DNA from: Lentibacillus sp. JNUCC-1
Lineage (GTDB): Bacteria > Bacillota > Bacilli > Bacillales > Amphibacillaceae
NCBI RefSeq assembly: GCF_009741735.1
Contig: NZ_WHOH01000001.1
Coordinates: 806,001 to 870,000, forward strand
Reading direction: 5' to 3'
DNA length: 64,000 bases
Both the position numbers and the translations under genes were made by a program. The notes beneath the pieces were generated by a model. That model had not been told where the DNA came from and ran no database searches. It was given only the letters and a program-made list of their open reading frames with translations. The stretch's first letter is position 1. Each line of letters starts with the position of its first letter. This document shows, in pieces, positions 1 through 64,000 of this stretch.

Positions 1-99
1 AGTAGCTGACACACTTCCTGCAAACACCGGGGTTAACAAAATCGTAGTAGCAACGACCGGCGCGACAACATACTTCCGAACATATCTTTTATCTGACAT
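1..99 (-). CDS. Secreted protein, N-terminal fragment (runs off the window)
   Basis: Only the first 33 codons are in the window. They read as a signal peptide: a basic start (MSDKRYVRKY), a hydrophobic stretch (VVAPVVATTILLTP) and a small-residue cleavage-like end (VFAGSVSA). The ATG at 97-99 is preceded by an AGGAGG Shine-Dalgarno box at 8-nt spacing. The mature protein is outside the window, so no function can be given. Confidence 0.6.
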   Translation of the reverse strand, partial: MSDKRYVRKYVVAPVVATTILLTPVFAGSVSAT

Positions 100-320
100 T
101 TAATAGCCTCCTGTATGTATGAATACCAACTTCCATTGAGGAACGATCAATTTTTAATAGCGTATATACACTGTAACAGATGAATATAACAAGACTATTA
201 ATATGAGAATACGATGACGTTACAACTGGAATAAGGCGGTTTAATTACAGAATTAAAGGGTAAATCTCTCCGTTTGATGGAAAAAATTAGATATATAGAC
301 TCGACGGATAGATAGCTGAG

Positions 321-457
321 CATCACTGATAGATTGACAAACTCCAGCGATAGCTTCCAAGACTTCCTTGATAACCACTCAAACTTCAACTTTGAACTGT
401 AAAACTCCAAGGGATTCAAGCCAAACTCCCTCGATTCCGACTACCCCAACTCTACAA
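321..457. repeat. 21-bp phased tandem repeat, AACTCC family, copy 1
   Basis: Degenerate units begin with AACTCC or AACTTC-like cores at 340, 361, 382, 403 and 424, exactly 21 bp apart. The lead-in (catcactgatagattga) recurs almost unchanged before the second copy at 12961. The opposite strand stays open across the array because the unit length is seven codons, giving a heptad peptide (LEFxxxS-like). I see no good start or ribosome site, so I do not call it a gene. The rest of the 100-680 spacer holds only the promoter at its right end. Confidence 0.7.
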
Positions 458-597
458 AAGCAATGTCCATTAAAACCACATTCATGACGCCGGAGTCATG
501 ACAAATATTGGAATCGTTGAATCACGCTCGGGCTCATATATCTGCATTCCATCCCAAACCGCAGCACTGATTTTTTCTCACAATTCCCAAAACACCC

Positions 598-626
598 TTG
601 ACAAAACGGTGTCATCATACTAAAAT
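598..626 (+). promoter_or_regulatory. Sigma-A-type promoter for the M20/YfcC operon
   Basis: TTGACA at 598-603, a 17-nt spacer and TAAAAT at 621-626. It lies about 55 bp before the ATG of the M20 gene, which suits a short leader. Confidence 0.65.
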
Positions 627-680
627 GTTGAAAACCAATAGAGACTATTTAAATAGTTCTAACTTCTTAGGAGGGCATTT

Positions 681-1844
681 ATGGACACGACATTAACTAC
701 CGCGTTAAAAAGTATCGAGCAGCAGCTGTTTGAGATTGGAGACACCCTTTATGAGAATCCTGAATTGGGGGATGAGGAGTTTCAGTCCATGCAGCTGCTT
801 GTTGATTTTTTGAAGCAGCATCATTTTCAAGTTGAAACAGGGATTATCAATCGTCCGACTGCATTCAAGGCTGTATTTACCAGTGACAGACCAGGGCCAA
901 CGATTGCGTTTCTCGCTGAATATGATGCACTCCCGGAAGTCGGACATGGCTGCGGACATAATTTGATTGCAGCGATGGGCGTTGGAGCAGGCGTCACACT
1001 GAGTAAGGTGGTGCATGAAACTGGCGGCAAGGTGATGGTCATTGGAACACCTGCAGAGGAAACGAACGGAGCCAAGGTTGCAATGAGTGAAGCAGGCGTT
1101 TTTGACGATGTTGACGTTGCGATGATGGTTCATGGCGCGGACCAGTCCTATGCGAGCGGGAGCACATCTGCCATGGAAGCACTCCAATTTACGTATACGG
1201 GAAAAGCTTCTCATGCGGCCGCGGAACCCGAAGCAGGCATCAACGCGCTCGATGGTGTGATTCAATTATTTAATGGCATTAATGCGCTGAGAGAGCATCT
1301 TTCTTCAGATGCCCGTTTACATGGCATTATTACGGAAGGCGGCCAGGCGGCTAATGTGGTGCCTGATAGAGCCGTTGCCCAATTTTATATCAGAGCGAAG
1401 GAACGCACTTATTTAGATACTGTCATTGAAAAAGTTAAAAACATTGCCGAGGGGGCCGCACTGATGACAGGCGCGTCGCTCGAGGTTTCCAACTACGAAA
1501 CGAGCTTTGACAATTTGGTCACGAATGAAGCTCTGTCAGAAACATTCACCAAGCGTTTGCGTGAAGTGAGTGTACATCCCGTCTATCCCGGTGAACAAAG
1601 CTTCGGCTCCACGGATATGGGCGATGTCAGCAAAGTAGCGCCCGCCATCCATCCTTTCATTGGCTTAAATGAACCAGGACTTGTCTTTCATACGAAGGAA
1701 TTTGCTGATAAAACCGTCACCGACGACGGCCACCGGGCTATATCAGAAGGTGCGCTGTCGATGGCATTGACGGGATATGACATTCTTAGCGATGAAGCGC
1801 TTTTCAAGAAAATCAGAGCAGAGTTTGAAGCAAGTCAAACATAA
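681..1844 (+). CDS. M20 family metallo-amidohydrolase (aminobenzoyl-glutamate hydrolase/AmhX-like)
   Basis: A 387-residue cytosolic protein of the M20 amidohydrolase group. This group hydrolyses N-acyl or amide bonds of amino-acid conjugates and small peptides using a two-metal centre. Visible motifs are GHGCGHN at about 88-94 (metal-binding Cys and His), the AEE pair at 125-127 (catalytic Glu region), a metal-ligand His at 151, and the dimerisation-domain GKASHAA at 174-180. The ATG has an AGGAGGG box 7 nt upstream. It is followed after 30 bp by a YfcC transporter, so the pair probably imports and cleaves an amidated or peptide-like substrate. The exact substrate cannot be read from sequence. 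The same two families are paired again at 15.6-18.3 kb. Confidence 0.85.
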   Translation: MDTTLTTALKSIEQQLFEIGDTLYENPELGDEEFQSMQLLVDFLKQHHFQVETGIINRPTAFKAVFTSDRPGPTIAFLAEYDALPEVGHGCGHNLIAAMGVGAGVTLSKVVHETGGKVMVIGTPAEETNGAKVAMSEAGVFDDVDVAMMVHGADQSYASGSTSAMEALQFTYTGKASHAAAEPEAGINALDGVIQLFNGINALREHLSSDARLHGIITEGGQAANVVPDRAVAQFYIRAKERTYLDTVIEKVKNIAEGAALMTGASLEVSNYETSFDNLVTNEALSETFTKRLREVSVHPVYPGEQSFGSTDMGDVSKVAPAIHPFIGLNEPGLVFHTKEFADKTVTDDGHRAISEGALSMALTGYDILSDEALFKKIRAEFEASQT

Positions 1845-1874
1845 CTAATCGATAGGAAAGGAGTGCGTACACAT

Positions 1875-3293
1875 TTGAATACCCAAGAAGTGGAGCCGAT
1901 CAATTCAAACCAAGAGAAGAAACCCAAGTTTCAGTTTCCACACGTCTTCATCATTTTGTTTGGCCTGATGGTGATCATGGGAATTGCCTCATATTTCATC
2001 CCAGCAGGTGAATTCGAGCGAACAACCGATGAAGACGGAACGACCGTCGTTGTTGAGGGCACTTACCACCAGGTGGAAAGTAATCCGACCGGCTTTTTTG
2101 ACCTGTTTCTCGCACTGCCAGAAGGCATGTCACAAGCGGCGGGGATTATCTTTTTCATCTTGATTGTTGGAGGTTCTTTCAGTATATTGATTGAGACCAA
2201 GGCATTGGATGAGCTGATCAGCAGTATTTCATTAAAAATGAGTAATAAAGAGATCTATATGATTCCTGCCGTGATGCTGCTGTTCGCCTTGGGCGGCGCG
2301 ACATTTGGCATGGCTGAGGAAACCATTCCTTTTATGCTCGTCATCATTCCTCTGGCAATTCGCATGGGATTCGACTCCATGGTTGGCGCGGCAATGGTAC
2401 TCGTTGGTGCTTTCTCCGGGTTTACCGCGGCATTTCTGAATCCTTTTACAGTCGGAGTGGCTCAAACAATCGCCGAATTGCCAATGTTTTCAGGGCTTGG
2501 GTTTAGAATTGCGATGTGGGTCGTATTTGTCGGTGTCAGCATTGCGTATGTGATGTTTTATGCCAGAAAGGTTAAAAAGAATCCTGAAAAAAGCCTTATG
2601 TATAAGGAAGACCAAAAGCGACAAATCAGTGAAAAAGTCGATCAGGAGCCGATTACAGTTCGTCAGATCCTTATCATCACGGTTCTGATCGCCACACTCA
2701 TCGGTTTGGCATTAGGCGTTATCTTTTTGGACTGGTATATCCAGGAGATCGCAGCGTTATTTATCATTATGGGCATCGTGGTCGGATTAATCGGGAAAAT
2801 GCGGTTAAATCAGCTCGCTGAAAACTTCGTGAAAGGGTGCGAGGGCATTGTTCTAGGCGCATTGGTAGTCGGGTTTGCTTACGGAATCCTGGTCGTACTT
2901 CAGGACAGCCGCACGATCGATACCATTTTATATAGCTTGTCCAATATGGTTAGCGGGCTCCCGGCAGGCATGACAGCTATTGGTATGTTCGTCACCCAGA
3001 GTGTTCTCAACTTTATCGTGCCCTCCGGAAGCGGCCAAGCAGCCTTAACCATGCCCATCATGGCACCACTGGCAGACTTGGTTGATGTCAGCCGGCAAAC
3101 CGCCGTCATCGCGTTTCAGATGGGCGACGGCATTTCCAACATCATTACCCCAACCAGTGGCGCATTCATGGCCGCTCTCGCCGTCTCCCGAGTACCTTGG
3201 GTCAAATGGCTGAAATGGATTTGGCCGCTGATCCTCATTCAATACGCACTCGGCGCCCTATTCGTCACCATCGCCCACCTTTTTGTCTGGTAG
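1875..3293 (+). CDS. YfcC family membrane transporter
   Basis: A roughly 472-residue polytopic membrane protein of the YfcC family (ion transporter/DcuC-like superfamily), which includes proposed amino-acid or peptide carriers. The family start signature FPHVFIILFGL is followed by a first membrane segment ending IPAGEFER. A hydrophilic loop near residues 225-250 separates two halves of about six segments each, and the second half holds the conserved PSGSGQAALTMPIM stretch. An upstream GTG at 1863 overlaps the AAAGGAG box (1857-1863), so I take TTG 1875. It lies in an operon with the M20 enzyme and ends at the hairpin at 3346. Confidence 0.85.
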   Translation: MNTQEVEPINSNQEKKPKFQFPHVFIILFGLMVIMGIASYFIPAGEFERTTDEDGTTVVVEGTYHQVESNPTGFFDLFLALPEGMSQAAGIIFFILIVGGSFSILIETKALDELISSISLKMSNKEIYMIPAVMLLFALGGATFGMAEETIPFMLVIIPLAIRMGFDSMVGAAMVLVGAFSGFTAAFLNPFTVGVAQTIAELPMFSGLGFRIAMWVVFVGVSIAYVMFYARKVKKNPEKSLMYKEDQKRQISEKVDQEPITVRQILIITVLIATLIGLALGVIFLDWYIQEIAALFIIMGIVVGLIGKMRLNQLAENFVKGCEGIVLGALVVGFAYGILVVLQDSRTIDTILYSLSNMVSGLPAGMTAIGMFVTQSVLNFIVPSGSGQAALTMPIMAPLADLVDVSRQTAVIAFQMGDGISNIITPTSGAFMAALAVSRVPWVKWLKWIWPLILIQYALGALFVTIAHLFVW

Positions 3294-3345
3294 GCATGTG
3301 GAGGCGGGCGTGCCCGACCCCAGATAGACGCAATTACCCGAAACA

Positions 3346-3393
3346 AAAAGCAAGAAGGAAGCGAACGCGTTTGTTCACTTCCTTCTTGCTTTT
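3346..3393. terminator. Bidirectional terminator hairpin (GCAAGAAGGAAG family)
   Basis: A long stem, AAAAGCAAGAAGGAAG paired with CTTCCTTCTTGCTTTT, with A and T runs on both sides. It separates the YfcC gene from the convergent oxidoreductase. Sister hairpins with the same stem occur at 8925, 13392, 15290, 20621 and 36829. Confidence 0.8.
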
Positions 3394-3417
3394 ATATTAC
3401 AACCCAACCCACGACAC

Positions 3418-3448
3418 CATTCGACAAAAACCGGGAAGTGACAGGCAC
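3418..3448 (+). repeat. GTGCCTGTCAC short hairpin repeat, copy 1
   Basis: A 31-bp sequence (CATTCGACAAAAACCGGGAAG then TGACAGGCAC) identical to the copy at 4614-4644 and closely related to copies at 6556, 14723 and 18389. Similar GTGCCTGTCAC units are scattered in other Bacillaceae and resemble REP-type elements. No transposase for them is present in the window. Confidence 0.7.
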
Positions 3449-3460
3449 TTCCCGGTTTTT
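3426..3460 (-). terminator. Terminator hairpin after the oxidoreductase
   Basis: A perfect 15-bp stem, AAAAACCGGGAAGTG and CACTTCCCGGTTTTT with a 5-nt loop ACAGG, built from the repeat at 3418. It begins 3 bp beyond the stop of the minus-strand oxidoreductase. Confidence 0.75.
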
Positions 3461-3463
3461 CTT

Positions 3464-4464
3464 TTAGGGTATACGCACTTGCCCGCCAGTTTCGATAGAT
3501 TCATAGCACGCATCGAGCACGCGCATGTTATGAATGGTGTTTTCAAGGTCGTGATACAATTCGCGAGTGCCATCCAGAATGGCCTGTGAAAAGTGCTCGA
3601 CTTCAGCACAGTACTGGTCCCCTTTTACAGTTTCAGTCCGTTTCACACCCGGTTTCTTAACAATGACCAATCCCTCGCCGCCATTGGCATCCGGCCGATA
3701 AGCTCGTGGCACGATAATACTGCCATGCGACCCGTGCACTTCATATTCCGTACGCAGGTCCAAATTAAAACTGGCATCAAACGAAGCCGTCACACCGCTC
3801 GCAAATGTCATATAACCAACAACATCCGTATCTACCTCATAATCCGGATCCACAACTGCGTGAACATGGACTGTCTTCGGCTCTTCCCTAGGATATTCCG
3901 AATCGAATGGACACCATAACTGCCAACATCATACATACAGCCGCCGCCTTTTTCGCGGTGCATCCGGATATTATCCGCCTTATTCCCGATAAAAAAGGAA
4001 AACGCCGCACGCATGTATCTCACATCACCGATCTCCCCAGACGCCATGATCTCCTTCACCCGCTCATGCTGCGGATGAAAATGATACATAAACGCCTCCA
4101 TCAACAGCACACCATTCTCCTCACACACCCGCTGCATCTCCCGAGCCTCTTCCTCATCAAGTCCAATCGGCTTTTCACACAAAATATGTTTCCCAGCCTT
4201 GGCCGCTTCAATAACCCACTTTTTATGCAGGTGATTGGGCAGCGGAATATACACAGCCTGGATATCCGGATCTTCAAGCAACGCCTCATACCTGTCATGC
4301 GTTTTCGGAATCTCAAACTTCTCAGCGACAGCCCGCGCTTTCCCGGCATCACTGCCACTCGCGATCGCAGTCACCTCTGCATTCTTTGCCCGCTGAATCG
4401 CCGGAATAAGTGCTTTTTGAGCGATATTTGCCGTACTGAGAATACCCCATTGGATTTTTGTCAT
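3464..4464 (-). pseudogene. Gfo/Idh/MocA family NAD(P)-dependent oxidoreductase, frameshifted
   Basis: The N-terminal part (from ATG 4464, GGGGGC box upstream) has the dinucleotide-binding start WGILSTANIAQ and the family catalytic motif EKPIG. The reading frame is lost near 3884-3893 at a CTAGGGAAG stretch. The rest continues in another frame (PDYEVDTDV to the end at 3464) as a normal C-terminal domain. One missing base at the GGG run would restore a protein of about 333 residues, typical for the family, which oxidises sugars, polyols or inositols. It may be a real inactive gene or a sequence error. The single-base-loss pattern across this part of the window favours error. Confidence 0.8.
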
Positions 4465-4613
4465 GTTACATGCCCCCTAGTCTATAAATGTTCAGTTGTA
4501 AGTAGTTCCAGTGTATCATATATATGTGAATTTTTAAAAAGCACTCTCCCTTGCTACTGCGAGAAGGAATTAAATATTGCCCGGTCCTTCTCTATGTCAA
4601 AACGATTCGAGCA

Positions 4614-4644
4614 CATTCGACAAAAACCGGGAAGTGACAGGCAC
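4614..4644 (+). repeat. GTGCCTGTCAC short hairpin repeat, copy 2
   Basis: Identical over 31 bp to the copy at 3418-3448 and in the same orientation. It lies just beyond the 3' side of darG, while copy 3 lies on the 5' side of darT. Confidence 0.7.
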
Positions 4645-4686
4645 CAAGGGAGGTATCCAGCCACTTCCAAAACCTTCAAATAATAA

Positions 4687-4717
4687 AGCATCCTCACTTT
4701 TTTAAAGTAAGGATGCT
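4687..4717 (-). terminator. Terminator after darG
   Basis: Stem AGCATCCTCACTTT with AAAGTAAGGATGCT around a 3-nt loop. It touches the TAG stop of darG and is followed by a weak A/T tract. Confidence 0.7.
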
Positions 4718-5759
4718 ATCCGGTCGTAGTCTCTGTTTTATTTATCAGTACTTTTTTCAGATGCTCATATGCCTTAATGATATGCTTCTGAGGAAACAAT
4801 TCTTTTTTCCGAGCATTCCATTCCTGAACTTCGGCTATAAGCTCTTCGTTCGAAGTAGGACATTTAGTTTTAATAACCCAATGGACAGTTGCGAGCAACT
4901 CCATTCCATATGGTGTCTCAAATCCTTCTATAACTTTCCTGATTCTTTCCAGCCGCTTGGTCTCGGTCTTGCTATTTTTCAAATAATCAAACGCTTTTTG
5001 CTCAGCAGAATTGATTAAATAAATTTCAGCACTTCGATTTCGATCCCCATAACCTCGTATGAAATGCCCTTCTAACCGCTGCAACACAAAATTAAGATTT
5101 TCAGCATATGGACCATATTTCTCTTTTGTAAAGTTGAGTTTTAGAGGCTCGCCAGTCTCCTGAATAAAATATGCCACTTTTTGTACTTCAAGCACGGAAA
5201 GACGATAATCTGGTTCTTTGTATTGATTTAAAGAAGCCAAAAGAAGGGCCCTTGATGTGGTCATTCGTGGTGTTTTCGTACCGATTTTCATTTCATCAGC
5301 TTTTGGGCTGCCAACTGGCTCATAAATACGAACATCCACATCCAAGTCCTTAAATGCTTTTTCAATTAGAGGTTTCACTTCCGACCAGTCCAGCCCTCCA
5401 TTTCCACACCCTAAAGGCGGGATGGCTATTGATCGAATACCTAATTCCTGTACATTTTTAACCAGATCCTTTAGTCCCTCTGTTATATAGCTCATTTTAG
5501 TTTTTTCTTTCCAATGCTGTTTCGTTGGGAAGTTTATAATATACTTTGGGCCAACTAGAGCACTTGTATCGACGATATGCATTTTCCCTGTCTCAACTTC
5601 ATTCTTTCGACATGACTTTTCATATTCACGAAACACCTCTGGAAAAGCCTGTTTAAATTGCAATGCTATCCCTTTACCCATTACACCAACTGTATTAACT
5701 GTATTAACCAGCGCCTCCGAAGAATCTTCTAATAAATTCCCTTTCATGTATTTAATCAT
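4716..5759 (-). CDS. darG: DarG-type macrodomain antitoxin (DNA ADP-ribosyl glycohydrolase)
   Basis: About 347 residues in two parts. The macrodomain (about 1-155) starts KGNLLEDSSEALVNTVNT and has the GVMGKGIALQF loop, the FPTKQHW motif that contains the family catalytic lysine, and IPPLGCGNGGLDW. A C-terminal domain (about 165-347) corresponds to the DarG region that binds the toxin. DarG removes ADP-ribose that DarT places on thymidine in single-stranded DNA. The start is ATG 5759, because AGGAGG overlaps the darT TAG stop with 8-nt spacing; the GTG at 5768 lies inside that box. It is translationally coupled to darT. Confidence 0.9.
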   Translation of the reverse strand: MIKYMKGNLLEDSSEALVNTVNTVGVMGKGIALQFKQAFPEVFREYEKSCRKNEVETGKMHIVDTSALVGPKYIINFPTKQHWKEKTKMSYITEGLKDLVKNVQELGIRSIAIPPLGCGNGGLDWSEVKPLIEKAFKDLDVDVRIYEPVGSPKADEMKIGTKTPRMTTSRALLLASLNQYKEPDYRLSVLEVQKVAYFIQETGEPLKLNFTKEKYGPYAENLNFVLQRLEGHFIRGYGDRNRSAEIYLINSAEQKAFDYLKNSKTETKRLERIRKVIEGFETPYGMELLATVHWVIKTKCPTSNEELIAEVQEWNARKKELFPQKHIIKAYEHLKKVLINKTETTTG

Positions 5760-5771
5760 AACTGTCACCTC

Positions 5772-6401
5772 CTAAAAATAAAATTGTGGTCTTGTAACGA
5801 CTTTCATATCAATGCTTTGTTCTTTTAACATTTCCTCAACAATAGACTTTATCCGTTCATTATAAACACCTATTCCAATGAAGCGTGACACTGGCACCGA
5901 TTCATACACTAAGAACTCTGCTTGTCGCTTTCTTTTTCTGTCCGGATATTCATTAGTATCATGCCAATACTTGCTCTCCACCACAGACCAATCCACTTCT
6001 TCTAAATAAGTTAAATCATTATAGAATTCCGTTAAAGCGACAATGGCATGGCCATCAGTAAAAACAAATTCGTAATTTGATTTAGCAATTTCGCTTGTGC
6101 TGGTGACAAAATATATGATATCGCTCTGTGTTCCTTCAAACCCTTCGACGTTGTCATTTTTAATCGCATAAAGCATAGGTGAGTTCGGTGCAAAATAAAA
6201 TGGGACGTAATCGTGTAATACACCATAGGGCGAAACAGGAATATTTGTGGTGGATCTCCTATTTTGTATGGTTTGATGAGCAATATCGCTGTAAGGAATA
6301 TTGTCTGATGTTATTTTAGAGTATGCTAATAGCTCGCCGTTCTTTAATATTGATGGCAAGTTACTGTAATGTGTTATATGATACAACAATTTGGTATCCA
6401 T
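5772..6401 (-). CDS. darT: DarT-type DNA ADP-ribosyltransferase toxin
   Basis: A 209-residue toxin of the DarT family, which uses NAD+ to ADP-ribosylate thymidine in DNA and can act in phage defence. Visible motifs are the N-terminal LYHITHYSNLPSILKNG, PFYFAPNSPMLYAI, and the C-terminal QAEFLVY holding the family catalytic Glu. I start at ATG 6401, which has a GGAGTGGGG ribosome site. The frame is open for 61 more codons upstream, but those lie outside the family core and run into a repeat. The gene comes first in a two-gene operon with darG. Confidence 0.9.
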   Translation of the reverse strand: MDTKLLYHITHYSNLPSILKNGELLAYSKITSDNIPYSDIAHQTIQNRRSTTNIPVSPYGVLHDYVPFYFAPNSPMLYAIKNDNVEGFEGTQSDIIYFVTSTSEIAKSNYEFVFTDGHAIVALTEFYNDLTYLEEVDWSVVESKYWHDTNEYPDRKRKRQAEFLVYESVPVSRFIGIGVYNERIKSIVEEMLKEQSIDMKVVTRPQFYF

Positions 6402-6775
6402 TTCCCCACTCCGAATATTATTTTGTGCAACAGAGCTTCTAACTTCTATTATATCACTAAAGCCCATTAATTGGGTAATCTCCCATGCAAAAAGCAGATC
6501 ACCAATATCTGCAATCTTTCCTATAAAAATATCAATTTCTTCAAGACTCTTAGAGTTCGACAAAATTCGGGAAGTGACAGGCACTGTTCGTATTTTCTGT
6601 TTCCCGTAAAAAAGTTTCTTTGGATGTTTAAGGAAAATGTACTATATTTTTCTATCATTTTATCTATTTCTGGGTGTTTCACCACTTTAGCAGCGATCTT
6701 TTCGAGTTTCCCGGGATGCTGGGAATGTCTTAGGATTTCTACACAAGGCTCTTTGACTTTTGACTGTCAAAAGTT
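6402..6775 (-). pseudogene. Coding remnant upstream of darT, interrupted by a short repeat
   Basis: Reading toward darT, one frame (about 6775-6590) gives a plausible protein tail (QHPGKLEKIAAKVVKHPEID). After the repeat at 6556-6584 a second frame continues (SLEEIDIFIGKIADIGDL) and runs without a stop into darT. Both pieces have ordinary protein-like composition. Neither has a start of its own, and I do not recognise the family. It may be an eroded third gene of the darTG locus. Confidence 0.4.
6556..6584 (+). repeat. GTGCCTGTCAC short hairpin repeat, copy 3
   Basis: TTCGACAAAATTCGGGAAG then TGACAGGCAC, in the same orientation as the copies at 3418 and 4614, so darTG sits between direct copies. 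Confidence 0.7.
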
Positions 6776-7007
6776 TGAGTACGAATTGCCCAAAAAGCGC
6801 TTGCCATCGCATGTTTCAGGGGTAACAGATTACTCCAAAAGGCTCGTTTTAAACAGGCATCAAGGGGTACACGGCATTTAAGAGTTGAAATCCTACATAA
6901 ATTCACAACACGAGAAAAACTCTTTCAAAGGAATTATCTAGAAAAAGACGACTGGAGGTGTATTCTCGCAAGTTGATCTACCCCTCTTATCAACTGGGGA
7001 AAATTTT
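6776..7007. other. Spacer before the subtilisin gene
   Basis: No convincing gene. A small inverted repeat around TTTTGACTGTCAAAA is near 6756-6772, and GGGGTAACAG near 6820 echoes GTTACCCC at 12938. The last part leads to the AAGGAGG box at 7008-7014. Confidence 0.4.
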
Positions 7008-7021
7008 AAGGAGGCATTCTT

Positions 7022-8532
7022 TTGACAAAATCACTGAAAGTTTTCGGAAGTGCAGCCCTGATCCTTACAGCCCTTTTCGTATTGTTAACATTTACTGGAC
7101 AAGCATCCGCTAAAACTGACGGCAAGACTGACGCAGCGTCCAAGCATATCAAAGGCGAGCTGGTCGTTTCGATTGAAGCAAATACCAACAAAATGTCGAT
7201 TCAAAGCGCCGATCAGACAATCTCTAAATCTGCCAAACTCGAACAAAACGGTTTCCAGATAGCAGATTCATTGTTGAAGAGCATTCAGTCAGATTCACCC
7301 ACACAATGGACAACACTTTCGAAAAACAAGTTGTTGAACAAATGGGAATGGTTTACTTAATCAAATATTCCGAGGCTAAATACAAATCCACCGCGCATGC
7401 AAAAAAAGCACTCGAGAATGCTTTAAAAGACTCAGGCCTAAACGTCAGATACGTTGAAGAAAACGAGACCATGCACGCCCTGGAGGCTGTACCTGAACAG
7501 GTCACTCCAATGACCGTGCATCCCGAACAAGACTGGCAATATAACATGATCAACGCTTCACAGGCTTGGGATGTCACATCAGGTTCCAGCGCCACCAAGG
7601 TCGCGGTGCTTGATACAGGCATCGACAGCTCCCATCAGAGCTTAAGCAACTTTGTCGATACCTCCCTCGGCAAAAGCTTTGTCGGTGGCGACACGGCAGA
7701 TCGGCAAGGCCACGGCACACACGTCGCCGGAACCATTGCGAGCTATGGAAACGTCTCTGGTGTTATGCAGGAGGCAACTTTAATCCCTGTAAAAGTTCTC
7801 GGTGACGATGGAAAAGGGTCCATGTACGGTATCCAGCAAGGCATCACATACGCAGCCAGCATCGATGCCGATGTCGTTAATATGTCCCTTGGTGGCGGCT
7901 CGTACAACCAAGGTATGGAAGAAGCCATCATCACTGCCAACAACCAAGGCACCATCGTCGTCGCGGCAACCGGAAATGACGGCGTCCAAAATGTATCCTA
8001 TCCAGCAGCATATGACGCTGCAATCGCAGTCGGTTCGGTCACATCAAGCGAATCACGTTCCTATTTTTCCAACTACGGACATGAATTGGATATCGTCGCA
8101 CCCGGGTCAAACATTTACAGCACCACCCCAGGTGGAAACTACGACAAGTTCTCCGGCACATCCATGGCAACGCCACATGTGGCAGGGGTTTTAGGTCTGA
8201 TGAGATCCGCTGACCCAAGCGTAACCGTTTCTGAAGCAAAATCCATTTTAAACACCACCGCACAACCAGCAGGTCCACAGCTTGAGTACGGCAACGGCAT
8301 CGTGGACGCCTATGCAGCCGTACAAGAAGTTGTAGGCGGCGGTACAGGCGGTGGCGATAATGGTGACGGTGGTCAAGAAGACCCCCAAGCACCAGCCTGG
8401 CAAAGTTATACATGGTATGTAGCAGGTGACGTCGTAACATATAATGGGAAGTCTTACGTATGTGAAACGTCCCACATCTCATTCCCAGGCTACGAACCAC
8501 CGTACGCTTCGTATTATTGGAGTCAAAACTAA
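7022..8532 (+). pseudogene. Secreted subtilisin-like serine protease with C-terminal chitin-binding module, frameshifted
   Basis: TTG start at 7022 with an AAGGAGG box 7 nt upstream. The N-terminal frame encodes a signal peptide and the beginning of the propeptide. One base is lost near 7296-7305 (CACCCACACA), and the downstream frame holds the end of the propeptide and the S8 catalytic domain: Asp in VAVLDTGID, His in GHGTHVAGTI, Ser in SGTSMATPHVAGV. A Gly-rich linker leads to a final Trp-rich segment (WQSYTWYVAGDVVTYNGKSY) typical of carbohydrate-binding family 5/12 modules. The catalytic domain looks fully conserved, so a sequence error is at least as likely as true inactivation. Confidence 0.85.
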
Positions 8533-8537
8533 AAAAC

Positions 8538-8574
8538 ACCCCCGACAGAAAGCGTTATTCATCTGTCGGGGGGT
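8538..8574 (+). terminator. Terminator after the protease
   Basis: Stem ACCCCCGACAGA with TCTGTCGGGGGGT, 6 bp after the stop; only a short T tract follows. Confidence 0.7.
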
Positions 8575-8672
8575 TCTATGTCATGATAAGAACTGCTGAA
8601 TCCTGCCTCCAAAAATTCTCACATAACGATACCTCTATACTGACATTGTGCAGACAGCAAAAAATAACGTCA

Positions 8673-8840
8673 TCTATCAAACGAAGATGCGGTTCTATCA
8701 GAGCAAGAGCCGCGTCTATCAAACGAAGCTTCACTTGTATCGGAGCAAGAATTGTGTCTATCAAACGAACAACCCATTCTATCACAGCAATAATGAGTTC
8801 TATCCAACGAAGATACCGTTCTATCAGAGCAACCCAATTC
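8673..8840. repeat. 21-bp phased tandem repeat, TCTATC family, array 1 (8 units)
   Basis: TCTATC-type cores begin at 8673, 8694, 8715, 8736, 8757, 8778, 8799 and 8820, exactly 21 bp apart. Two unit types roughly alternate: TCTATC(A/C)AACGAA and TCTATCAGAGCAA. The spacer 8583-9110 also holds the hairpin at 8925 and a GGAAGC...GCTTCC block near 9055-9102. The minus strand is open across the array (heptads with RLID and ALIE) only because the period is 7 codons. Confidence 0.85.
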
Positions 8841-8924
8841 GCAAGGTTACTTTACAATACAAAAAGCCCGCTCGGATATTCACGTTCACTCTAAATCAAC
8901 CCCCCGCTCCCTATAATCTCCCAT

Positions 8925-8979
8925 AAAAAAGCTAAGAAGGAAGCGAGCAACCACGTTCACTTCCTTCTCAGCTTTTTTT
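8925..8979. terminator. AAGCTAAGAAGGAAG-family hairpin, after array 1
   Basis: Stem AAAAAAGCTAAGAAGGAAG with CTTCCTTCTCAGCTTTTTT, flanked by A and T runs and able to terminate in both directions. It follows the repeat array by about 85 bp, the same order as at arrays 2, 3 and 4. Confidence 0.75.
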
Positions 8980-9225
8980 AGCAACACTCTCACCTAATAA
9001 CCCTTTGGCTTCAGGCCTTATAGTTTCACCCTCCCACCACCCGGCAAGCCCAGCGGAAGCACGAGATCCGCCCGAGGCCCGTCCCCACGCTTCCCGATTA
9101 GAGTATTTTTATTTAGCATAGTACCAACTTAGGTTTATTTTATTGACCTTCTTTAACCACTAAAAGCAGTCTTCGAGCGGTTCGGTTTAAAATTCCCAAG
9201 AATGTGGTATATAAAAATAAAGAAA

Positions 9226-9325
9226 CATATGATAAGCACAACGGATCGCACCCATCAAGAGGGACGGCTCCGTTGAAGGTAAATAGACCTCCCACTGGAG
9301 CTGGTGCCTCAGGGAGGTCTATTTG
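9226..9325 (+). other. Possible structured RNA or attenuator of unknown type
   Basis: Two hairpins in series. The first is closed by AACGGA (9239) and TCCGTT. The second is a perfect 13-bp stem AAATAGACCTCCC with GGGAGGTCTATTT around an 18-nt loop (about 9282-9325). No gene starts downstream on the plus strand, and the convergent TetR gene ends at 9403, so the second hairpin may simply terminate that operon. I do not match it to a known riboswitch. Confidence 0.35.
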
Positions 9326-9402
9326 TCGTTCTCAATTGATAACAGGTATAGAATACAAAACTCCCCTGATATATGAAAAATTCCAGTGACAATTTCGCCC
9401 AA

Positions 9403-10101
9403 CTAACCCCACGCATCCACATCCCTCAGCGCACATTTCCCCACAAGCCGACGCACATATTCAATCGTTTCTGCTTCCGCCTCCTCCCCCGTCTGCACAG
9501 AGCGGTTGTTCATCAATGTCGTGAGCTTGCCCTGCCATGTGTATACCGTTACCCCCAATATGAACTCAATATCCTCCACCTGCAAAAATCCCTGATCAGC
9601 AGCATCTTCCAGCATATGCCGATTCCGTTTGAACATATCGTGTTCCATAATGATGAATTTCAGTTCCTCCGATAAATCAGATTGATAAATATTATAGTAT
9701 CTGTGAATCAATTTATTAGGATCACTCCCCAGATCCGCCACAAACAAAGCATTAAAAATACCCGGCGAGGCAAAAGAATGCCTGAAAAAGCATTGCCACG
9801 TCGATAGATATTTGTCCAATGGATTTCGCGTGTTTTTCAGTGCAAGTTGCAAGTCCTGATTATAGTCATTTAAAAACCGCATGGACGAAAAATAAATGAG
9901 ATGGGAGAACTCATCAAAATAATTATAAACCGTCGACGCCGTGAAACCGGCCTTCCGAGCTACTTTCTTCACCGTCACACGCTCAATGCCTTCTTCGTTG
10001 ATAACATCCACCGCTGCATCAATAAAATATTTATACATTAATGCTGTTTTGATATCCTTATGTTTCATCACGACCGCCCACTTTTCCGTTAAAATTTTCA
10101 T
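9403..10101 (-). CDS. TetR family transcriptional regulator
   Basis: About 220-232 residues. The N-terminal helix-turn-helix is clear (VTVKKVARKAGFTASTVYNYF); the C-terminal part is a variable ligand or dimer domain. The start is uncertain: the first ATG (10101) lacks a good ribosome site, and a second ATG at 10068 is possible. It is the second gene of an operon after the flavoprotein, 50 bp apart, and probably binds the palindrome at 11551. Confidence 0.85.
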   Translation of the reverse strand: MKILTEKWAVVMKHKDIKTALMYKYFIDAAVDVINEEGIERVTVKKVARKAGFTASTVYNYFDEFSHLIYFSSMRFLNDYNQDLQLALKNTRNPLDKYLSTWQCFFRHSFASPGIFNALFVADLGSDPNKLIHRYYNIYQSDLSEELKFIIMEHDMFKRNRHMLEDAADQGFLQVEDIEFILGVTVYTWQGKLTTLMNNRSVQTGEEAEAETIEYVRRLVGKCALRDVDAWG

Positions 10102-10151
10102 AGAATCAGGAGGCCCACTAAACCGTGAGCCCCCTTCAACACGAGCAACAA

Positions 10152-11495
10152 CTAAGATAACCGCTGCAATATGTTCTTCGCCGCTTCCTGCCCTGTTTTA
10201 ATCGATGTCTCCGTATATAACGTGCCTAAGTAGTCTCCGGCCAGGAACAACCTCCCATCCGGTTTGGTCAAATACGGCTGCAGTTTCGCCCGTCCAGGAA
10301 AGCAATACGCGAGCCCCAGCGGAAAACGCTGTACTTTCGCCTCAACGACTTTATCACTGAAGCCCGGAAAGATCTCATTTAAATCGTGCAAATACGTCTG
10401 GATAATTTGCTCATCCGACTGATCGATCAACTTTCGCGCCAGACTCGCAGGCGAAAACGTCATGATACTGCTGCCCTTCTCTCTCGTGGATTCCCATGAA
10501 CGATTTAAATTGGACATGTTGAACGCCACATTAAACGACCTTTTTGGCGTGGCAATCGCATAGGCATCATCCCACACTTGCGGATCCGTCTCGTTCGTCA
10601 AGAAAGCCGCACTGACATATGGGCCGTATTTAATCTGATCAAGCGCCCAGCGCATGTCCGTATCCAGGTTCGTGGCAATTTTATTCGTAATCGGAGCTGG
10701 CGTAGCCATGATCGCATATTTCGCCTTGACCACATGCACCTCACCGTTCTCTGTATACGTTACCTCCACATGATCCTGATGCTGCACCACCTCGGTTACC
10801 ACAGCACCAAGCCGAGTTTTATCAGAAAGCGACTCACCCAACGTATTGGTTAACGTCGCCGCACCGCCATGCACATTGCGCGATAGCCCTTCCCCCTTAT
10901 CCCAGACAAGGTGAAAATAGCCAATCCCGGCACCCGCCGATATCTCCTCAGGGTCCCCGGCTGACCGACTCACAGTAGGCCGAAAAATCGCATCAGCATC
11001 CTCCGGTAATTTACCCACGTAATCAGTAAAAGTTTGATCATTCTCAAACTCATAAATACGCTGCTGATGATCCTTGAAATTCTCACCCGGCTTCGGCGCC
11101 ACAATCTTCCCATACTTCATAACCGCCAATCTAATTTTAGCCCCAGCCTTCAAAATCGCCATCCGAGACTTGAGCGACATCGGGATTCGAAATGGATAAC
11201 TTTCCACACGCCCATCCAAAATCACCTTCCCGTTCATGGCAATTCCGGTAACCGTCCCCGGAACAGGCGAGGCTTGAATCCCCACAGACTTCAGCAGCTC
11301 ATCCGTCGACGACCCTTCACCGGCCAAAACATGACCACCCCAATTGAGCCAATACTTCCCGCGACGCTCAGAAGACAGCCGTCCGCCAAACCGATCATCC
11401 GATTCCAGAAGCAAAATATCCTTCTCCCGCAACTCCCACGCCGCAGCCAGTCCTGCAATACCGCCGCCTACAATAATCGCATCTTTGATTTCCAT
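10152..11495 (-). CDS. FAD-dependent amine-oxidase/protoporphyrinogen-oxidase-like flavoprotein
   Basis: 447 residues with an N-terminal FAD-binding Rossmann motif (IIVGGGIAGLAAAWEL), the second flavin motif DRFGGRLSS, and a C-terminal FAD motif around GRLFLAGDYLG. The fold is that of the amine oxidase/HemY/phytoene desaturase superfamily. It is too divergent, and lacks a haem-pathway context, to be called HemY. It is first in an operon with a TetR regulator, suggesting ligand-induced expression. Confidence 0.8.
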   Translation of the reverse strand: MEIKDAIIVGGGIAGLAAAWELREKDILLLESDDRFGGRLSSERRGKYWLNWGGHVLAGEGSSTDELLKSVGIQASPVPGTVTGIAMNGKVILDGRVESYPFRIPMSLKSRMAILKAGAKIRLAVMKYGKIVAPKPGENFKDHQQRIYEFENDQTFTDYVGKLPEDADAIFRPTVSRSAGDPEEISAGAGIGYFHLVWDKGEGLSRNVHGGAATLTNTLGESLSDKTRLGAVVTEVVQHQDHVEVTYTENGEVHVVKAKYAIMATPAPITNKIATNLDTDMRWALDQIKYGPYVSAAFLTNETDPQVWDDAYAIATPKRSFNVAFNMSNLNRSWESTREKGSSIMTFSPASLARKLIDQSDEQIIQTYLHDLNEIFPGFSDKVVEAKVQRFPLGLAYCFPGRAKLQPYLTKPDGRLFLAGDYLGTLYTETSIKTGQEAAKNILQRLS

Positions 11496-11531
11496 ACAAA
11501 CAACTCTCCCTTTTTAAAAATGTCACCGATT

Positions 11532-11566
11532 ACATGAATGTATTTTATTTCATGAATGCATTCATG
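11532..11566 (-). promoter_or_regulatory. Probable TetR operator upstream of the flavoprotein operon
   Basis: A perfect 16-bp palindrome CATGAATGCATTCATG at 11551-11566, with an extra half site CATGAATG at 11533. It lies 37-71 bp upstream of the flavoprotein ATG, where a promoter is expected. The match to the co-transcribed regulator is inferred from position. Confidence 0.7.
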
Positions 11567-11699
11567 TTTTGGGAAAATTGTATCATGCATGATTTAATTG
11601 TCAAATATTCAGGGAGCTTTTAAGCTGCTCAAGTTATGTACAAGCAATTCATCAGTCTTATAGAGACAAACTCTCCAGATACCAGCCTCCATCTCCCAG

Positions 11700-12805
11700 C
11701 TACGATGTACTCCCTTGCGCATGCACTCCCCCCTTCACCGTATCCCCTTCGACCACACCAACTCTAACCGAACGCGGCCGCCTTTTCCCAACAGGAACAA
11801 TATATTGGGAAATAGGCAATAAAAGGATCAGCTTGTTAATAGCGATGCTGCCAGCAATCGTCAGCCCGAATATCGGCAAAATTAGGACACTGTTCCACAT
11901 ATAACTTGGCAACTGACCTTCCAGCAGCAATATAATTAACGGATGCACCAAATAGATCCCCATGGAATAATTACCGATCATATGGATGAATTCGGTGATA
12001 TACTTCCCCCTTGCGATACGCTCATACACAGATAGTAAAAACAGGAAAAAGATTGGAATATAAATCAAATTGGCAGGCCGCATCGAGCCAAACAGTTCAC
12101 CCGGCGTGATTTCCACATAAATTCCCACGACCATCCAAACAAATAACATACCAAGAACCACTCTATACCGATGAAGCCGCAGCATAATTTCCTCATAATA
12201 ATACGCCAGCACCGCCCCAAGAAGGAAATAGGACAACCAATTCAAAATAAATGAATGGTGCCCCGTAATCACGCCCACCGCTCCTTGCAACTGGGACCCC
12301 GTGTTCGTCAGCCAAAAATAATTCAGTGGAACACTCAGCAGAAATAAAACAATAAAATATTTCCTGACGCGTACCAACTGAATCAACGGAAAAAAATATA
12401 AAACTGAATGACCGTCACCATAAAATAAAGATGATAATACCCCGTGCCCAGCACAAAATAACCCGCCATCTGACGTCCACCGAGCACCACTTCCCCAGCA
12501 AACCAGTCGACAGTCAAGTACACAATTGTCCATACCGCAAAGGGGGCGACCACCTTTGACGTTCTTGATAACAGAAACTGCCGAAGTTTAAACCCTCTCT
12601 TCTTCACTGAACTAAACAGCAAAAAAGCACTGATTACCGCAAACACCGGTGTCCCCAGCCTGGAAAACTGATTCACAAACAAATTCGGTCCATAAGAAAA
12701 GCCTTCCGTACGGCTATAAGCAACAGCAGTCACATGAACAAAAACAATCATCAAACAAGCAATCGCCCGCACAAAGGGAATTTCCACGAAATAACCACTT
12801 TTCAC
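11700..12805 (-). pseudogene. Acyltransferase 3 family membrane protein, frameshifted at an A7 tract
   Basis: GTG start at 12805 with an AAAGGGGG box. The first frame encodes the family opening (FVRAIACLMIVFVHVTAVAY) and membrane segments. The frame breaks at seven A's (12390-12396; T7 on the coding strand). With eight T's the reading is FYIFFPLIQ and the remaining membrane segments follow, giving about 368 residues and the usual ten-helix layout. Enzymes of this type O-acetylate peptidoglycan or surface sugars. The homopolymer could be a sequencing undercall or a phase-variation switch. Confidence 0.8.
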
Positions 12806-12960
12806 GTCAGCAGCCCCCTTTCAATTCACAAGTCTTATTAGCTGCCGGTCTGTTCTTAATAACGTCTTAGTGAGTTATAATGTAAAACCTCTTTTCATTG
12901 CAATTCGATCGTGGGATAAAACTTAATCCGCACGTCTGTTACCCCTGATGGAATGCAAAA

Positions 12961-13042
12961 CACCACTGATAGATTGAAGAACTCCAGCGATTACACTCAG
13001 AACTCCCCAGATAAAACCACAAACTTCAATTTCAAACATCCG
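12961..13042. repeat. 21-bp phased tandem repeat, AACTCC family, copy 2
   Basis: AACTCC or AACTTC cores at 12980, 13001 and 13022, with the same lead-in (ACTGATAGATTGA) as copy 1 at 321. It is followed by a GGAAGC...GCTTCC block at about 13110-13142. Confidence 0.65.
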
Positions 13043-13142
13043 CCTTATTCTGCTTCCCCGGGCAACAGCTCACATGTCTGTATCACGCGTAAAAATAATA
13101 CAAAGGCTCGGAGGAAGCATGAGATCCGTTCCCCATGCTTCC

Positions 13143-13309
13143 TCTATCCAACGAAAAAGCGGTTCTATCAGAGCAAGAGCAGCGTCTATCAAACGAAGCT
13201 TCACCTCTATCGGAGCAAGAACCGTGTCTATCAAACGAGCAACCCATTCTATCACAGCAATAATGAGTTCTATCCAACGAAGATGCCTTCTATCAGAGCA
13301 ACCCAACTC
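13143..13309. repeat. 21-bp phased tandem repeat, TCTATC family, array 2 (8 units)
   Basis: TCTATC cores at 13143, 13164, 13185, 13206, 13227, 13248, 13269 and 13289. All steps are 21 bp except the last (20 bp). Unit order and sequence closely follow array 1. Confidence 0.85.
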
Positions 13310-13391
13310 GCAAGGTTACTTTACGATACAAAGAGCCTGCCAAGTTATTCACTTCCGCTCTAAATCAGTTCCCGCTCACCACAACCCCTAT

Positions 13392-13447
13392 AAAAAAAGC
13401 TGAGAAGGAAGCGAACAAACGCGTTCACTTCCTTCTCAGCTTTTTTT
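13392..13447. terminator. AAGCTGAGAAGGAAG-family hairpin, after array 2
   Basis: AGCTGAGAAGGAAGCGAAC pairs with GTTCACTTCCTTCTCAGCT, flanked by A7 and T7. It is followed at 13516-13552 by another GGAAGC...GCTTCC block. Otherwise 13448-13740 holds only a TATAAT-like box at 13615 before the next gene. Confidence 0.75.
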
Positions 13448-13753
13448 CAACAACACTCGCACCTAATAATCCTTAGGTATCAGGTCTTAAAGTCCCGCCC
13501 CACATCACCCGGAAAGCTCAGCGGAAGCGCGAGATCCGTCCCCATGCTTCCTTCTGTCAATGGCCAGACAAAAACCAGGCATCGAAAAGGGTGGATTTTG
13601 GCGTATACTTGGTTTATAATTGTCTGAAAGGAAGATTGATTCTGTCAACATTCACACTCCCAGATGATACATCATCCTAATTATGTATCTTAAACACCTA
13701 TGTCACAAACGTCATTAAACCCTTATACAAGGGAGAGACTAGGAGGTTATAGC

Positions 13754-14415
13754 ATGTCCGGCAAGTATTGGATTGGTTTGCTTTTTATCGTTCTTGGTTT
13801 TGGCTTTTTGCTGCATCAGGCTGATATATGGGACTTTTCAAATGTTCTCAGCACCTGGTGGCCGCTTATTGTAATCGGTATCGGAGTGATCCATATCGTA
13901 AATTCCACCTATTCGTATTTACCAGGTTTCATTTTTATTTTAATAGGCGGATTCTTTCTCGTGGATCGGTCGGTTGATATGGACTTAATCCCATATCTAT
14001 GGCCACTCATTCTAATTACGATTGGTTTAACATTCATTTTTTCAAAGGTTCACCACAAAACACATAAAGATTCGAATCAAATTATCGATACATTTTCACT
14101 GTTCTCAGGAGTCGATTTAAAAAGCCAATCCCAGAAGTTTGAAGGTGGTAGTGTGACAGCTTTGTTTGGAGGTGCAGAGATTGATTTACGAGAAACTGCC
14201 CTTTCAGAAGAAGGTGCTGCACTTGACTTAACAGCATTATTCGGGGGATCTCCATTTTTGTTCCTGAGCATGTCCAAGTGGAAATTACCGGCCTTCCCAT
14301 CTTTGGCGGCTGGGATAACAAGATAAACAATCACAAACATGATGAAGATACACCCCTCCCAATACTCAAAGTCAATTGCTTAACAGCCTTTGGCGGCGTA
14401 GAAATTAAGAATTAA
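13754..14415 (+). pseudogene. LiaF-like membrane stress-response protein, frameshifted near the C-terminus
   Basis: ATG 13754 has an AGGAGG box at 7 nt. The N-terminus holds four short membrane segments (WIGLLFIVLGFGFLL onward) as in DUF5668/LiaF proteins. The C-terminal beta-helix-like domain contains repeated LFGGAEIDL and LTALFGG motifs. After FGG at 14239-14243 (five G's) the frame ends early. One extra base would continue with EHVQVEITGLPIFGGW and end at TAA 14413-14415. LiaF-type proteins restrain cell-envelope stress sensors. No sensor kinase is nearby. Confidence 0.8.
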
Positions 14416-14464
14416 GCGGGACACAAGGACAAGGGGATCGTCCCTTTTAAGGATTCCAACGATC

Positions 14465-14502
14465 AAAAGGAAGTCTGCAGACTGTATGCGGACTTCTTTT
14501 TA
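14465..14502 (+). terminator. Terminator after the LiaF-like gene
   Basis: Stem AAAAGGAAGTCTGC with GCGGACTTCTTTT followed by T's, about 50 bp after the corrected stop. Confidence 0.75.
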
Positions 14503-14722
14503 GCTTCTTACTATGAAAAGTCCCGTCGGCATCTGCAAAGTGAGATCCCGTGTCGTCTCTGCTACCCCATCAACCATTACCGTATTACAATGCCTCTCAT
14601 CCAGTAGTACATATATTATCCTCATAGCCAGTTTTCACCTCACAGATACATCTGACAAAGGATTCGGGAAGTTAGAAACACCACTGCTTGAGCGGCGTTG
14701 CAGCAGGTGCGGGGCAAACACG

Positions 14723-14751
14723 GTGCCTGTCACTTCCCGAATATTGTCGAA
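14723..14751 (-). repeat. GTGCCTGTCAC short hairpin repeat, copy 4
   Basis: GTGCCTGTCACTTCCCGAAT then ATTGTCGAA, opposite in orientation to copies 1-3. It opens a compound repeat of about 700 bp (14723-15445) that recurs at 18389-20817, where an IS256 element splits it. Confidence 0.7.
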
Positions 14752-14774
14752 ACTTGGCGGGGGGGCGTGAAAAC

Positions 14775-14863
14775 CTGGATATGCCATGTGTAATTCTGGA
14801 TATATCATCATAAAACCTGGATAAGTTACCCATAGTTCTGGATCAAGTGAAAAAAATCTGGAT
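14775..14863. repeat. 21-bp phased tandem repeat, CTGGAT family, copy 1
   Basis: CTGGAT cores at 14775, 14796, 14817, 14838 and 14858: steps 21, 21, 21 and 20. A conserved 150-bp non-repetitive stretch (TTCCACACGCCGCAGCGGTC onward) follows and is shared with the copy at 20160. Confidence 0.8.
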
Positions 14864-15077
14864 ATCCTGTTCCACACGCCGCAGCGGTCCTTTCCCCACA
14901 TACTTGGTCCTAAAAAGACAACTAAACAGCAAACACAAGCAGTCCAAGGGTTATGATCCGCATCCCCTGTCGTCCAGGTGGTAATAACCAGATTTTCAAA
15001 ACAGCACAAATCTCCAAATGCTCTTGCACGAGGATACTTCTATACTAGAATAGTGGAGACGCCGATCATTAACGTCA

Positions 15078-15203
15078 TCTATCAAACGAAAATGCATTTC
15101 TATCAAAGCAAGAGCCGCGTCTATCAAACGAACAACCTATTCTATCACAGCAATAATGAGTTCTATCCAACGAAGATGCGGTTCTATCAGAGCAACCCAA
15201 CTC
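15078..15203. repeat. 21-bp phased tandem repeat, TCTATC family, array 3 (6 units)
   Basis: TCTATC cores at 15078, 15099, 15120, 15141, 15162 and 15183, all 21 bp apart. One A/B unit pair is missing relative to arrays 1, 2 and 4, as expected from deletion between repeats. Confidence 0.85.
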
Positions 15204-15289
15204 GCGAGGATACCTCACAATACAAAAAGCCCGCCTGGCTATTCACCTTCACACTAAATACCAGACCCATATAATCAATAACCCCATAG

Positions 15290-15343
15290 AAAAAAGCTAA
15301 GAAGGAAGCGAACAAACGCGTTCACTTCCTTCTTAGTCTTTTT
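15290..15343. terminator. AAGCTAAGAAGGAAG-family hairpin, after array 3
   Basis: AAAAAGCTAAGAAGGAAG pairs with CTTCCTTCTTAGTCTTTTT (one bulge). A GGAAGC...CTTCCC block follows at about 15417-15445. Confidence 0.7.
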
Positions 15344-15496
15344 CTGCAGCACTTGTATCTGCTACTCATTTAATCAGTCCTTACCGTGTCTTGTTCTCAC
15401 CTGGGGGAGTTCAGAGGAAGCACCAGATCCGTCCCCACACTTCCCCGGCTTTGACAAGTGACAAGCGTCTTCTAAAATGGTAATATAGCGGCATTC

Positions 15497-15524
15497 ACAC
15501 TTTTTTTAACGATTAAAAAAGTGT
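15497..15524 (+). promoter_or_regulatory. Inverted repeat upstream of the second YfcC operon
   Basis: A perfect 10-bp inverted repeat ACACTTTTTT / AAAAAAGTGT around TAACGATT, 111-138 bp before the YfcC start. It could be an operator; its T-rich arm could also act as a weak terminator. The choice cannot be made from sequence alone. Confidence 0.45.
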
Positions 15525-15634
15525 ATATACATGAAAGGGGGATAGCTGAGATTTCCAGGTAGAGTTGAGTTGAGAGAATAGAGACATGTGCAGCTGTTTA
15601 AGTTGCAGGATTAAAATTAAGAAAGGATGACGGA

Positions 15635-17080
15635 ATGTCTAGTTTGAGTCGAGTTGAGGAAAGTAGCGCGTTAAAGAATGAGCAGAGAAAAAGGAAAAAG
15701 TCAGCTATGCCGGATGTATATGTGATTTTGTTCGGTTTTTTACTGTTGGCATTTATGCTATCTTATATCATTCCCTCGGGTACGTTTGAACGAGTGGAGA
15801 AAGGTGGCATTACCCAAGTCGTGCCAGACAGTTTCCAATATATAACAAGTGACCCGCTGTCGATCATGGATTTGTTCAGCGCTGTTCAAAGAGGATTGGT
15901 GAATGCATCGGGAATTATATTCATTATCCTCATTGCAGGCGGCGTTATCAGAGTCATTGAACATACAGGCGCCATTGATGCTGCAATACATCCCCTGCTG
16001 CGAAAATCACGCGGCAACCAGAACATGTTAATTGTGACTTTCTGTACGATTTTTGCAGTTATTTGTTCAATAGGCATTGCACCTAACCTGGCCGTTGCCT
16101 TTGTTCCAATAGGTATCCTGCTGGCAGAAAAATTGCGCCTGGATCCGGTGATTGGCGTGGCGATGGTGCTTCTTGGTGCCTATTCGGGATTTGCAGGAGG
16201 CGTGTTTGACCCGGTCGTAACAGTCCTGGGGCAAATGATTGCGGGGGTGCCCATCTTCTCAGGAGTGCTGTTCAGGATGCTCATATTTGCAGTCTTTGTT
16301 TCCATCACGATTACGTATATCATCGTGTATGCGAAGAAAGCCAAATACCAATCATCCCGCAGCTCACTGGAAAGCGAGTCCATGATCGAACCACATGCAA
16401 GTGGGGAAAACGCGATTGAACCTCACACCTTTACGCCCATTTATCAAATTATTATTCTGTTGTTTTTCGGGGCAATTGCTCTGTTCCTGTATGGTTCGCT
16501 GCAGCACGGCTGGTCGATTAATGAACTGTCCGCCATTTTCCTTATGCTGGGCATTTGCATTGCGCTGGTCACACGAATAAGTCCAAATCAGTTTGTAAAA
16601 GTGTTTATGGATGGCGCTGGCAGAGTGATGTATGGCGCCCTGATTGTCGGTGTGGCAGGTGCCGTAATTGTCATACTGCAGGATGCACAAGTGGTTGATA
16701 CAATTGTGCACGCGGTCTCCTCTGCATTAAACGATTTCACACCTGTTCTATCAATGGTCCTGTTATACGGATTCAATCTACTGTTCAATGGGATAATTTC
16801 ATCAGGGGCAGGACAAGCAGCCATTGTCATGCCGATTATGGTCCCGATTGGGGATATGCTTGACGTGACAAGGCAATCTGTGTTCATTACATTTAAACTC
16901 GGTGATGCGGTCACAAACATTATTACGCCTTTATCCGGCACCCTAATGGCTTGTCTGGCCATTGGAAAAGTATCGTACGTTAAATGGGTGAAATTTGCTT
17001 TTCCGCTATTGCTCATTTGGATCCTTCTGGGCGCTGTATTTGTAGCTGCTGCCGTTTTGATAAATTATGGACCAGTATAG
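15635..17080 (+). CDS. YfcC family membrane transporter (second copy)
   Basis: 481 residues of the same family as the transporter at 1875, with matching landmarks: DVYVILFGFLLLAFMLSYIIPSGTFER, AMVLLGAYSGFAGGVFDPV, a hydrophilic mid loop (about 230-265, His- and Glu-rich), and SSGAGQAAIVMPIMVP in the second half. The start has a GAAAGGATG ribosome site. It is co-directional with, and 70 bp before, an M20 peptidase, so the likely role is uptake of a peptide-like or conjugated amino acid that the enzyme then cleaves. Confidence 0.85.
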   Translation: MSSLSRVEESSALKNEQRKRKKSAMPDVYVILFGFLLLAFMLSYIIPSGTFERVEKGGITQVVPDSFQYITSDPLSIMDLFSAVQRGLVNASGIIFIILIAGGVIRVIEHTGAIDAAIHPLLRKSRGNQNMLIVTFCTIFAVICSIGIAPNLAVAFVPIGILLAEKLRLDPVIGVAMVLLGAYSGFAGGVFDPVVTVLGQMIAGVPIFSGVLFRMLIFAVFVSITITYIIVYAKKAKYQSSRSSLESESMIEPHASGENAIEPHTFTPIYQIIILLFFGAIALFLYGSLQHGWSINELSAIFLMLGICIALVTRISPNQFVKVFMDGAGRVMYGALIVGVAGAVIVILQDAQVVDTIVHAVSSALNDFTPVLSMVLLYGFNLLFNGIISSGAGQAAIVMPIMVPIGDMLDVTRQSVFITFKLGDAVTNIITPLSGTLMACLAIGKVSYVKWVKFAFPLLLIWILLGAVFVAAAVLINYGPV

Positions 17081-17149
17081 GCAATCAACGAGACTGTCGT
17101 ATGGTACAGACAGATTGCCAGAAGCTGAAAAAGGAAGGGGCAGATCAAT

Positions 17150-18298
17150 ATGAAGCAACAAGTCTTAGACTATATCGATCAAAATAGAGATGAAATGCTC
17201 GCTTTATGGGAAGAACTCGTGAATGTGGAAAGTGCCAAAGACCAGATACCGGGCATTGATTCATTGATATCTAAAGTAGAAGCTATTTTGCAGAATGAAG
17301 GTTTCCACACAAGAATCATTCATTATGAAAAAACCGGAAATGCAGTTGTTGCTGAATTTGGAGATGTGGAAACAAAGAAACCGATTATTTTCATCGGTCA
17401 TGTAGACACCGTTTTCCCAAAAGGCTTCCTGCATGATCATCCTTTTCAAATTAGGGACGGTAAGGCTTACGGGCCGGGCATCCTGGACATGAAAGGCGGC
17501 GTTGCATCAATCCTATATGCGGTTAAAGCGTTAAGAGCTGCTCAGTTTAGTAACTACCCACTTAAAGTGATTATTGTCGGTGACGAAGAAGATGCCCATA
17601 CCAACTCCGACGCAAAATCGATGATACTCGAAGAAGCAAGGAACGGCGCATATGCCTTCAACACTGAGACCGGCAACCTCGATAACAGCCTGTCCATTGG
17701 CAGAGCGGGTGGTGCCATCTACGAGTTGGAAGTGCGCGGCGTCGCCAGCCATACGGGAATTGACTGGAAAAAAGGGCGTAATGCCATCATCGAGTTGTCA
17801 CATAAGATGATTGCTATTGATTCAGAGTCCAATCATGATGCTGGCTACACCTACAACGTGACCATTACAGAAGGCGGCACAGCACCCAATACATGCCCGG
17901 ATTATGCCAAGGCAACAATCGGGACCCGTTGCCAGACAGCAGCCCAGCAAGACATGATGCACCACACACTGAAAAAAATCAGCGAAAAACAATTTATCGA
18001 TGGAACAGAAACTTCCCTGACATACATCGGCGGATTCGACCCGATGGAGGCAACAGATGGAAATCGCCGACTGTTTGAAGCGATCAGAACAACCGCAGAG
18101 GAACTTCAGATGGAGGAGCCACATGCCGTTACAAGCCAAGGGAGCTCTGACTCAGCCTACACCACATTGGCTGGCGTTCCAACCGTATGCTCCCTGGGCC
18201 CCGTGGGCGAAGGAAACCACACCCCACATGAATACGCAGTCGTCGAATCATTGTTCGAACGCTGTAAACTATTAGCTGTTTCCGTTTTAAATGTGTAA
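17150..18298 (+). CDS. M20 family metallopeptidase (glutamate carboxypeptidase/ArgE-DapE type)
   Basis: 382 residues. The metal-site motifs of the M20A group are complete: GHVDTVFP (His84, Asp86), GILDMKGG (Asp113), GDEED (Glu146-Glu147) and NTETG. The final metal His is in GEGNHTPHEYAV, and the lid domain has GVASHTGID. It hydrolyses a terminal acidic or acyl amino-acid bond; CPG2-like enzymes cut C-terminal glutamate. It is not closely similar to the M20 enzyme at 681, which belongs to the amidohydrolase subgroup. Confidence 0.85.
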   Translation: MKQQVLDYIDQNRDEMLALWEELVNVESAKDQIPGIDSLISKVEAILQNEGFHTRIIHYEKTGNAVVAEFGDVETKKPIIFIGHVDTVFPKGFLHDHPFQIRDGKAYGPGILDMKGGVASILYAVKALRAAQFSNYPLKVIIVGDEEDAHTNSDAKSMILEEARNGAYAFNTETGNLDNSLSIGRAGGAIYELEVRGVASHTGIDWKKGRNAIIELSHKMIAIDSESNHDAGYTYNVTITEGGTAPNTCPDYAKATIGTRCQTAAQQDMMHHTLKKISEKQFIDGTETSLTYIGGFDPMEATDGNRRLFEAIRTTAEELQMEEPHAVTSQGSSDSAYTTLAGVPTVCSLGPVGEGNHTPHEYAVVESLFERCKLLAVSVLNV

Positions 18299-18318
18299 AA
18301 AACCTATTCGTACAGCCC

Positions 18319-18354
18319 AACCCCCAATGGATTATCGACATCCATTGGGGGTTT
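18319..18354 (+). terminator. Terminator after the M20 peptidase
   Basis: AACCCCCAATGGA pairs with TCCATTGGGGGTT, followed by a short T tract. Confidence 0.8.
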
Positions 18355-18388
18355 AAGTTGAACCAATGCCCCAATCAGTGCCGAGTCG

Positions 18389-18417
18389 GTGCCTGTCACT
18401 TCCCGAATATTGTCGAA
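18389..18417 (-). repeat. GTGCCTGTCAC short hairpin repeat, copy 5
   Basis: Identical to copy 4 over 29 bp and the next 12 bp. It opens the second compound repeat. Confidence 0.7.
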
Positions 18418-18439
18418 ACTTGGTGGGGGGCGTGAAAAC

Positions 18440-18549
18440 CTGGATATGTGGCAGAAAAACCTGGATATGTCATGTGTAATTCTGGATATATCATCATAAA
18501 ACCTGGATAAGTTATCCATAGTTCTGGATAAAGTGAAAAAAATCTGGAT
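18440..18549. repeat. 21-bp phased tandem repeat, CTGGAT family, copy 2 (6 units)
   Basis: CTGGAT cores at 18440, 18461, 18482, 18503, 18524 and 18544. It has one more unit than copy 1 (14775). The minus strand reads as heptads with ISRF. The IS256-family element begins 14 bp further on. Confidence 0.8.
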
Positions 18550-18563
18550 ATACTGTTCCACAC

Positions 18564-20159
18564 GATTATGTCCATATAATTGTGTAAAAAGAAAAGGCCA
18601 TCATTAGGCCTCCTATGTTACAATATTTTCACCACAAAAAACCGTAACGGAGGTATTAATGATGACCCAAATTAATTTTACACTAAATTTTGATCAACTT
18701 AAAGAGGAAGTCATGCAATCTAGTCTGAACGACGTAATTAAATCTTCGATCGTCGTAGTACTTAACAAATACATGGAGGAAGAAAGAAATCAATTCATGA
18801 ACAACGCCTCTTACGAGCGGGACGGAGAGCGCAGTGACTACAGAAATGGCTATTATGATAGAGACCTGGTTCTCAATATTGGTAGAATCCCTTTAAAAGT
18901 GCCTCGAACCCGAAGCGGCGAGTTTTCAACTCAAGCGTTTGAAAAATATAGTCGAAGCGATCAAGCTTTTCTACTGTCCATGGTCGAAATGGTGGTCAAT
19001 GGCGTTTCAACTCGAAAAGTCTCTAAAGTCGTTGAACAACTTTGCGGTGAAAAGGTGTCAAAATCAATGGTTTCTGATTTGACAAAGGAATTAGACCCTA
19101 TTATAAAAGAGTGGTCTGAAAGACCTCTAAGCACGGATTACTATAGATATGTCTATGTTGACGCCACATATATCAAAGTCCGTGAATTCCACAAAGTCGT
19201 TTCAAAGGCAGTCTATATTGCCCTGGGTGTCAACAGTAATGACGAGAGAGAAATCATTGGATTCAAAGTCTCCGGGGTGGAATCAAAGGCGAATTGGAGC
19301 GACTTCTTTGAATCACTGATTTCCAGGGGGCTCCATGCACCTAAGTTAATTATCTCTGATGCGCATGAAGGCCTTAAATCAGCCGTTCAAGAGAAATTTC
19401 TAGGCTCTAGCTGGCAACGCTGCACAGTTCACTTTATTAAAAACATCACAGATGCAATGCCTAAAAAAGATAGTGCGGAAGCACGCCACCACTTGAAAGA
19501 AATTTTCAAAGCTCAATCAATAGATATCTCAAGAATGCTTAAAGAAGAGTTTATAACCAAATTTGGTGACGACAAAAAATACCAGAAAGCCATTAACGTC
19601 CTTGACGAAGGCTACGAAGATGCCGTTCAGTTTTACACTGAACCACCTGTGACTCATCGCCACATTCGGAGCACAAATGTGCTGGAGCGGATAAATGGGG
19701 AAGTTAAGAGAAGGGTCCGGGTGATTAGGATCTTTCCTAATCCTGAATCGGCATTTAGACTGGTAGGAGCCGTTTTAAAGGATTATGATGCCTCAGTTGA
19801 TTCGGGAGGGAGGAAATACTTTTATCGATGAAAGTCCGTCCCTAGGATTTCTGTTAGTGGATACAGAGATCAACCACCACCCTTGCCATTGTTTGGAGCC
19901 ATGGGTGGCGGCTGGTGATAAAACACCCTCAACGGGCACCATCCACATAACCAGTGTACCATGGCTAATCACTTCTAAGTTCCGCTGGCGGGGCTCTCTC
20001 CCCTTCAAGCGATCACTAAGAAGTGGCACAGCTGGCAAGGGCAAGCAGCTACGCTGTGGTTTATTGCATACTTGGCATTTTTGCTTTCATCACAAGTAAG
20101 ACCCTTTAAATATACTAAATATTGTAACATTATTTTTACACAAGATTAAGGACTTGACT
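18564..20159 (+). mobile_element. IS256-family insertion sequence, complete, with 8-bp target duplication
   Basis: Both ends can be placed exactly. TTCCACAC is duplicated at 18556-18563 and 20160-20167. The left end GATTATGTCCATATAATTGT and the inverted right end AGTCAAGTCCTTAATCTTGT share GTCC and TTGTGTAAAAA at the same spacing. The uninterrupted target sequence exists at 14860-14880 in the sister compound repeat. The element is 1596 bp, including an unusually long 328-bp tail after the transposase stop that holds inverted GCCATGG/CCATGGC sequences but no gene. Confidence 0.9.
18659..19831 (+). CDS. IS256-family (Mutator-type) transposase
   Basis: 390 residues, intact. The DDE catalytic residues lie in VYVDATYIKVRE (Asp), IISDAHEGLKSA (Asp) and NVLERINGEVKRR (Glu). 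The conserved C/H region is near SWQRCTVHFIKNI. A CGGAGG ribosome site precedes the ATG. The protein is of normal length, so the element may be active. Confidence 0.95.
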   Translation: MMTQINFTLNFDQLKEEVMQSSLNDVIKSSIVVVLNKYMEEERNQFMNNASYERDGERSDYRNGYYDRDLVLNIGRIPLKVPRTRSGEFSTQAFEKYSRSDQAFLLSMVEMVVNGVSTRKVSKVVEQLCGEKVSKSMVSDLTKELDPIIKEWSERPLSTDYYRYVYVDATYIKVREFHKVVSKAVYIALGVNSNDEREIIGFKVSGVESKANWSDFFESLISRGLHAPKLIISDAHEGLKSAVQEKFLGSSWQRCTVHFIKNITDAMPKKDSAEARHHLKEIFKAQSIDISRMLKEEFITKFGDDKKYQKAINVLDEGYEDAVQFYTEPPVTHRHIRSTNVLERINGEVKRRVRVIRIFPNPESAFRLVGAVLKDYDASVDSGGRKYFYR

Positions 20160-20367
20160 TTCCACACGCCGCAACGGTCCTTTCCCCACATAATTGGTCC
20201 TAAAAAGACAACTGAACAGCAAACACAAGCAGTCCAAGCGCTATGATCCGCATCCCCTGTCGTCCAAATGATAATAGCCAGATTTACAAAACAGCACAAA
20301 TCTCCAAATGCTCTTGCATGATGATACTTCTATACTAGAATAGTGCAGACGCCGATCAATAACGTCA

Positions 20368-20535
20368 TCTATCAAACGAAAATGCGTTTCTATCAGAGCA
20401 AGAGCCGTATCTATCAAACGAAGCTTCACCTCTATCAGAGCAAGAACCGTGTCTATCAAACGAACAACCCATTCTATCACAGCAATAACGAGTTCTATTA
20501 AACGAAGATGCGGTTCTATCAGAGCTACTCAACTC
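20368..20535. repeat. 21-bp phased tandem repeat, TCTATC family, array 4 (8 units)
   Basis: TCTATC (once TCTATT) cores at 20368, 20389, 20410, 20431, 20452, 20473, 20494 and 20515, exactly 21 bp apart. It is the right-hand part of the compound repeat split by the IS256 element. The rest of 20160-20821 is the shared 150-bp leader, the hairpin at 20621, and GGAAGC...GCTTCC blocks at 20749-20815 with the CCGTCCCCACGCTTCCCT unit present three times. Confidence 0.85.
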
Positions 20536-20620
20536 GCAAGGATACTTCACAATACAAAAAGCCTGCTCGGATATTCAATTTTTCTTTGAAAGCCAGTCGA
20601 ATATCCAATAATTACACAAC

Positions 20621-20675
20621 AAAAAAGCTAAGAAGGAAGCGAACAATCGCGTTCACTTCCTTCTTAGCTTTTTTC
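20621..20675. terminator. AAGCTAAGAAGGAAG-family hairpin, after array 4
   Basis: AAAAAAGCTAAGAAGGAAG pairs perfectly with CTTCCTTCTTAGCTTTTTT, with a central CGAACAATCGCGTTCA loop region. Confidence 0.75.
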
Positions 20676-20821
20676 TAAAACACTCGCATCCAATAATCCT
20701 TTGGCTTCAATTCTTACCGTATCCCTCACTTTACCCAAGCAGATCAAAGGAAGCACGAGATCCGTCCCCACGCTTCCCTCCGTCCCCACGCTTCCCTCGT
20801 CCCCACGCTTCCCTGAATCTA

Positions 20822-22789
20822 TCACACCTGCTTATCCGTAACGATCTCCCTGACATGATCAATTGCACTGGGGTCTTCCAAACCGGTCACATCCCCATCG
20901 ACACTTCCTTTTAACTGGACCTCTTTTAACAGGCGGCGCATGATCTTACCGCTGACTGTTTTAGGCATCGCCTCGACGAAAAAGATATCCCGGGGGCGGG
21001 CCAATTGACCGACAGCTTGGATAATGCCGTTTTCAATTGTTTGCTTCAGATCTTCATTGGCAGTATATCCGTCCGAGATCGTTGCAAAGACGACCGGCAC
21101 CTCGCCTTTTATTTCATCCGGAGCGCCAATGACCGCTGCTTCAGATACACCAGCACATCCGAGTACCGCATTCTCTATTTCCATCGTACTCAACCGATGG
21201 CCAGAGACGTTAAAAGCATCATCTGAACGTCCAATAACCCAGAAAAATCCATCCTCATCTTCAATTGCAATGTCACTCGCATAATAGCAGCCTTCTACCT
21301 GGCTGAAATATTTTTCATAATAACGATCAGGCTCTTTCCATAGTGTGCGGCACAGCATTGGAAATGGTTTACGAATAACCAGATTGCCGATGGTACCCTG
21401 TGGGGGGTCATTCCCTTCATTGTCGACAATGCCAACATCTGCACCTAAAAACTGCGCCCCTGCTGATCCCGGCTTCATCGGACTCAACCAGGCGGCTCCT
21501 GCCAGCGGACATCCCGCAGTCTCTGTTTGCCCCCACGTATTATTGACATAAATATTTCCATTCCCCAGTACATCGCGCGTCCAATGCCATGTATCTGGGT
21601 CAAATGGTTCCCCAACCAGCGAAACCACATCCAAACAAGACAAATTATAGGGCTCAAGGGCTTTTTCGCCCAAACTCCGCAGCATACGCAATGCCGTGGG
21701 AGCCGTAAATAGTTTGTTTATACGGTATTTATCGATGATCTGATAGAAACGATCAGATTCAGGGTAATTGGGTGCGCCATCATATACAACCGTTGTAACA
21801 CCGTTTGCCAGCGAACCAACCACACCCCAGATATGCATGGTTAACCAGCCCACATCCGCCGTACACCAAAAAACATCATCCGGTTGGTGGTTCATGTGAT
21901 ATTTGGCATAAATGTAATTTTGAACAACGAAAGCCATTCCTGCATGAACCACGCCTTTCGGTTTACCAGTGGTTCCGCTCGTATAAAAAACGATGCCAGG
22001 TTCATTTGCTTCAACATGAACCGGGTCAAAGTGGATAGAAGCTTTCTGCAGTTCCTCATGCCACCACACATCCCGCCCTGTTTTCATAGAAGGCTCGGTC
22101 CCAAGACGATCAACCACAACAACCGACTCAACACTGGGTATACGGTCAGCCACACGGTCCATCTTTTCCTTCAGTGGAATGACTTTCCCACGTCTTAAAC
22201 CGGCATCCGCGGTGATAACGAGTTTTGGCTCATAGTTCGATAGCCGGTCATAAAGCGACTGCTCGGAGAAACCCGAAAAAACTGTACTGTAGACAGCCCC
22301 CACACGAAAACACGTCAGAATTGCGATGAAGGATTCCGCCAGATTCGGCAGGTATATGGCGACAGGATCTCCTTTCCCCACACCTTTTGATTGGAGGACA
22401 TTGGAAAAGCGATTGACTTCGGCAAGCAGCATATTATACGTATAAAAACGTGTTGCCCCTTCCTCACCTTCCCAGATCAAAGCGGTACGATTACCGGCGC
22501 CATTTTCAATATGACGGTCCAATAGATTGTAACAAGGATTACTGATACCGCCTTTAAAAAATTCAAAGTCAGGCAAGCTGCCACTAATCGTTTCTTCCCA
22601 TGGTTTAAACCAGTGCAATTCACTGGCGACCTTCTCCCAAAAAGCTGCCGGATCCTCCTGCGATTCCTTCAACAAGGCCTGAAAAGCGTCACTGCTCCCC
22701 AATTCAGTCGCTGCTTGTTTTTCTTGATCCGGGTAAATAACCCTGCTGCTCTTAATGATATCGTGAATTCCACCTGATTCCGCTTGCAA
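20822..22789 (-). CDS. acsA: Acetyl-CoA synthetase (AMP-forming)
   Basis: 655 residues, normal for an acetate--CoA ligase, which activates acetate (or propionate) to the CoA ester through an acyl-adenylate. Motifs are FYTSGTTGKPKGVVH (ATP loop), NNTWGQTETAGCP, YYASDIAIEDEDGFFWVIGR (hinge) and PKTVSGKIMRRLL with the catalytic Lys. The TTG start at 22789 follows an AAGGGGAG box. A cre site 46 bp upstream suggests CcpA control, as for B. subtilis acsA. It stands alone between repeats and the next operon. A related acyl-CoA ligase specificity cannot be excluded. Confidence 0.85.
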   Translation of the reverse strand: MQAESGGIHDIIKSSRVIYPDQEKQAATELGSSDAFQALLKESQEDPAAFWEKVASELHWFKPWEETISGSLPDFEFFKGGISNPCYNLLDRHIENGAGNRTALIWEGEEGATRFYTYNMLLAEVNRFSNVLQSKGVGKGDPVAIYLPNLAESFIAILTCFRVGAVYSTVFSGFSEQSLYDRLSNYEPKLVITADAGLRRGKVIPLKEKMDRVADRIPSVESVVVVDRLGTEPSMKTGRDVWWHEELQKASIHFDPVHVEANEPGIVFYTSGTTGKPKGVVHAGMAFVVQNYIYAKYHMNHQPDDVFWCTADVGWLTMHIWGVVGSLANGVTTVVYDGAPNYPESDRFYQIIDKYRINKLFTAPTALRMLRSLGEKALEPYNLSCLDVVSLVGEPFDPDTWHWTRDVLGNGNIYVNNTWGQTETAGCPLAGAAWLSPMKPGSAGAQFLGADVGIVDNEGNDPPQGTIGNLVIRKPFPMLCRTLWKEPDRYYEKYFSQVEGCYYASDIAIEDEDGFFWVIGRSDDAFNVSGHRLSTMEIENAVLGCAGVSEAAVIGAPDEIKGEVPVVFATISDGYTANEDLKQTIENGIIQAVGQLARPRDIFFVEAMPKTVSGKIMRRLLKEVQLKGSVDGDVTGLEDPSAIDHVREIVTDKQV

Positions 22790-22834
22790 TAATATCTCCC
22801 CTTTTTGAAATGATTAAGTCCCTATAAATAAAAA

Positions 22835-22848
22835 TGTAAACGTTATCA
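22835..22848 (-). promoter_or_regulatory. CcpA catabolite-responsive element (cre) of acsA
   Basis: TGTAAACGTTATCA fits the published cre consensus TGWAANCGNTNWCA at every position. It lies 46-59 bp upstream of the acsA start, near the expected promoter. Confidence 0.75.
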
Positions 22849-23297
22849 CTATAGTAGTAGTTTCAATTTTATATAATTTAGGTATAATTGTCAATTCCTT
22901 TAAAAATTCAATTGCAAGCTGCTAAGTCGACCCCCCTAAGTATTTGACTAAGGGTATATCCCCTATAATTTTTTCCTATTTGAGTGTATTTAGCATAGAC
23001 TATTATAAAGAAAAAAGTTCAGAATATACGTTCCTTTAAACGCAGTATATTCAATTGTCGGGAAAGTAGTTGTGCTTTCTTTTTCCGCAACTTTTCCCTG
23101 ACTTACCCCTTCTACACCGCACCCTCCCCCCTTCTTACGTACTAATTCTACGAACATAACACTGAACGCACTTACATTTGCAACTGTATTTCCAGCCAAT
23201 TTAATCTCCACTTTTTTACCTCTACCACGTTATAAAACTCAAACACACGAATAAGATGTTACTATATTCCAATTTTTAAAACTACAGAGGTGATCGT
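22849..23297. other. Intergenic region between acsA and the amino-acid operon
   Basis: Divergent promoter region. A 73-codon frame on the minus strand (22990-23211, GTG start with a weak GAGG box) has no recognisable domain and ends in a hydrophobic tail; I do not call it. The AGAGGTGA box before TTG 23298 closes the region. Confidence 0.4.
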
Positions 23298-24463
23298 TTG
23301 CCAAATCAATCAGACGTTATCATTATTGGTGGAGGCGTTATCGGTTCAAGTATAGCTTACAATCTTTTAAATGATGGGTACCAGGGCCGTATCGTCATTT
23401 TTGAAAAAGATAAGCTTTATGAATTCTCTTCTACACCAAGAAGTGCCGGTGGGATCAGGCAATTATTCACAACGGCTATTAATATTCAAATAAGCAGTTA
23501 TAGCTTAGGTAAATACAAGACATTTGCCGATGATATGGCAGTTGATGGGGAAAAAGCAGATATTGATTTAAAGCAGTACGGCTACTTGTTTCTTGCTAAA
23601 AACGAAAATATGGATGACTTGAAAAAACAATTGAAACTTCAAAATGAGTTAGGTGTACCATCAGAATTTCTTTCAAAAGATGAACTGTTATCAATTATCC
23701 CTGAGTTAACGATCGATGATTTGCAAGGCGGTCTGTACTGCGGTGAGGATGGTTATCTGGATCCGTATTCTGTGATGCAGGGCTATGCACGTAAGGCAAA
23801 AGAGCTTGGAGCAGAATATATCTATGAAGAAGTCGACCATATCATAGACGAACGTGCGGGTGTAAAGGGCGTGCGACTAAACAACGGAGAGATTCATGAA
23901 GCCAATATTGTGATCAACTGTGCCGGCCCTGGGCTCCTGAATTAAGCAAAAACATTGGACTGCCCCTTCCCGTGGTCCCGTTAAAACGTCAGATTATCCA
24001 TTTCGACATTCAAAAACCACTCCAACGTCACCTGCCATTAACAGTTGATCCAACAGGTGTTTATTTTCGTCATGAAGGTGATTCCCTTATTACTGGCTTC
24101 GGTGAAAAAGTCAAACCGGGTATTGACTTCAGGTGGAAAAGAGACTTTTTCCTTGAACACTTATGGCCGGTACTTGGACATCGAATCGCTAACTTTGAAC
24201 GCGCGAAGATTAAAAGTGGCTGGGCAGGGATTTACAGCCATAATACCGAAGACCAGAATGCCATTGTCGGTGAGCACCCACAGTTAAACGGCTACTATTT
24301 AGCATGTGGTTTCAGCGGGCATGGCATGCAGCAGGCTCCTGCTGTTGGAAAAGGCATTTCCGAGCTGATCATAACCGGCACGTATCAAACATTGGATTTG
24401 TCTCCTTTGCGGTTCGAACGTTTTGCAGAGAATGACTTAATCATAGAAGGTGCGATTGTTTAA
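23298..24463 (+). pseudogene. FAD-dependent amino-acid oxidase (DAO/glycine-sarcosine oxidase type), frameshifted
   Basis: TTG start with an AGAGGTGA box. The N-terminal FAD motif is VIIIGGGVIGSSIAYNL. The frame is lost near 23927-23933 (CCCTGGG): with one more base the text reads AGPWAPELSKNIGLPL and continues in the second frame to the end, including the flavin motif GYYLACGFSGHGMQQAPAVG. The restored length is about 388 residues, normal for the DAO family, which oxidises glycine, sarcosine, proline or D-amino acids. It is first in the operon with ornithine cyclodeaminase and a Na+/solute symporter. Confidence 0.85.
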
Positions 24464-24490
24464 ATTTCAGTCTAGAGGAGGCAAATGAGC

Positions 24491-25453
24491 ATGTTATTTT
24501 TAAATGAAAAGGACATCAAGCAAGCGATATCAATGAAAGATGCGATCAACGCCATCGACAAGGCGTATGACATCTATGCGTCCAACCAATTTAAAATGCC
24601 CACAAGAACACAGGTCGTTGACGACAAGAACACGTTACTCTTAATGCCGTGTCTGACAGAGGAATCGATTGCGACGAAGCTAGTAACCCTATTTCCTGAA
24701 AACACCACACACCCGACACTGCATGGTCTGATCATTCTAAACAGCAGTGAAACAGGGGAAATCAAAGCAATTATGGATGGCACATTTGTAACCGGTTTCA
24801 GAACCGGGGCCATCGGCGGTTCAGCCACCCGCCACCTGGCACATGACGACGCCAGTAAACTTGCCATCATAGGCACCGGGGTTCAGGGATTATATCAAGC
24901 AGTATCCGCATGTACAGAAAGACCGATTACAGATATATATCTATACAACCGGTCTCCTGAAAAGATCCGGGATTTTAAAAACACATTAAGAAGATGGATT
25001 GGGCACAGCATTCAACTTCATGATGCGAGCACCTCTGAAGAAGCTGTAAAAGAGGCTCATATCATTATTACAGCGACCACCTCATCAACACCGGTACTCC
25101 CAGATGATCCCAATCTGTTGAAAGGTAAATTAACCATAGGCATCGGCTCCTTCCAGCCCTCCATGCGGGAATTTCCCGAGGCACTGTATAAAATTAGCGA
25201 GCACATATTCATCGACTCAGACGATGTCCGGGAAGAATCCGGGGATATAAAAGACCCGCTCGAGCATGACTGGATCAATGAAACAGACGTAGAAACCATG
25301 TCAACTTACCTGACATCACCCCGAAGAAACGTTGATAAAGGCAAAAACATCATATTTAAATCTACAGGAATGGCTTTGTTTGATTCCGTCGTTGCCAATT
25401 TAATCTATCAAAAAGCAATCGAAAAGAAGGCGGGTCACACTTTTAACTTGTAA
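24491..25453 (+). CDS. Ornithine cyclodeaminase/mu-crystallin family protein
   Basis: About 320 residues. The family core is visible: MPTRTQV near the N-terminus, GTFVTGFRTGAIGGSATRHLA, and the NAD(P) Rossmann loop LAIIGTGVQGLYQA. Members convert ornithine to proline, or reduce or dehydrogenate cyclic imino acids and alanine-type substrates. The second ATG (24491) has better spacing from AGAGGAGG than the ATG at 24485. Together with the upstream oxidase and the symporter it suggests catabolism of an imported amino or imino acid. Confidence 0.85.
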   Translation: MLFLNEKDIKQAISMKDAINAIDKAYDIYASNQFKMPTRTQVVDDKNTLLLMPCLTEESIATKLVTLFPENTTHPTLHGLIILNSSETGEIKAIMDGTFVTGFRTGAIGGSATRHLAHDDASKLAIIGTGVQGLYQAVSACTERPITDIYLYNRSPEKIRDFKNTLRRWIGHSIQLHDASTSEEAVKEAHIIITATTSSTPVLPDDPNLLKGKLTIGIGSFQPSMREFPEALYKISEHIFIDSDDVREESGDIKDPLEHDWINETDVETMSTYLTSPRRNVDKGKNIIFKSTGMALFDSVVANLIYQKAIEKKAGHTFNL

Positions 25454-25518
25454 ATCTGCAACACACGCTTCAAAGGCATTAACTTTATAAGAAACGACAA
25501 AGAAAGGAGGTTTCAATT

Positions 25519-25734
25519 ATGAGGCCAAAATCAAAGCTTTCAGATCCAGGGATTATATTGGTTGGTGTGCTGCTTTTTGTTGCGGGTATCGTGTTGGTCT
25601 GGTGGCCAACAGACATTTACTTTATGGGCATATCACTCGCAGGTTGGTTAATGTTTGCCAGTTATTTTATCTGGTTTCTCATCGCCGTTATATATGTCCT
25701 TTGGATTGAAAAGATTGATAAGGAAGAGGAATAA
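25519..25734 (+). CDS. Small two-helix membrane protein, likely symporter partner
   Basis: 71 residues with two membrane segments (GIILVGVLLFVAGIVLVWW and LMFASYFIWFLIAVIYVLWIE) and a charged C-terminus. It has a strong AAAGGAGG box. It lies 30 bp before a sodium:solute symporter, a position often taken by small accessory subunits of such transporters. The accessory role is inferred from position. Confidence 0.65.
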   Translation: MRPKSKLSDPGIILVGVLLFVAGIVLVWWPTDIYFMGISLAGWLMFASYFIWFLIAVIYVLWIEKIDKEEE

Positions 25735-25764
25735 AAAATTTAAAAGTAAGGAGGGAATACAATC

Positions 25765-27212
25765 ATGCAAGTCATGGAAGCAAGTATTTTAGGTGTTTAT
25801 TTGGTAGCCATGATCATCTTGGGTGCTTCGTTTACAAGGCGCGCACACTCATCCGAAAGTGACTATTGGACCGCCGGCAAAAGCATCAGTACAATGGTTG
25901 GCGCATTTGCATTATTCGCCGCCCTGGCAAGCTCCAGCTCACTGATGGGGCTGTTGGCTCAGGGGTCGCCATGGGGGTTCCATTTCTTTTAGCTTATGGA
26001 TTTGGTGCCGTAGCCATTTTGCCCTTTACAATGTTTTTAGTGTCAGGACAAATCAGGCGCTCTGGTGTGAGCACCTTACCAGAGTTTTTCAAACAAAGAT
26101 TTGGCAACTCTGTCCAAATCATTGCCGTTGGGATTGTTGTTGTGGGCATGACGTTTTATATGGTCCCTCAATTAACAGCATCCGGATTGATCGGGTCATA
26201 TGTTTTAGGAATCGATTATAAGACAGCTGTCATCGTTCTGGGGCTGGGATTTACCATCTATGCAGCGCTTGGCGGAATGTGGGCCATCACATATACAGAC
26301 CTCATTCAAGGTGCTGTTATACTCGTCGGTATGTTGGTTCTGTCCATCATCATCCTGACAGAACACAATGGCTTCAGTTCTTTACTGCAAGACGCCCTGT
26401 CAACGACACCCGTCTTTGGAGATGTGACCCAGCCATGGATGTCCTATTTTGGATTATTCCTCGCATTTCTATGGTTCGGTATCGTTTCACCATCGGCAGT
26501 CATGCGTAATTTTGCTTCACGTGATGCAAGAACAGCCCGTCGCTCGGCTATGTGGGCATGCTTGCTTTACCTCTTAGTCTTCATCTTTGGTTTCATCGTA
26601 GCTTCAGGCGGAGCAAGCCTGGGCATCGCTGATACACTGGAAAATCAGGATATGATATTTGTATCTGTCATTGAACATTACATGTCACCATTCCTGGCAG
26701 GACTCATGTTTGCCGGCCTGATCGCAGCCATTATGTCATCCGCCGACGCCATGCTGCTCGCCATTTCCGCAGGTGTCGCCCGTGATATTTACAAAGAGTA
26801 TATTAAAAAAGACGCATCCGAAAAAACCATCACAAGACTCGGATTTGGCGTCATGATCATCGCCAGCATCGTGGGCATTCTGTTCGCCATCAATCCCCCA
26901 CAATTAATCGCCATTATGGTCGGGTGGGTAGGCGGCGGCTTATTATCTGCATTCGGCTTTCCGCTCGTACTCGGTATCTGGTGGAAAAGAGCCAACACCG
27001 CTGGGGCACTGGCAGGCATGTTAGGCGGCGCGGCAACATTCCTCATCCTGGTTATAACAAAACCGTTCGCTCTGGTATCAGAACCCATCATCGCCGCGCC
27101 CGTCTCTCTCATATTGGTAATCGCCGTTAGCCTGATGACATCTCCCCCATCAGCCGAAACGCAAAACCTAGTCGAAAAGTACCACTCAAGATCAGACAAA
27201 ACAGCAGGTTAA
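25765..27212 (+). pseudogene. Sodium:solute symporter (SSS family), frameshifted
   Basis: The N-terminal frame holds the first helix and the family motif DYWTAGKSIST. It breaks near 25951-25957 (CTGTTGGCTC). One more base there gives SSLMGLLGSGVAMGVPFLLAYGFG and the rest of a normal thirteen-helix symporter (482 residues), including the Na+-site-like SSADAMLLAISAGVARD. The substrate is probably the amino or imino acid handled by the operon's enzymes. As in the neighbouring oxidase, a one-base sequence error is likely. Confidence 0.85.
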
Positions 27213-27227
27213 CAGGAGTGAAATAAT

Positions 27228-27824
27228 ATGACCAACCAACCAAAAAAAGACATCACACTGATTGGACGAAACCAACTCATTACCGAAGATCAACTCTATT
27301 CATATATGTATAAATCGCTTAAATGGACCGACCGCTTAAAAAAAGAAATGACATCCGACTTCATTAAAAAGCATACATGCAAAAGAGAACTGATCTACCA
27401 CCCAATCTGGCTGATCAAAACGCTCGTTATAGCAGATCGCAAACCATTTCCACCCAAAAAGATGCCAAAAATGATTTTTGTTGACGCCGTTTCCGGTTAC
27501 AGAGGATTAATCACAAAAGTACCTGAAACGACAAAACAACCTATCCCTGCCCCTAATATCATTACACCAGACATTGACCAAACAGACATTGTAAAAGATT
27601 ATGTTCATGACGTTCAGAAAAAACAAATCAACCGTGCATACGTCCTGAAGAAACCAGATCATAAAATCATTGATTCATCCTTGGTCTATTTACCGTTATG
27701 GTTTGTAAGCGTTGCTAGTGGTGAATTTAGTAAGCAATTCGTCTTAAATGCAAATACTGGAGAATCTGAAGCATTTATGAGTCAGCTTTGGACGTCTGGC
27801 GAGTGGCTGAATGTGGCTAAGTAA
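27228..27824 (+). CDS. Hypothetical protein, last gene of the amino-acid operon
   Basis: 198 residues, soluble, not recognised. It has an AACAGGAGTG ribosome site and follows the symporter by 15 bp. Two similar blocks (YHPIWLIKTLVI...FVDAVSGYRG and VYLPLWFVSVAS...LNANTGE) suggest an internal duplication. The pattern recalls domains that sense or modify an envelope-associated partner, but I assign no function. Confidence 0.6.
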   Translation: MTNQPKKDITLIGRNQLITEDQLYSYMYKSLKWTDRLKKEMTSDFIKKHTCKRELIYHPIWLIKTLVIADRKPFPPKKMPKMIFVDAVSGYRGLITKVPETTKQPIPAPNIITPDIDQTDIVKDYVHDVQKKQINRAYVLKKPDHKIIDSSLVYLPLWFVSVASGEFSKQFVLNANTGESEAFMSQLWTSGEWLNVAK

Positions 27825-27914
27825 AGAGTGGATATCTGGGGAGGCGGATCCTCCCCGGATGACTTTTTCATGGCTGATGCCAGCTTTAACCAGTGAGCAG
27901 GATGCTGTTGCTTG

Positions 27915-28082
27915 GATAGAATGCACTGTTGCTGTGATAGAACCTGCTCTTGCTTGGATAGAACCCGTTGTTCCTTTGATAGAACCCACTCCCGCTTGGA
28001 TAGACTTCACTTTTGCTTGGATAGGATGCATTTTTGCTTGGATAGAAGATACTCTTCCTTTGATAGACATATTCTTCAATCC
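27915..28082. repeat. 21-bp phased tandem repeat, TCTATC family inverted, array 5 (8 units)
   Basis: GATAGA-type cores (the complement of TCTATC) at 27915, 27936, 27957, 27978, 27999, 28020, 28041 and 28062, exactly 21 bp apart. The units differ more from arrays 1-4, and this array lacks their leader. A degenerate piece of the GGAAGC hairpin is near 28258-28293; the rest of 27825-28319 holds the terminator at 28097 and nothing else I can identify. Confidence 0.8.
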
Positions 28083-28096
28083 AAGTGTTTCAAAAA

Positions 28097-28131
28097 GTAA
28101 AACCCACTGATTAATAATCAGTGGGTTTTAC
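28097..28131 (+). terminator. Terminator after the amino-acid operon
   Basis: A perfect 16-bp stem GTAAAACCCACTGATT with AATCAGTGGGTTTTAC, 3-nt loop, followed by CTTT. It lies 270 bp beyond the last gene, after repeat array 5. Confidence 0.75.
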
Positions 28132-28319
28132 CTTTATATTGAATGTTTTATAACTCGTGGATCGTACGTGCCTTACATCTGACCTTACCAGTACCACACC
28201 TTTGAGTAAGGATTTTTTCAGGCTTTCATTTCTTTTGTTTTGAATCAAAACCCCAAGCAAAAAGGAAGCAAACAACCATGTTTACCTCCCTCCCGCCGCC
28301 AATAACTTCAAACTACTAA

Positions 28320-29799
28320 TTAATGGTTAACAGATGCTGCCTTCAACTGCACAAGCGCTTCCTCAAGCTCATCTTCAATCCCTTGCAACTCATCATTCTG
28401 CTCTTCCACCGAAGCTTTCCTCACCTCGATCATCCGCTCGACTTCTTCCTTATTTGTGCCACCTCTCACCGAGCGCCTTTCAACAAAGACGTTTGGATCA
28501 ATGATATCGTTCCACTCTTTTTCCGTTAATGAAGTACCGTCAATCATGTTATTAATATCCGCAACATCCCAGTCGTATAGTTCTTTGCCCGTCTGAACGG
28601 ACTCCTGCGCAACTTTAGCGGCTATGGTATGTGCCTTTCGAAAAGATAGGTCATGGTCTCTCGTCAGCACATCCGCAAATTCTGTAATAACGATCAGATT
28701 TTTTTTCGCCTCATTCTCCGCATGTTCTTTATTGAATGTTAAAGTACGGATCACCGCATGCATAAGCTTCATCACTCTTGAAGCATCATGGAAACTTTTG
28801 TACAAGGTAGGCTGGAGATCATCTTCCGTATCGACGATATCACCATATGGCGCATTGTGAAGCATTTGAATAACTGTTTGTGCTGATCCCGCTGAGCTGC
28901 TGGCTAATGCACGGGAATGTTCGATGGATACGGGATTTCTTTTTTGCGGCATGATGCTGGAAATCTGCACATATGGATCGGCCACCGTTATGAGTCCTAC
29001 TTCATGGGTGGCAAAGCGCAGGAATTCTTGTACCCATCTGCCTGTGTTAACCATCAAACTGACAATCGACTGGGCTGTTTCAATCAGATAGTCCCGGTGC
29101 CAATTGCATCATAAGAATTCTCCATCAACCCTTCAAAACCCAACAGCTCTGCCAAACGCTCCCGGCTGATAGGAAACCCTGTGGTCGTAATAGCTACAGC
29201 ACCTAGCGGCGAATGATTCACCGTATGATAGGCACGCATAAGCCTTTCACGGTCACGTTGTAAATTATCAAAGATTGCCAGCAAATAATGACCGAATGTA
29301 GTCGGTTGGGCAGGCTGTGTGTGGGTATGAGCAGCCATCACTGAGCCGGTATGCGCTTCTGCCTGCTCAAGTAGGGCATCACTTAACAGGTCCACATCCT
29401 TAACAAGTGAAAGGATATGTTCTCTTAACACATAACGGTACATTCCCTCCCCATGTCATTACGACTTCTCGCCATATGAACTTTTCCTGCAAGATCTTCG
29501 CCAATCAAGTCGCCCAATTTTGATTCCAAAGTGAAAAATAAATCTTCATACTGCGGCTGATATTTCAATTCAGCTCGGTCAATTTTTTCAAGTTTAGTCA
29601 ATCCTGATAAAATGGCCTCTGCTTCATCACCGGGAAGCAGCTTTTGTTCAGTCAACATTAGAACGTGAGCGCGATGCAGGGCAAACATCGCGTCGAATAA
29701 ATAATCCCTTTGATCTTCAAACACAGGCTTCAGCAATGCCTCCACATACGTATGTCCTGGAAATTTGGTACCTTCTTCTTTCAAGAATGCTTCTTTCAT
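28320..29799 (-). pseudogene. Argininosuccinate lyase/fumarase superfamily enzyme, two frameshifts
   Basis: ATG 29799 follows an AGGAGAG box. Three consecutive frames make one protein: an N-terminal part to RSRNDMG, a middle part (MYRYVLREHILSLV to DAIGTG) and a C-terminal part with the superfamily signature SSIMPQKRNP. The breaks are at about 29452 (GGGG before AGGG) and 29091 (GGG before ACT). One added G at each restores the frame and gives about 494 residues. Members remove fumarate or a similar group by beta-elimination. It is the last gene of the ROK-regulated operon, so the substrate need not be argininosuccinate. Confidence 0.8.
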
Positions 29800-29826
29800 A
29801 TTTATAAACACTCTCCTAGAATCCAA

Positions 29827-31220
29827 TTATTCATCATCTTTGAGATCTGATTTCAACCTTTGTAATTCGTCTTTTAAATCGGACACAACAGAAGCATATT
29901 CAGGATCACTATATCGATTAGTCATTTCCATCGGATCTTTCTCCAAATCAAATAATTCCCATTCAGGTTCCATTGGAATATCCACAGCTCTTGCCATTCC
30001 AAGTGCCTCATTATAGTAATACACCAGTTTATATCTGTCTGTTCGCACACCATAATGCGCACAGACTTTATGAGGCTTGCTCATATGTTCCCAATATCGA
30101 TAGTACATAGATGTTCGCCAGTTTTCTGGTGTTGTCCCCTCCAGGATTGGCACAAGACTATCTCCTTGCATAAAATCAGGGACCGGAATACCAGCAAACT
30201 CCAACAATGTCGGAGCAAAATCCACATTCAATGCCATCGCATCTGTAACAGACGCTTTTTGAATCTTTCTTGGGTATTTTATGATAAAAGGCATACGTAA
30301 GGATTCTTCATACATAAACCTTTTGTCATACCAGCCATGGTCCCCAAGGAAAAACCCTTGATCCGACGTGTAAATGACAATTGTGTCCTCTGATAGCCCT
30401 CATTTTCAAGAAAATCCAGCAGCCTTCCAACATTATCATCGATCGATGCAACACATCGTAAATAATCCTTGATATACCGCTGATAGTTCCAGCTCTTTTC
30501 TTCCTCATGTGACAATCCCTCAGGAGGCGCTATTTTTAAGTCATATTCATTAAGATCACGATCAATTCTCATAGCTGCTTCTTTAGCTGCTCTTGAGCGG
30601 TTGGAATAATCATCATTAAATGTCGGCGGCTCAGGAATCTCCAAGTCCTCGTATAAATGCATATGTTTCTCATCCGGTTCCCATGGACGGTGGGGGCTTT
30701 ATGATGACACATCAACATGAACGGTTGATCGTCTGCTCTGTTTTTGATCCAATTGATACTTTGATCTGTAATAATATCTGTGACATAGCCTTCAATTGTT
30801 TTTTCGGTTCCCATTTCAATCATTTTGGGGTTATGGTAATCCCTTGCCCGGGAAGAACGTTCCAATAATCAAACCCTGTTGGATCATTGACACCCCATGA
30901 CCCAGATGCCATTTGCCAATAATGGCTGTTTCATATCCATTCCGCTGTAGGATCTTGGGCATCGTTTCTTGTCTGCCATCAAATGTATCCCCAAGCGTTC
31001 GAACACCATTTAAATGATTATATTGTCCTGTTAAAATGGCTGCCCTGCTGGGAGCACAAATGGAATTGGTACAAAAACACTGGTCAAACCTCATCCCGTC
31101 TTCAGCAATCCTGTCTAAGTTAGGTGTCTTATTAATTTGACTGTCATAGCAGCTCATTGCATGGGCAGCATGATCATCACTCATAATAAAAATAATATTC
31201 GGTTGTTTCTCAGCAGCCAT
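29827..31220 (-). pseudogene. Sulfatase (type I, formylglycine-dependent), four frameshifts
   Basis: Five frame segments join into one arylsulfatase-like protein of about 465 residues. The start has the metal site [13 protein letters not shown] and the modification motif [11 protein letters not shown], whose Cys becomes formylglycine. GKWHLG, FMLMCHHKAP, SDQGFFLGDHGWYDKR and the C-terminal LFDLEKDPMEMTN follow in order. The breaks are near 30893-30910, 30841, 30697 and 30390, each at short G or C runs and each a one-base loss. No signal peptide is seen, so it is probably cytoplasmic and acts on an imported sulfated sugar. All active-site motifs are intact. Confidence 0.85.
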
Positions 31221-31268
31221 CCCATGTTCTCTCCTTCTTAAAATGTCATTATCATATAAAACCCATGT

Positions 31269-32102
31269 TTAGCCTTTTGTTCCAGTTAATGCGATACCTT
31301 CTACAATTTGCCGCTGGAAAATCAGGAATACAATAATCATTGGAATAACCGTTAACGTACTCATCGCCATGATCGTATTCCATTGAATCCCCCCGGCATC
31401 TGATGTGCCATACAGTGAGATCCCAACTGGCAATGTCCTCATTTTGGCGGTAGATGTTACAATAACCGGCCACAGGTAAGCGTTCCAGTTTCCTAAGAAA
31501 GTGATGATGGCCAGTGCTGATATTGCCGGTTTAACCTGAGGCATCGCGACACGCCACCATATTTTGAATTCACCCATCCCATCAATACGAGCTGCATCCA
31601 ATATGTCATCAGGCACATCACTCATAAACTGTCTCATCAAAAAGATGCCAAATGCCTCCATCATGCCTGGAAACATCAGTCCCCAATAAGAATCGATCCA
31701 ATGCAAATCACTACTGAGTACATACCAAGGAATAACAAGCATTTCTGTAGGAATCATCATCGTACTCAATATGAGCAAGAATATAGCCTTGGCACCGAAA
31801 AACCTGAACTTCGCAATGGTATATCCAATCAAAGAACAGAAAATGATATTACTCACCGTAACGACTACTGCAACAACGAAACTATTAAAGTACCATCTTA
31901 AAAAACCGGTTTCCGTAAAGGTATAAATATACCCGGACAGATCAATAGATTCAGGTAAAAATGAAAAGTTGTAGAAGTCGGTCAAACTTTTAAGTGAAGA
32001 CATAATCATCCATAGGAACGGAAAAGCTACAATAATAATTCCGCTCAGCAGTATGAGATGAATAATGAACTTCCCCATGCCGAATTTTTCCTTCATATTC
32101 AT
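31269..32102 (-). CDS. Carbohydrate ABC transporter permease (MalG type)
   Basis: 277 residues with six membrane segments. The inner-membrane EAA loop DAARIDGMGEFKIWWRVAMPQVKPA contacts the ATPase. It pairs with the permease just upstream (5-bp gap). The ATPase subunit is not in the cluster; shared MsmX-type ATPases commonly serve such importers. Confidence 0.9.
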   Translation of the reverse strand: MNMKEKFGMGKFIIHLILLSGIIIVAFPFLWMIMSSLKSLTDFYNFSFLPESIDLSGYIYTFTETGFLRWYFNSFVVAVVVTVSNIIFCSLIGYTIAKFRFFGAKAIFLLILSTMMIPTEMLVIPWYVLSSDLHWIDSYWGLMFPGMMEAFGIFLMRQFMSDVPDDILDAARIDGMGEFKIWWRVAMPQVKPAISALAIITFLGNWNAYLWPVIVTSTAKMRTLPVGISLYGTSDAGGIQWNTIMAMSTLTVIPMIIVFLIFQRQIVEGIALTGTKG

Positions 32103-32107
32103 CCCTC

Positions 32108-33016
32108 CTAGAACTTGTAGCTTTTATTAAGCACTCTGAATTGAATGAGTGTGACGATTAAAATAAGAATAAACAAGAATACTGTACTGGCGGCAGCAAA
32201 GTGCAAGTTATAATCTCGGAAACCTTGGTTGTACATATAGACAACAACACTTGCTGTACTGTTCAATGGACCTCCCAGTCCCCCGCCTGTCGCACCGCCT
32301 GTCAAGTTGGCAATCTGAGTAAATGTCTGCAGTGTTTGAATAACACCAATGATCGCCAGAAAGACAATAGTCGGATTTAACAGTGGAAAAGTGATCATCC
32401 AGAACTTCTTCCACCTTCCCGCGCCATCAATTTCAGCAGCCTCATAATATTGTCTTGGAATCACCTGAAGTCCGGCGGTGAAAATCAGCATACAGAAGCC
32501 CATCATTTGCCAAATAATTACGACGCTGACTGATATTAAAGCCGTATCAGGATGCGTGAGCCAGCCTTGTCCAGGAATGTTCAAGGCGTCAAGAATTTGA
32601 TTCAATATTCCTGTGTTAGGTTCATAGATCAAACGCCAAACCCAGCTGACTGCGACAATAGAAGTCATATAGGGCAAAAAGAAAACAATCCTGTAAAACC
32701 ATTTAAAACGATCCACGCGTTCAATCGCCAATGCAATTAATAACCCAAATGCCATCTGTAAAGGTACAATCAACAACACATAATAAATGGTGTTTCGAAC
32801 TGAAATCCAAAATACTTTGTCCTTCATCAGTTCTTTATAATGGTCTAGCGTAAAGACCGATGACCCCTCATATGTAAATGACATTGATAAGGCCTGAACA
32901 GCTGGTACAATTCTGACCCCTAAATAAAACAATATGGGTACCAGTAAAAAACCATAAGCAATAAGCGTGCGTCTTCTTTTCAAGGTCATTTGCCCTTTTT
33001 TCGAGCTTTTAGCCAT
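32108..33016 (-). CDS. Carbohydrate ABC transporter permease (MalF type)
   Basis: 302 residues, six membrane segments, with the EAA loop EAAEIDGAGRWKKFWMITFP. It lies directly between the substrate-binding lipoprotein and the MalG-type permease, completing a CUT1-family sugar importer for oligosaccharides. Confidence 0.9.
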   Translation of the reverse strand: MAKSSKKGQMTLKRRRTLIAYGFLLVPILFYLGVRIVPAVQALSMSFTYEGSSVFTLDHYKELMKDKVFWISVRNTIYYVLLIVPLQMAFGLLIALAIERVDRFKWFYRIVFFLPYMTSIVAVSWVWRLIYEPNTGILNQILDALNIPGQGWLTHPDTALISVSVVIIWQMMGFCMLIFTAGLQVIPRQYYEAAEIDGAGRWKKFWMITFPLLNPTIVFLAIIGVIQTLQTFTQIANLTGGATGGGLGGPLNSTASVVVYMYNQGFRDYNLHFAAASTVFLFILILIVTLIQFRVLNKSYKF

Positions 33017-33088
33017 TTACATTCTCCTTTCTTCCAGGCACACGACCATATTTTATAGCCGTATGCCCAGAAGCAGTATGATCACACA

Positions 33089-34381
33089 TTAATGTTCTTC
33101 AAAGTATTCATCCCGCACTGTTTGAATTTCTTCTACAAGCTCGTCAAATGTCTTGTCAATATCTGCGTCGTTTAAAAGAATTTGATCGACTTTGTTCATC
33201 ATGATTTCCCGCTCTTTTTCAGCTCTGACAAAGAAAGTCGCATGTGCATGCTCAAGACCTTTTACAAACGGCCCATAAACTGGATCTTCTTTAATCTCTT
33301 CATCTTCTGCAAGTGCTTGAGCTGCTGGCAACTCACCGACATTTTTCATCCATTCTCTTTGAACATCCTCTTGAATCAGGTACTCAAGAAACTTCTCACT
33401 CGCTTCCAATTTCTTGCCTTCTACACCTGTCGCAATCGCGTTCGTCCAATAAGATGCATAGTTGGATTCAAGACCGCCTTTTTCAAGTACAGGAAGCGTT
33501 GTAACACCCCAGTCGAAATCGGTACTGCTTTGAACATCCCCGATTCTGAAGGAACCATCAATGATCATACCTGCTTTTCCGGATATAAACGCCTCACTGT
33601 AACTATTAGCGAAGTTTTGATCCCCTATCTTATGTTCCTTGCTCATATTCACCCAATATTCAAATGCGTCATACCCCTCAGGCTCAGAGTTCCACAGGAC
33701 TTCTTTACCATCATCACTATATGGCTCAACACCAAACTGACGCAGCATAACCTGTTGGAACATGTGCAAGCCCTGGCCGCCTACGTTCCAGCCATAGCCT
33801 TCTTGTTCATATCTGCCATTGTCATCTAATACCGTCATTTTTTTCGCATAGTCAATGACCTCATCCCATGTTTCAGGCGGGGTATCTTTGTCCAGACCAG
33901 CCTCTTCAAACATGTCTTTGTTCCAAAATAATGCCAATGAACGTACAGCTATAGGCAATGTATAATACGTGTCATCAGTTTTGTTCGGTTCAACCATATC
34001 TACATAGTAATCACTGATCTCTTCATCAGTCATGAATTCATCACGTATCGGCTGAATGTATTCCCGATCTACATACTCAGGGACCCACCCATAATAAATG
34101 TTCATAATGTCAGGCCCTTTATCAGCCTTCATCGCCGCAAAGATCTTTTGCTGATATTGGTCGTGCGGATAATCCTGTGCAATCACTTCAATGTCAGGAT
34201 TCTCTTCTTCAAAATCCTTAATGATCTTATCAATCTCTTCAACTTTTGACGGATAAGTATACTGCCAATATGTGATCGTTGTCTTATCAGGATCACCTTT
34301 CGTTTCATCATCTCCACCACACCCGGCAATAAATAGCATGCCTGCCAAAATCCCTACCAATAACCATTTGATCTTTTTCAT
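33089..34381 (-). CDS. Sugar ABC transporter substrate-binding lipoprotein
   Basis: 430 residues. The N-terminus is a lipoprotein signal (MKKIKWLLVGILAGMLFIAGC) with the lipobox Cys at position 21. The mature part is a family 1 extracellular binding protein, rich in Asp and Glu. It would capture the sugar outside the membrane for the two permeases that follow. With a sulfatase downstream the ligand may be a sulfated oligosaccharide (inference). Confidence 0.9.
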   Translation of the reverse strand: MKKIKWLLVGILAGMLFIAGCGGDDETKGDPDKTTITYWQYTYPSKVEEIDKIIKDFEEENPDIEVIAQDYPHDQYQQKIFAAMKADKGPDIMNIYYGWVPEYVDREYIQPIRDEFMTDEEISDYYVDMVEPNKTDDTYYTLPIAVRSLALFWNKDMFEEAGLDKDTPPETWDEVIDYAKKMTVLDDNGRYEQEGYGWNVGGQGLHMFQQVMLRQFGVEPYSDDGKEVLWNSEPEGYDAFEYWVNMSKEHKIGDQNFANSYSEAFISGKAGMIIDGSFRIGDVQSSTDFDWGVTTLPVLEKGGLESNYASYWTNAIATGVEGKKLEASEKFLEYLIQEDVQREWMKNVGELPAAQALAEDEEIKEDPVYGPFVKGLEHAHATFFVRAEKEREIMMNKVDQILLNDADIDKTFDELVEEIQTVRDEYFEEH

Positions 34382-34400
34382 GTCACTGTCTCCCCTTTGT

Positions 34401-35078
34401 TTATGAAATAGGATAAACCCAATATGATTCTTTACTGAACGGCTCGAGTATTTGCTCTTTCAATTCAGGTGCTTCTCTTATCCTCATATCAAGCGGCAAC
34501 GTGATAAGTTCTGATTGCGACCGGTGTGCCCGCATGACATCCATTTTCTGATCGAGAACATCGGATACATCCACAACCATATCCGGCCTCCCCAGCTCTT
34601 CTTCCCGCTCACGCGTAATGGCGGCCCCGTATATAAGCGGCCTCTCTTCCACGGATAATTCCGATACCGCGATCGCAGTCGCTTTCGACAGCGCGTCATG
34701 ATCAGGGTGTACGCCATGCTCCGGATAAAACGTATAGATGATCTCCGGTTTGACATCCTCGATCACTTTTAATATACGGTTCGCCAAAAATTCCGGATCT
34801 CTGAACTGCAGTGTTTTGTCTTGCATCTTCCACAGGATCATTCGATTGATCCCAATTTTGTCACAAGCATCCTTCAGTTCCTTCTCTCTCACATCCGGAA
34901 GTGTCTCCCGATTCGCAAAAAAAGGATTCCCCATTCGCCGTCCCATTTGCCCCATGGTTGCACAGATCAGCGTAATGTCATCTCCATTGTCTGCGTGTTT
35001 AATCAATGTTCCAGCTCTGCCAAACGACTCATCATCCGGATGCGGAAATACAGCGAGTATTGATTTCTTTTTATCCAT
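34401..35078 (-). CDS. bshB2: BshB2/YojG-type LmbE family deacetylase
   Basis: 225 residues of the PIG-L/LmbE zinc deacetylases. The metal motif AVFPHPDDE is at the N-terminus, and HPDHD supplies the third ligand. The neighbour is YojF, the partner of B. subtilis BshB2 (YojG), which deacetylates GlcNAc-malate in bacillithiol synthesis. The start is ATG 35078 after AGGGGTG. Its place inside a sugar-uptake operon is unusual, and a deacetylase for the imported sugar is an alternative. Confidence 0.75.
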   Translation of the reverse strand: MDKKKSILAVFPHPDDESFGRAGTLIKHADNGDDITLICATMGQMGRRMGNPFFANRETLPDVREKELKDACDKIGINRMILWKMQDKTLQFRDPEFLANRILKVIEDVKPEIIYTFYPEHGVHPDHDALSKATAIAVSELSVEERPLIYGAAITREREEELGRPDMVVDVSDVLDQKMDVMRAHRSQSELITLPLDMRIREAPELKEQILEPFSKESYWVYPIS

Positions 35079-35105
35079 TTGTCCCACCCCTATTTCGGAT
35101 ATTGA

Positions 35106-35474
35106 TCATTCACCACAATCAAAAGGTGTTTTGCTAAGCTCTAGTCCAATCTTTAGATTCCCTTCTTTGTCATGACCTGCAAGCAGCAATTTGTCTTCTT
35201 CTAAAACCTCCCAATCTGTTAGTCCTTCTGAATACACCCATCCATCGTCAAGCTTCAACCCCACTGAAAACCAGGCTTCGTTTTTTACAATCTTCCCTTC
35301 TGAAAATTTTATTTTCCCATTTCTGATATATGCACACGCAGGCAAAGTCTCTGGATCCTGGACCCTTACATAAGAACCGGTTGACGTTTCCATATGCAGG
35401 AAGATTGGTTCATTTACATACTTATCAATTTCTTTTTGAACTTGATTAATTTCAATCGGTTGCATGTCTTTCAC
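35106..35474 (-). CDS. yojF: YojF family protein (DUF1806)
   Basis: 122 residues. It matches what I know of YojF: short, soluble, with AYIRNGKIKF, VGLKLDDGWVYSEGLTDWE and LLLAGHDKEG. In Bacillus it is encoded directly before bshB2, as here (27-bp gap). Its biochemical role is unknown. Confidence 0.8.
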   Translation of the reverse strand: MKDMQPIEINQVQKEIDKYVNEPIFLHMETSTGSYVRVQDPETLPACAYIRNGKIKFSEGKIVKNEAWFSVGLKLDDGWVYSEGLTDWEVLEEDKLLLAGHDKEGNLKIGLELSKTPFDCGE

Positions 35475-35480
35475 CCCTGA

Positions 35481-36686
35481 TTAAATTTTGATGACGCTTT
35501 CATTTTCTTTAAGAAATAAGGTTATCGCACCTAATACCCCAATACGTTCATCTAGCTCTGCAATCTCTATGTTTACTTCAAAAGGCACATATTCCTTCAC
35601 TTTTGCTTTCAACTTAGAGATAAACCAGTCGCCACTCTTTGAAATGCCACCTCCCAGCAGAATAATTTCAGGATTTAACAAAGACGTAATGTTAATAATC
35701 GCAGCACTCAAATCAGAGATAAATTCATCGATAACCTCCAGTGCCAGCGCATCATCCTTTTTGGCATATGTAAATATATCTTTGGCAGTGATGACCTCAT
35801 GACCGTAAAAAGGATGCTCAGGATGCTGTTTTAATTTAAATTTCATCTTTTCCACCAGCGCAGGACCTCCCAGCTGGCTATCCAAAAACCCATAGCCTTT
35901 GAAAGGTTTGGTATAGGCGTTGAAAGCTCTCTCTTTGTCGGTAATCATATAACCAACTTCTCCAGCCCCCCATTTACACCCTCTGTACAAATTCCCATTC
36001 AATAAAATCCCGCACCCGATGCCAGTTCCGATCGACAGAAGAATCACATTGCTTTTATTCCTGGCTCTACCAAGCCATTGTTCTCCTAAAACGCTTACAT
36101 TTACATCATTATCTATGAGCACTTTCCAATCAAATAAAGTCTCCGCCTCTTTTTTAAGCGGATAATTTATCCAATCCAAGGAAGGTGCATCAATGACGAT
36201 TCCTTCTTCAACATTCACAATTCCCGGTACACCGATCCCCATTCCCAAAACTTCCCCAGCACTAATTCGTGCATCTTTGAGAATCAGATGAACTGTATCA
36301 TGGATGACGTGTAATAACCCGACTTGTAATGAAGCTTGTGTATCAATCACCCGTTGGTCGTAAATGGTACCATTCAGATCACTCAAAGCAATTTCAACAC
36401 CCGAGCCGCCAATATCCACACCAACGACAAACCCAGCCTTTTCGTTAAAACTCAGCTGAATGGGTTTTCGTCCAACCTTCAAATGATCTTCAGTTTTATC
36501 CAGCTCGTTGATCCAGCCTTCCTCTATCAATTCATCAACCAATGCAGATACTGTCGGCTTGCTCAAATTGAGCTTCTTTGAAATGGTTGACCTGTAAATC
36601 AACGGATGCGACCTGATACAGTTTAATATTAACCGCTTATTCAGTTTTTTCGTGCTCATCATGGTTTGATTTACATCATTACGCAT
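35481..36686 (-). CDS. ROK family transcriptional regulator (XylR/NagC type)
   Basis: About 401 residues. An N-terminal winged helix (STISKKLNLSKPTVSALVDELIEEG) is joined to a ROK sugar-kinase-like domain with the phosphate motif VGVDIGGSG and a GIGVPGIV motif. The start is ATG 36686 behind GGAG at 7 nt. It is first in the operon with the sugar transporter, sulfatase and lyase, so it probably represses the operon and releases on sugar binding. The AT-rich 36700-36780 upstream holds TTAGTTAGTAAGAATTATTA, a loose inverted sequence that could be its operator. Confidence 0.85.
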   Translation of the reverse strand: MRNDVNQTMMSTKKLNKRLILNCIRSHPLIYRSTISKKLNLSKPTVSALVDELIEEGWINELDKTEDHLKVGRKPIQLSFNEKAGFVVGVDIGGSGVEIALSDLNGTIYDQRVIDTQASLQVGLLHVIHDTVHLILKDARISAGEVLGMGIGVPGIVNVEEGIVIDAPSLDWINYPLKKEAETLFDWKVLIDNDVNVSVLGEQWLGRARNKSNVILLSIGTGIGCGILLNGNLYRGCKWGAGEVGYMITDKERAFNAYTKPFKGYGFLDSQLGGPALVEKMKFKLKQHPEHPFYGHEVITAKDIFTYAKKDDALALEVIDEFISDLSAAIINITSLLNPEIILLGGGISKSGDWFISKLKAKVKEYVPFEVNIEIAELDERIGVLGAITLFLKENESVIKI

Positions 36687-36828
36687 CTCTAATCTCCAAT
36701 ACAATGATTTTGTAATTAGTTAGTAAGAATTATTAACAATTTATCACAGTGATTATTTTCTGTCAATAGCCGAAAGTGACAATTTATAAAAAATTTAATT
36801 TCCTGTATGAGTCATTACATTAACTAAA

Positions 36829-36871
36829 AAAAGCAAGAAGGAAGCAGACCACCGGCCTTTTCCTTCTTGCT
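36829..36871. terminator. GCAAGAAGGAA-family terminator between two operons
   Basis: AGCAAGAAGGAA pairs with TTCCTTCTTGCT, A-rich before and T-containing after. It lies 16 bp beyond the signal peptidase stop on the minus strand. Confidence 0.7.
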
Positions 36872-36886
36872 CTTATTTAACCCTCA

Positions 36887-37435
36887 TCAAAACAACCGAA
36901 ACGGAATCAACGAAAGCAACGCCTCACCCTTGATGCGCTCCCTAGCAATTGTGCCAACATCTGCGCTTCTGCTATCAAGACTTTCACCAGGGGTGCGGTT
37001 ATCCCCCATCACAAAATAGGCATCTTCTTCAACAACCGTTTTTTCCATATCATTTGAAATACCACTTACATATGACTCCTCAAACGGCTGTCCATCTACA
37101 AATACCACCCCGTCAGAGATTTCAATTGTTTCATTTGGCAATGCAATAATTCTTTTGATCACGTCATAACCATGTTCATCCCGGAAAATGATGATATCAT
37201 TCCGCTCCGGCTGATAAAGCAAATGACTCGATAATATGACATCATTGCTTTCAATCGTTTGAGACATTGAATTTCCACTAATTACTGTAATCCCAATCAC
37301 ATAACGAAAAGTAAAAATCACCGCAGCCATCATGACGGCAAATACAACCCAGCTCAGCCACTTTGATTTTTCCTTTTCATCTTTCCGCTCTTTTGTTTCA
37401 ACAAGATTGACTTCTGTGGCACTTATTAATCTCAT
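36887..37435 (-). CDS. Type I signal peptidase (Ser/Lys type)
   Basis: 182 residues. One N-terminal membrane segment (about 26-48) is followed by the catalytic Ser56 in SGNSMSQT and Lys94 in YDVIKRIIALPNE, with GDNRTPGESLDSR as the box E motif. It is therefore a bacterial-type enzyme of the SipS/SipT class, not the ER-type SipW. Its ATG overlaps the TGA of the preceding secreted-protein gene (ATGA), so the two are translationally coupled. Being last in an operon of three exported proteins suggests a dedicated peptidase for them. Confidence 0.9.
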   Translation of the reverse strand: MRLISATEVNLVETKERKDEKEKSKWLSWVVFAVMMAAVIFTFRYVIGITVISGNSMSQTIESNDVILSSHLLYQPERNDIIIFRDEHGYDVIKRIIALPNETIEISDGVVFVDGQPFEESYVSGISNDMEKTVVEEDAYFVMGDNRTPGESLDSRSADVGTIARERIKGEALLSLIPFRLF

Positions 37436-38007
37436 TTTTCATTACCTGCTTCTGGGTCACTGACATCTTTTTGTTTTGATGATTCATCACTTTCTGCTGC
37501 TTTTTCATCTCCACGATTTCCTTTTGCATCAGCTGAATCTTCCGCATCTGCTTTACCACCGCTTTGTATCTTGGACATCTGATCTTTAGCATCTTGAAGA
37601 ATCGACTGATATTTCGCCATGACTGAAGCCTTTTCATCATCATAGTTAACATCTATGTTTTCAATCAACGCATCCGCATATGTCTGTAATTCATCGATGC
37701 TTTTCTTTCTTTCCGCAGCAGTGAAGGTGTTCAATTGCTCCTTGGCATGCTCAATTTCCGCTCGCAGCTCTTTTTTCAACCGTTCTGTTTGCTTTGCCTG
37801 CTCTTCCGTAATGGCACGATCGATTTCAGTAATAGATTCAGTCTGATTGCGATCAAACCAGTTTAATAATATAGAAGAGAGATCCTGGTCTGCAAAAGCA
37901 ACGTTAATACTACCGCCAATAAATACAGTTAAAACAATAGCTCCAACCAGTAATCGAAGTCGTTTTGCAAAGGGCTTCCGTTTATGTATTTCTTTTCTGC
38001 TTCTCAT
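37432..38007 (-). CDS. Secreted coiled-coil protein with NWF motif (third of three)
   Basis: 191 residues. The signal peptide has a basic start and a core LRLLVGAIVLTVFIGGSI ending VAFA. Shortly after the cut comes LLNWFDRNQTESITEID, the motif shared with the two proteins encoded upstream. The middle is long, charged and helical (EEQAKQTERLKKELRAEIEH onward), and the tail is low-complexity acidic (about 145-191). I chose ATG 38007, 7 nt after AGGAGG; ATG 38010 is also possible. No known family. Confidence 0.75.
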   Translation of the reverse strand: MRSRKEIHKRKPFAKRLRLLVGAIVLTVFIGGSINVAFADQDLSSILLNWFDRNQTESITEIDRAITEEQAKQTERLKKELRAEIEHAKEQLNTFTAAERKKSIDELQTYADALIENIDVNYDDEKASVMAKYQSILQDAKDQMSKIQSGGKADAEDSADAKGNRGDEKAAESDESSKQKDVSDPEAGNEK

Positions 38008-38074
38008 CATAACGCCTCCTTTTTTGTAAAAGGGCCCGCACACCAACGCAAGCCCCTTGAAAAATTTTACATCA

Positions 38075-38854
38075 TTACCCGTCGATGCCAGATACGACAT
38101 CATCCAGTGCCGCTTTCGCATTATTTCTAAGCTCTTTTGCAGCGTCAGCCACAATGGCGTGTTGTTCTTTAACAAGTTCTTTCACCAGATCATTAACGTT
38201 TTGTTTAAGGTCATTAACCGCTATATCAACTTGTCCCTTGAGACCATGAACTGCACCTGCTTCTTCCTCATCCAACTTAGCGGTTATCTCTGCTTTAGCA
38301 TCCTCAATTGCTGCTTCTAATTCTGATACAGCATCATCTTTAGCTTCGTTCAAGGTTTGCGTGACCTCATCCACCGCATCCTGACCGGCTCCCTCTGAAT
38401 AACGTGTTAAGTCATTTGTCGCATATTCCAAGCCTTGTGAAGCAGCAGCATCAATTTCAGCCTTTCCAGGACGAAAGACTTCATTATAGAATTTTGGTCC
38501 CATTTCTTTCATAATCTCCGCCTTAGTACTCCCCAATGACTCTAGATGGCTATCTTTGGCATTAGTTATATCGTCCTTACCTGTCCTAATTTCGTAACTT
38601 TTTTTCACGTTAACACTATTCGTGACATGATCCTTATGATCTTCTTGTCTCTCAGCTAATTCCGGTAAAAACCCTTTAGCATAATCAGTTACCTGGCTTT
38701 CTATTGATTCTGTTGCACTATTGTACTTACCGTCAAACCAGTTACTTAACGCTTCACCTGCGTTTGTATTCGCAAAAGCAATCCCCGCGCTTGATACGAC
38801 TCCAACTGCCAAAACACCTGCTAAAACTTTACCCTTAACTGTTTTTAATTTCAT
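38075..38854 (-). CDS. Secreted coiled-coil protein with NWF motif (second of three)
   Basis: 259 residues. A signal peptide (VLAGVLAVGVVSSAGIAFA) is followed by LSNWFDGKYNSATESIESQ. The rest is almost entirely Ala/Glu/Lys/Asp-rich helix with heptad character, long enough for an extended rod or filament subunit. There is no wall-anchor motif and no Cys. Composition resembles secreted structural or matrix-associated proteins, but I recognise no family. Confidence 0.75.
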   Translation of the reverse strand: MKLKTVKGKVLAGVLAVGVVSSAGIAFANTNAGEALSNWFDGKYNSATESIESQVTDYAKGFLPELAERQEDHKDHVTNSVNVKKSYEIRTGKDDITNAKDSHLESLGSTKAEIMKEMGPKFYNEVFRPGKAEIDAAASQGLEYATNDLTRYSEGAGQDAVDEVTQTLNEAKDDAVSELEAAIEDAKAEITAKLDEEEAGAVHGLKGQVDIAVNDLKQNVNDLVKELVKEQHAIVADAAKELRNNAKAALDDVVSGIDG

Positions 38855-38889
38855 ATAAATATCTTCCTCTCGTTTTTTAGTTTTTTACG

Positions 38890-39306
38890 TCATTCAGATA
38901 ATAAGTCTGCCAGATAATCCTCAATATCCGCTGTGATCTCAGCGTTTATTTCGGCTTCCTTTGACTGTGTGTATTGATCAAAATTCTTCCCCAATAAAAC
39001 CTTTTTCGTCTTTGATAAACGTCTAAGATATTCTTTTTGGTGATTTTCTATGTCCTGTTCCCAATGTAAGACGGTGTCCGCACTGAATATCTTGATATCT
39101 TTTTTCGCACCTGTGATTGCCTGAGCTAAACCTTCTGCTATCGACAAGCGATCACCGATCCCCGTTCTTTTTTCAGATGATTGCTTGAAGGCTATTGTTT
39201 CATACCAATTTTGAAGACCAGCTTTTGAATCTGAACTGGCATAGACGACTGTCACAGAACTTAACAGCAGGATCGAGGCCAGCCCTATCATAATGATTCT
39301 TTTCAA
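38890..39306 (-). CDS. Secreted helical protein with NWY motif (first of three)
   Basis: 138 residues from a TTG start that fits the GGGAGGTG box. The signal peptide (IIMIGLASILLLSSVTVVYA) is followed by AGLQNWYETIAF, aligning with LSNWFDGKY and LLNWFDRN in the next two proteins. The remainder is charged helix ending in an acidic segment. An in-frame extension upstream lacks a ribosome site. It heads the four-gene operon ending in the signal peptidase. Confidence 0.7.
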   Translation of the reverse strand: MKRIIMIGLASILLLSSVTVVYASSDSKAGLQNWYETIAFKQSSEKRTGIGDRLSIAEGLAQAITGAKKDIKIFSADTVLHWEQDIENHQKEYLRRLSKTKKVLLGKNFDQYTQSKEAEINAEITADIEDYLADLLSE

Positions 39307-39890
39307 AATCACCACCTCCCGTTCATTTACGCGCTTGATAGCCTGTCCATCATTGGAGACACAAGTGATCCAATGACTACAAACTGCGTCATATCCCTCC
39401 TTGAAAATTTTTATTTGAAATGCGTTCTTTATGTAAGTCATGTTGTTCACTATTAAGAACTTCATGACCTTAGTCTAGGATATTTTGACCTATTTGAAAA
39501 CCCTCAAATACAGTCAAATATTCTATATATAGAACGAAAATAGCTATTTATCTCTAATTACCTTTGTTTTTCGCTTAATTTAAAAATATTATATTCTTTA
39601 TTAAGAACTACACTTGGCACAAAAGCGGCTTTATTCATGTAAGAGTCAGTTTGTTAATGACCATAATAGGAGGACCTTATTAATGGGGTATACTGGGCAT
39701 CGTAGGTTTTTCAGCTTGCTCTTCTATCTAGTTTTCTTAAAATTTAAAGATGCCTTTAGCGCAGATAGGTCTGTGCTTAAGGCATCTGTTTCTGTTGAGG
39801 GTACATATGAACAAGGGCGTAGTTTACCCTGAAGGTTAAAATTCAAGTTTGATCCATTAAATTCATTGTCTACAGGTTGTTCAATAAAAA
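39307..39890. other. Promoter region of the secreted-protein operon and spacer
   Basis: AT-rich. GTTCTTT occurs at 39424, with AAGAAC (complement GTTCTT) at 39457 and 39603. GTTCTYT is the B. subtilis SinR box, but three loose matches in AT-rich DNA are weak evidence. A stem AGATGCCTTTAGC with GCTTAAGGCATCT near 39749-39788 may be a terminator. No gene is apparent. Confidence 0.4.
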
Positions 39891-39922
39891 AAAGGTATGG
39901 ACTTAACGTTAGCCCATACCTT
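39885..39922 (-). terminator. Terminator of the galactonate operon
   Basis: On the minus strand AAGGTATGG pairs with CCATACCTT around AGCTAACGTTAAGT-like sequence, followed by eight T's. It lies 50 bp after the DgoD stop. Confidence 0.8.
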
Positions 39923-39971
39923 GTATTGTACTGAATTGTCTTGAACTCATACTTTACAGCAAAATGTATAA

Positions 39972-41120
39972 TTACCACTCAGCAACGGAACCATCGACAT
40001 GCCGCCACACAGGGTTGCGCCAATTATGTCCTTCTTCTGTCATTTTCTTCACATGTGCTTCATTAACAGTGATTCCCAAGCCTGGTCCCTTTGGAATTTG
40101 TACATAACCATTTTCATAGGCAAAAACAGATGGATCTTCTACATAATCCAATAAGTCACTACCTACATTATAATGAATGCCAAGACTTTGTTCTTGGATA
40201 AAGGCATTATGTGATGTTGCATCCACTTGCAGACATGCGGCTAGCGCAATCGGCCCTAATGGACAGTGGGGGGCTGCAGCAACATCAAACGCTTCAGCCA
40301 TTGATAAGATTTTTTTACATTCAGTTATACCCCCAGCATGAGATAAGTCCGGTTGTATAATATCTACATACCCATCCATTAATAATGGTTTGAATTGCCA
40401 TCGCGAAAACATTCTTTCACCAGTCGCAATTGGTATGGATGTGTGTGCTGCAATTTCACGCAACGCTTCATTATTCTCCGGCAAAACTGGCTCCTCAATA
40501 AACATTGGGCGAAAAACTTCTAATTCTTTTGCTAAAATTTTCGCCATTGGTTTATGTACTCTTCCATGAAAATCTATGCCAATTCCTATATATTGACCCA
40601 CAGATTCCCTAATGGCAGAAACACGTTCCAATACGCTGTCAACTTTTTCATAGCTATCTATATATTGCAACTCCTCTGTGGCATTCATTTTTATTGCTTT
40701 AAATCCTCTTTCAACGACTTCTTTAGCTGCTTTTCCTACATCAGAAGGACGGTCACCGCCTATCCAAGAATAAACTTTAATCTTGTCACGAGCAGCTCCT
40801 CCCATCAGTTGATGTACAGGCGCATTATAATATTTTCCTTTTATATCCCATAGAGCCTGGTCAATACCTGATATGGCACTCATTAAAATGGGACCACCCC
40901 GATAAAACCCTGATCGATACATCATGTTCCAGTGATCTTCGATATGCGAAGGGTCCTTACCGATTAAGGATTCCATTAACTCCTCAACAGCTGTATAAAC
41001 AGTTGCTGCCCGTCCTTCTATGACAGGCTCTCCCCATCCTACTAATCCTTCATCTGTTTCAATTTTTAAAAATAACCACCGCGGGGGTACCTGGTAAAGA
41101 CGAAAATTAGTGATCTTCAT
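39972..41120 (-). CDS. dgoD: D-galactonate dehydratase (enolase superfamily)
   Basis: 382 residues of the mandelate racemase/muconate lactonising group. The capping domain opens with [20 protein letters not shown]. The barrel holds the metal-site order GIDFHGR (Asp), FIEEPV (Glu) and ATGERM (Glu), and a catalytic His in [15 protein letters not shown]. It dehydrates D-galactonate to 2-dehydro-3-deoxy-galactonate. DgoK and an aldolase in the same cluster support this over other acid-sugar dehydratases. The start is ATG 41120 after GGAGGG. Confidence 0.88.
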
Positions 41121-41193
41121 ATTAAACAATCCCTCCACTTTGAAATAATATGGTCCATTTAACAGGTGTTATATACAACCTGATTAATTGATT

Positions 41194-42696
41194 TTATTTT
41201 CGATACGATACTAATTTCTCATTAAGATTTATTGTATCGTGATATATATCCTTATAGATTTCGTATATTTGTTCATATACTTTGGTATTGTAGGGGTTTG
41301 GAATGAAAGCTTTTTCTACGCTAATAAACCTGTCTGCGCATTCTTGCAGCGAATTAAACCAACCACATCCGTAAGCTGCCAGCATTGCAGCTCCTAACCC
41401 TGGACCCTGGACATTAGAAAGTTTAACAATTTCAGCATCAAAGATATCAGCTTGCATTTGTAACCAAGTATTACTTTGGCTACCTCCGCCTGTTGAGACA
41501 ATGGATTTAATGGTTTTCCCGTTTTCACGTAAGATATCAATAGTTTCCCGTAGCGAAAACGTAATTCCCTCAACTATCGCTTGAATAAAGTGTTGTTTTG
41601 TGTGTGATTTGCTCAATCCTATAAAACTTCCTCGGATCATAGCGCTATTATGTGGGGTTCTCTCACCCACAATGTACGGAGTAAACAATAACCCATCCGA
41701 GCCAGGGGAAGATGCATTTATCCCGGATAATAGTTCCTCAAAGGATTCTTCTTTGGCAAACTCTTCTTTGAACCAGTTAAGACTGTCCCCCGCAGCAAGT
41801 GTGACACCCATTTTATAATAGCTATTTTCAAGAGCATGATTGAAAAAATGAATGCCTTCTGTAATATTACTATTAAATGTTTTTTCTTCATAAGATAAAA
41901 TTACTCCAGACGTTCCAATACTGCATAACGTCTTACCATTTTCTAATATACCCGTTCCTATCGCACTACAGGCATTATCTGCTCCACCTGCAAAAACTTT
42001 TGTCTTTTCCTTTAATCCGGTTTGATTCGCTATATTTTCAGTGACAGTCCCAGTTTGCGCATGAGAAGCAACTAAAGAGGGACATAAGTTCTGGCTGATA
42101 TTAAAAGCATTACAAATTTTTTCGCTCCACTTTTTTGTCACAACATCTAACAATAGCGTGCCAGCAGCATCGGAATACTCTGTACACAATTCACCTGTCA
42201 ATCTGAATCGCACATAATCTTTTGGTAACAAAAACTTATGCGCTTGACTGAAAACCTCTGGTTCATGCTCTTGGACCCAGAGAATTTTCGGTAATGTAAA
42301 ACCTTCCAGTACAGGATTTTTAATAATATCTTGTAATTCTGTGTTCTTTAATGCTTTACTTATTTCCAGACATTCTTCTGTTGTTCGTGTATCATTCCAA
42401 AGAATGGCGTTTCGTAAGACATTATAATGTTTATCCAACAAAACCAAACCATGCATTTGTCCTGAAAAACTTATACCTTCAATTTGGGAGGGAGCCCCTC
42501 GGAAGTTCTTTATTATACGCGATATCCCTATGATTGTACTGTTAACCCAATCTTCAGGATCTTGTTCAACAAAGCCGTTTCTCTCTTGCAGAGGAGCATA
42601 GTGTACTGATTCTTCACATACCAACTCGCCACTTTCACTCACTAAAAGAATTTTAACGGCACTGGTTCCTATGTCAATACCAATAACATATTTCAT
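41194..42696 (-). CDS. FGGY family carbohydrate kinase (xylulokinase-like)
   Basis: 500 residues with two actin-like domains. The ATP loop GIDIGTSAVKILLV, the sugar-site SFSGQMHGLV and WNDTRT, and the late STGGGSQSNTWLQMQADIF motif fit xylulokinase-type enzymes. In this galactonate cluster it may phosphorylate a related sugar or polyol from the epimerases upstream. Substrate is not certain. Confidence 0.8.
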   Translation of the reverse strand: MKYVIGIDIGTSAVKILLVSESGELVCEESVHYAPLQERNGFVEQDPEDWVNSTIIGISRIIKNFRGAPSQIEGISFSGQMHGLVLLDKHYNVLRNAILWNDTRTTEECLEISKALKNTELQDIIKNPVLEGFTLPKILWVQEHEPEVFSQAHKFLLPKDYVRFRLTGELCTEYSDAAGTLLLDVVTKKWSEKICNAFNISQNLCPSLVASHAQTGTVTENIANQTGLKEKTKVFAGGADNACSAIGTGILENGKTLCSIGTSGVILSYEEKTFNSNITEGIHFFNHALENSYYKMGVTLAAGDSLNWFKEEFAKEESFEELLSGINASSPGSDGLLFTPYIVGERTPHNSAMIRGSFIGLSKSHTKQHFIQAIVEGITFSLRETIDILRENGKTIKSIVSTGGGSQSNTWLQMQADIFDAEIVKLSNVQGPGLGAAMLAAYGCGWFNSLQECADRFISVEKAFIPNPYNTKVYEQIYEIYKDIYHDTINLNEKLVSYRK

Positions 42697-42729
42697 TAAT
42701 TAGGATTCCCCCTTATATTATTTGTTTTG

Positions 42730-43698
42730 TTACCTCATTTCTTTGACTACATCCGGGGGCGTTTTTCCAGTAACACCTGCTACCAAGTTTTCTGCGGCTC
42801 TCATTGCCATATCATCACGTGTTTTCTTAGTAGCAGAGCCTATGTGAGGAAGAGTGACTACGTTATCCATTAACAGCAAAGGGTTATCTTTGTTAATAGG
42901 CTCTTGTTCGTAAACGTCTAATCCTGCGCCGCTAATTTTTTTCATTTTCAATGCTTCTATAAGCGCGTTCTCATCTACTGTCTTTCCACGAGAGCAATTG
43001 AAGAAGAATGCATCTGTTTTCATAAGTTTGAATTCATTTGCTCCCATAAATTGAAATGTAGAATTTGTTAAGGGAAGCATAAGCAAAACAAAATCGGATT
43101 CTCTTAATAAGTTTGTCATGTCTGAATAGCGAACATTGTATTTTTCCTCTACGTCTTTACGACGAGACCTATTATAGTAAAGCACATTCATATTAAACCC
43201 TTGTGTTGCTCGCCTAGCAACCTTTTCGCCAATTCTTCCCATTCCTATAATCCCGAGTGTGGCATCATGAACATCTTTTCCAAAGAAATCCTCACTATCC
43301 ATTTTGTTCCAGTGGCCTTTTTTTACATGGTGATTACATTCACTCAACTTTCTTGCCGTCATCAATATAAGACCAAAGATTGTATCAGCTACCGTTTCAT
43401 CTAGAACATGAGGAGTATGTGTCCCTAGAACTTTGTGTTTTTTCATAGCTTCAATATCAAAGCCATCATAGCCGACCGCAATATTACTGACGACTTTCAA
43501 CTTAGGTGCTTGGTCAAGAAATTCATTTGTGATTTCACCTTTTGGAAGCATTAAACCATCTATATCTTTAATCTCTTCAAGCAGCTTTTCTTTTGGAATG
43601 GGCGTTTTTTCGTCCCATATCTTATACTCACAATACTCGGCAATATATTTTTCCACGCTTTCAGGAATGGGTTTTGCAATATACACTTTTGGTTTCAT
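42730..43698 (-). CDS. D-isomer-specific 2-hydroxyacid dehydrogenase (glyoxylate/2-ketogluconate reductase-like)
   Basis: 322 residues. The NAD(P) loop is LGIIGMGRIGEKVARRA. The catalytic Arg is in NCSRGKTVDE, the Glu in DVYEQEP, and the His in TLPHIGSAT. The family reduces 2-keto acids such as glyoxylate, hydroxypyruvate or 2-keto-aldonates. Here it probably handles a keto-acid side product or substrate of the aldonate pathway. Confidence 0.85.
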   Translation of the reverse strand: MKPKVYIAKPIPESVEKYIAEYCEYKIWDEKTPIPKEKLLEEIKDIDGLMLPKGEITNEFLDQAPKLKVVSNIAVGYDGFDIEAMKKHKVLGTHTPHVLDETVADTIFGLILMTARKLSECNHHVKKGHWNKMDSEDFFGKDVHDATLGIIGMGRIGEKVARRATQGFNMNVLYYNRSRRKDVEEKYNVRYSDMTNLLRESDFVLLMLPLTNSTFQFMGANEFKLMKTDAFFFNCSRGKTVDENALIEALKMKKISGAGLDVYEQEPINKDNPLLLMDNVVTLPHIGSATKKTRDDMAMRAAENLVAGVTGKTPPDVVKEMR

Positions 43699-43735
43699 AA
43701 CTATTAAAACACTCCTTTTCTATATGGTTTTATAC

Positions 43736-45220
43736 TCAATTAGTTTTTAGCATTTTTTTATAGGCTTTGGATAATAAAGGTGAAAAAAGAGTTGCTACAG
43801 CCACGATTAGTAAAATCAGTGTGATTGGTCTTGTGTAAAAGATACTTAAATCTCCTTGCGACATCACAATAGAACGTCTGAAATTACTTTCCATGATCGG
43901 GCCCAAGATCAATCCTAATATAAGTGGGGGCGCAGGAAAACCAGTCCTAATCATGAAATAGCCAACAATTCCCGATATAATCATAACGATTACATCAAAA
44001 TAGCTATTCCCCAAAGAATAAGAACCAACTACGCATAACACTAAAATTACAGGACTGAGAACAGCTTTTGGTATGAGTAATATCTTCGCGAAAAGACGAA
44101 TTCCCAATAACCCAAATATCAATAATAATACGTTTGCTAATAGCATTCCGACGAACAAGCTATATACAAGAGGACCATTGTTTTCAAAAAGCATTGGACC
44201 TGGTTGAAGCCCTTGAACCATCAGAGCTCCCAGAAGCACTGCTGTAACAGCGTCTCCAGGTATTCCCAATGTTAGTAATGGAATCATTGCTCCACCAGTA
44301 ACACTGTTATTGGCAGCTTCTGGAGCAGCGACACCTTTTATAGAACCTTCCCCAAATTCTTCTTTGTTTTTTGAGAAGCGTTTCGCCTCATTGTAGGCTA
44401 CGAAAGCTGTGATGTCCCCACCTGCTCCTGGTATCATACCTATAAATGTACCAATGCCAGCCGATCTAAGTATGGTAATAATTATGGATTTAAATTCTAC
44501 CCATTTTAATTTAACTTTTTCAACAGATAATTTTAACTTATGTTTTGAAAACACTTCTTCCATTGTTTTAAAAGCTTCTGCAGCTGCAAATAATCCAATC
44601 ATGACAGGAATAAATTCTACACCGCCAGTTAAATTCATACTCCCGAAAGTAAAACGTGGAAATCCACCGATTGGATCCAATCCTATTGTGGCAATAAGTA
44701 AGCCTATAAGACCGGCTATTAATCCTTTTACCATCGACTTTCCTGCAATACTTGAAATAATTGATATACCAAACACCGCTAAAGCAAAGGTCTCAGGTGC
44801 ACTAAACCTCAATGCAAACTCAGCTAGTTGTGGGGCAACTAAAATTAAAACGATTACACTTAATATGCCCCCTATAGTTGAGGATATAGTGGAAACTGTT
44901 AATGCTTTGTGTGCAAAACCTTTTTTTGCCATTGCGTAGCCATCCAATGCAGTGGCTGCAGATGCTGGAGTGCCTGGTGTATTTATCAATATGGCCGTTA
45001 AGGACCCACCATAAACTGAACCAAAATATATTCCAATAAGCAGCAATATCCCCACTACCGGCTCCATTCCAAATGTAACTGGCAACATCAACGCTACTCC
45101 CATCGTAGCTGTTAAACCAGGTAAAGAACCAATAGCAATACCACCTATTACTCCAAGAATTAAAACACCGAGCACCTCAAAATGCATTACCCCTGTTAAA
45201 CCATTCAATAGATCGCCCAT
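43736..45220 (-). CDS. Tripartite tricarboxylate transporter large permease (TctA family)
   Basis: 494 residues, about twelve membrane segments. The family signatures GSLPGLTATMGVALMLPVTF and GMIPGAGGDITAFVAYNEAKR are clear. With TctB and TctC homologues just upstream it forms a secondary carrier; in this cluster the cargo is presumably galactonate or another sugar acid. Confidence 0.92.
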   Translation of the reverse strand: MGDLLNGLTGVMHFEVLGVLILGVIGGIAIGSLPGLTATMGVALMLPVTFGMEPVVGILLLIGIYFGSVYGGSLTAILINTPGTPASAATALDGYAMAKKGFAHKALTVSTISSTIGGILSVIVLILVAPQLAEFALRFSAPETFALAVFGISIISSIAGKSMVKGLIAGLIGLLIATIGLDPIGGFPRFTFGSMNLTGGVEFIPVMIGLFAAAEAFKTMEEVFSKHKLKLSVEKVKLKWVEFKSIIITILRSAGIGTFIGMIPGAGGDITAFVAYNEAKRFSKNKEEFGEGSIKGVAAPEAANNSVTGGAMIPLLTLGIPGDAVTAVLLGALMVQGLQPGPMLFENNGPLVYSLFVGMLLANVLLLIFGLLGIRLFAKILLIPKAVLSPVILVLCVVGSYSLGNSYFDVIVMIISGIVGYFMIRTGFPAPPLILGLILGPIMESNFRRSIVMSQGDLSIFYTRPITLILLIVAVATLFSPLLSKAYKKMLKTN

Positions 45221-45231
45221 GATGTCACCTC

Positions 45232-45675
45232 CTAAGAAAATAATGATCCAATAGGAATGGATACCTTCAATAATTTATCAAATGCAACATAAACAAACGC
45301 TACAGTTCCAATCGGTAATAAAAATATGATGATTTTGTTTTTAACTTTTGAAAATAACAGCAACCCTAATATGGTGAAAACTGTAGCTAAATAAAAACCA
45401 ACTAATGGTATAACAATTATATATAAAAGAACGATAACCATTGTGCCAAGTGCATATTTCATTGTATTCTTTTTCTCATCTTTTTTCGATTTGTCTCTAT
45501 ATGTCTGTACCAATAAAATAAAACCTAGTACAATAAGTAAACCGCAATAGACTCTTGGCATAAATTCTGCACCAATTAATTGGTTCCCTAATTTTTTGAA
45601 ACTAAATGTCAGTGTATAAAAGAAGACACCAATAACGATCGTAATAATACCACTAATATAGTTTGACAGCTTCAT
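45232..45675 (-). CDS. Tripartite tricarboxylate transporter small permease (TctB family)
   Basis: 147 residues with four membrane segments, the usual size and layout of TctB. It lies 11 bp before tctA. Confidence 0.85.
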   Translation of the reverse strand: MKLSNYISGIITIVIGVFFYTLTFSFKKLGNQLIGAEFMPRVYCGLLIVLGFILLVQTYRDKSKKDEKKNTMKYALGTMVIVLLYIIVIPLVGFYLATVFTILGLLLFSKVKNKIIIFLLPIGTVAFVYVAFDKLLKVSIPIGSLFS

Positions 45676-45700
45676 TTTTGTTCACTCCCTATAAAAGAGA

Positions 45701-45731
45701 GAGAGAACTCTGTTATACACGAAGTTCTCTC
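45701..45731 (-). promoter_or_regulatory. Intercistronic hairpin between tctC and tctB
   Basis: GAGAGAACT pairs with AGTTCTCTC around a 13-nt loop in the 86-bp gap after the binding-protein gene. It has no T tract. Such hairpins often protect the upstream message and so raise binding-protein output (inference). Confidence 0.5.
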
Positions 45732-45761
45732 GCTCCATATGAACATTACATATTTACAACC

Positions 45762-46781
45762 TTAATCTAAATCTAAATCTGAAATGATCTCACCATATAA
45801 CTCTTGATTTTGTTGCATGTATTCACCAAATTCTTCTGAACCTTGTATTTTCAAACCTAAACCATTTTTGTCCATAAAATCTTTGAATTCTTCTTCTTCT
45901 GCTGCCTTAAGAAAACCATCTTCCAGTTTAGCTACTATGTCATCAGGTGTTTCTTTAGGCACAGTTAACCCTCTCCAAGTACCTATTGGAGCTGCATCTA
46001 ACCCAGCTTCAGATACTGTTGGAACATCTGGAGCCATATCAGATTTTTCATCAGACATTACGGCTAACATTTTTAATTTCCCTGCATCTATTTGTGATTT
46101 AACTTCAGCAGGACTTACTGTTACCGCATCTATGTGACCACCGACCAAAGCAGTTACCGCTGGTGCTGCACCATCATGAGGCACGTGGTTTAATTCAATC
46201 CCTGCTGCTTCTTCAAGGTTAGCTGCGGCTATATGCCATATTGATCCTGGTCCAGAGTTACCTACTGAAATTTCACCCGGATGTTCTTTAGCATATGAAA
46301 TAAACTCTTCCAAAGTATCATACGGTGCATCAGCAGGAACAGTTAATGCTGCCGGGTCAAAGTTAATAAGACCAATTGGTTTAAAATCTTGTGGTGTTAG
46401 AGGGGATAGACCTAAATGCTCAAACATAGTCAGCTCTACAAAAACCATCGTAACAGTATAACCGTCTGGCTTAGAGTTAGCTCCCTCTGTCATACCGACT
46501 GAACCGCTTCCGCCAGTTTTATTAACTACACCTATAGAAGTCCCTAAGTGATCCTCTGCTAAAGGAGCCAAAGCTCTAGCTGCAGCATCTGTCCCGCCCC
46601 CTGCAGCTGTTGGTACAATGAGTTCTATTTCTTTCTTAGGAAAATCTTCATTCGCATTATCAGCGGAACCTGAATTGCCCGAACCAGCATCCTCATTTTC
46701 ACTGTTTCCGCTGCATCCCGATATTGTAAGCACCAGAACCGTCATCAGAATTAAACCTAATAGTTTTGTAAACTTGCTCAT
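45762..46781 (-). CDS. Tripartite tricarboxylate transporter substrate-binding lipoprotein (TctC/Bug family)
   Basis: 339 residues. A lipoprotein signal with lipobox LTISGC is followed by an acidic linker (NSENEDAG) and the Bug domain opening KEIELIVPTAAGGGTDAAARAL. It binds an organic acid anion outside the cell for TctAB. Confidence 0.92.
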   Translation of the reverse strand: MSKFTKLLGLILMTVLVLTISGCSGNSENEDAGSGNSGSADNANEDFPKKEIELIVPTAAGGGTDAAARALAPLAEDHLGTSIGVVNKTGGSGSVGMTEGANSKPDGYTVTMVFVELTMFEHLGLSPLTPQDFKPIGLINFDPAALTVPADAPYDTLEEFISYAKEHPGEISVGNSGPGSIWHIAAANLEEAAGIELNHVPHDGAAPAVTALVGGHIDAVTVSPAEVKSQIDAGKLKMLAVMSDEKSDMAPDVPTVSEAGLDAAPIGTWRGLTVPKETPDDIVAKLEDGFLKAAEEEEFKDFMDKNGLGLKIQGSEEFGEYMQQNQELYGEIISDLDLD

Positions 46782-46802
46782 TCTTATACACTCTCCTCAT
46801 TG

Positions 46803-46816
46803 TTTAATCGCTTTCA
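46803..46816 (-). promoter_or_regulatory. Possible cre site before tctC
   Basis: On the minus strand TGAAAGCGATTAAA matches the cre consensus except for one position (A for C near the end). It lies 22 bp before the tctC start, at the dgoK stop. Confidence 0.4.
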
Positions 46817-47824
46817 TTTTGTATGCAAAGTTATATATTCAGAAGCGATATCCCTTGCACCTTCCACCAAAGAATGTTCCACCTGCTCATCAGTTGCCTC
46901 TATTACTTCTTTTGCGATAGAAATGGCGCTAAGTAAATGCACAAACGCTTCACGGAGGGGATTAGACCCGCCAACAATTATCCATTGAAGATTTGCGTCT
47001 TTTATAGAGTCAGATAGTGTTTTAATATCATCATGAAGAATCGCCCCTACAAAGTAATTCGCTCTGTCATTCTTACTTAGTTCTGAAAACAAGTCGATTA
47101 ACCTTATATGGTAAAGGGTTCTTGTGAGCCCGTATTTCCGAGTAGATTCGAAACCTTTTTTCAGCATATCAGTATTGACTTCTTGGACTAAAGAACTATC
47201 TAACGAGTTTGATAAAATTGTTTCTTTTTGAAGAGCTTGCAATACTTCTCCTCCCAACGTGGAAATAGAAGAAGTTAACGATTTATGTTCATCTACAATT
47301 ACATATTTTGTATGTGACCCCGGAAGAACAATTAAACCGCTGCCTTGCACATCAATTTGTTTAAGCAAACCAAAAGATTCTACTTCCTCCCCACGCATTA
47401 CATCGTGATCGTTCAATATATCCAAAAAACCCTTATTATCATCTGGGACATTGTTAGTCATGCCCGGAACAAAAATACACGGGATATTATAGAAGTCATT
47501 CAAATTAACAACAACGGAATGCTTCACAAAGTCCTGTAAACTTGCTGGACTTAAGATATGAGGGACCTCATATATGCCTAGATTAGAAGTAATCATTCCT
47601 GATGCGACAATATAGCTAATACTGTTAGCATTTAAGTTGTTATTTGTTAATAATGCATTTATACCTTTTGTCAGCTGCTTTTTCAGGTTGTTATTATTTC
47701 CTTCTATAGCGGTATTTCTTACACCTACTTTAATCTTTAAGATATCAATTACTTCATTTTGACTCTTATCCACTAAACGAAGTCTAGAATTGGTTGTACC
47801 AGAGTCAATTAAAATCATCTTCAT
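46814..47824 (-). CDS. dgoK: 2-dehydro-3-deoxygalactonokinase
   Basis: About 336 residues. The ATP motif ILIDSGTTNSRLRL is at the N-terminus, GLIVLPGSHTKYV is mid-protein and WIIVGGSNPLREAF is near the end, as in DgoK. It phosphorylates the dehydratase product to 2-dehydro-3-deoxy-6-phosphogalactonate. I take ATG 47824; GTG 47830 is also possible. Confidence 0.88.
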   Translation of the reverse strand: MKMILIDSGTTNSRLRLVDKSQNEVIDILKIKVGVRNTAIEGNNNNLKKQLTKGINALLTNNNLNANSISYIVASGMITSNLGIYEVPHILSPASLQDFVKHSVVVNLNDFYNIPCIFVPGMTNNVPDDNKGFLDILNDHDVMRGEEVESFGLLKQIDVQGSGLIVLPGSHTKYVIVDEHKSLTSSISTLGGEVLQALQKETILSNSLDSSLVQEVNTDMLKKGFESTRKYGLTRTLYHIRLIDLFSELSKNDRANYFVGAILHDDIKTLSDSIKDANLQWIIVGGSNPLREAFVHLLSAISIAKEVIEATDEQVEHSLVEGARDIASEYITLHTK

Positions 47825-47851
47825 TTTCACACCACTTCTCTAATACTTGCT

Positions 47852-48487
47852 TTAAAGATTAAATTCTCCTGCTAGTTCTACAAAACGCTTAGCTTTCTCC
47901 TCGATATTTATAAAGTCTTTATCATAAACCGATTGGTTGTCGACTAAAGAGCTTCCTATACCCAAGGAACAGCAACCCGCTTTTAGAAATTCACGAGCAT
48001 TACTTAAAGAAACCCCTCCTACCGCCATTATTTCCAGTTGATTTAAAGGAGCCTTTATATCGGAAATATAAGAAGGACCAAGAGCACGAACCGGGAATAC
48101 TTTAATCATTCGCGCGCCATGTTCATGAGCAGTTAAAGCTTCTGTTGGGGTTAAAACACCTGGCACACACAGAACATTATAGCGAGTAGCCAATTTCAAA
48201 GTATCAATGTTTAAGGTTGGAGCTAGTAAAAAGTCAGCACCCGCTAATATAGCATTCCTAGCAGTCTCAGGATCCAATACAGTACCAGCCCCTACTATTA
48301 AGTCAGGAAAAGATTTACTTATATTTTCAATGCCTTCGATAGCACCTGGGGTGTTCATTGTAATTTCAACAATTCTTATACCACCCTTATAGAGACTCTC
48401 TACAGTTGCTTCAAGCTCATCTGCAGAGTTTCCTCTAATAATAGAAACGATTTTTTCTTTCTTTATTTGGTTTATTACTGAATCCAT
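47852..48487 (-). CDS. dgoA: 2-dehydro-3-deoxy-6-phosphogalactonate (KDPGal/KDPG) aldolase
   Basis: 211 residues of the class I KDPG aldolase family. The barrel shows VSIIRG, GIRIVEITMNTPGA (catalytic Glu), GAGTVLDPETA, the Schiff-base Lys in MIKVFPVRALGPSYI and a C-terminal MAVGGVSLSNAREFL. It splits the phosphorylated acid to pyruvate and glyceraldehyde-3-phosphate. The start is ATG 48487 behind AAAGGGGGGTG. Confidence 0.9.
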   Translation of the reverse strand: MDSVINQIKKEKIVSIIRGNSADELEATVESLYKGGIRIVEITMNTPGAIEGIENISKSFPDLIVGAGTVLDPETARNAILAGADFLLAPTLNIDTLKLATRYNVLCVPGVLTPTEALTAHEHGARMIKVFPVRALGPSYISDIKAPLNQLEIMAVGGVSLSNAREFLKAGCCSLGIGSSLVDNQSVYDKDFINIEEKAKRFVELAGEFNL

Positions 48488-48521
48488 ATATTCACCCCCC
48501 TTTATTTTAGACAACACCCAC

Positions 48522-48546
48522 GTTCCTCATTAGGGAACATCGTTCC
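48522..48546 (-). promoter_or_regulatory. Probable IclR operator upstream of dgoA
   Basis: GGAACATCGTTCC at 48534-48546 is a perfect 5-3-5 inverted repeat, overlapped by GTTCCTCATTAGGGAAC at 48522-48538, giving three alternating half sites. It lies 35-59 bp before dgoA and after the iclR-type gene. A near copy is at 51144. Confidence 0.65.
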
Positions 48547-48576
48547 ATATTGTGTTATTAAAAGTATATTAAAATA

Positions 48577-48590
48577 TAAAAGCGCTGTCA
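48577..48590 (-). promoter_or_regulatory. Possible cre site before dgoA
   Basis: TAAAAGCGCTGTCA matches the cre consensus except at the second base. It overlaps the end of the IclR gene, 90 bp before dgoA. Confidence 0.45.
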
Positions 48591-49358
48591 ATCATCTGAA
48601 CCAAGTAATTTAGAAATAGACGCACACACCTCTACAACGTCTTTAGCTATTTGCTGCAACTTTTCTTCGTCTATCCGCATAGTAGGTCCTGCCACGCTAA
48701 TTCCTGCCACTACTTGATTATTGTGATTAAGTATTGGAGAAGCAGCACAGGTTATTCCTAACTCATGTTCTTCATCGTCAATAGAGTAACCTTTTCTTCT
48801 AATTACATCAATTTCAGATAACATTTTTTCTTTAGTTACAATGGTCTTATCTGTGAATTTTTTCAACCCAACACCGTTAATCACTTCTTTAATCTTCTCA
48901 TCAGATTGAAAAGCAAGAATAGCCTTACCTACCCCAGTACAATGAAGTGGAGCTGTTTTTCCAACGTTCGAAAACATTCGGATTGTTTTTGGGCTTTCTA
49001 TTTTATCTATGTAAACCACCCTATTTTCCTCCATTATAGCGAGGTGAGCAGTTTCACCTGTGGATTGTGACAGACTGCGCAGATAAGGAGCAGAAAGTTC
49101 TCTGATATTGAGTTGTTCCAAGACTTTTTGCCCTAAATGGATAAGTTTATGCCCTAATAGATATAACTCGGTTTGTTCATCTTGTTTAATGTACCCCTGG
49201 TTTTTAAGTGAAGTTAACAATCGATAAGATGTACTCTTCGAAACCTCAAGTCGACGTGACAATTCTGTTACACCTAGTCCTTTGGGATACCCCTGTAAAA
49301 TATCCATTATCTTTAATGCGCGATCCACAGATTGTATAGAAGTTGTATTCTTCACCAT
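48588..49358 (-). CDS. IclR family transcriptional regulator
   Basis: About 256 residues. An N-terminal winged helix (GVTELSRRLEVSKSTSYRLL) is followed by the IclR ligand domain, with LHCTGVGKAILAF and the C-terminal signature ISVAGPTMRI. It is embedded in the galactonate cluster, so a sugar-acid effector such as a 2-keto-3-deoxy compound is likely. The start is ATG 49358 with GGGAG 5 nt upstream. Confidence 0.88.
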   Translation of the reverse strand: MVKNTTSIQSVDRALKIMDILQGYPKGLGVTELSRRLEVSKSTSYRLLTSLKNQGYIKQDEQTELYLLGHKLIHLGQKVLEQLNIRELSAPYLRSLSQSTGETAHLAIMEENRVVYIDKIESPKTIRMFSNVGKTAPLHCTGVGKAILAFQSDEKIKEVINGVGLKKFTDKTIVTKEKMLSEIDVIRRKGYSIDDEEHELGITCAASPILNHNNQVVAGISVAGPTMRIDEEKLQQIAKDVVEVCASISKLLGSDD

Positions 49359-49390
49359 TTCATCTCCCTTCACCTTTAGTATTTCATTAA

Positions 49391-50293
49391 TTATTCTTTT
49401 AGACTTACTTGTAAAGACTTCAAAAATTCTCTTGCATTTTTCTCTTGCAATTCAGCATCATTACTACTCACGCTTCTAACCTCAACCGAAATTCGCAAAT
49501 CTCTTTGACTTAAGATTTTTGTTCCCTTCATTTTTTTCAATATTAAAGTTGCCTTTTCTAATGTCATAAAACCCGGTTCTCCTAGAGGAATATGGTAATC
49601 TCCATACCATTTATGTTTAGAATTTAGCACTGCATTAGATAAATGAAGTTGACTAATGTGCATATCAGCTATTTCAAGAGAATGTTCGATATTTTCGCCA
49701 TTAAGAGCTGCATGAGCTGTATCGTATGCCAGTCCAATATTTGGATAAGATTGTTTAACTTGGCTTATAATTTTTACAGCTTCCTCAGTCGGACCAATGA
49801 ACTTCTTTTTATGCACATGTCTATCAAGTGGCTCAATCAGGACCTCTAGACCAAAATCGCCAGCATATGAGCATATATCGCAAAGACTGTTATATAAACT
49901 TTCAGCTGCTTTTTCTTTAAGATGCACCTTTGGATTTGGACCGGTAATGAGTGCAATATACCCTGCACCTGATTCAACAGCTGCAGGGATGTGCTTTTTA
50001 ATTCTTTCTGTAGCATATACTCTCTCTGATGAATCTACCGCTGATATATCTAAACCTTCATTAGTAATTAATGCTGTCATCCACTGCACGACTGAGAAGT
50101 TTGCTGAAGCAGTAGCTTCTTTCACTCTTTGTCTATCTACCGAATTGTTAATAACTGGGATCTCTACACCTTTATAAAAGCCTTCTTCAGCAAACTGTTC
50201 AATTTTACCTGCTAAAAAACCCTTCTTATCTGCGTCAGGAAAATATAACTCTGGCAACAGAATAGTGGGTTTAAACGTATTATGTTCTACCAT
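49391..50293 (-). CDS. Sugar phosphate isomerase/epimerase family TIM-barrel protein
   Basis: 300 residues of the AP-endonuclease-2-like barrel fold. Metal-site residues are suggested by EVLIEPLDRH (Glu) and LAYDTAHAALNGE (Asp, His), with a later STEVR-like RISVEVRSVSS. It follows another member of the same fold by 12 bp. The pair may isomerise or epimerise a sugar feeding the pathway. AAAGGTGG precedes its ATG. Confidence 0.8.
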   Translation of the reverse strand: MVEHNTFKPTILLPELYFPDADKKGFLAGKIEQFAEEGFYKGVEIPVINNSVDRQRVKEATASANFSVVQWMTALITNEGLDISAVDSSERVYATERIKKHIPAAVESGAGYIALITGPNPKVHLKEKAAESLYNSLCDICSYAGDFGLEVLIEPLDRHVHKKKFIGPTEEAVKIISQVKQSYPNIGLAYDTAHAALNGENIEHSLEIADMHISQLHLSNAVLNSKHKWYGDYHIPLGEPGFMTLEKATLILKKMKGTKILSQRDLRISVEVRSVSSNDAELQEKNAREFLKSLQVSLKE

Positions 50294-50305
50294 TGTTAGC
50301 CACCT

Positions 50306-51109
50306 TTATTTTAAATTCATGGATACATAATCACTTATATCTTTTATTGCTTCATCCGGGTTTGAAGAGGACTGTTCTGTCTCTTCTTCTACCATAATCC
50401 AACCATGGTATCCAGACCCACGTAGCATCTTTACAATTTCAGGGAAATCAATATCACCCGTCCCCATTTTCCTCCATTCACCTGTGATAGAGGCATCTTT
50501 AAAATGTACATGCTTAATATACGGCAGGTATTGCTTAAATATTTCTAGTACATCCATGCCCCCCATAGAAATATGGCCAGCATCTGGTGTGTAGCCAATA
50601 AATTTCATGTCTAATCCTTCAAAAAGTATTTTATAATCTTCTTCTGTTCTAAACGCTGATCCATCGGGTGAACTAGGATGAAACGAACATAACACACCCT
50701 GTTCAAAGGCCCTTTTCGCTAATGAATTTGCACAACTAATAATATTTCTCTGTTTATTTATTAAATTATTCCGATCCTTAAAGGTCCTTGGAGCAACATT
50801 TAGAAGAGCCCCCGGAAAATGCTTTATGTATTCCATATAATAGTTCGCCAACTCACGTTCCTCTTTAGTTTCTTCGTTATGCAACCAGCTAAAGGGAACA
50901 GTTAGTGCCGCTAATTGAAGCCCTCGTTTATCCAGTTCTTCTTTGAGAGATTCAGGGCTTTCTGCAAAACGACCTAACAAAGAAATCTGTACATCAATGC
51001 CCTGAAACCCGGCATTTTCCACAACATCCATAATATGCGGTAGATAGTCTGTTTTTTTGTCATAATCAAGTTCCCATGTTGAACCATGGCATCCAAACTT
51101 AATATTCAT
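50306..51109 (-). CDS. Sugar phosphate isomerase/epimerase family TIM-barrel protein (first gene of the cluster)
   Basis: 267 residues. The barrel begins IKFGCHGSTWELDYDKK. Metal ligands are suggested in LCSFHPSSPDG, YTPDAGHISMGG, HVHFKDAS and the last strand WIMVEEETEQ. It is the promoter-proximal gene of the 11-kb galactonate cluster, with AAAGGAGAT before its ATG. Confidence 0.8.
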   Translation of the reverse strand: MNIKFGCHGSTWELDYDKKTDYLPHIMDVVENAGFQGIDVQISLLGRFAESPESLKEELDKRGLQLAALTVPFSWLHNEETKEERELANYYMEYIKHFPGALLNVAPRTFKDRNNLINKQRNIISCANSLAKRAFEQGVLCSFHPSSPDGSAFRTEEDYKILFEGLDMKFIGYTPDAGHISMGGMDVLEIFKQYLPYIKHVHFKDASITGEWRKMGTGDIDFPEIVKMLRGSGYHGWIMVEEETEQSSSNPDEAIKDISDYVSMNLK

Positions 51110-51143
51110 ATAATAATATCTCCTTTATAATGTTTCTTATAGT

Positions 51144-51190
51144 GGAACTGCGTTTCGTTACTATTATAAAACTAAAAGAAAGCGATGTCA
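51144..51190 (-). promoter_or_regulatory. Probable IclR operator and cre site upstream of the galactonate cluster
   Basis: GGAACTGCGTTTC at 51144-51156 matches the dgoA operator GGAACnnnGTTCC with one mismatch. AGAAAGCGATGTCA at 51177-51190 fits the cre consensus except for its first base. Both lie 35-81 bp before the first gene. The rest of 51191-51405 shows nothing I can name. Confidence 0.5.
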
Positions 51191-51443
51191 AATGACAGAC
51201 AAGTTCCGCTCACACTAAAAAACAGTGAGGAAACAGATCCCTGCTATTCAATTTAAAAATGTATAGTCTAAATTTATATAGTCTGCCAGTCCAGTTAATG
51301 AGAGGAATCCCAAAATAGATCCTATATACCTAGTGAAATAACAGAGGATTGAATTCGAAGTAATTTTACAGAGCGATAACAAATAAGGAATTGTTCTTAT
51401 TCATGATCGAGTAGGAGGGGGTGACTAACCCCCGACCTCTCAC

Positions 51444-51475
51444 ACCACCGTACGTACGGTTCCGTATACGGCGGT
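51444..51475 (-). ncRNA. Group II intron domain V
   Basis: ACCGCCGTA pairs with TACGGTGGT (9 bp, one G-U). A two-base CG bulge and a short TACG/CGTA upper stem with a GAAC loop complete the standard domain V shape, including the CGC catalytic triad. Confidence 0.85.
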
Positions 51476-51480
51476 TTCAT

Positions 51481-52785
51481 TTAAGTCCAACGCAACGTTT
51501 GATATCGTTTAAGCAGACTCTTAAGCCCTTGGATTGACCAGTATTGGTCACCAAGGGCTTTATGCAAGATGGGGCTTTTGGCAATCCGCCAATAAGCCTT
51601 TCTTGTGTTGGCCCATTCCCACGCTTTCTCTTTCTTCACGCCGTATTTCACAAGATTCTTGTACTTCGTTTTGACTAGCTTCCATTCTTTCCACCTAATC
51701 ATTCGCAGTCTTCTTCGAATCCAGGCATCCAGTTTGTTGAATGTGGTTGGCGTTTCTGCCAGTTGATAATAACCAAGCCAGCCCACCAAATATCGATTGA
51801 GTTTCTCGATTCTATCTGTCATATTCATGGATTTTCTTCTGGATGTAAGAGCCCGGACACGTTGTTTGAAGCGTTTGATACTCTCTTTGGGTATCCGGAT
51901 TTTCGGGTGATCTTTGTGAAACGTGAAGGAAAACCCCAGAAATTTACGTCTCCATGGGCGATCCACCGCACTTTTCTCTACGTTGACCTTCAGCTTGAGT
52001 TTACTTTCAATAAATTGTGTAATATTTTCCATTACACGCAACCCTGCACGTCTTGATTTGACGTATATATTACAGTCGTCCGCATAGCGGACGAAACGGA
52101 GTCCTCTTTTCTCCAATTCCTTGTCCAACTCATCTAAGACGATATTGGAAAGTAGTGGACTGAGCGGACCACCTTGCGGAGCTCCTTCTGTATTAGGACG
52201 CACTAAACCCTCTTCCATAATACCTGCCTGCAGGTATCTTCGAATCAGCTTCAATAGATGTGGGTCCTCAATACGTTTGTTCAATGTGCGCATCAAACGA
52301 TCGTGGTTGACTTTATCGAAGAATTTCTCTAGGTCCATGTCAACGACCCAACGGTAGCCTTCTTTCATGTATTGCCTTGCTTCTCTTACGGCATCATGTC
52401 CTCGCTTGTTTGGTCTAAATCCATAACTGTGTTTCGAGAACGTTGAGTCGTATTCTTCAGTGAGAACTTGTGCAATTGCTTGTTGGATGAATCTATCCAA
52501 CACGGTTGGGATGCCTAACTTCCTCTTCCCGCCGTTTGGTTTCGGGATTTCGACACGACGGACAGGTTGAGGACGATAAGACCCCTCTTGGATTTCTTTT
52601 CGCAGGCTTGTCCAATGTTTCATGACATGCGCTCGTAGGTTTTGTACGGGCATTCCATCTACACCATGACTGCCTTTATTACGTTCAACGCGTTTTAGTG
52701 CGTTTATTAAGTTTTCCCGTGATAGAATTCGATCCAACATGATATCCAACTCCTGCGTGAATTGTTCTCTCCTCTTGTGTGGCAA
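51481..52785 (-). CDS. ltrA: Group II intron reverse transcriptase/maturase
   Basis: 434 residues. RT blocks are in order, from PVRRVEIPKPNGGKRKLGIP and YGFRPNKRGHDAVREA to QGGPLSPLLSNIVLDELD and the catalytic RYADDCNIYV. A maturase X domain ends the protein (WLGYYQLAETPTTFNKLDAW). No HNH endonuclease domain is visible, as usual in class C. It is intact, so the intron may still be mobile. Confidence 0.95.
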   Translation of the reverse strand: MPHKRREQFTQELDIMLDRILSRENLINALKRVERNKGSHGVDGMPVQNLRAHVMKHWTSLRKEIQEGSYRPQPVRRVEIPKPNGGKRKLGIPTVLDRFIQQAIAQVLTEEYDSTFSKHSYGFRPNKRGHDAVREARQYMKEGYRWVVDMDLEKFFDKVNHDRLMRTLNKRIEDPHLLKLIRRYLQAGIMEEGLVRPNTEGAPQGGPLSPLLSNIVLDELDKELEKRGLRFVRYADDCNIYVKSRRAGLRVMENITQFIESKLKLKVNVEKSAVDRPWRRKFLGFSFTFHKDHPKIRIPKESIKRFKQRVRALTSRRKSMNMTDRIEKLNRYLVGWLGYYQLAETPTTFNKLDAWIRRRLRMIRWKEWKLVKTKYKNLVKYGVKKEKAWEWANTRKAYWRIAKSPILHKALGDQYWSIQGLKSLLKRYQTLRWT

Positions 52786-53290
52786 TCACTTTCAGCCCTT
52801 CTAATGTCCCCCACGGAATTCACCGTTTCCTCCATTAGGAAGGATATATGTTTCTGCTTCATCAAGTGTTGCGTACGCGAAGCGACAATTCTCCTTAAAT
52901 GATTCAGCCCTTCATGGGAACTCTAGATATCCCCATTACTATGGCGTCTGCTGACTTCTGACAGTTCAGTGAGTACTTACGTACTCAGTTACACAATGGG
53001 TTGTGCATTTCTGCCAGACCTCCCAGGGTAAGCACACACCCTTCCTCCCCATGTCCCCGCTTCATCTACTTTATGCACCCTTTGGCAGTATGGGTTTTGG
53101 CTTGTTGTGCAGCCTCGTCCAAGTACATCTAGCCTTATGAAGTTCGTGTTCCTCGGGGCGGAGATTTGCCGCAGACTTCCTTCAGATTCCAGATTTCTCT
53201 GGACACCCTTGTCCTTGGCTAATCGCTACTACTGCCTTCACGATTCGGGACTTTAACCCTATAGAGTGTGCGCATGCCTGGCACACGCAT

Positions 53291-53330
53291 AAAAAGACTC
53301 TGGTACGAGATGATCCGTACCAGAGTCTTT
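53291..53330 (-). terminator. Flagellin terminator (target-side hairpin of the group IIC intron)
   Basis: AAAGACTCTGGTACG pairs with CGTACCAGAGTCTTT around an 8-nt loop and is followed by T's on the minus strand. It lies 16 bp after the last flagellin stop. Confidence 0.9.
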
Positions 53331-53345
53331 AAAATATACCGCGTA

Positions 53346-55540
53346 TTAACGAAGTAACTGAAGTACTCCCTGTGGTTGTTGGTTGGCTTGCTTTGCCGCT
53401 ATGTCTTTCGATCATAGAATAGACTATATCTTCACCCGTGTTAGTGGGGCTGGGCACTTCGGTTGATATTGGTCAACCTACGAATCTCATTGCCGTGGCT
53501 TGTGCGTTAGGCAGTGCATTCTAGTCGTTGAACCTTCGCCAGGTTTTCACCTGAGGCGCTTGGCTGCTGATTGTCCATTGTGACATTGCCTTGTTTTTCA
53601 AACCATCACGTCTGCCGTTTCCAGCTGCGTTGTGGTACAAGACACTTTAGGAGGTCCCAGCAATTCACCCAGTTATGATCCAGTCCGTTACCAGGCTGGA
53701 CGCCCGTTCACAACGTTACCGAAGAAGTTGTAGTACTCCTTGAGGACTTTGTTGTGCTTGAGCTAGCATTGATTGTGCCGCTTGTGAAAGGATGTTGTTC
53801 TTAGTGAAGTTCATCATTTCTTTCGCCATCGTGCGAACATTTACTTTCATAAATGACCAGACTATATCTTCACCCTTCGAATGCTTGCTTGACCATTCGT
53901 GTTGGGGCCGGGCACTTCGGTTGCTGAAAGTGTTGCGGCTGCTTTCAGTTCCCTACGGATTTCATCACCATGTCTGTTTGAGTTAGGTGGACTATCCTAG
54001 TCGTTGAACCTTCGCCAGGCTTTCGCCACAGGCGCTTGGCTGCTGATTGCCCAATCTCGTCTTTTCTTAGAACCATCACGTTTGCCGTTTCCAGCTGCGT
54101 TGTGGTAAGACAAGCTTAAGGGGTTTCCAGCAATTCACCCGGTTATCATCACTGACCGTTCCCAGCCAGGACGACTGTGACTGTTGTTGCCTGTTTAAGC
54201 GGCAACTAAGTCATAATCTACGTCGCGGATACGTGATTCAGCGGCGGTTAGGTTTTCAGCTGATGCACCAAGGTTGTTGATTGTGTGGTCTAAGCGGTTT
54301 TGAACAGCACCGAGCTTCGACCGTTCTGCGGATACAGTGTCAATAGCTGATTGAATGGTTGTAATTGCTTTGTCAGCATCTGCTTGTTCACCAATGTATA
54401 TACCACCTGTTGCTTCAAGATCAAGCTTACCAGAGGTAGCGCTATTAGCCACGCTTACTGATCCGTTTTTAACAGCGTTGGTAAAGGTAACCTCTTTTGG
54501 ACTTGTCTCAGCTACCTTTGCATCCTTCAAATCACTAACGGGAGCATTTAAATCCGTATATGTTTTACCATCTTTACTTACAGCAACAAAATTCCCATCA
54601 TTGTCTTTAAGTGCGTATTTAGCGTCTTCAACACCAACACCAGCTTCAGTACCATCATCCATAATATCTGTCGCTTTAAAGCTTACAACAGAATAGGTAT
54701 TTCCAGCTTCTAATTCCCCTGATTCTTGTTCCGCTACTTTTTCAACGAAACCAGCTTTAAGACTATCCGCACCCATATCATCAATTGCAACACTTAGATT
54801 CTGGCCTTGATTTGCTCCAACATGAAATGTAGCTTCAAAGTCCCCAGTCAGTAAATCTTTTTCGTTAAACTGAGTGTCCTTTGAAATATCTGTTAGTGCA
54901 CTTGCAAGCTGATCAACCTCTTTTTGAAGCTCAGCACGGTCTGTATCAGTATTCGTATCGTTCGAACTCTGAACTGCCAACTCCCGCATTCTCTGAAGAA
55001 TTGCATGAGTCTCATTCAAAGCACCTTCAGCAGTCTGTATAAGAGAAATCAATTCTGTTATCGCATCGGTATTTAACCCGCTGCTTCTTTATGTTTCCAT
55101 AAAGTTCAGATCATATCTTCATCCGCTTGGGATGCTCCGCGCTCGTGGGTAGGTTATTGGTTTTGAATCCTCACTACCTGATCGTTACACCTTCCTGGTT
55201 ACATGTTACTCTCAATTCACCAGGCTTGGCTCGGTATTGCCCACCATTCGCACTGCTAGGCGTGGTTTGGGGTTCCACCGAATTCACGGAGTTGTCATCT
55301 AAACATTTCTGCTTAGAGCGGCATTTCCAGTCTACCGTCTTGTGCGTTCTTAGACGCCATTTCCAAACCTTTAATCTGCCCACGCATTTTTTCAGAGATC
55401 GCCAAACCTGCTGCGTCATCCCCGGCACGGTTAATCTGAAGACCTGAAGAAAGCTTTTCCAATGAACCTTGTACTGCGTTGTTGTTGGCACCCAACTGAC
55501 GATGTGTGTTAAGTGCTGAAATGTTGTGATTGATAATCAT
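53346..55540 (-). CDS. hag: Flagellin, four exons split by three group I introns
   Basis: Inferred exons are 55540-55334 (69 codons), 55049-54216 (278), 53829-53761 (23) and 53390-53346 (14 plus stop). Joined, they give a 384-residue flagellin. The N-terminal domain is [17 protein letters not shown] through [20 protein letters not shown] variable centre follows, then [25 protein letters not shown] and [18 protein letters not shown]. At every junction the exon ends in T and the intron in G, as group I splicing needs. The ATG at 55540 follows GGAGGT, downstream of a sigma-D promoter. Read unspliced, each intron 1 or 2 would truncate the protein, whereas intron 3 offers an alternative C-terminus. 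Without splicing at introns 1 and 2 the cell could not make this flagellin. Confidence 0.85.
53391..53760 (-). ncRNA. Group I intron 3 of the flagellin gene (370 nt), with an in-frame alternative 3' coding end
   Basis: Conserved elements: P (GGTGAATTGCTGG, 53657-53669), R (GTTCAACGACTAG, 53521-53533) and S (GAAGATATAGTCT, 53421-53433). The P7 pairing is GACTA with TAGTC. The first 42 nt of the intron continue the exon frame as [14 protein letters not shown] followed by TAA at 53716-53718, almost the same as the true last exon ([14 protein letters not shown]). No homing endonuclease is encoded. The 5' site is inferred from alignment, and P1 has not been modelled. Confidence 0.8.
53830..54215 (-). 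ncRNA. Group I intron 2 of the flagellin gene (386 nt)
   Basis: P (GGTGAATTGCTGG, 54127-54139), R (GTTCAACGACTAG, 53997-54009) and S (GAAGATATAGTCT, 53859-53871) are present in order, and the P7 pairing is as in intron 3, to which it is closely similar. A GTTGCC/GGCAAC stem follows the 5' end. It separates RDVD from MAKEMM, which are adjacent in ordinary flagellins. No encoded protein. Confidence 0.85.
55050..55333 (-). ncRNA. Group I intron 1 of the flagellin gene (284 nt)
   Basis: A more divergent and smaller copy: P-like GGTGAATTGAG (55211-55221), R-like GTAACGATCA (55179-55188), S GAAGATATGATCT (55108-55120). Its P7 would be GATCA with TGATC. Compared with GACTA/TAGTC in introns 2 and 3, both strands have changed together, which supports the fold. 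It separates NAQDG from ISLIQTAEG, adjacent in normal flagellins. Confidence 0.8.
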
Positions 55541-55738
55541 GATCAATCTACCTCCATGTTTTGTATTTTCGGGTCACGTCCTTGTGTCCCGTGTATAACA
55601 ACTTCCTGTTAAGAAGTTATTAACCAATGTATGTGCCTCGCCAATGAGGCTGCCCCCGTGTGGTGTGCGGTTGTGCACGAGATCCGCGTCTAAGCATGTC
55701 CGGCCAAAACATACTGCCACGATGAGGACCTATTACTA

Positions 55739-55764
55739 TTATCGGCTGGTTGGAAATATGTTTA
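55739..55764 (-). promoter_or_regulatory. Sigma-D (flagellar) promoter of the flagellin gene
   Basis: On the minus strand TAAA (55761-55764), a 14-nt spacer, then GCCGATAA (55739-55746), close to the B. subtilis sigma-D consensus TAAA-N15-GCCGATAT. It implies a leader of about 190 nt before ATG 55540; no gene is seen in 55541-55738. Confidence 0.8.
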
Positions 55765-55867
55765 AGCTTTTTTGAAAAAAGTTTTTATTTCTCTCTAAAA
55801 CTTCAAACGTAAGCTACCTTAACCGATAATATCCATATAAGCCACACAACATCAGGGAGTGTTTCAA

Positions 55868-58318
55868 ATGCCAAAATCAAATGAAAAACAGCTTATGCAA
55901 GTTCATAATATCCTCCAGACACTGCTCGAGGCCTCGGAGCATTTTCATAAACTCATTAAAGCCAAAGAAGTGAATCAAAGCATCTTTATTTTCAGTTCTA
56001 TTGTGGAAGGCCTGGGAGCGTTGGGAAACGTCCCTGAAGGTCTTGATAAACAAGACTGGTCCAGCCACAAAGGAAAAGTGGAACAGTATCTTCTTCAAAT
56101 AGCCAAGCTTTTAGAACAAGGACAATTTCTTAAAATCAGTGAGATCCTGCAATTTTCATTCATTCCGTTTTTAAAAAAGATGCTCAAACAAACGGAAGCT
56201 GTCACTCAACAGTCGGAAAACAAAACCTATACGATCGGTGTGTTTTCACCACAACGCAATCCGCGGGACTTTTATACAAAGGAACGTTTGGAGGCCATGT
56301 TGAATGAAAGTGAAAAGCAAGATACAAAACTCATCTTTTTTACGTCCAAAGATGTTGACCTTGAGCATAAAACCATTTCAGCGGATGTTTTCACAAAGGG
56401 GGAATGGCAACAGGTTAAAGCATCTTACCCTGATGTCATCAACAATGTAGGCGGTGGCCGACGTACAAGGGTGGACAGACGCTTGCGACGGGAAGTGCCG
56501 TTTACAAGTTTTTTCGTAGGCAACAAATTCTTTCTTCCAAAACGCATGGTGCAATATCGTAAATATGCGGAACTGCTCGTACCGTTTAAACTCTGCCTTC
56601 ATGAAATAGACATTCATGATTTTCTGGAAGAGAATAACAGTGTTGTCTTCAAAGCCCTTTCCAGCAACAGAGGGGAAAACATTTATTTTGTCACGAAAAA
56701 AGGCAGCCGTTATACCATTTTGGCTCATAAAAAAGAACATATTTTAAGTGAAGATGCTTTCAATAAATGGGTGCAAAACACGATTTTAAAGGAAAAAGGC
56801 AGCTTCATTGTTCAACGTTACATTCACACTAGAACGAAAGCTGACGAGCCATACCACATTCGGGCACATGTTCAGAAGAATGGTGACGGTGAATGGGTGC
56901 TGACCCATATCTATCCACGCGTTGGGAATAAGAAAAGTAATCTGAGCAACGTGGCCACGGACGGGCGTGTGGAAGATCTTCATGACTTTATGCAACAAGA
57001 ATATGGTGACAAAGGTGAGATGTATGAGCAGGATATATTGCGGTTGTCCATGGAGCTTGCTCATTACCTTGACAAACTGCACAACCTTGCGTTAGATGAA
57101 CTCGGAATCGATTTGGCCATTGACGAAAATGGTCGCTACTGGATGCATGAGGCCAATAACGGCCCACAAACCGCATACCATGAAGAAAAGCGGGCTGTCA
57201 ATACGATCGCTTATGCCAAATACATTGCCAAAAACGGGATCTACCATTCAGATTTCCTGGGGCAAACAACTGGCGGCCGTTTTCAAGCCAGGACAAGCCA
57301 ACTACCCTTTGCGGACACTGGTAAGCAAGCGGTAATCGGTATTCTAATGGGAAGAATTGCAGATGACAATCTCAGTGTTGCTATTGCAAAGTCTGCATTG
57401 AACCTGGGAATATCACTTTTCGCTTTTACGCCAAAGGATTTAGACATGGACGAAATGCTGATAAAAGGTCATTTTTACGAAGACGGAAAATGGGTCCCGA
57501 AAATTGTTGCATATCCGGATGTTGTGATTGACCGGCTTAAGCTGCGCGGTGATCATAATGCTGAGTGGGTTTATGAGGAATTGGAGGACATTCAATTTAC
57601 AAACGAATGGCCGGGAAGACGTTATTCGCGGTCCCAGATTCTGGACAAGCTTCAAACTTCAGGTTTGCTGACAGATGTTTTACCGAGTTCCCATCAAGTC
57701 ACCAAACCGAGAGATATTTTCCGAGAGCTTGAAAAGCATGGCAAAGTTCTTTTGGTGCCAGAAACCGGCCCTCTTTCAAACGGATCTACAATCAATCAGA
57801 CTGAAGACGGAAAATACCAGATGAATTCCGACAAAGCATATAGCGAACTGCCGCTGAGGAATAAGTTAAAGGACATTTTAGAAAGAGAAAAGATGATTGT
57901 CTTTGGAGATCAACGTAAAAAATTTAATGAAGATGAGACCTTTACAATTTGTACGAATTTGATAAGAGTTGATGATGGCTGGGAGAGCGTGAACGAATAC
58001 GCGGATATCAAATCTTTAGAAACAGGTGGTAGCTTTCGCGAGGACTTACAGGAATGTTTAATTAAACATTTCGGGGAAGCCGCTGCTACGGAAATTATGA
58101 GTGAAGCAAAACACCTAGCAGTTAATGTAGCTGATGCACTTAAATATGCTTTCGGTGATCTGATTTCAGAAGTAAGCATCGTTATGGGCGTTGTTGAGAA
58201 CTATGGACTGCATTTAATAGATGTTAATCCTAATGGTCCAGAGCATGTTTATGATGCCGAGGTAGTGGCTGAGAAGATGGTTGAAAGTGCTAGCCGATGT
58301 TTGAAACAAAGAGTTTAG
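55868..58318 (+). CDS. Tandem YheC/YheD-type ATP-grasp protein (spore-coat-associated family)
   Basis: 816 residues, about twice the usual length. Residues 1-125 are a helical N-terminal region. A complete YheC/D module follows (about 120-480): IGVFSPQRNPRD, PDVINNVGGGRRTRVDRRL, a central ATP-grasp part and WMHEANNGPQTAYHE. A second module (about 490-816) repeats the pattern: IGILMGRIAD, YPDVVIDRLKLRG, and HLIDVNPNGPEHVYDAE near the end. The two ends resemble the Asn-containing metal site of ATP-grasp enzymes. YheC/D proteins are linked to the Bacillus spore coat, with unknown chemistry. ATG 55868 has AGGGAG at 8 nt. Confidence 0.8.
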   Translation: MPKSNEKQLMQVHNILQTLLEASEHFHKLIKAKEVNQSIFIFSSIVEGLGALGNVPEGLDKQDWSSHKGKVEQYLLQIAKLLEQGQFLKISEILQFSFIPFLKKMLKQTEAVTQQSENKTYTIGVFSPQRNPRDFYTKERLEAMLNESEKQDTKLIFFTSKDVDLEHKTISADVFTKGEWQQVKASYPDVINNVGGGRRTRVDRRLRREVPFTSFFVGNKFFLPKRMVQYRKYAELLVPFKLCLHEIDIHDFLEENNSVVFKALSSNRGENIYFVTKKGSRYTILAHKKEHILSEDAFNKWVQNTILKEKGSFIVQRYIHTRTKADEPYHIRAHVQKNGDGEWVLTHIYPRVGNKKSNLSNVATDGRVEDLHDFMQQEYGDKGEMYEQDILRLSMELAHYLDKLHNLALDELGIDLAIDENGRYWMHEANNGPQTAYHEEKRAVNTIAYAKYIAKNGIYHSDFLGQTTGGRFQARTSQLPFADTGKQAVIGILMGRIADDNLSVAIAKSALNLGISLFAFTPKDLDMDEMLIKGHFYEDGKWVPKIVAYPDVVIDRLKLRGDHNAEWVYEELEDIQFTNEWPGRRYSRSQILDKLQTSGLLTDVLPSSHQVTKPRDIFRELEKHGKVLLVPETGPLSNGSTINQTEDGKYQMNSDKAYSELPLRNKLKDILEREKMIVFGDQRKKFNEDETFTICTNLIRVDDGWESVNEYADIKSLETGGSFREDLQECLIKHFGEAAATEIMSEAKHLAVNVADALKYAFGDLISEVSIVMGVVENYGLHLIDVNPNGPEHVYDAEVVAEKMVESASRCLKQRV

Positions 58319-58354
58319 GTTCATTCGTTTAAAATCTACTCGACTATTAAACCA

Positions 58355-58396
58355 ATAATATAAGATCCTCCTACAATTGCGGGGATCTTATATTAT
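58355..58396 (+). terminator. Terminator after the YheC/D protein
   Basis: A perfect 14-bp stem ATAATATAAGATCC with GGATCTTATATTAT around a 14-nt loop. Confidence 0.75.
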
Positions 58397-58443
58397 ATTC
58401 TTAAACCAGTTTCACCTATAAATAACAAAGGAGCGTATCAACA

Positions 58444-59559
58444 ATGGAAAATGAAACCTGCCCAAAATGCGGGTCCGAACTCGTAGAAGACGCCTGGGAA
58501 GATCTATCCCTACAGAACAGCAACATAATAATCGACACCTACCCTGCTTACGTCTGCAAAAATCACTGTGGTTACGTCGAAAAAATCAATAGCACAAACG
58601 AAAGCCTTCACGATCACGTAGAGAAACCAAATCTATTCACATATGCAACGAGGGAACTATCACAGGATGCGTTTCTTTGCTGGTTAATGGCATGGGCAGA
58701 TCCTGTTTTTCAGAAAACAGATGCGCCTTTACACAGAGCGGCCATTAATTTTATATCTGCTATCTTCAATAAGCATGCTCAAGACGCTCCAGAAATTGAA
58801 ACGATCAAAATCAAACGTCAACACGAAGATCTTGATGTGCTCGCCATTATTAATCAGAATTATGCCATATTAATCGAAGACAAAATCAAAACTAAAAATC
58901 ATTCACGACAGCTTTATCGGTATCGGGAAGCCATAGAAAAATATAATCCCGACCTCATTCAATTACCTATCTATTACAAAACGTACGACCAAAGCCATTA
59001 TCGTTCCGTTATAAAGGCTGGGTACGCCCCATTTACGCGAAAAGATATGCTGCCTGTTTTAATACAGGGTAAAGAGGACGACGTGACGAACCCTATTTTT
59101 CTGGACTACTTACGTCATCTGAAAAAATTGGAACTTGCTGTATCAGCCTACCTGACAAAACCTGTATCCGAGTGGGATGGTCGGTGCTGGGAGGGATTTT
59201 ACCAAGCCCTTCAAAAAGATATTGATGGAAATTGGAAATATGTACATAACAAATCTGGCGGTTTCCAGGCTTTCTGGTGGTCTTCCAATTTGGGTGATGA
59301 ATTTTATCCGCAGCTGGAACAAGATAAGCTTTGCATTAAAATAAAAGCTGGAAATAGCGATAATAAACGTCAGCTTCGGAAAGAGAGGATGAAACAAGTA
59401 TTACAGTTATCTGATGAAAAAGAACTGAATCTAAAGAGACCTTCGAGACTTGGAACGGGAAAAACGATGACATTTGCTGAAAATTCAGATTATATGCAGT
59501 TTAAAGCTGATGGAATGGTCGATGTCGAGGGCACCGCAGAATGGTTGAAAAGATACTAA
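58444..59559 (+). CDS. PD-(D/E)XK nuclease-superfamily protein with N-terminal zinc ribbon
   Basis: 371 residues. The N-terminus has CPKCG and CKNHCG, a zinc-ribbon-like pair. A nuclease-like core follows: an early conserved helix (LSQDAFLCWLMAWA), then DLDVLAIINQNYAILIEDKIKTK, whose Asp and Glu-x-Lys fit the PD-(D/E)XK pattern, and a QLYRYREAI helix. The C-terminal part (about 225-371) has YQALQK and FQAFWWSSN. Many such proteins belong to restriction or phage-defence loci, but no methylase is nearby. The ribosome site is AAAGGAG. Confidence 0.7.
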   Translation: MENETCPKCGSELVEDAWEDLSLQNSNIIIDTYPAYVCKNHCGYVEKINSTNESLHDHVEKPNLFTYATRELSQDAFLCWLMAWADPVFQKTDAPLHRAAINFISAIFNKHAQDAPEIETIKIKRQHEDLDVLAIINQNYAILIEDKIKTKNHSRQLYRYREAIEKYNPDLIQLPIYYKTYDQSHYRSVIKAGYAPFTRKDMLPVLIQGKEDDVTNPIFLDYLRHLKKLELAVSAYLTKPVSEWDGRCWEGFYQALQKDIDGNWKYVHNKSGGFQAFWWSSNLGDEFYPQLEQDKLCIKIKAGNSDNKRQLRKERMKQVLQLSDEKELNLKRPSRLGTGKTMTFAENSDYMQFKADGMVDVEGTAEWLKRY

Positions 59560-59570
59560 GTCAATAATAC

Positions 59571-59597
59571 ACCCCCTCTTATCTTGATAAGAAGGGG
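59571..59597. terminator. Convergent terminator
   Basis: CCCCCTCTTATC pairs with GATAAGAAGGGGG (one bulge), between the nuclease-like gene and the minus-strand operon end. Confidence 0.65.
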
Positions 59598-59631
59598 GAT
59601 ACCTAATTTCGTCTTGGTAATCTTTACTTAA

Positions 59632-60045
59632 TCACTGATCATTCATCGCATGAACATACTCCAAAAAACTCGGCACACTAAAATTTAATATGCTATATAC
59701 TGTGTAAGCATATCCGGTTATATCCGTAAATGTTAAGTCAACATTTTGTCCGCTCAGCCCTTTTGTTTTATTTTGAGTAATAGACTGTATTTCCCCAAAA
59801 TAAAATGTTTCCATATCGCTGCTTCCTGCTGAATATGTTCTTAAGTAAATAACTCTTTTGTTTGTAGCCATGAGCTTGCCTAACTTTTGATCCGCACGGC
59901 CGCTCATAACCCGATGCACGGTTTCCCCATCTTCTAAAATGATCGGCAGAAGTTCCAGTTCACTTTTTGTAAAAGATGTTGTATTAACCTCGTCTCGTAA
60001 CTGCTCCTCTGCCACGTCTACTAAGTATTCTCTGATCTTCTTCAA
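59632..60045 (-). CDS. Small PH-like domain protein (last gene of the Ntn-hydrolase operon)
   Basis: 137 residues from TTG 60045, which has a perfect GGGAGG box 8 nt upstream; a longer frame starting at 60087 lacks one. A helical start is followed by a beta-rich segment (LEDGETVHRVMSGRADQKLG, LMATNKRVIYLRTY, FYFGEIQSITQNK) with the pattern of bacterial pleckstrin-homology domains. It is probably cytosolic or membrane-associated through the operon's membrane protein. Function unknown. Confidence 0.65.
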   Translation of the reverse strand: MKKIREYLVDVAEEQLRDEVNTTSFTKSELELLPIILEDGETVHRVMSGRADQKLGKLMATNKRVIYLRTYSAGSSDMETFYFGEIQSITQNKTKGLSGQNVDLTFTDITGYAYTVYSILNFSVPSFLEYVHAMNDQ

Positions 60046-60102
60046 TTGTATTTCCTCCCTATCGGTTATACTGGCGCTTATGGGCACAACCTCGGCCGCA
60101 CC

Positions 60103-60774
60103 CTACAAATTCCGCGCTCTCTTCGCCGCCTCATTAGCTTCGCGCTGCATTGCATTGGCTCTGTTCAACCTCTTATTCACCTCAGGTGCGTAACCTGCGT
60201 TATAACCAAGCTGTTTTCCTAATTGACGTTTAGCATAATCGGCTTCCTTTTGCTTTTGCCTCGCCTGAAATTCGGCCTCGCGTTTTAAATTGCTGTTATC
60301 AACTGGAGCGCTCGGTCTTCCGCCAACTGCTCCTCGACCTGATGAAGCGCCGCCTCCCCCGGAAGAACCAGGACTCAGCACACTGGCCAGCCAGAAGATA
60401 AACAATCCGATTGCGGAGAAGATCCATAAGAATGCTTTGCCAAGCAATTTGATTAATGTCCACACCTGAGAAAGAGTCGGGAATCCAAGCTCGTGCGGAT
60501 TTGCCGAGGGCTTGAATTTATTTTTGATTAAGAGCAATCCTTTGATAATTAATAAAGTAAATAAAGCTGCAGGAATGATCAATAGCAGCCCTGTCATCCC
60601 GAACGAATAGTTGTATGTATAAATGCTTTCGTTGTTCATATTCAACAACTGCGTTAACCCTTGATCAGCAGCATTGCTTACGGTTTTATAGAAAAATATA
60701 GTTAAGACTGTAAATAAGAGTGCATTTCCTTTTATAATTGCCTTGATGGCCTCCAGCACACGTGCAAAATTCAT
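60103..60774 (-). CDS. Membrane protein with Gly-rich linker and charged tail
   Basis: 223 residues. Three hydrophobic segments (about 17-35, 59-83 and 111-134) are followed by SPGSSGGGGASSGRG and a charged helical C-terminus (NLKREAEFQARQKQKEADYA onward, to AKRARNL). No family recognised. It lies between the proteasome-like hydrolase (25-bp gap) and the PH-like gene (57-bp gap). Confidence 0.6.
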   Translation of the reverse strand: MNFARVLEAIKAIIKGNALLFTVLTIFFYKTVSNAADQGLTQLLNMNNESIYTYNYSFGMTGLLLIIPAALFTLLIIKGLLLIKNKFKPSANPHELGFPTLSQVWTLIKLLGKAFLWIFSAIGLFIFWLASVLSPGSSGGGGASSGRGAVGGRPSAPVDNSNLKREAEFQARQKQKEADYAKRQLGKQLGYNAGYAPEVNKRLNRANAMQREANEAAKRARNL

Positions 60775-60799
60775 TGTGTTTCCCCCTCATATTTTTTTA

Positions 60800-62074
60800 T
60801 CACCGATAATCTACCACATGATTCTTACATCTCACCCACGTAAAGCCGTCTCCCTTTGTGATTACGGCACTATCGACTGGTCCACCTACCGATTCGACGT
60901 CTGCTGACAATTTCTTTTTAAAAGATGTCATATGAATTAAGGTCTCAGCCATTTCTGCCAGTTCCTCGTGGGGCAGATGCTCAATAATGGCCATCATCGG
61001 ATCAATGAACTGCTCTTCTTTATATCGGTTCATTGCATTGAAATGTTCATGGTATAAATGAAGAATTTCTTCTTTAAGATTTTCTTTAATCGCTGTGAGG
61101 TTCGTCTGGCCGGAAAGTTCAGTATCCAGCGTTTTCACGAGTGAGCGATGTAGAGATTCAACATGGCGCTTCAGATTTTTCCTCAGCAGCTTGTTCATCC
61201 CTGGGTGGATCCCCTCGATGAAATTATTCACCACATCACGCTGTGCCAGTGGAATGATGGACGCCCGCCGCTCATGGTTAATCGCTTTGGATTGTGGCGT
61301 ATTCCTGTATTTCACTTTTTGATGGATGCTGCCGTCGACCAAGAATAAATAGAGCGAAGGATAGATCTCCTTTTCACCGAACCCGGCAAAAACAAGGCCG
61401 GAAAATTTGCGTGAAAACAATTTTAATGTGGCGCTGATGGCAATGGATTTTATTGGATCTACCCATTCGTCTATGAGATTATAAGACTCAAAGTGCTTCT
61501 CAATCATGCCTTCTATTTCTGCGCCGTATGCGTCAGTCAGACGGGCAAAGTCGTCATCTGTGAACCCTTGAATATGCTTCGTTTCCGCAAAATCCGTGAT
61601 GCTGTTTTGCAGAAATGCCTCTCCATTTTCCATATACATGTCTTGAATCTCATCTTGAATATATAAGTCACCATACTCTGCAAACAAATCGTTCTTGATA
61701 TCTGCCAATGCTTTTCCGAGGCTGATGACCTCAGTTTCCAAAGCGTGCTTAATGTAGCTGTGTTCACTGCATTCCGACATGAGGTCTGGATAATCATTGT
61801 GATGCAGGAAGTCGAAAAAGCTCTCCGTATATGCCTCTAACGTGTCAAAGCGCGTATTACCAATATGATTGCGATACATTTTAATAATCGTTTCCCATGG
61901 GACGTCCAGAAACGAAGCATTTCCATAAATCATAATGCCGACTGGATGGGCATCGGACAATTTGAACAGTTTATGTGCCGAATGATAGATTTTTTGCCCG
62001 CCTTTGACCGTAACAGCACTATCGGCGGCGAGAGCAATTCCTGCTGTATTCATAATCGCTATTTCAAGTGTCAT
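60800..62074 (-). CDS. Proteasome-like Ntn-hydrolase domain protein
   Basis: 424 residues. The opening M-TLEIAIMNTAGIALAADSAVT resembles HslV and proteasome beta subunits. If Met is removed, Thr becomes the N-terminal nucleophile, with the Asp of AADSAV at the position expected for the catalytic-site Asp and a Lys in HKLFKLS. HPVGIMIYGNASF would be the next strand. About 250 further residues of helical sequence have no counterpart in HslV. AAAGGAG lies 8 nt before the ATG. The resemblance is by motif only; activity is not proven. Confidence 0.6.
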   Translation of the reverse strand: MTLEIAIMNTAGIALAADSAVTVKGGQKIYHSAHKLFKLSDAHPVGIMIYGNASFLDVPWETIIKMYRNHIGNTRFDTLEAYTESFFDFLHHNDYPDLMSECSEHSYIKHALETEVISLGKALADIKNDLFAEYGDLYIQDEIQDMYMENGEAFLQNSITDFAETKHIQGFTDDDFARLTDAYGAEIEGMIEKHFESYNLIDEWVDPIKSIAISATLKLFSRKFSGLVFAGFGEKEIYPSLYLFLVDGSIHQKVKYRNTPQSKAINHERRASIIPLAQRDVVNNFIEGIHPGMNKLLRKNLKRHVESLHRSLVKTLDTELSGQTNLTAIKENLKEEILHLYHEHFNAMNRYKEEQFIDPMMAIIEHLPHEELAEMAETLIHMTSFKKKLSADVESVGGPVDSAVITKGDGFTWVRCKNHVVDYR

Positions 62075-62100
62075 GTAATTTACTCCTTTTTACTTAAAAA

Positions 62101-63629
62101 CTCAACTTTCGCACCAAAAAAGTCTTAATGAATTCAACGCCTATCAGGACCCGTTGGGTCTGACATATAGAGCTTGACTTTTGACTTTAACATGAAAAAA
62201 CACCTCAACTTTTGGTATAGTTGATTTGATGAGAATCACATACCATACAGAAGAGGTGCTCTCTATATGATAGCGAAAAACAACTCGAATAATCAACTGC
62301 CAAATGAAATAAATTCAACATTTAAGGAATTAAAAGTGCTCAAGCACTTGCGTAACGCTGGCATTACAAAATCCTTTGGCTTTTCGTGTGCTTACATTTT
62401 CCAGCTAATCTTTAGTCTGATCTTTGAAAATAAAAATTGGTTTCGAACGCTGGAAGGCAAAAGAGCCGCGGATGTTCCGGCTAAGGATACTATTTACCGG
62501 TTTCTGAATCAGTCGACGTTTAATTGGCGCCGATTTTTGCTTTCACTAGTCGCTTATACCATAAGTAAGGTATCAAAGCTCACTCGTCATGACCGTCCAA
62601 AAGTGCTCATCTTAGATGATTCGTCTTATGATCGGAACCGAAGTAAACATGTAGAACTTCTGGCTCGTTGCTTTGATCATGCATCACAGAAAATGCGTTT
62701 TTACAAAGGGTTTCGCATGCTGACACTGGGATGGTCTGATGGTGCTACATTCCTGCCTGTTGATTTTTCGCTGTTAAGTTCGAAAAAAAGCAAGATTAAT
62801 GGGATCTCTGAAAGTATTGATAAACGTAGTTCTGGTTACAAGCGTCGTCAAGAAGCGTTGCAAACAGCGCCTGAACAGATTCCAGGTATGATTAAACGTG
62901 CGATGAACGCTGGTATCGATGCTTCCTATGTACTGATGGATTCATGGTTTACACAACAGCCCCTTGTTAAAGACCTGACAGAACAAGGTCTTGACGTGAT
63001 TGGCATGGTAAAAAAACTAAAGCAGCGTTATCTGGTAGATGGCAAACGTGTTAGTCTGGATGAATTGTATCGTATAGCTGCCCCAACTGATGGCAAAAGA
63101 GGCATTTTACGCTCCATCCACACAACGCAAGCAAATGGTGTGCCGATTAAAATCGTGTTCGTACGCAACCGAAATAAGAAAAGTGATTGGTTGGCTATTT
63201 TGAGTACAGACTGTACATTAAGTGACCGGGAAATTATTCGAATTTACGGCATGCGCTGGGATATTGAAGTTTTCTTCAAAACGACAAAATCACTTTTAAA
63301 ACTCCAAAAGGAGTTCCAGAGTCGCTCTTATGACGCTCTTATTAGCCATACAACCATTGTGTTTGCAAGGTATATTGTCTTATCATGGCAAAATCGTTGT
63401 AGTACAGATGACCGCACATTGGGCGGTATATTTTATGAATTATGTGATGAAGTTAATGACCTCGATTGGGCTGTGGCTTTACAGCAGTTATTCGAGCTTC
63501 TTGAAGATACCTTGAAAAAGACGAATAAGAAAATGCAGCAACTCATCAAAAGTCAACTACAACAATGGATTGCGGGTCTGCCGAGTTATATCAAGGTTTA
63601 CCTGCCTATTTCAGTCTGCGAAAGTTGAG
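62101..63629 (+). mobile_element. IS4-family insertion sequence, complete, with 7-bp target duplication
   Basis: 13-bp perfect inverted ends CTCAACTTTCGCA (62101-62113 and 63617-63629). TTAAAAA is duplicated at 62094-62100 and 63630-63636. Length is 1529 bp. It sits between the TAA stop of one minus-strand gene (inside the duplication) and the ribosome site of the next, so it splits an operon without breaking either coding sequence. Confidence 0.9.
62267..63628 (+). CDS. IS4-family DDE transposase
   Basis: 453 residues, intact. The DDE residues are in VLILDDSSYDR (Asp), VLMDSWFTQQP (Asp) and the YREK-like IYGMRWDIEVFFKTTKSLL (Glu). Its stop overlaps the right inverted end. Confidence 0.93.
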   Translation: MIAKNNSNNQLPNEINSTFKELKVLKHLRNAGITKSFGFSCAYIFQLIFSLIFENKNWFRTLEGKRAADVPAKDTIYRFLNQSTFNWRRFLLSLVAYTISKVSKLTRHDRPKVLILDDSSYDRNRSKHVELLARCFDHASQKMRFYKGFRMLTLGWSDGATFLPVDFSLLSSKKSKINGISESIDKRSSGYKRRQEALQTAPEQIPGMIKRAMNAGIDASYVLMDSWFTQQPLVKDLTEQGLDVIGMVKKLKQRYLVDGKRVSLDELYRIAAPTDGKRGILRSIHTTQANGVPIKIVFVRNRNKKSDWLAILSTDCTLSDREIIRIYGMRWDIEVFFKTTKSLLKLQKEFQSRSYDALISHTTIVFARYIVLSWQNRCSTDDRTLGGIFYELCDEVNDLDWAVALQQLFELLEDTLKKTNKKMQQLIKSQLQQWIAGLPSYIKVYLPISVCES

Positions 63630-64000
63630 TTAAAAATAAATATCCGTTACATTTTGCCGATCCAATTGATCCCACTGCACATCAGCCATTAGAAACTTTT
63701 GACCTGATGGTATGTAAAACTCTTTATCTATTGTCATTTGATCATCAGGTGTGTAACCATACCGATTGAGCACGTTACCATGGGACCCGTCACCTAAAAT
63801 GCTGGCTCTGTAAATCTCTGCAAACGGCATTAAATCCGTTCTCTTTTCCATGATATCCGGGGAAAGGTCAACCATTGAATGTGCCACATGTCTTGGCGTA
63901 TTGCTGTCTATTAAAATAGCAAAAGCCGATTTCCGCGGTAATTGCCGCAATTCTTCCTCTGTGAATTGTCCATACGCCATCTGCAAGTAAGACGGTAATT
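63630..64000 (-). CDS. Unknown protein, C-terminal part (runs off the window)
   Basis: At least 122 residues are in the window, with an open frame to the edge. Visible features are EELRQLPRKSAFAILIDSN, GDGSHGNVLNRYGYTPDD and KEFYIPSGQKFLMADVQWD; no family recognised. It ends DIYF with a TAA that lies within the target duplication of the IS4 element. Before insertion the next gene (the proteasome-like protein) would have started about 24 bp later, so it was probably the upstream partner in that operon. Confidence 0.55.
   Translation of the reverse strand, partial: LPSYLQMAYGQFTEEELRQLPRKSAFAILIDSNTPRHVAHSMVDLSPDIMEKRTDLMPFAEIYRASILGDGSHGNVLNRYGYTPDDQMTIDKEFYIPSGQKFLMADVQWDQLDRQNVTDIYF

Follow-up and report, generated by a model that had tools for sequence, protein, structure and literature searches.

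In Azotobacter a group II intron lies within the stop codon of groEL, a placement that makes failed splicing nearly harmless. The third intron of the flagellin gene described below (intron 3) would share this property, yet the groEL intron owes it to its position, whereas intron 3 would owe it to carrying a copy of the exon that is lost. Among the literature searched the nearest bacterial parallel is a group II intron, C.te.I1 in a surface-layer gene of Clostridium tetani, where according to the part of the account available one isoform of the surface protein is read from the unspliced RNA and others from the spliced RNAs (PMC3919590). However, C.te.I1 belongs to the group II ribozymes, and its four alternative splicing reactions lead to distinct isoforms, while intron 3 encodes the same end twice.

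The nearest published arrangement in the same literature is that of fungal mitochondria, since introns of Tremella fuciformis carry at their 5' end a copy of the following exon (PMC7315562). The original prediction on this DNA, that no group I intron with such an arrangement was described, was thus too strong. The Tremella introns are mitochondrial, one of them is 2224 bp long, and the copies were explained as an exchange of gene fragments by intron mobility; the accessible portion of that account contains no selection test on both copies, no coupling to the P1 helix and no bacterial case (PMC7315562).

Flagellin genes of thermophilic Bacillus have group I introns, as excerpts of two accounts relate (PMC3984707, PMC4853749), and one of these introns was reported as subgroup IA2 (PMC4853749). 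They resemble intron 3 in ribozyme class and in residing in flagellin genes of related bacteria, and their activity is reported to be temperature dependent (PMC4853749). Neither a tail copy nor a degron-like end appears in the excerpts of these citing accounts; the primary papers might describe them. In the open-licence literature, a scope which excludes Hayakawa and Ishizuka 2009 and 2012, we found no tail copy or degron described in a bacterial group I intron.

The flagellin gene and its two ends

The window analysed comprises 64,000 nucleotides of Lentibacillus sp. JNUCC-1, whose genome is 3.69 Mb in size. The flagellin gene occupies 55540-53346 of the minus strand with its ATG at 55540 and consists of four exons and three group I introns. 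Exons of 207, 834, 69 and 45 nt, joined in silico, yielded 384 codons plus a stop and a product matching Flagellin_N and Flagellin_C. A search of the whole genome with Flagellin_C returned this gene, one other over the cut-off on another contig and one weak match. Exon 1 (55334-55540, minus strand as all features of the gene; 69 codons, with the Flagellin_N match) is followed by intron 1 (55050-55333, 284 nt), exon 2 (54216-55049, 278 codons, with flagellin domain matches), intron 2 (53830-54215, 386 nt), exon 3 (53761-53829, 23 codons, ending in GCT), intron 3 (53391-53760, 370 nt) and exon 4 (53346-53390). The Rfam group I model RF00028 matched introns 1, 2 and 3 with 66.9 bits (55343-55087), 71.4 bits (54225-53838) and 59.3 bits (53719-53399), respectively, against a gathering score of 50. 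The boundaries of intron 1 were inferred from the flagellin reading frame; the site of intron 2 is RDVD/MAKEMM, and relatives without intron 2 read RDVD-MAKEMM continuously. Downstream of the gene, a group II intron spans 51406-53203 of the minus strand; it contains a reverse transcriptase (51481-52785) and by eye follows the apparent terminator of the flagellin gene.

Exon 3 continues in frame into intron 3, the first 45 nt of which (53716-53760) encode 14 residues plus a stop (tail 1), and exon 4, also of 45 nt, encodes 14 residues plus a stop with native-like sequence (tail 2). Once introns 1 and 2 are taken out, translation yields 384 residues whether intron 3 stays or goes, and the two products differ at two residues. 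This in-frame duplicate, its equal total length and the two differences were as the original prediction had them, to the base; the two ends, said to be alike, are identical at 32 of 45 bases. Chance likeness is excluded because, in a comparison with flagellin loci of relatives, 110 of 112 distinct copies of intron 3 among the matches listed keep the 14-codon tail.

Selection was assessed by pN/pS, calculated pairwise and uncorrected over related loci that are not independent; for tail 1 it was 0.146 in codons 6-14, 0.235 over all 14 codons and 0.533 in codons 2-5. Tail 2 gave 0.152 overall and 0.176 for codons 6-14, and the last 20 codons of exon 3 gave 0.242. When codons 6-14 of tail 1 were read in the other frames the values were 1.05 and 4.26, and for the intron sequence adjoining tail 1 they were 0.42-0.73. 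Within codons 9-13 of tail 1 second positions were invariant and third positions variable. By these measures tail 1 evolves as coding sequence.

The tails were compared with each other in 108 loci, i.e. the 110 minus two (L107 and L112) where tail 2 is cut by the end of the locus. They were fully identical in none. Residues agreed at position 2 in 29 loci, at position 3 in 81, at position 4 in 96, at position 5 in 5 and at position 6 in 91, while positions 9-13 agreed in 107 or 108. Residues 2-5 of tail 1 are unusual because its first codons also form half of the extended P1 helix of the ribozyme (see below); position 6, which differs in 17 of 108 loci, lies outside that helix.

The original prediction had suggested that two flagellin tails could be made. 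As distinct isoforms they would let the cell shift the share of RNA that is spliced, for example by temperature, and so choose between tails with unlike assembly or chaperone binding. Such isoforms would agree with the lack of identical tails in any locus and with the temperature-dependent ribozyme activity of thermophile flagellin introns, for which the part of PMC4853749 at hand cites Hayakawa and Ishizuka 2012. Yet the disagreement is mostly confined to positions 2-6, of which all but the last belong to P1, and spares positions 9-13. We therefore consider functional isoforms unlikely, and equivalence of the two tails the likelier case.

Ribozyme, splice site and descent of intron 3

By its sequence, intron 3 is a group I ribozyme, as the original prediction had it, and it interrupts the flagellin gene 14 codons short of the stop. 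Its match covers positions 1-253 of the 253 of RF00028, the general group I model, and none of the group II models of the covariance search matched 53391-53760. A search for a homing endonuclease found no frame of 60 or more residues inside the 370 nt. The 112 distinct copies are 342-399 nt long.

Exon GCU pairs with GGC of the internal guide GGGCGTC (53699-53705), placing a U.G pair at the 5' splice site, and intron 3 ends in GCAAAG with a G preceding the 3' splice site. The predicted terminal T of the 5' exon and terminal G of the intron were thus seen at the base level; the G was required by the parsing pattern, so that the parsed copies are no independent test of it. The alanine codon before the site was GCT in 112 of 112 carriers, although any GCN was allowed, as compared to 24 of 40 genes free of intron 3. 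The guide read GGGCGTC in 108 and GGGCGTT in 4 of the 112 parsed copies, for which the parse required GGCG, and GGGCGTC in all 36 copies aligned without selecting for the guide. It is located 52-57 nt into intron 3, and 33 nt in the tail-less copy of L042.

P1 is extended by pairing between the opening codons of tail 1 and the bases immediately before the guide; at this locus the 5' strand is CACAAC (53751-53756) within tail 1 and the 3' strand GTTGTG (53709-53714) directly after the tail-1 stop. The arms of P1 co-vary in relatives. With their own partners they had a mean energy of -6.79 kcal/mol, compared to -4.47 ± 0.18 kcal/mol with permuted partners, and none of 10000 permutations was as good. 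For the 99 distinct arm pairs the duplex energies were -6.12 and -3.82 ± 0.19 kcal/mol, respectively. The longest helix of the extended P1 averaged 5.51 vs. 4.26 ± 0.12 after permutation (97 distinct pairs), and it was 3 bp or shorter in 8 of these 97 in an ungapped count. When pairs were counted in fixed register, the best register had 58% standard pairs, close to the expectation per column; by eye the helix slides. Taken together, the covariance search, the comparison with intron-free genes and the co-variation of P1 bear out the predicted group I fold, splice sites and duplicate tail. A splice site at the start of the Rfam match, 53719, was rejected: the guide would be left without the fixed GCU, the frame would shift into tail 2 and the co-varying P1 would be lost. 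The in-frame stop of intron 3 agrees with the idea, stated in the portion of a review available, that in-frame stops after the upstream exon may aid folding (PMC3984707).

Of 200 genomes searched at the DNA level (own and relatives), 34 contained a match of nearly full length to intron 3, as counted from the listing. From these, 36 copies were aligned; tail 1 was intact in 33 and missing in two (L035 and the second copy of L042), and one belonged to a decayed gene (L016/L064), a single case with two stops in tail 1. A scan of named genomes by the pattern of the 3' junction returned at least 117 stretches; the 80 listed came from genera such as Heyndrickxia, Peribacillus, Oceanobacillus, Planococcus, Sporosarcina, Metabacillus, Fictibacillus and Brevibacillus. 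All 104 copies parsed from the at least 117 stretches have the 14-codon tail, with 13 stretches left unparsed. The pooled 136 parsed copies comprised, among the matches listed, the 112 distinct ones used above, 110 with the intact tail and two without it. Among 398 genomes drawn from the phylum (E 1e-20), the listed coordinates showed a full match only in the own genome and in one other of the order, which also has tail 1.

The intron-3 pattern left 16 copies unparsed, 7 of them due to upstream sequence that was too short. Tail 1 was present by eye in the unparsed L022 and L138 and in L024, L039 and L044, which the pattern had missed; L016 and L064 are the one decayed gene, and L046/L056, L072, L114 and L154 are without flagellin upstream. 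L056, L072, L114 and L154 are orphan fragments of intron 3 with tail 2, probably left behind by flagellin genes since lost. In L042 and L048 several flagellin genes bearing group I introns follow one another, and 5 of 6 group I matches of genome G076 and 4 of 4 of G089 lie, each set, on one multi-flagellin stretch.

In one FastTree run the copies of intron 3 formed one clade beside eight intron-2 sequences, with the two tail-less copies nested inside. Thus the ancestor of the clade seems to have had tail 1, with two losses since. Because the copies of L035 and L042 live without tail 1, it is not indispensable. After the insertion site, 40 of 40 fetched genes free of intron 3, taken from the stronger matches of the DNA search, start with QANQ like tail 2, and tail 1 was therefore rejected as the older, native end; two further such genes (L208 and L209) start with KANQ.

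Since the unspliced reading of intron 3 already gives a full flagellin, and orphan fragments occur without an upstream gene, intron 3 might be regarded as dead, a leftover within the 3' untranslated region, with tail 1 as the real gene end and tail 2 never used. Yet tail 2 is under purifying selection and represents the native sequence, the guide, the GCT codon and P1 pairing are maintained across the copies as described, and this gene can yield no full flagellin unless its introns 1 and 2 splice. We regard a dead remnant as very improbable.

The likeness of the tails seems to be held at the protein level and not by conversion. The last residue, position 14, was the same in 104 of 108 loci but used the same codon in only 10, an agreement that rests on few switches (12 inferred changes per tail on the intron tree, 7 of them on shared branches) and is limited in weight by the kinship of the loci; position 13 had the same residue in 108 and the same codon in 19 of 108 loci. 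Synonymous identity between the tails of one locus was 10.94 of 15 as compared to 11.03 with permuted tails. The same residues in different codons and the missing excess of synonymous identity thus suggest that the likeness is kept in the protein. A recent duplication or gene conversion that keeps the tails alike without selection for both, though it would fit residues that change together by lineage (G/A/S at position 8, R/Q/G at 14), has these codons and this lack of excess against it, and is very improbable. Both tails seem to be used.

In-frame ends of introns 2 and 1

A C-terminal AA is the core of the ssrA tag recognised by ClpXP. Intron 2 at this locus reads in frame YDLVAA-stop at its 5' end (54195-54215) and so shares the C-terminal AA with the host tmRNA tag, GKQEDYSLAAA. 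From 77 copies of intron 2, of which 4 gave no exon, 60 distinct ones including this locus were obtained. Their in-frame ends were YALAA (28), YDLAAA (10), YAEAA (5), YTEAA (3) and others; AA was terminal in 57 of 60 and VA in 3. The last five residues were exactly those of the host tag in only 2 of 15 genomes (YALAA in G135 and G144), where the 15 are the own genome and 14 of 24 others, ARAGORN naming no tag in the remaining 10. An exact tracking of the host tag was thus rejected, and a general likeness alone is claimed. Segment lengths of 18 and 21 nt were also discarded as evidence, being multiples of three by construction.

In the last two codons of the intron-2 ends nearly all variation falls on third positions (10 distinct forms, pN 0.089, pS 0.678), but pN/pS for the whole peptide was no lower than 0.52 in the 5-residue and 0.40 in the 6-residue set. 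In folds of single sequences the first two bases of the last alanine codon were both paired in 43 of 60 copies, one was paired in 4 and none in 13, and all 13 copies with the unpaired codon still encode alanine. By a single helix register, too narrow a criterion, 10 of 60 copies had no 4-bp partner. RNA structure by itself may yet explain the AA, at least in part.

Another order of the phylum, taken to be clostridial, has a related group I intron whose site, as we read it, precedes that of intron 3 by about 4 nt; its in-frame ends are of the type LERMAA/LEEIAA, with AA in 12 of 12 loci (L255-L266). The tail-less intron 3 of L042 reads QFEQIAA; that of L035 has no AA end. As a control outside the flagellin set we took 23 group I matches in 20 regions, a subset chosen by position away from flagellin places; of the 21 with an upstream frame two end in AA and two in VA, and in one (L308) the frame ends 6 nt before the intron match, which may have no host frame. 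The in-frame end of intron 2 is possibly an intron-encoded degradation tag for truncated flagellin. If true, proteolytic tagging would be built into an intron, of which the open-licence literature searched yielded no description. We consider it an even question whether flagellin group I introns in general encode quality control in their P1 region, with an ssrA-like AA degron mid-gene, a spare C-terminus in the 3'-most intron, and both in one gene.

Intron 1 (55333-55050, minus strand) reads in frame RLEMPL-stop, and most of 16 loci have RLEMPL, KLEMPL or a similar end. It shows no ssrA-like sign and no evident function, and is probably kept as RNA.

Unspliced intron 3 and its spare tail

We favor the view, which we consider probable, that intron 3 is fail-safe, i.e. 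that ribosomes on RNA from which it has not been removed finish a working flagellin. Computation established the anatomy of the intron, the co-variation of P1, coding selection on both tails and the tail throughout the intron-3 clade; that both RNAs occur and both proteins work, we infer. The P1 loop holds the last 14 codons a second time, in frame and followed by a stop. Upon splicing, with exon GCU paired to guide GGC, the protein would end in tail 2, the native C-terminus. A ribosome arriving first would read tail 1 and terminate within the P1 loop, short of the catalytic core, and the flagellin it lets go would still be complete. As the guide lies 7-12 nt beyond the tail-1 stop, a terminating ribosome should cover it and block splicing, and the two outcomes would be mutually exclusive on any one RNA. 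The tail copy would thereby render intron 3 near-neutral for the flagellin gene.

The original prediction that failed splicing is harmless is well supported by coding selection on both tails, but it would apply to intron 3 only; introns 1 and 2 in this genome carry no spare part like tail 1 and must go, and therefore the fail-safe would matter only once both are out. In genomes with intron 3 alone the arrangement may be easily missed because the gene would read as an ordinary flagellin.

A self-splicing intron may thus persist in a bacterial protein gene by encoding the part that it cuts off, and the RNA that encodes the spare tail would double as part of the ribozyme. Intron 3 would be a natural test case for the competition between the ribosome and splicing.
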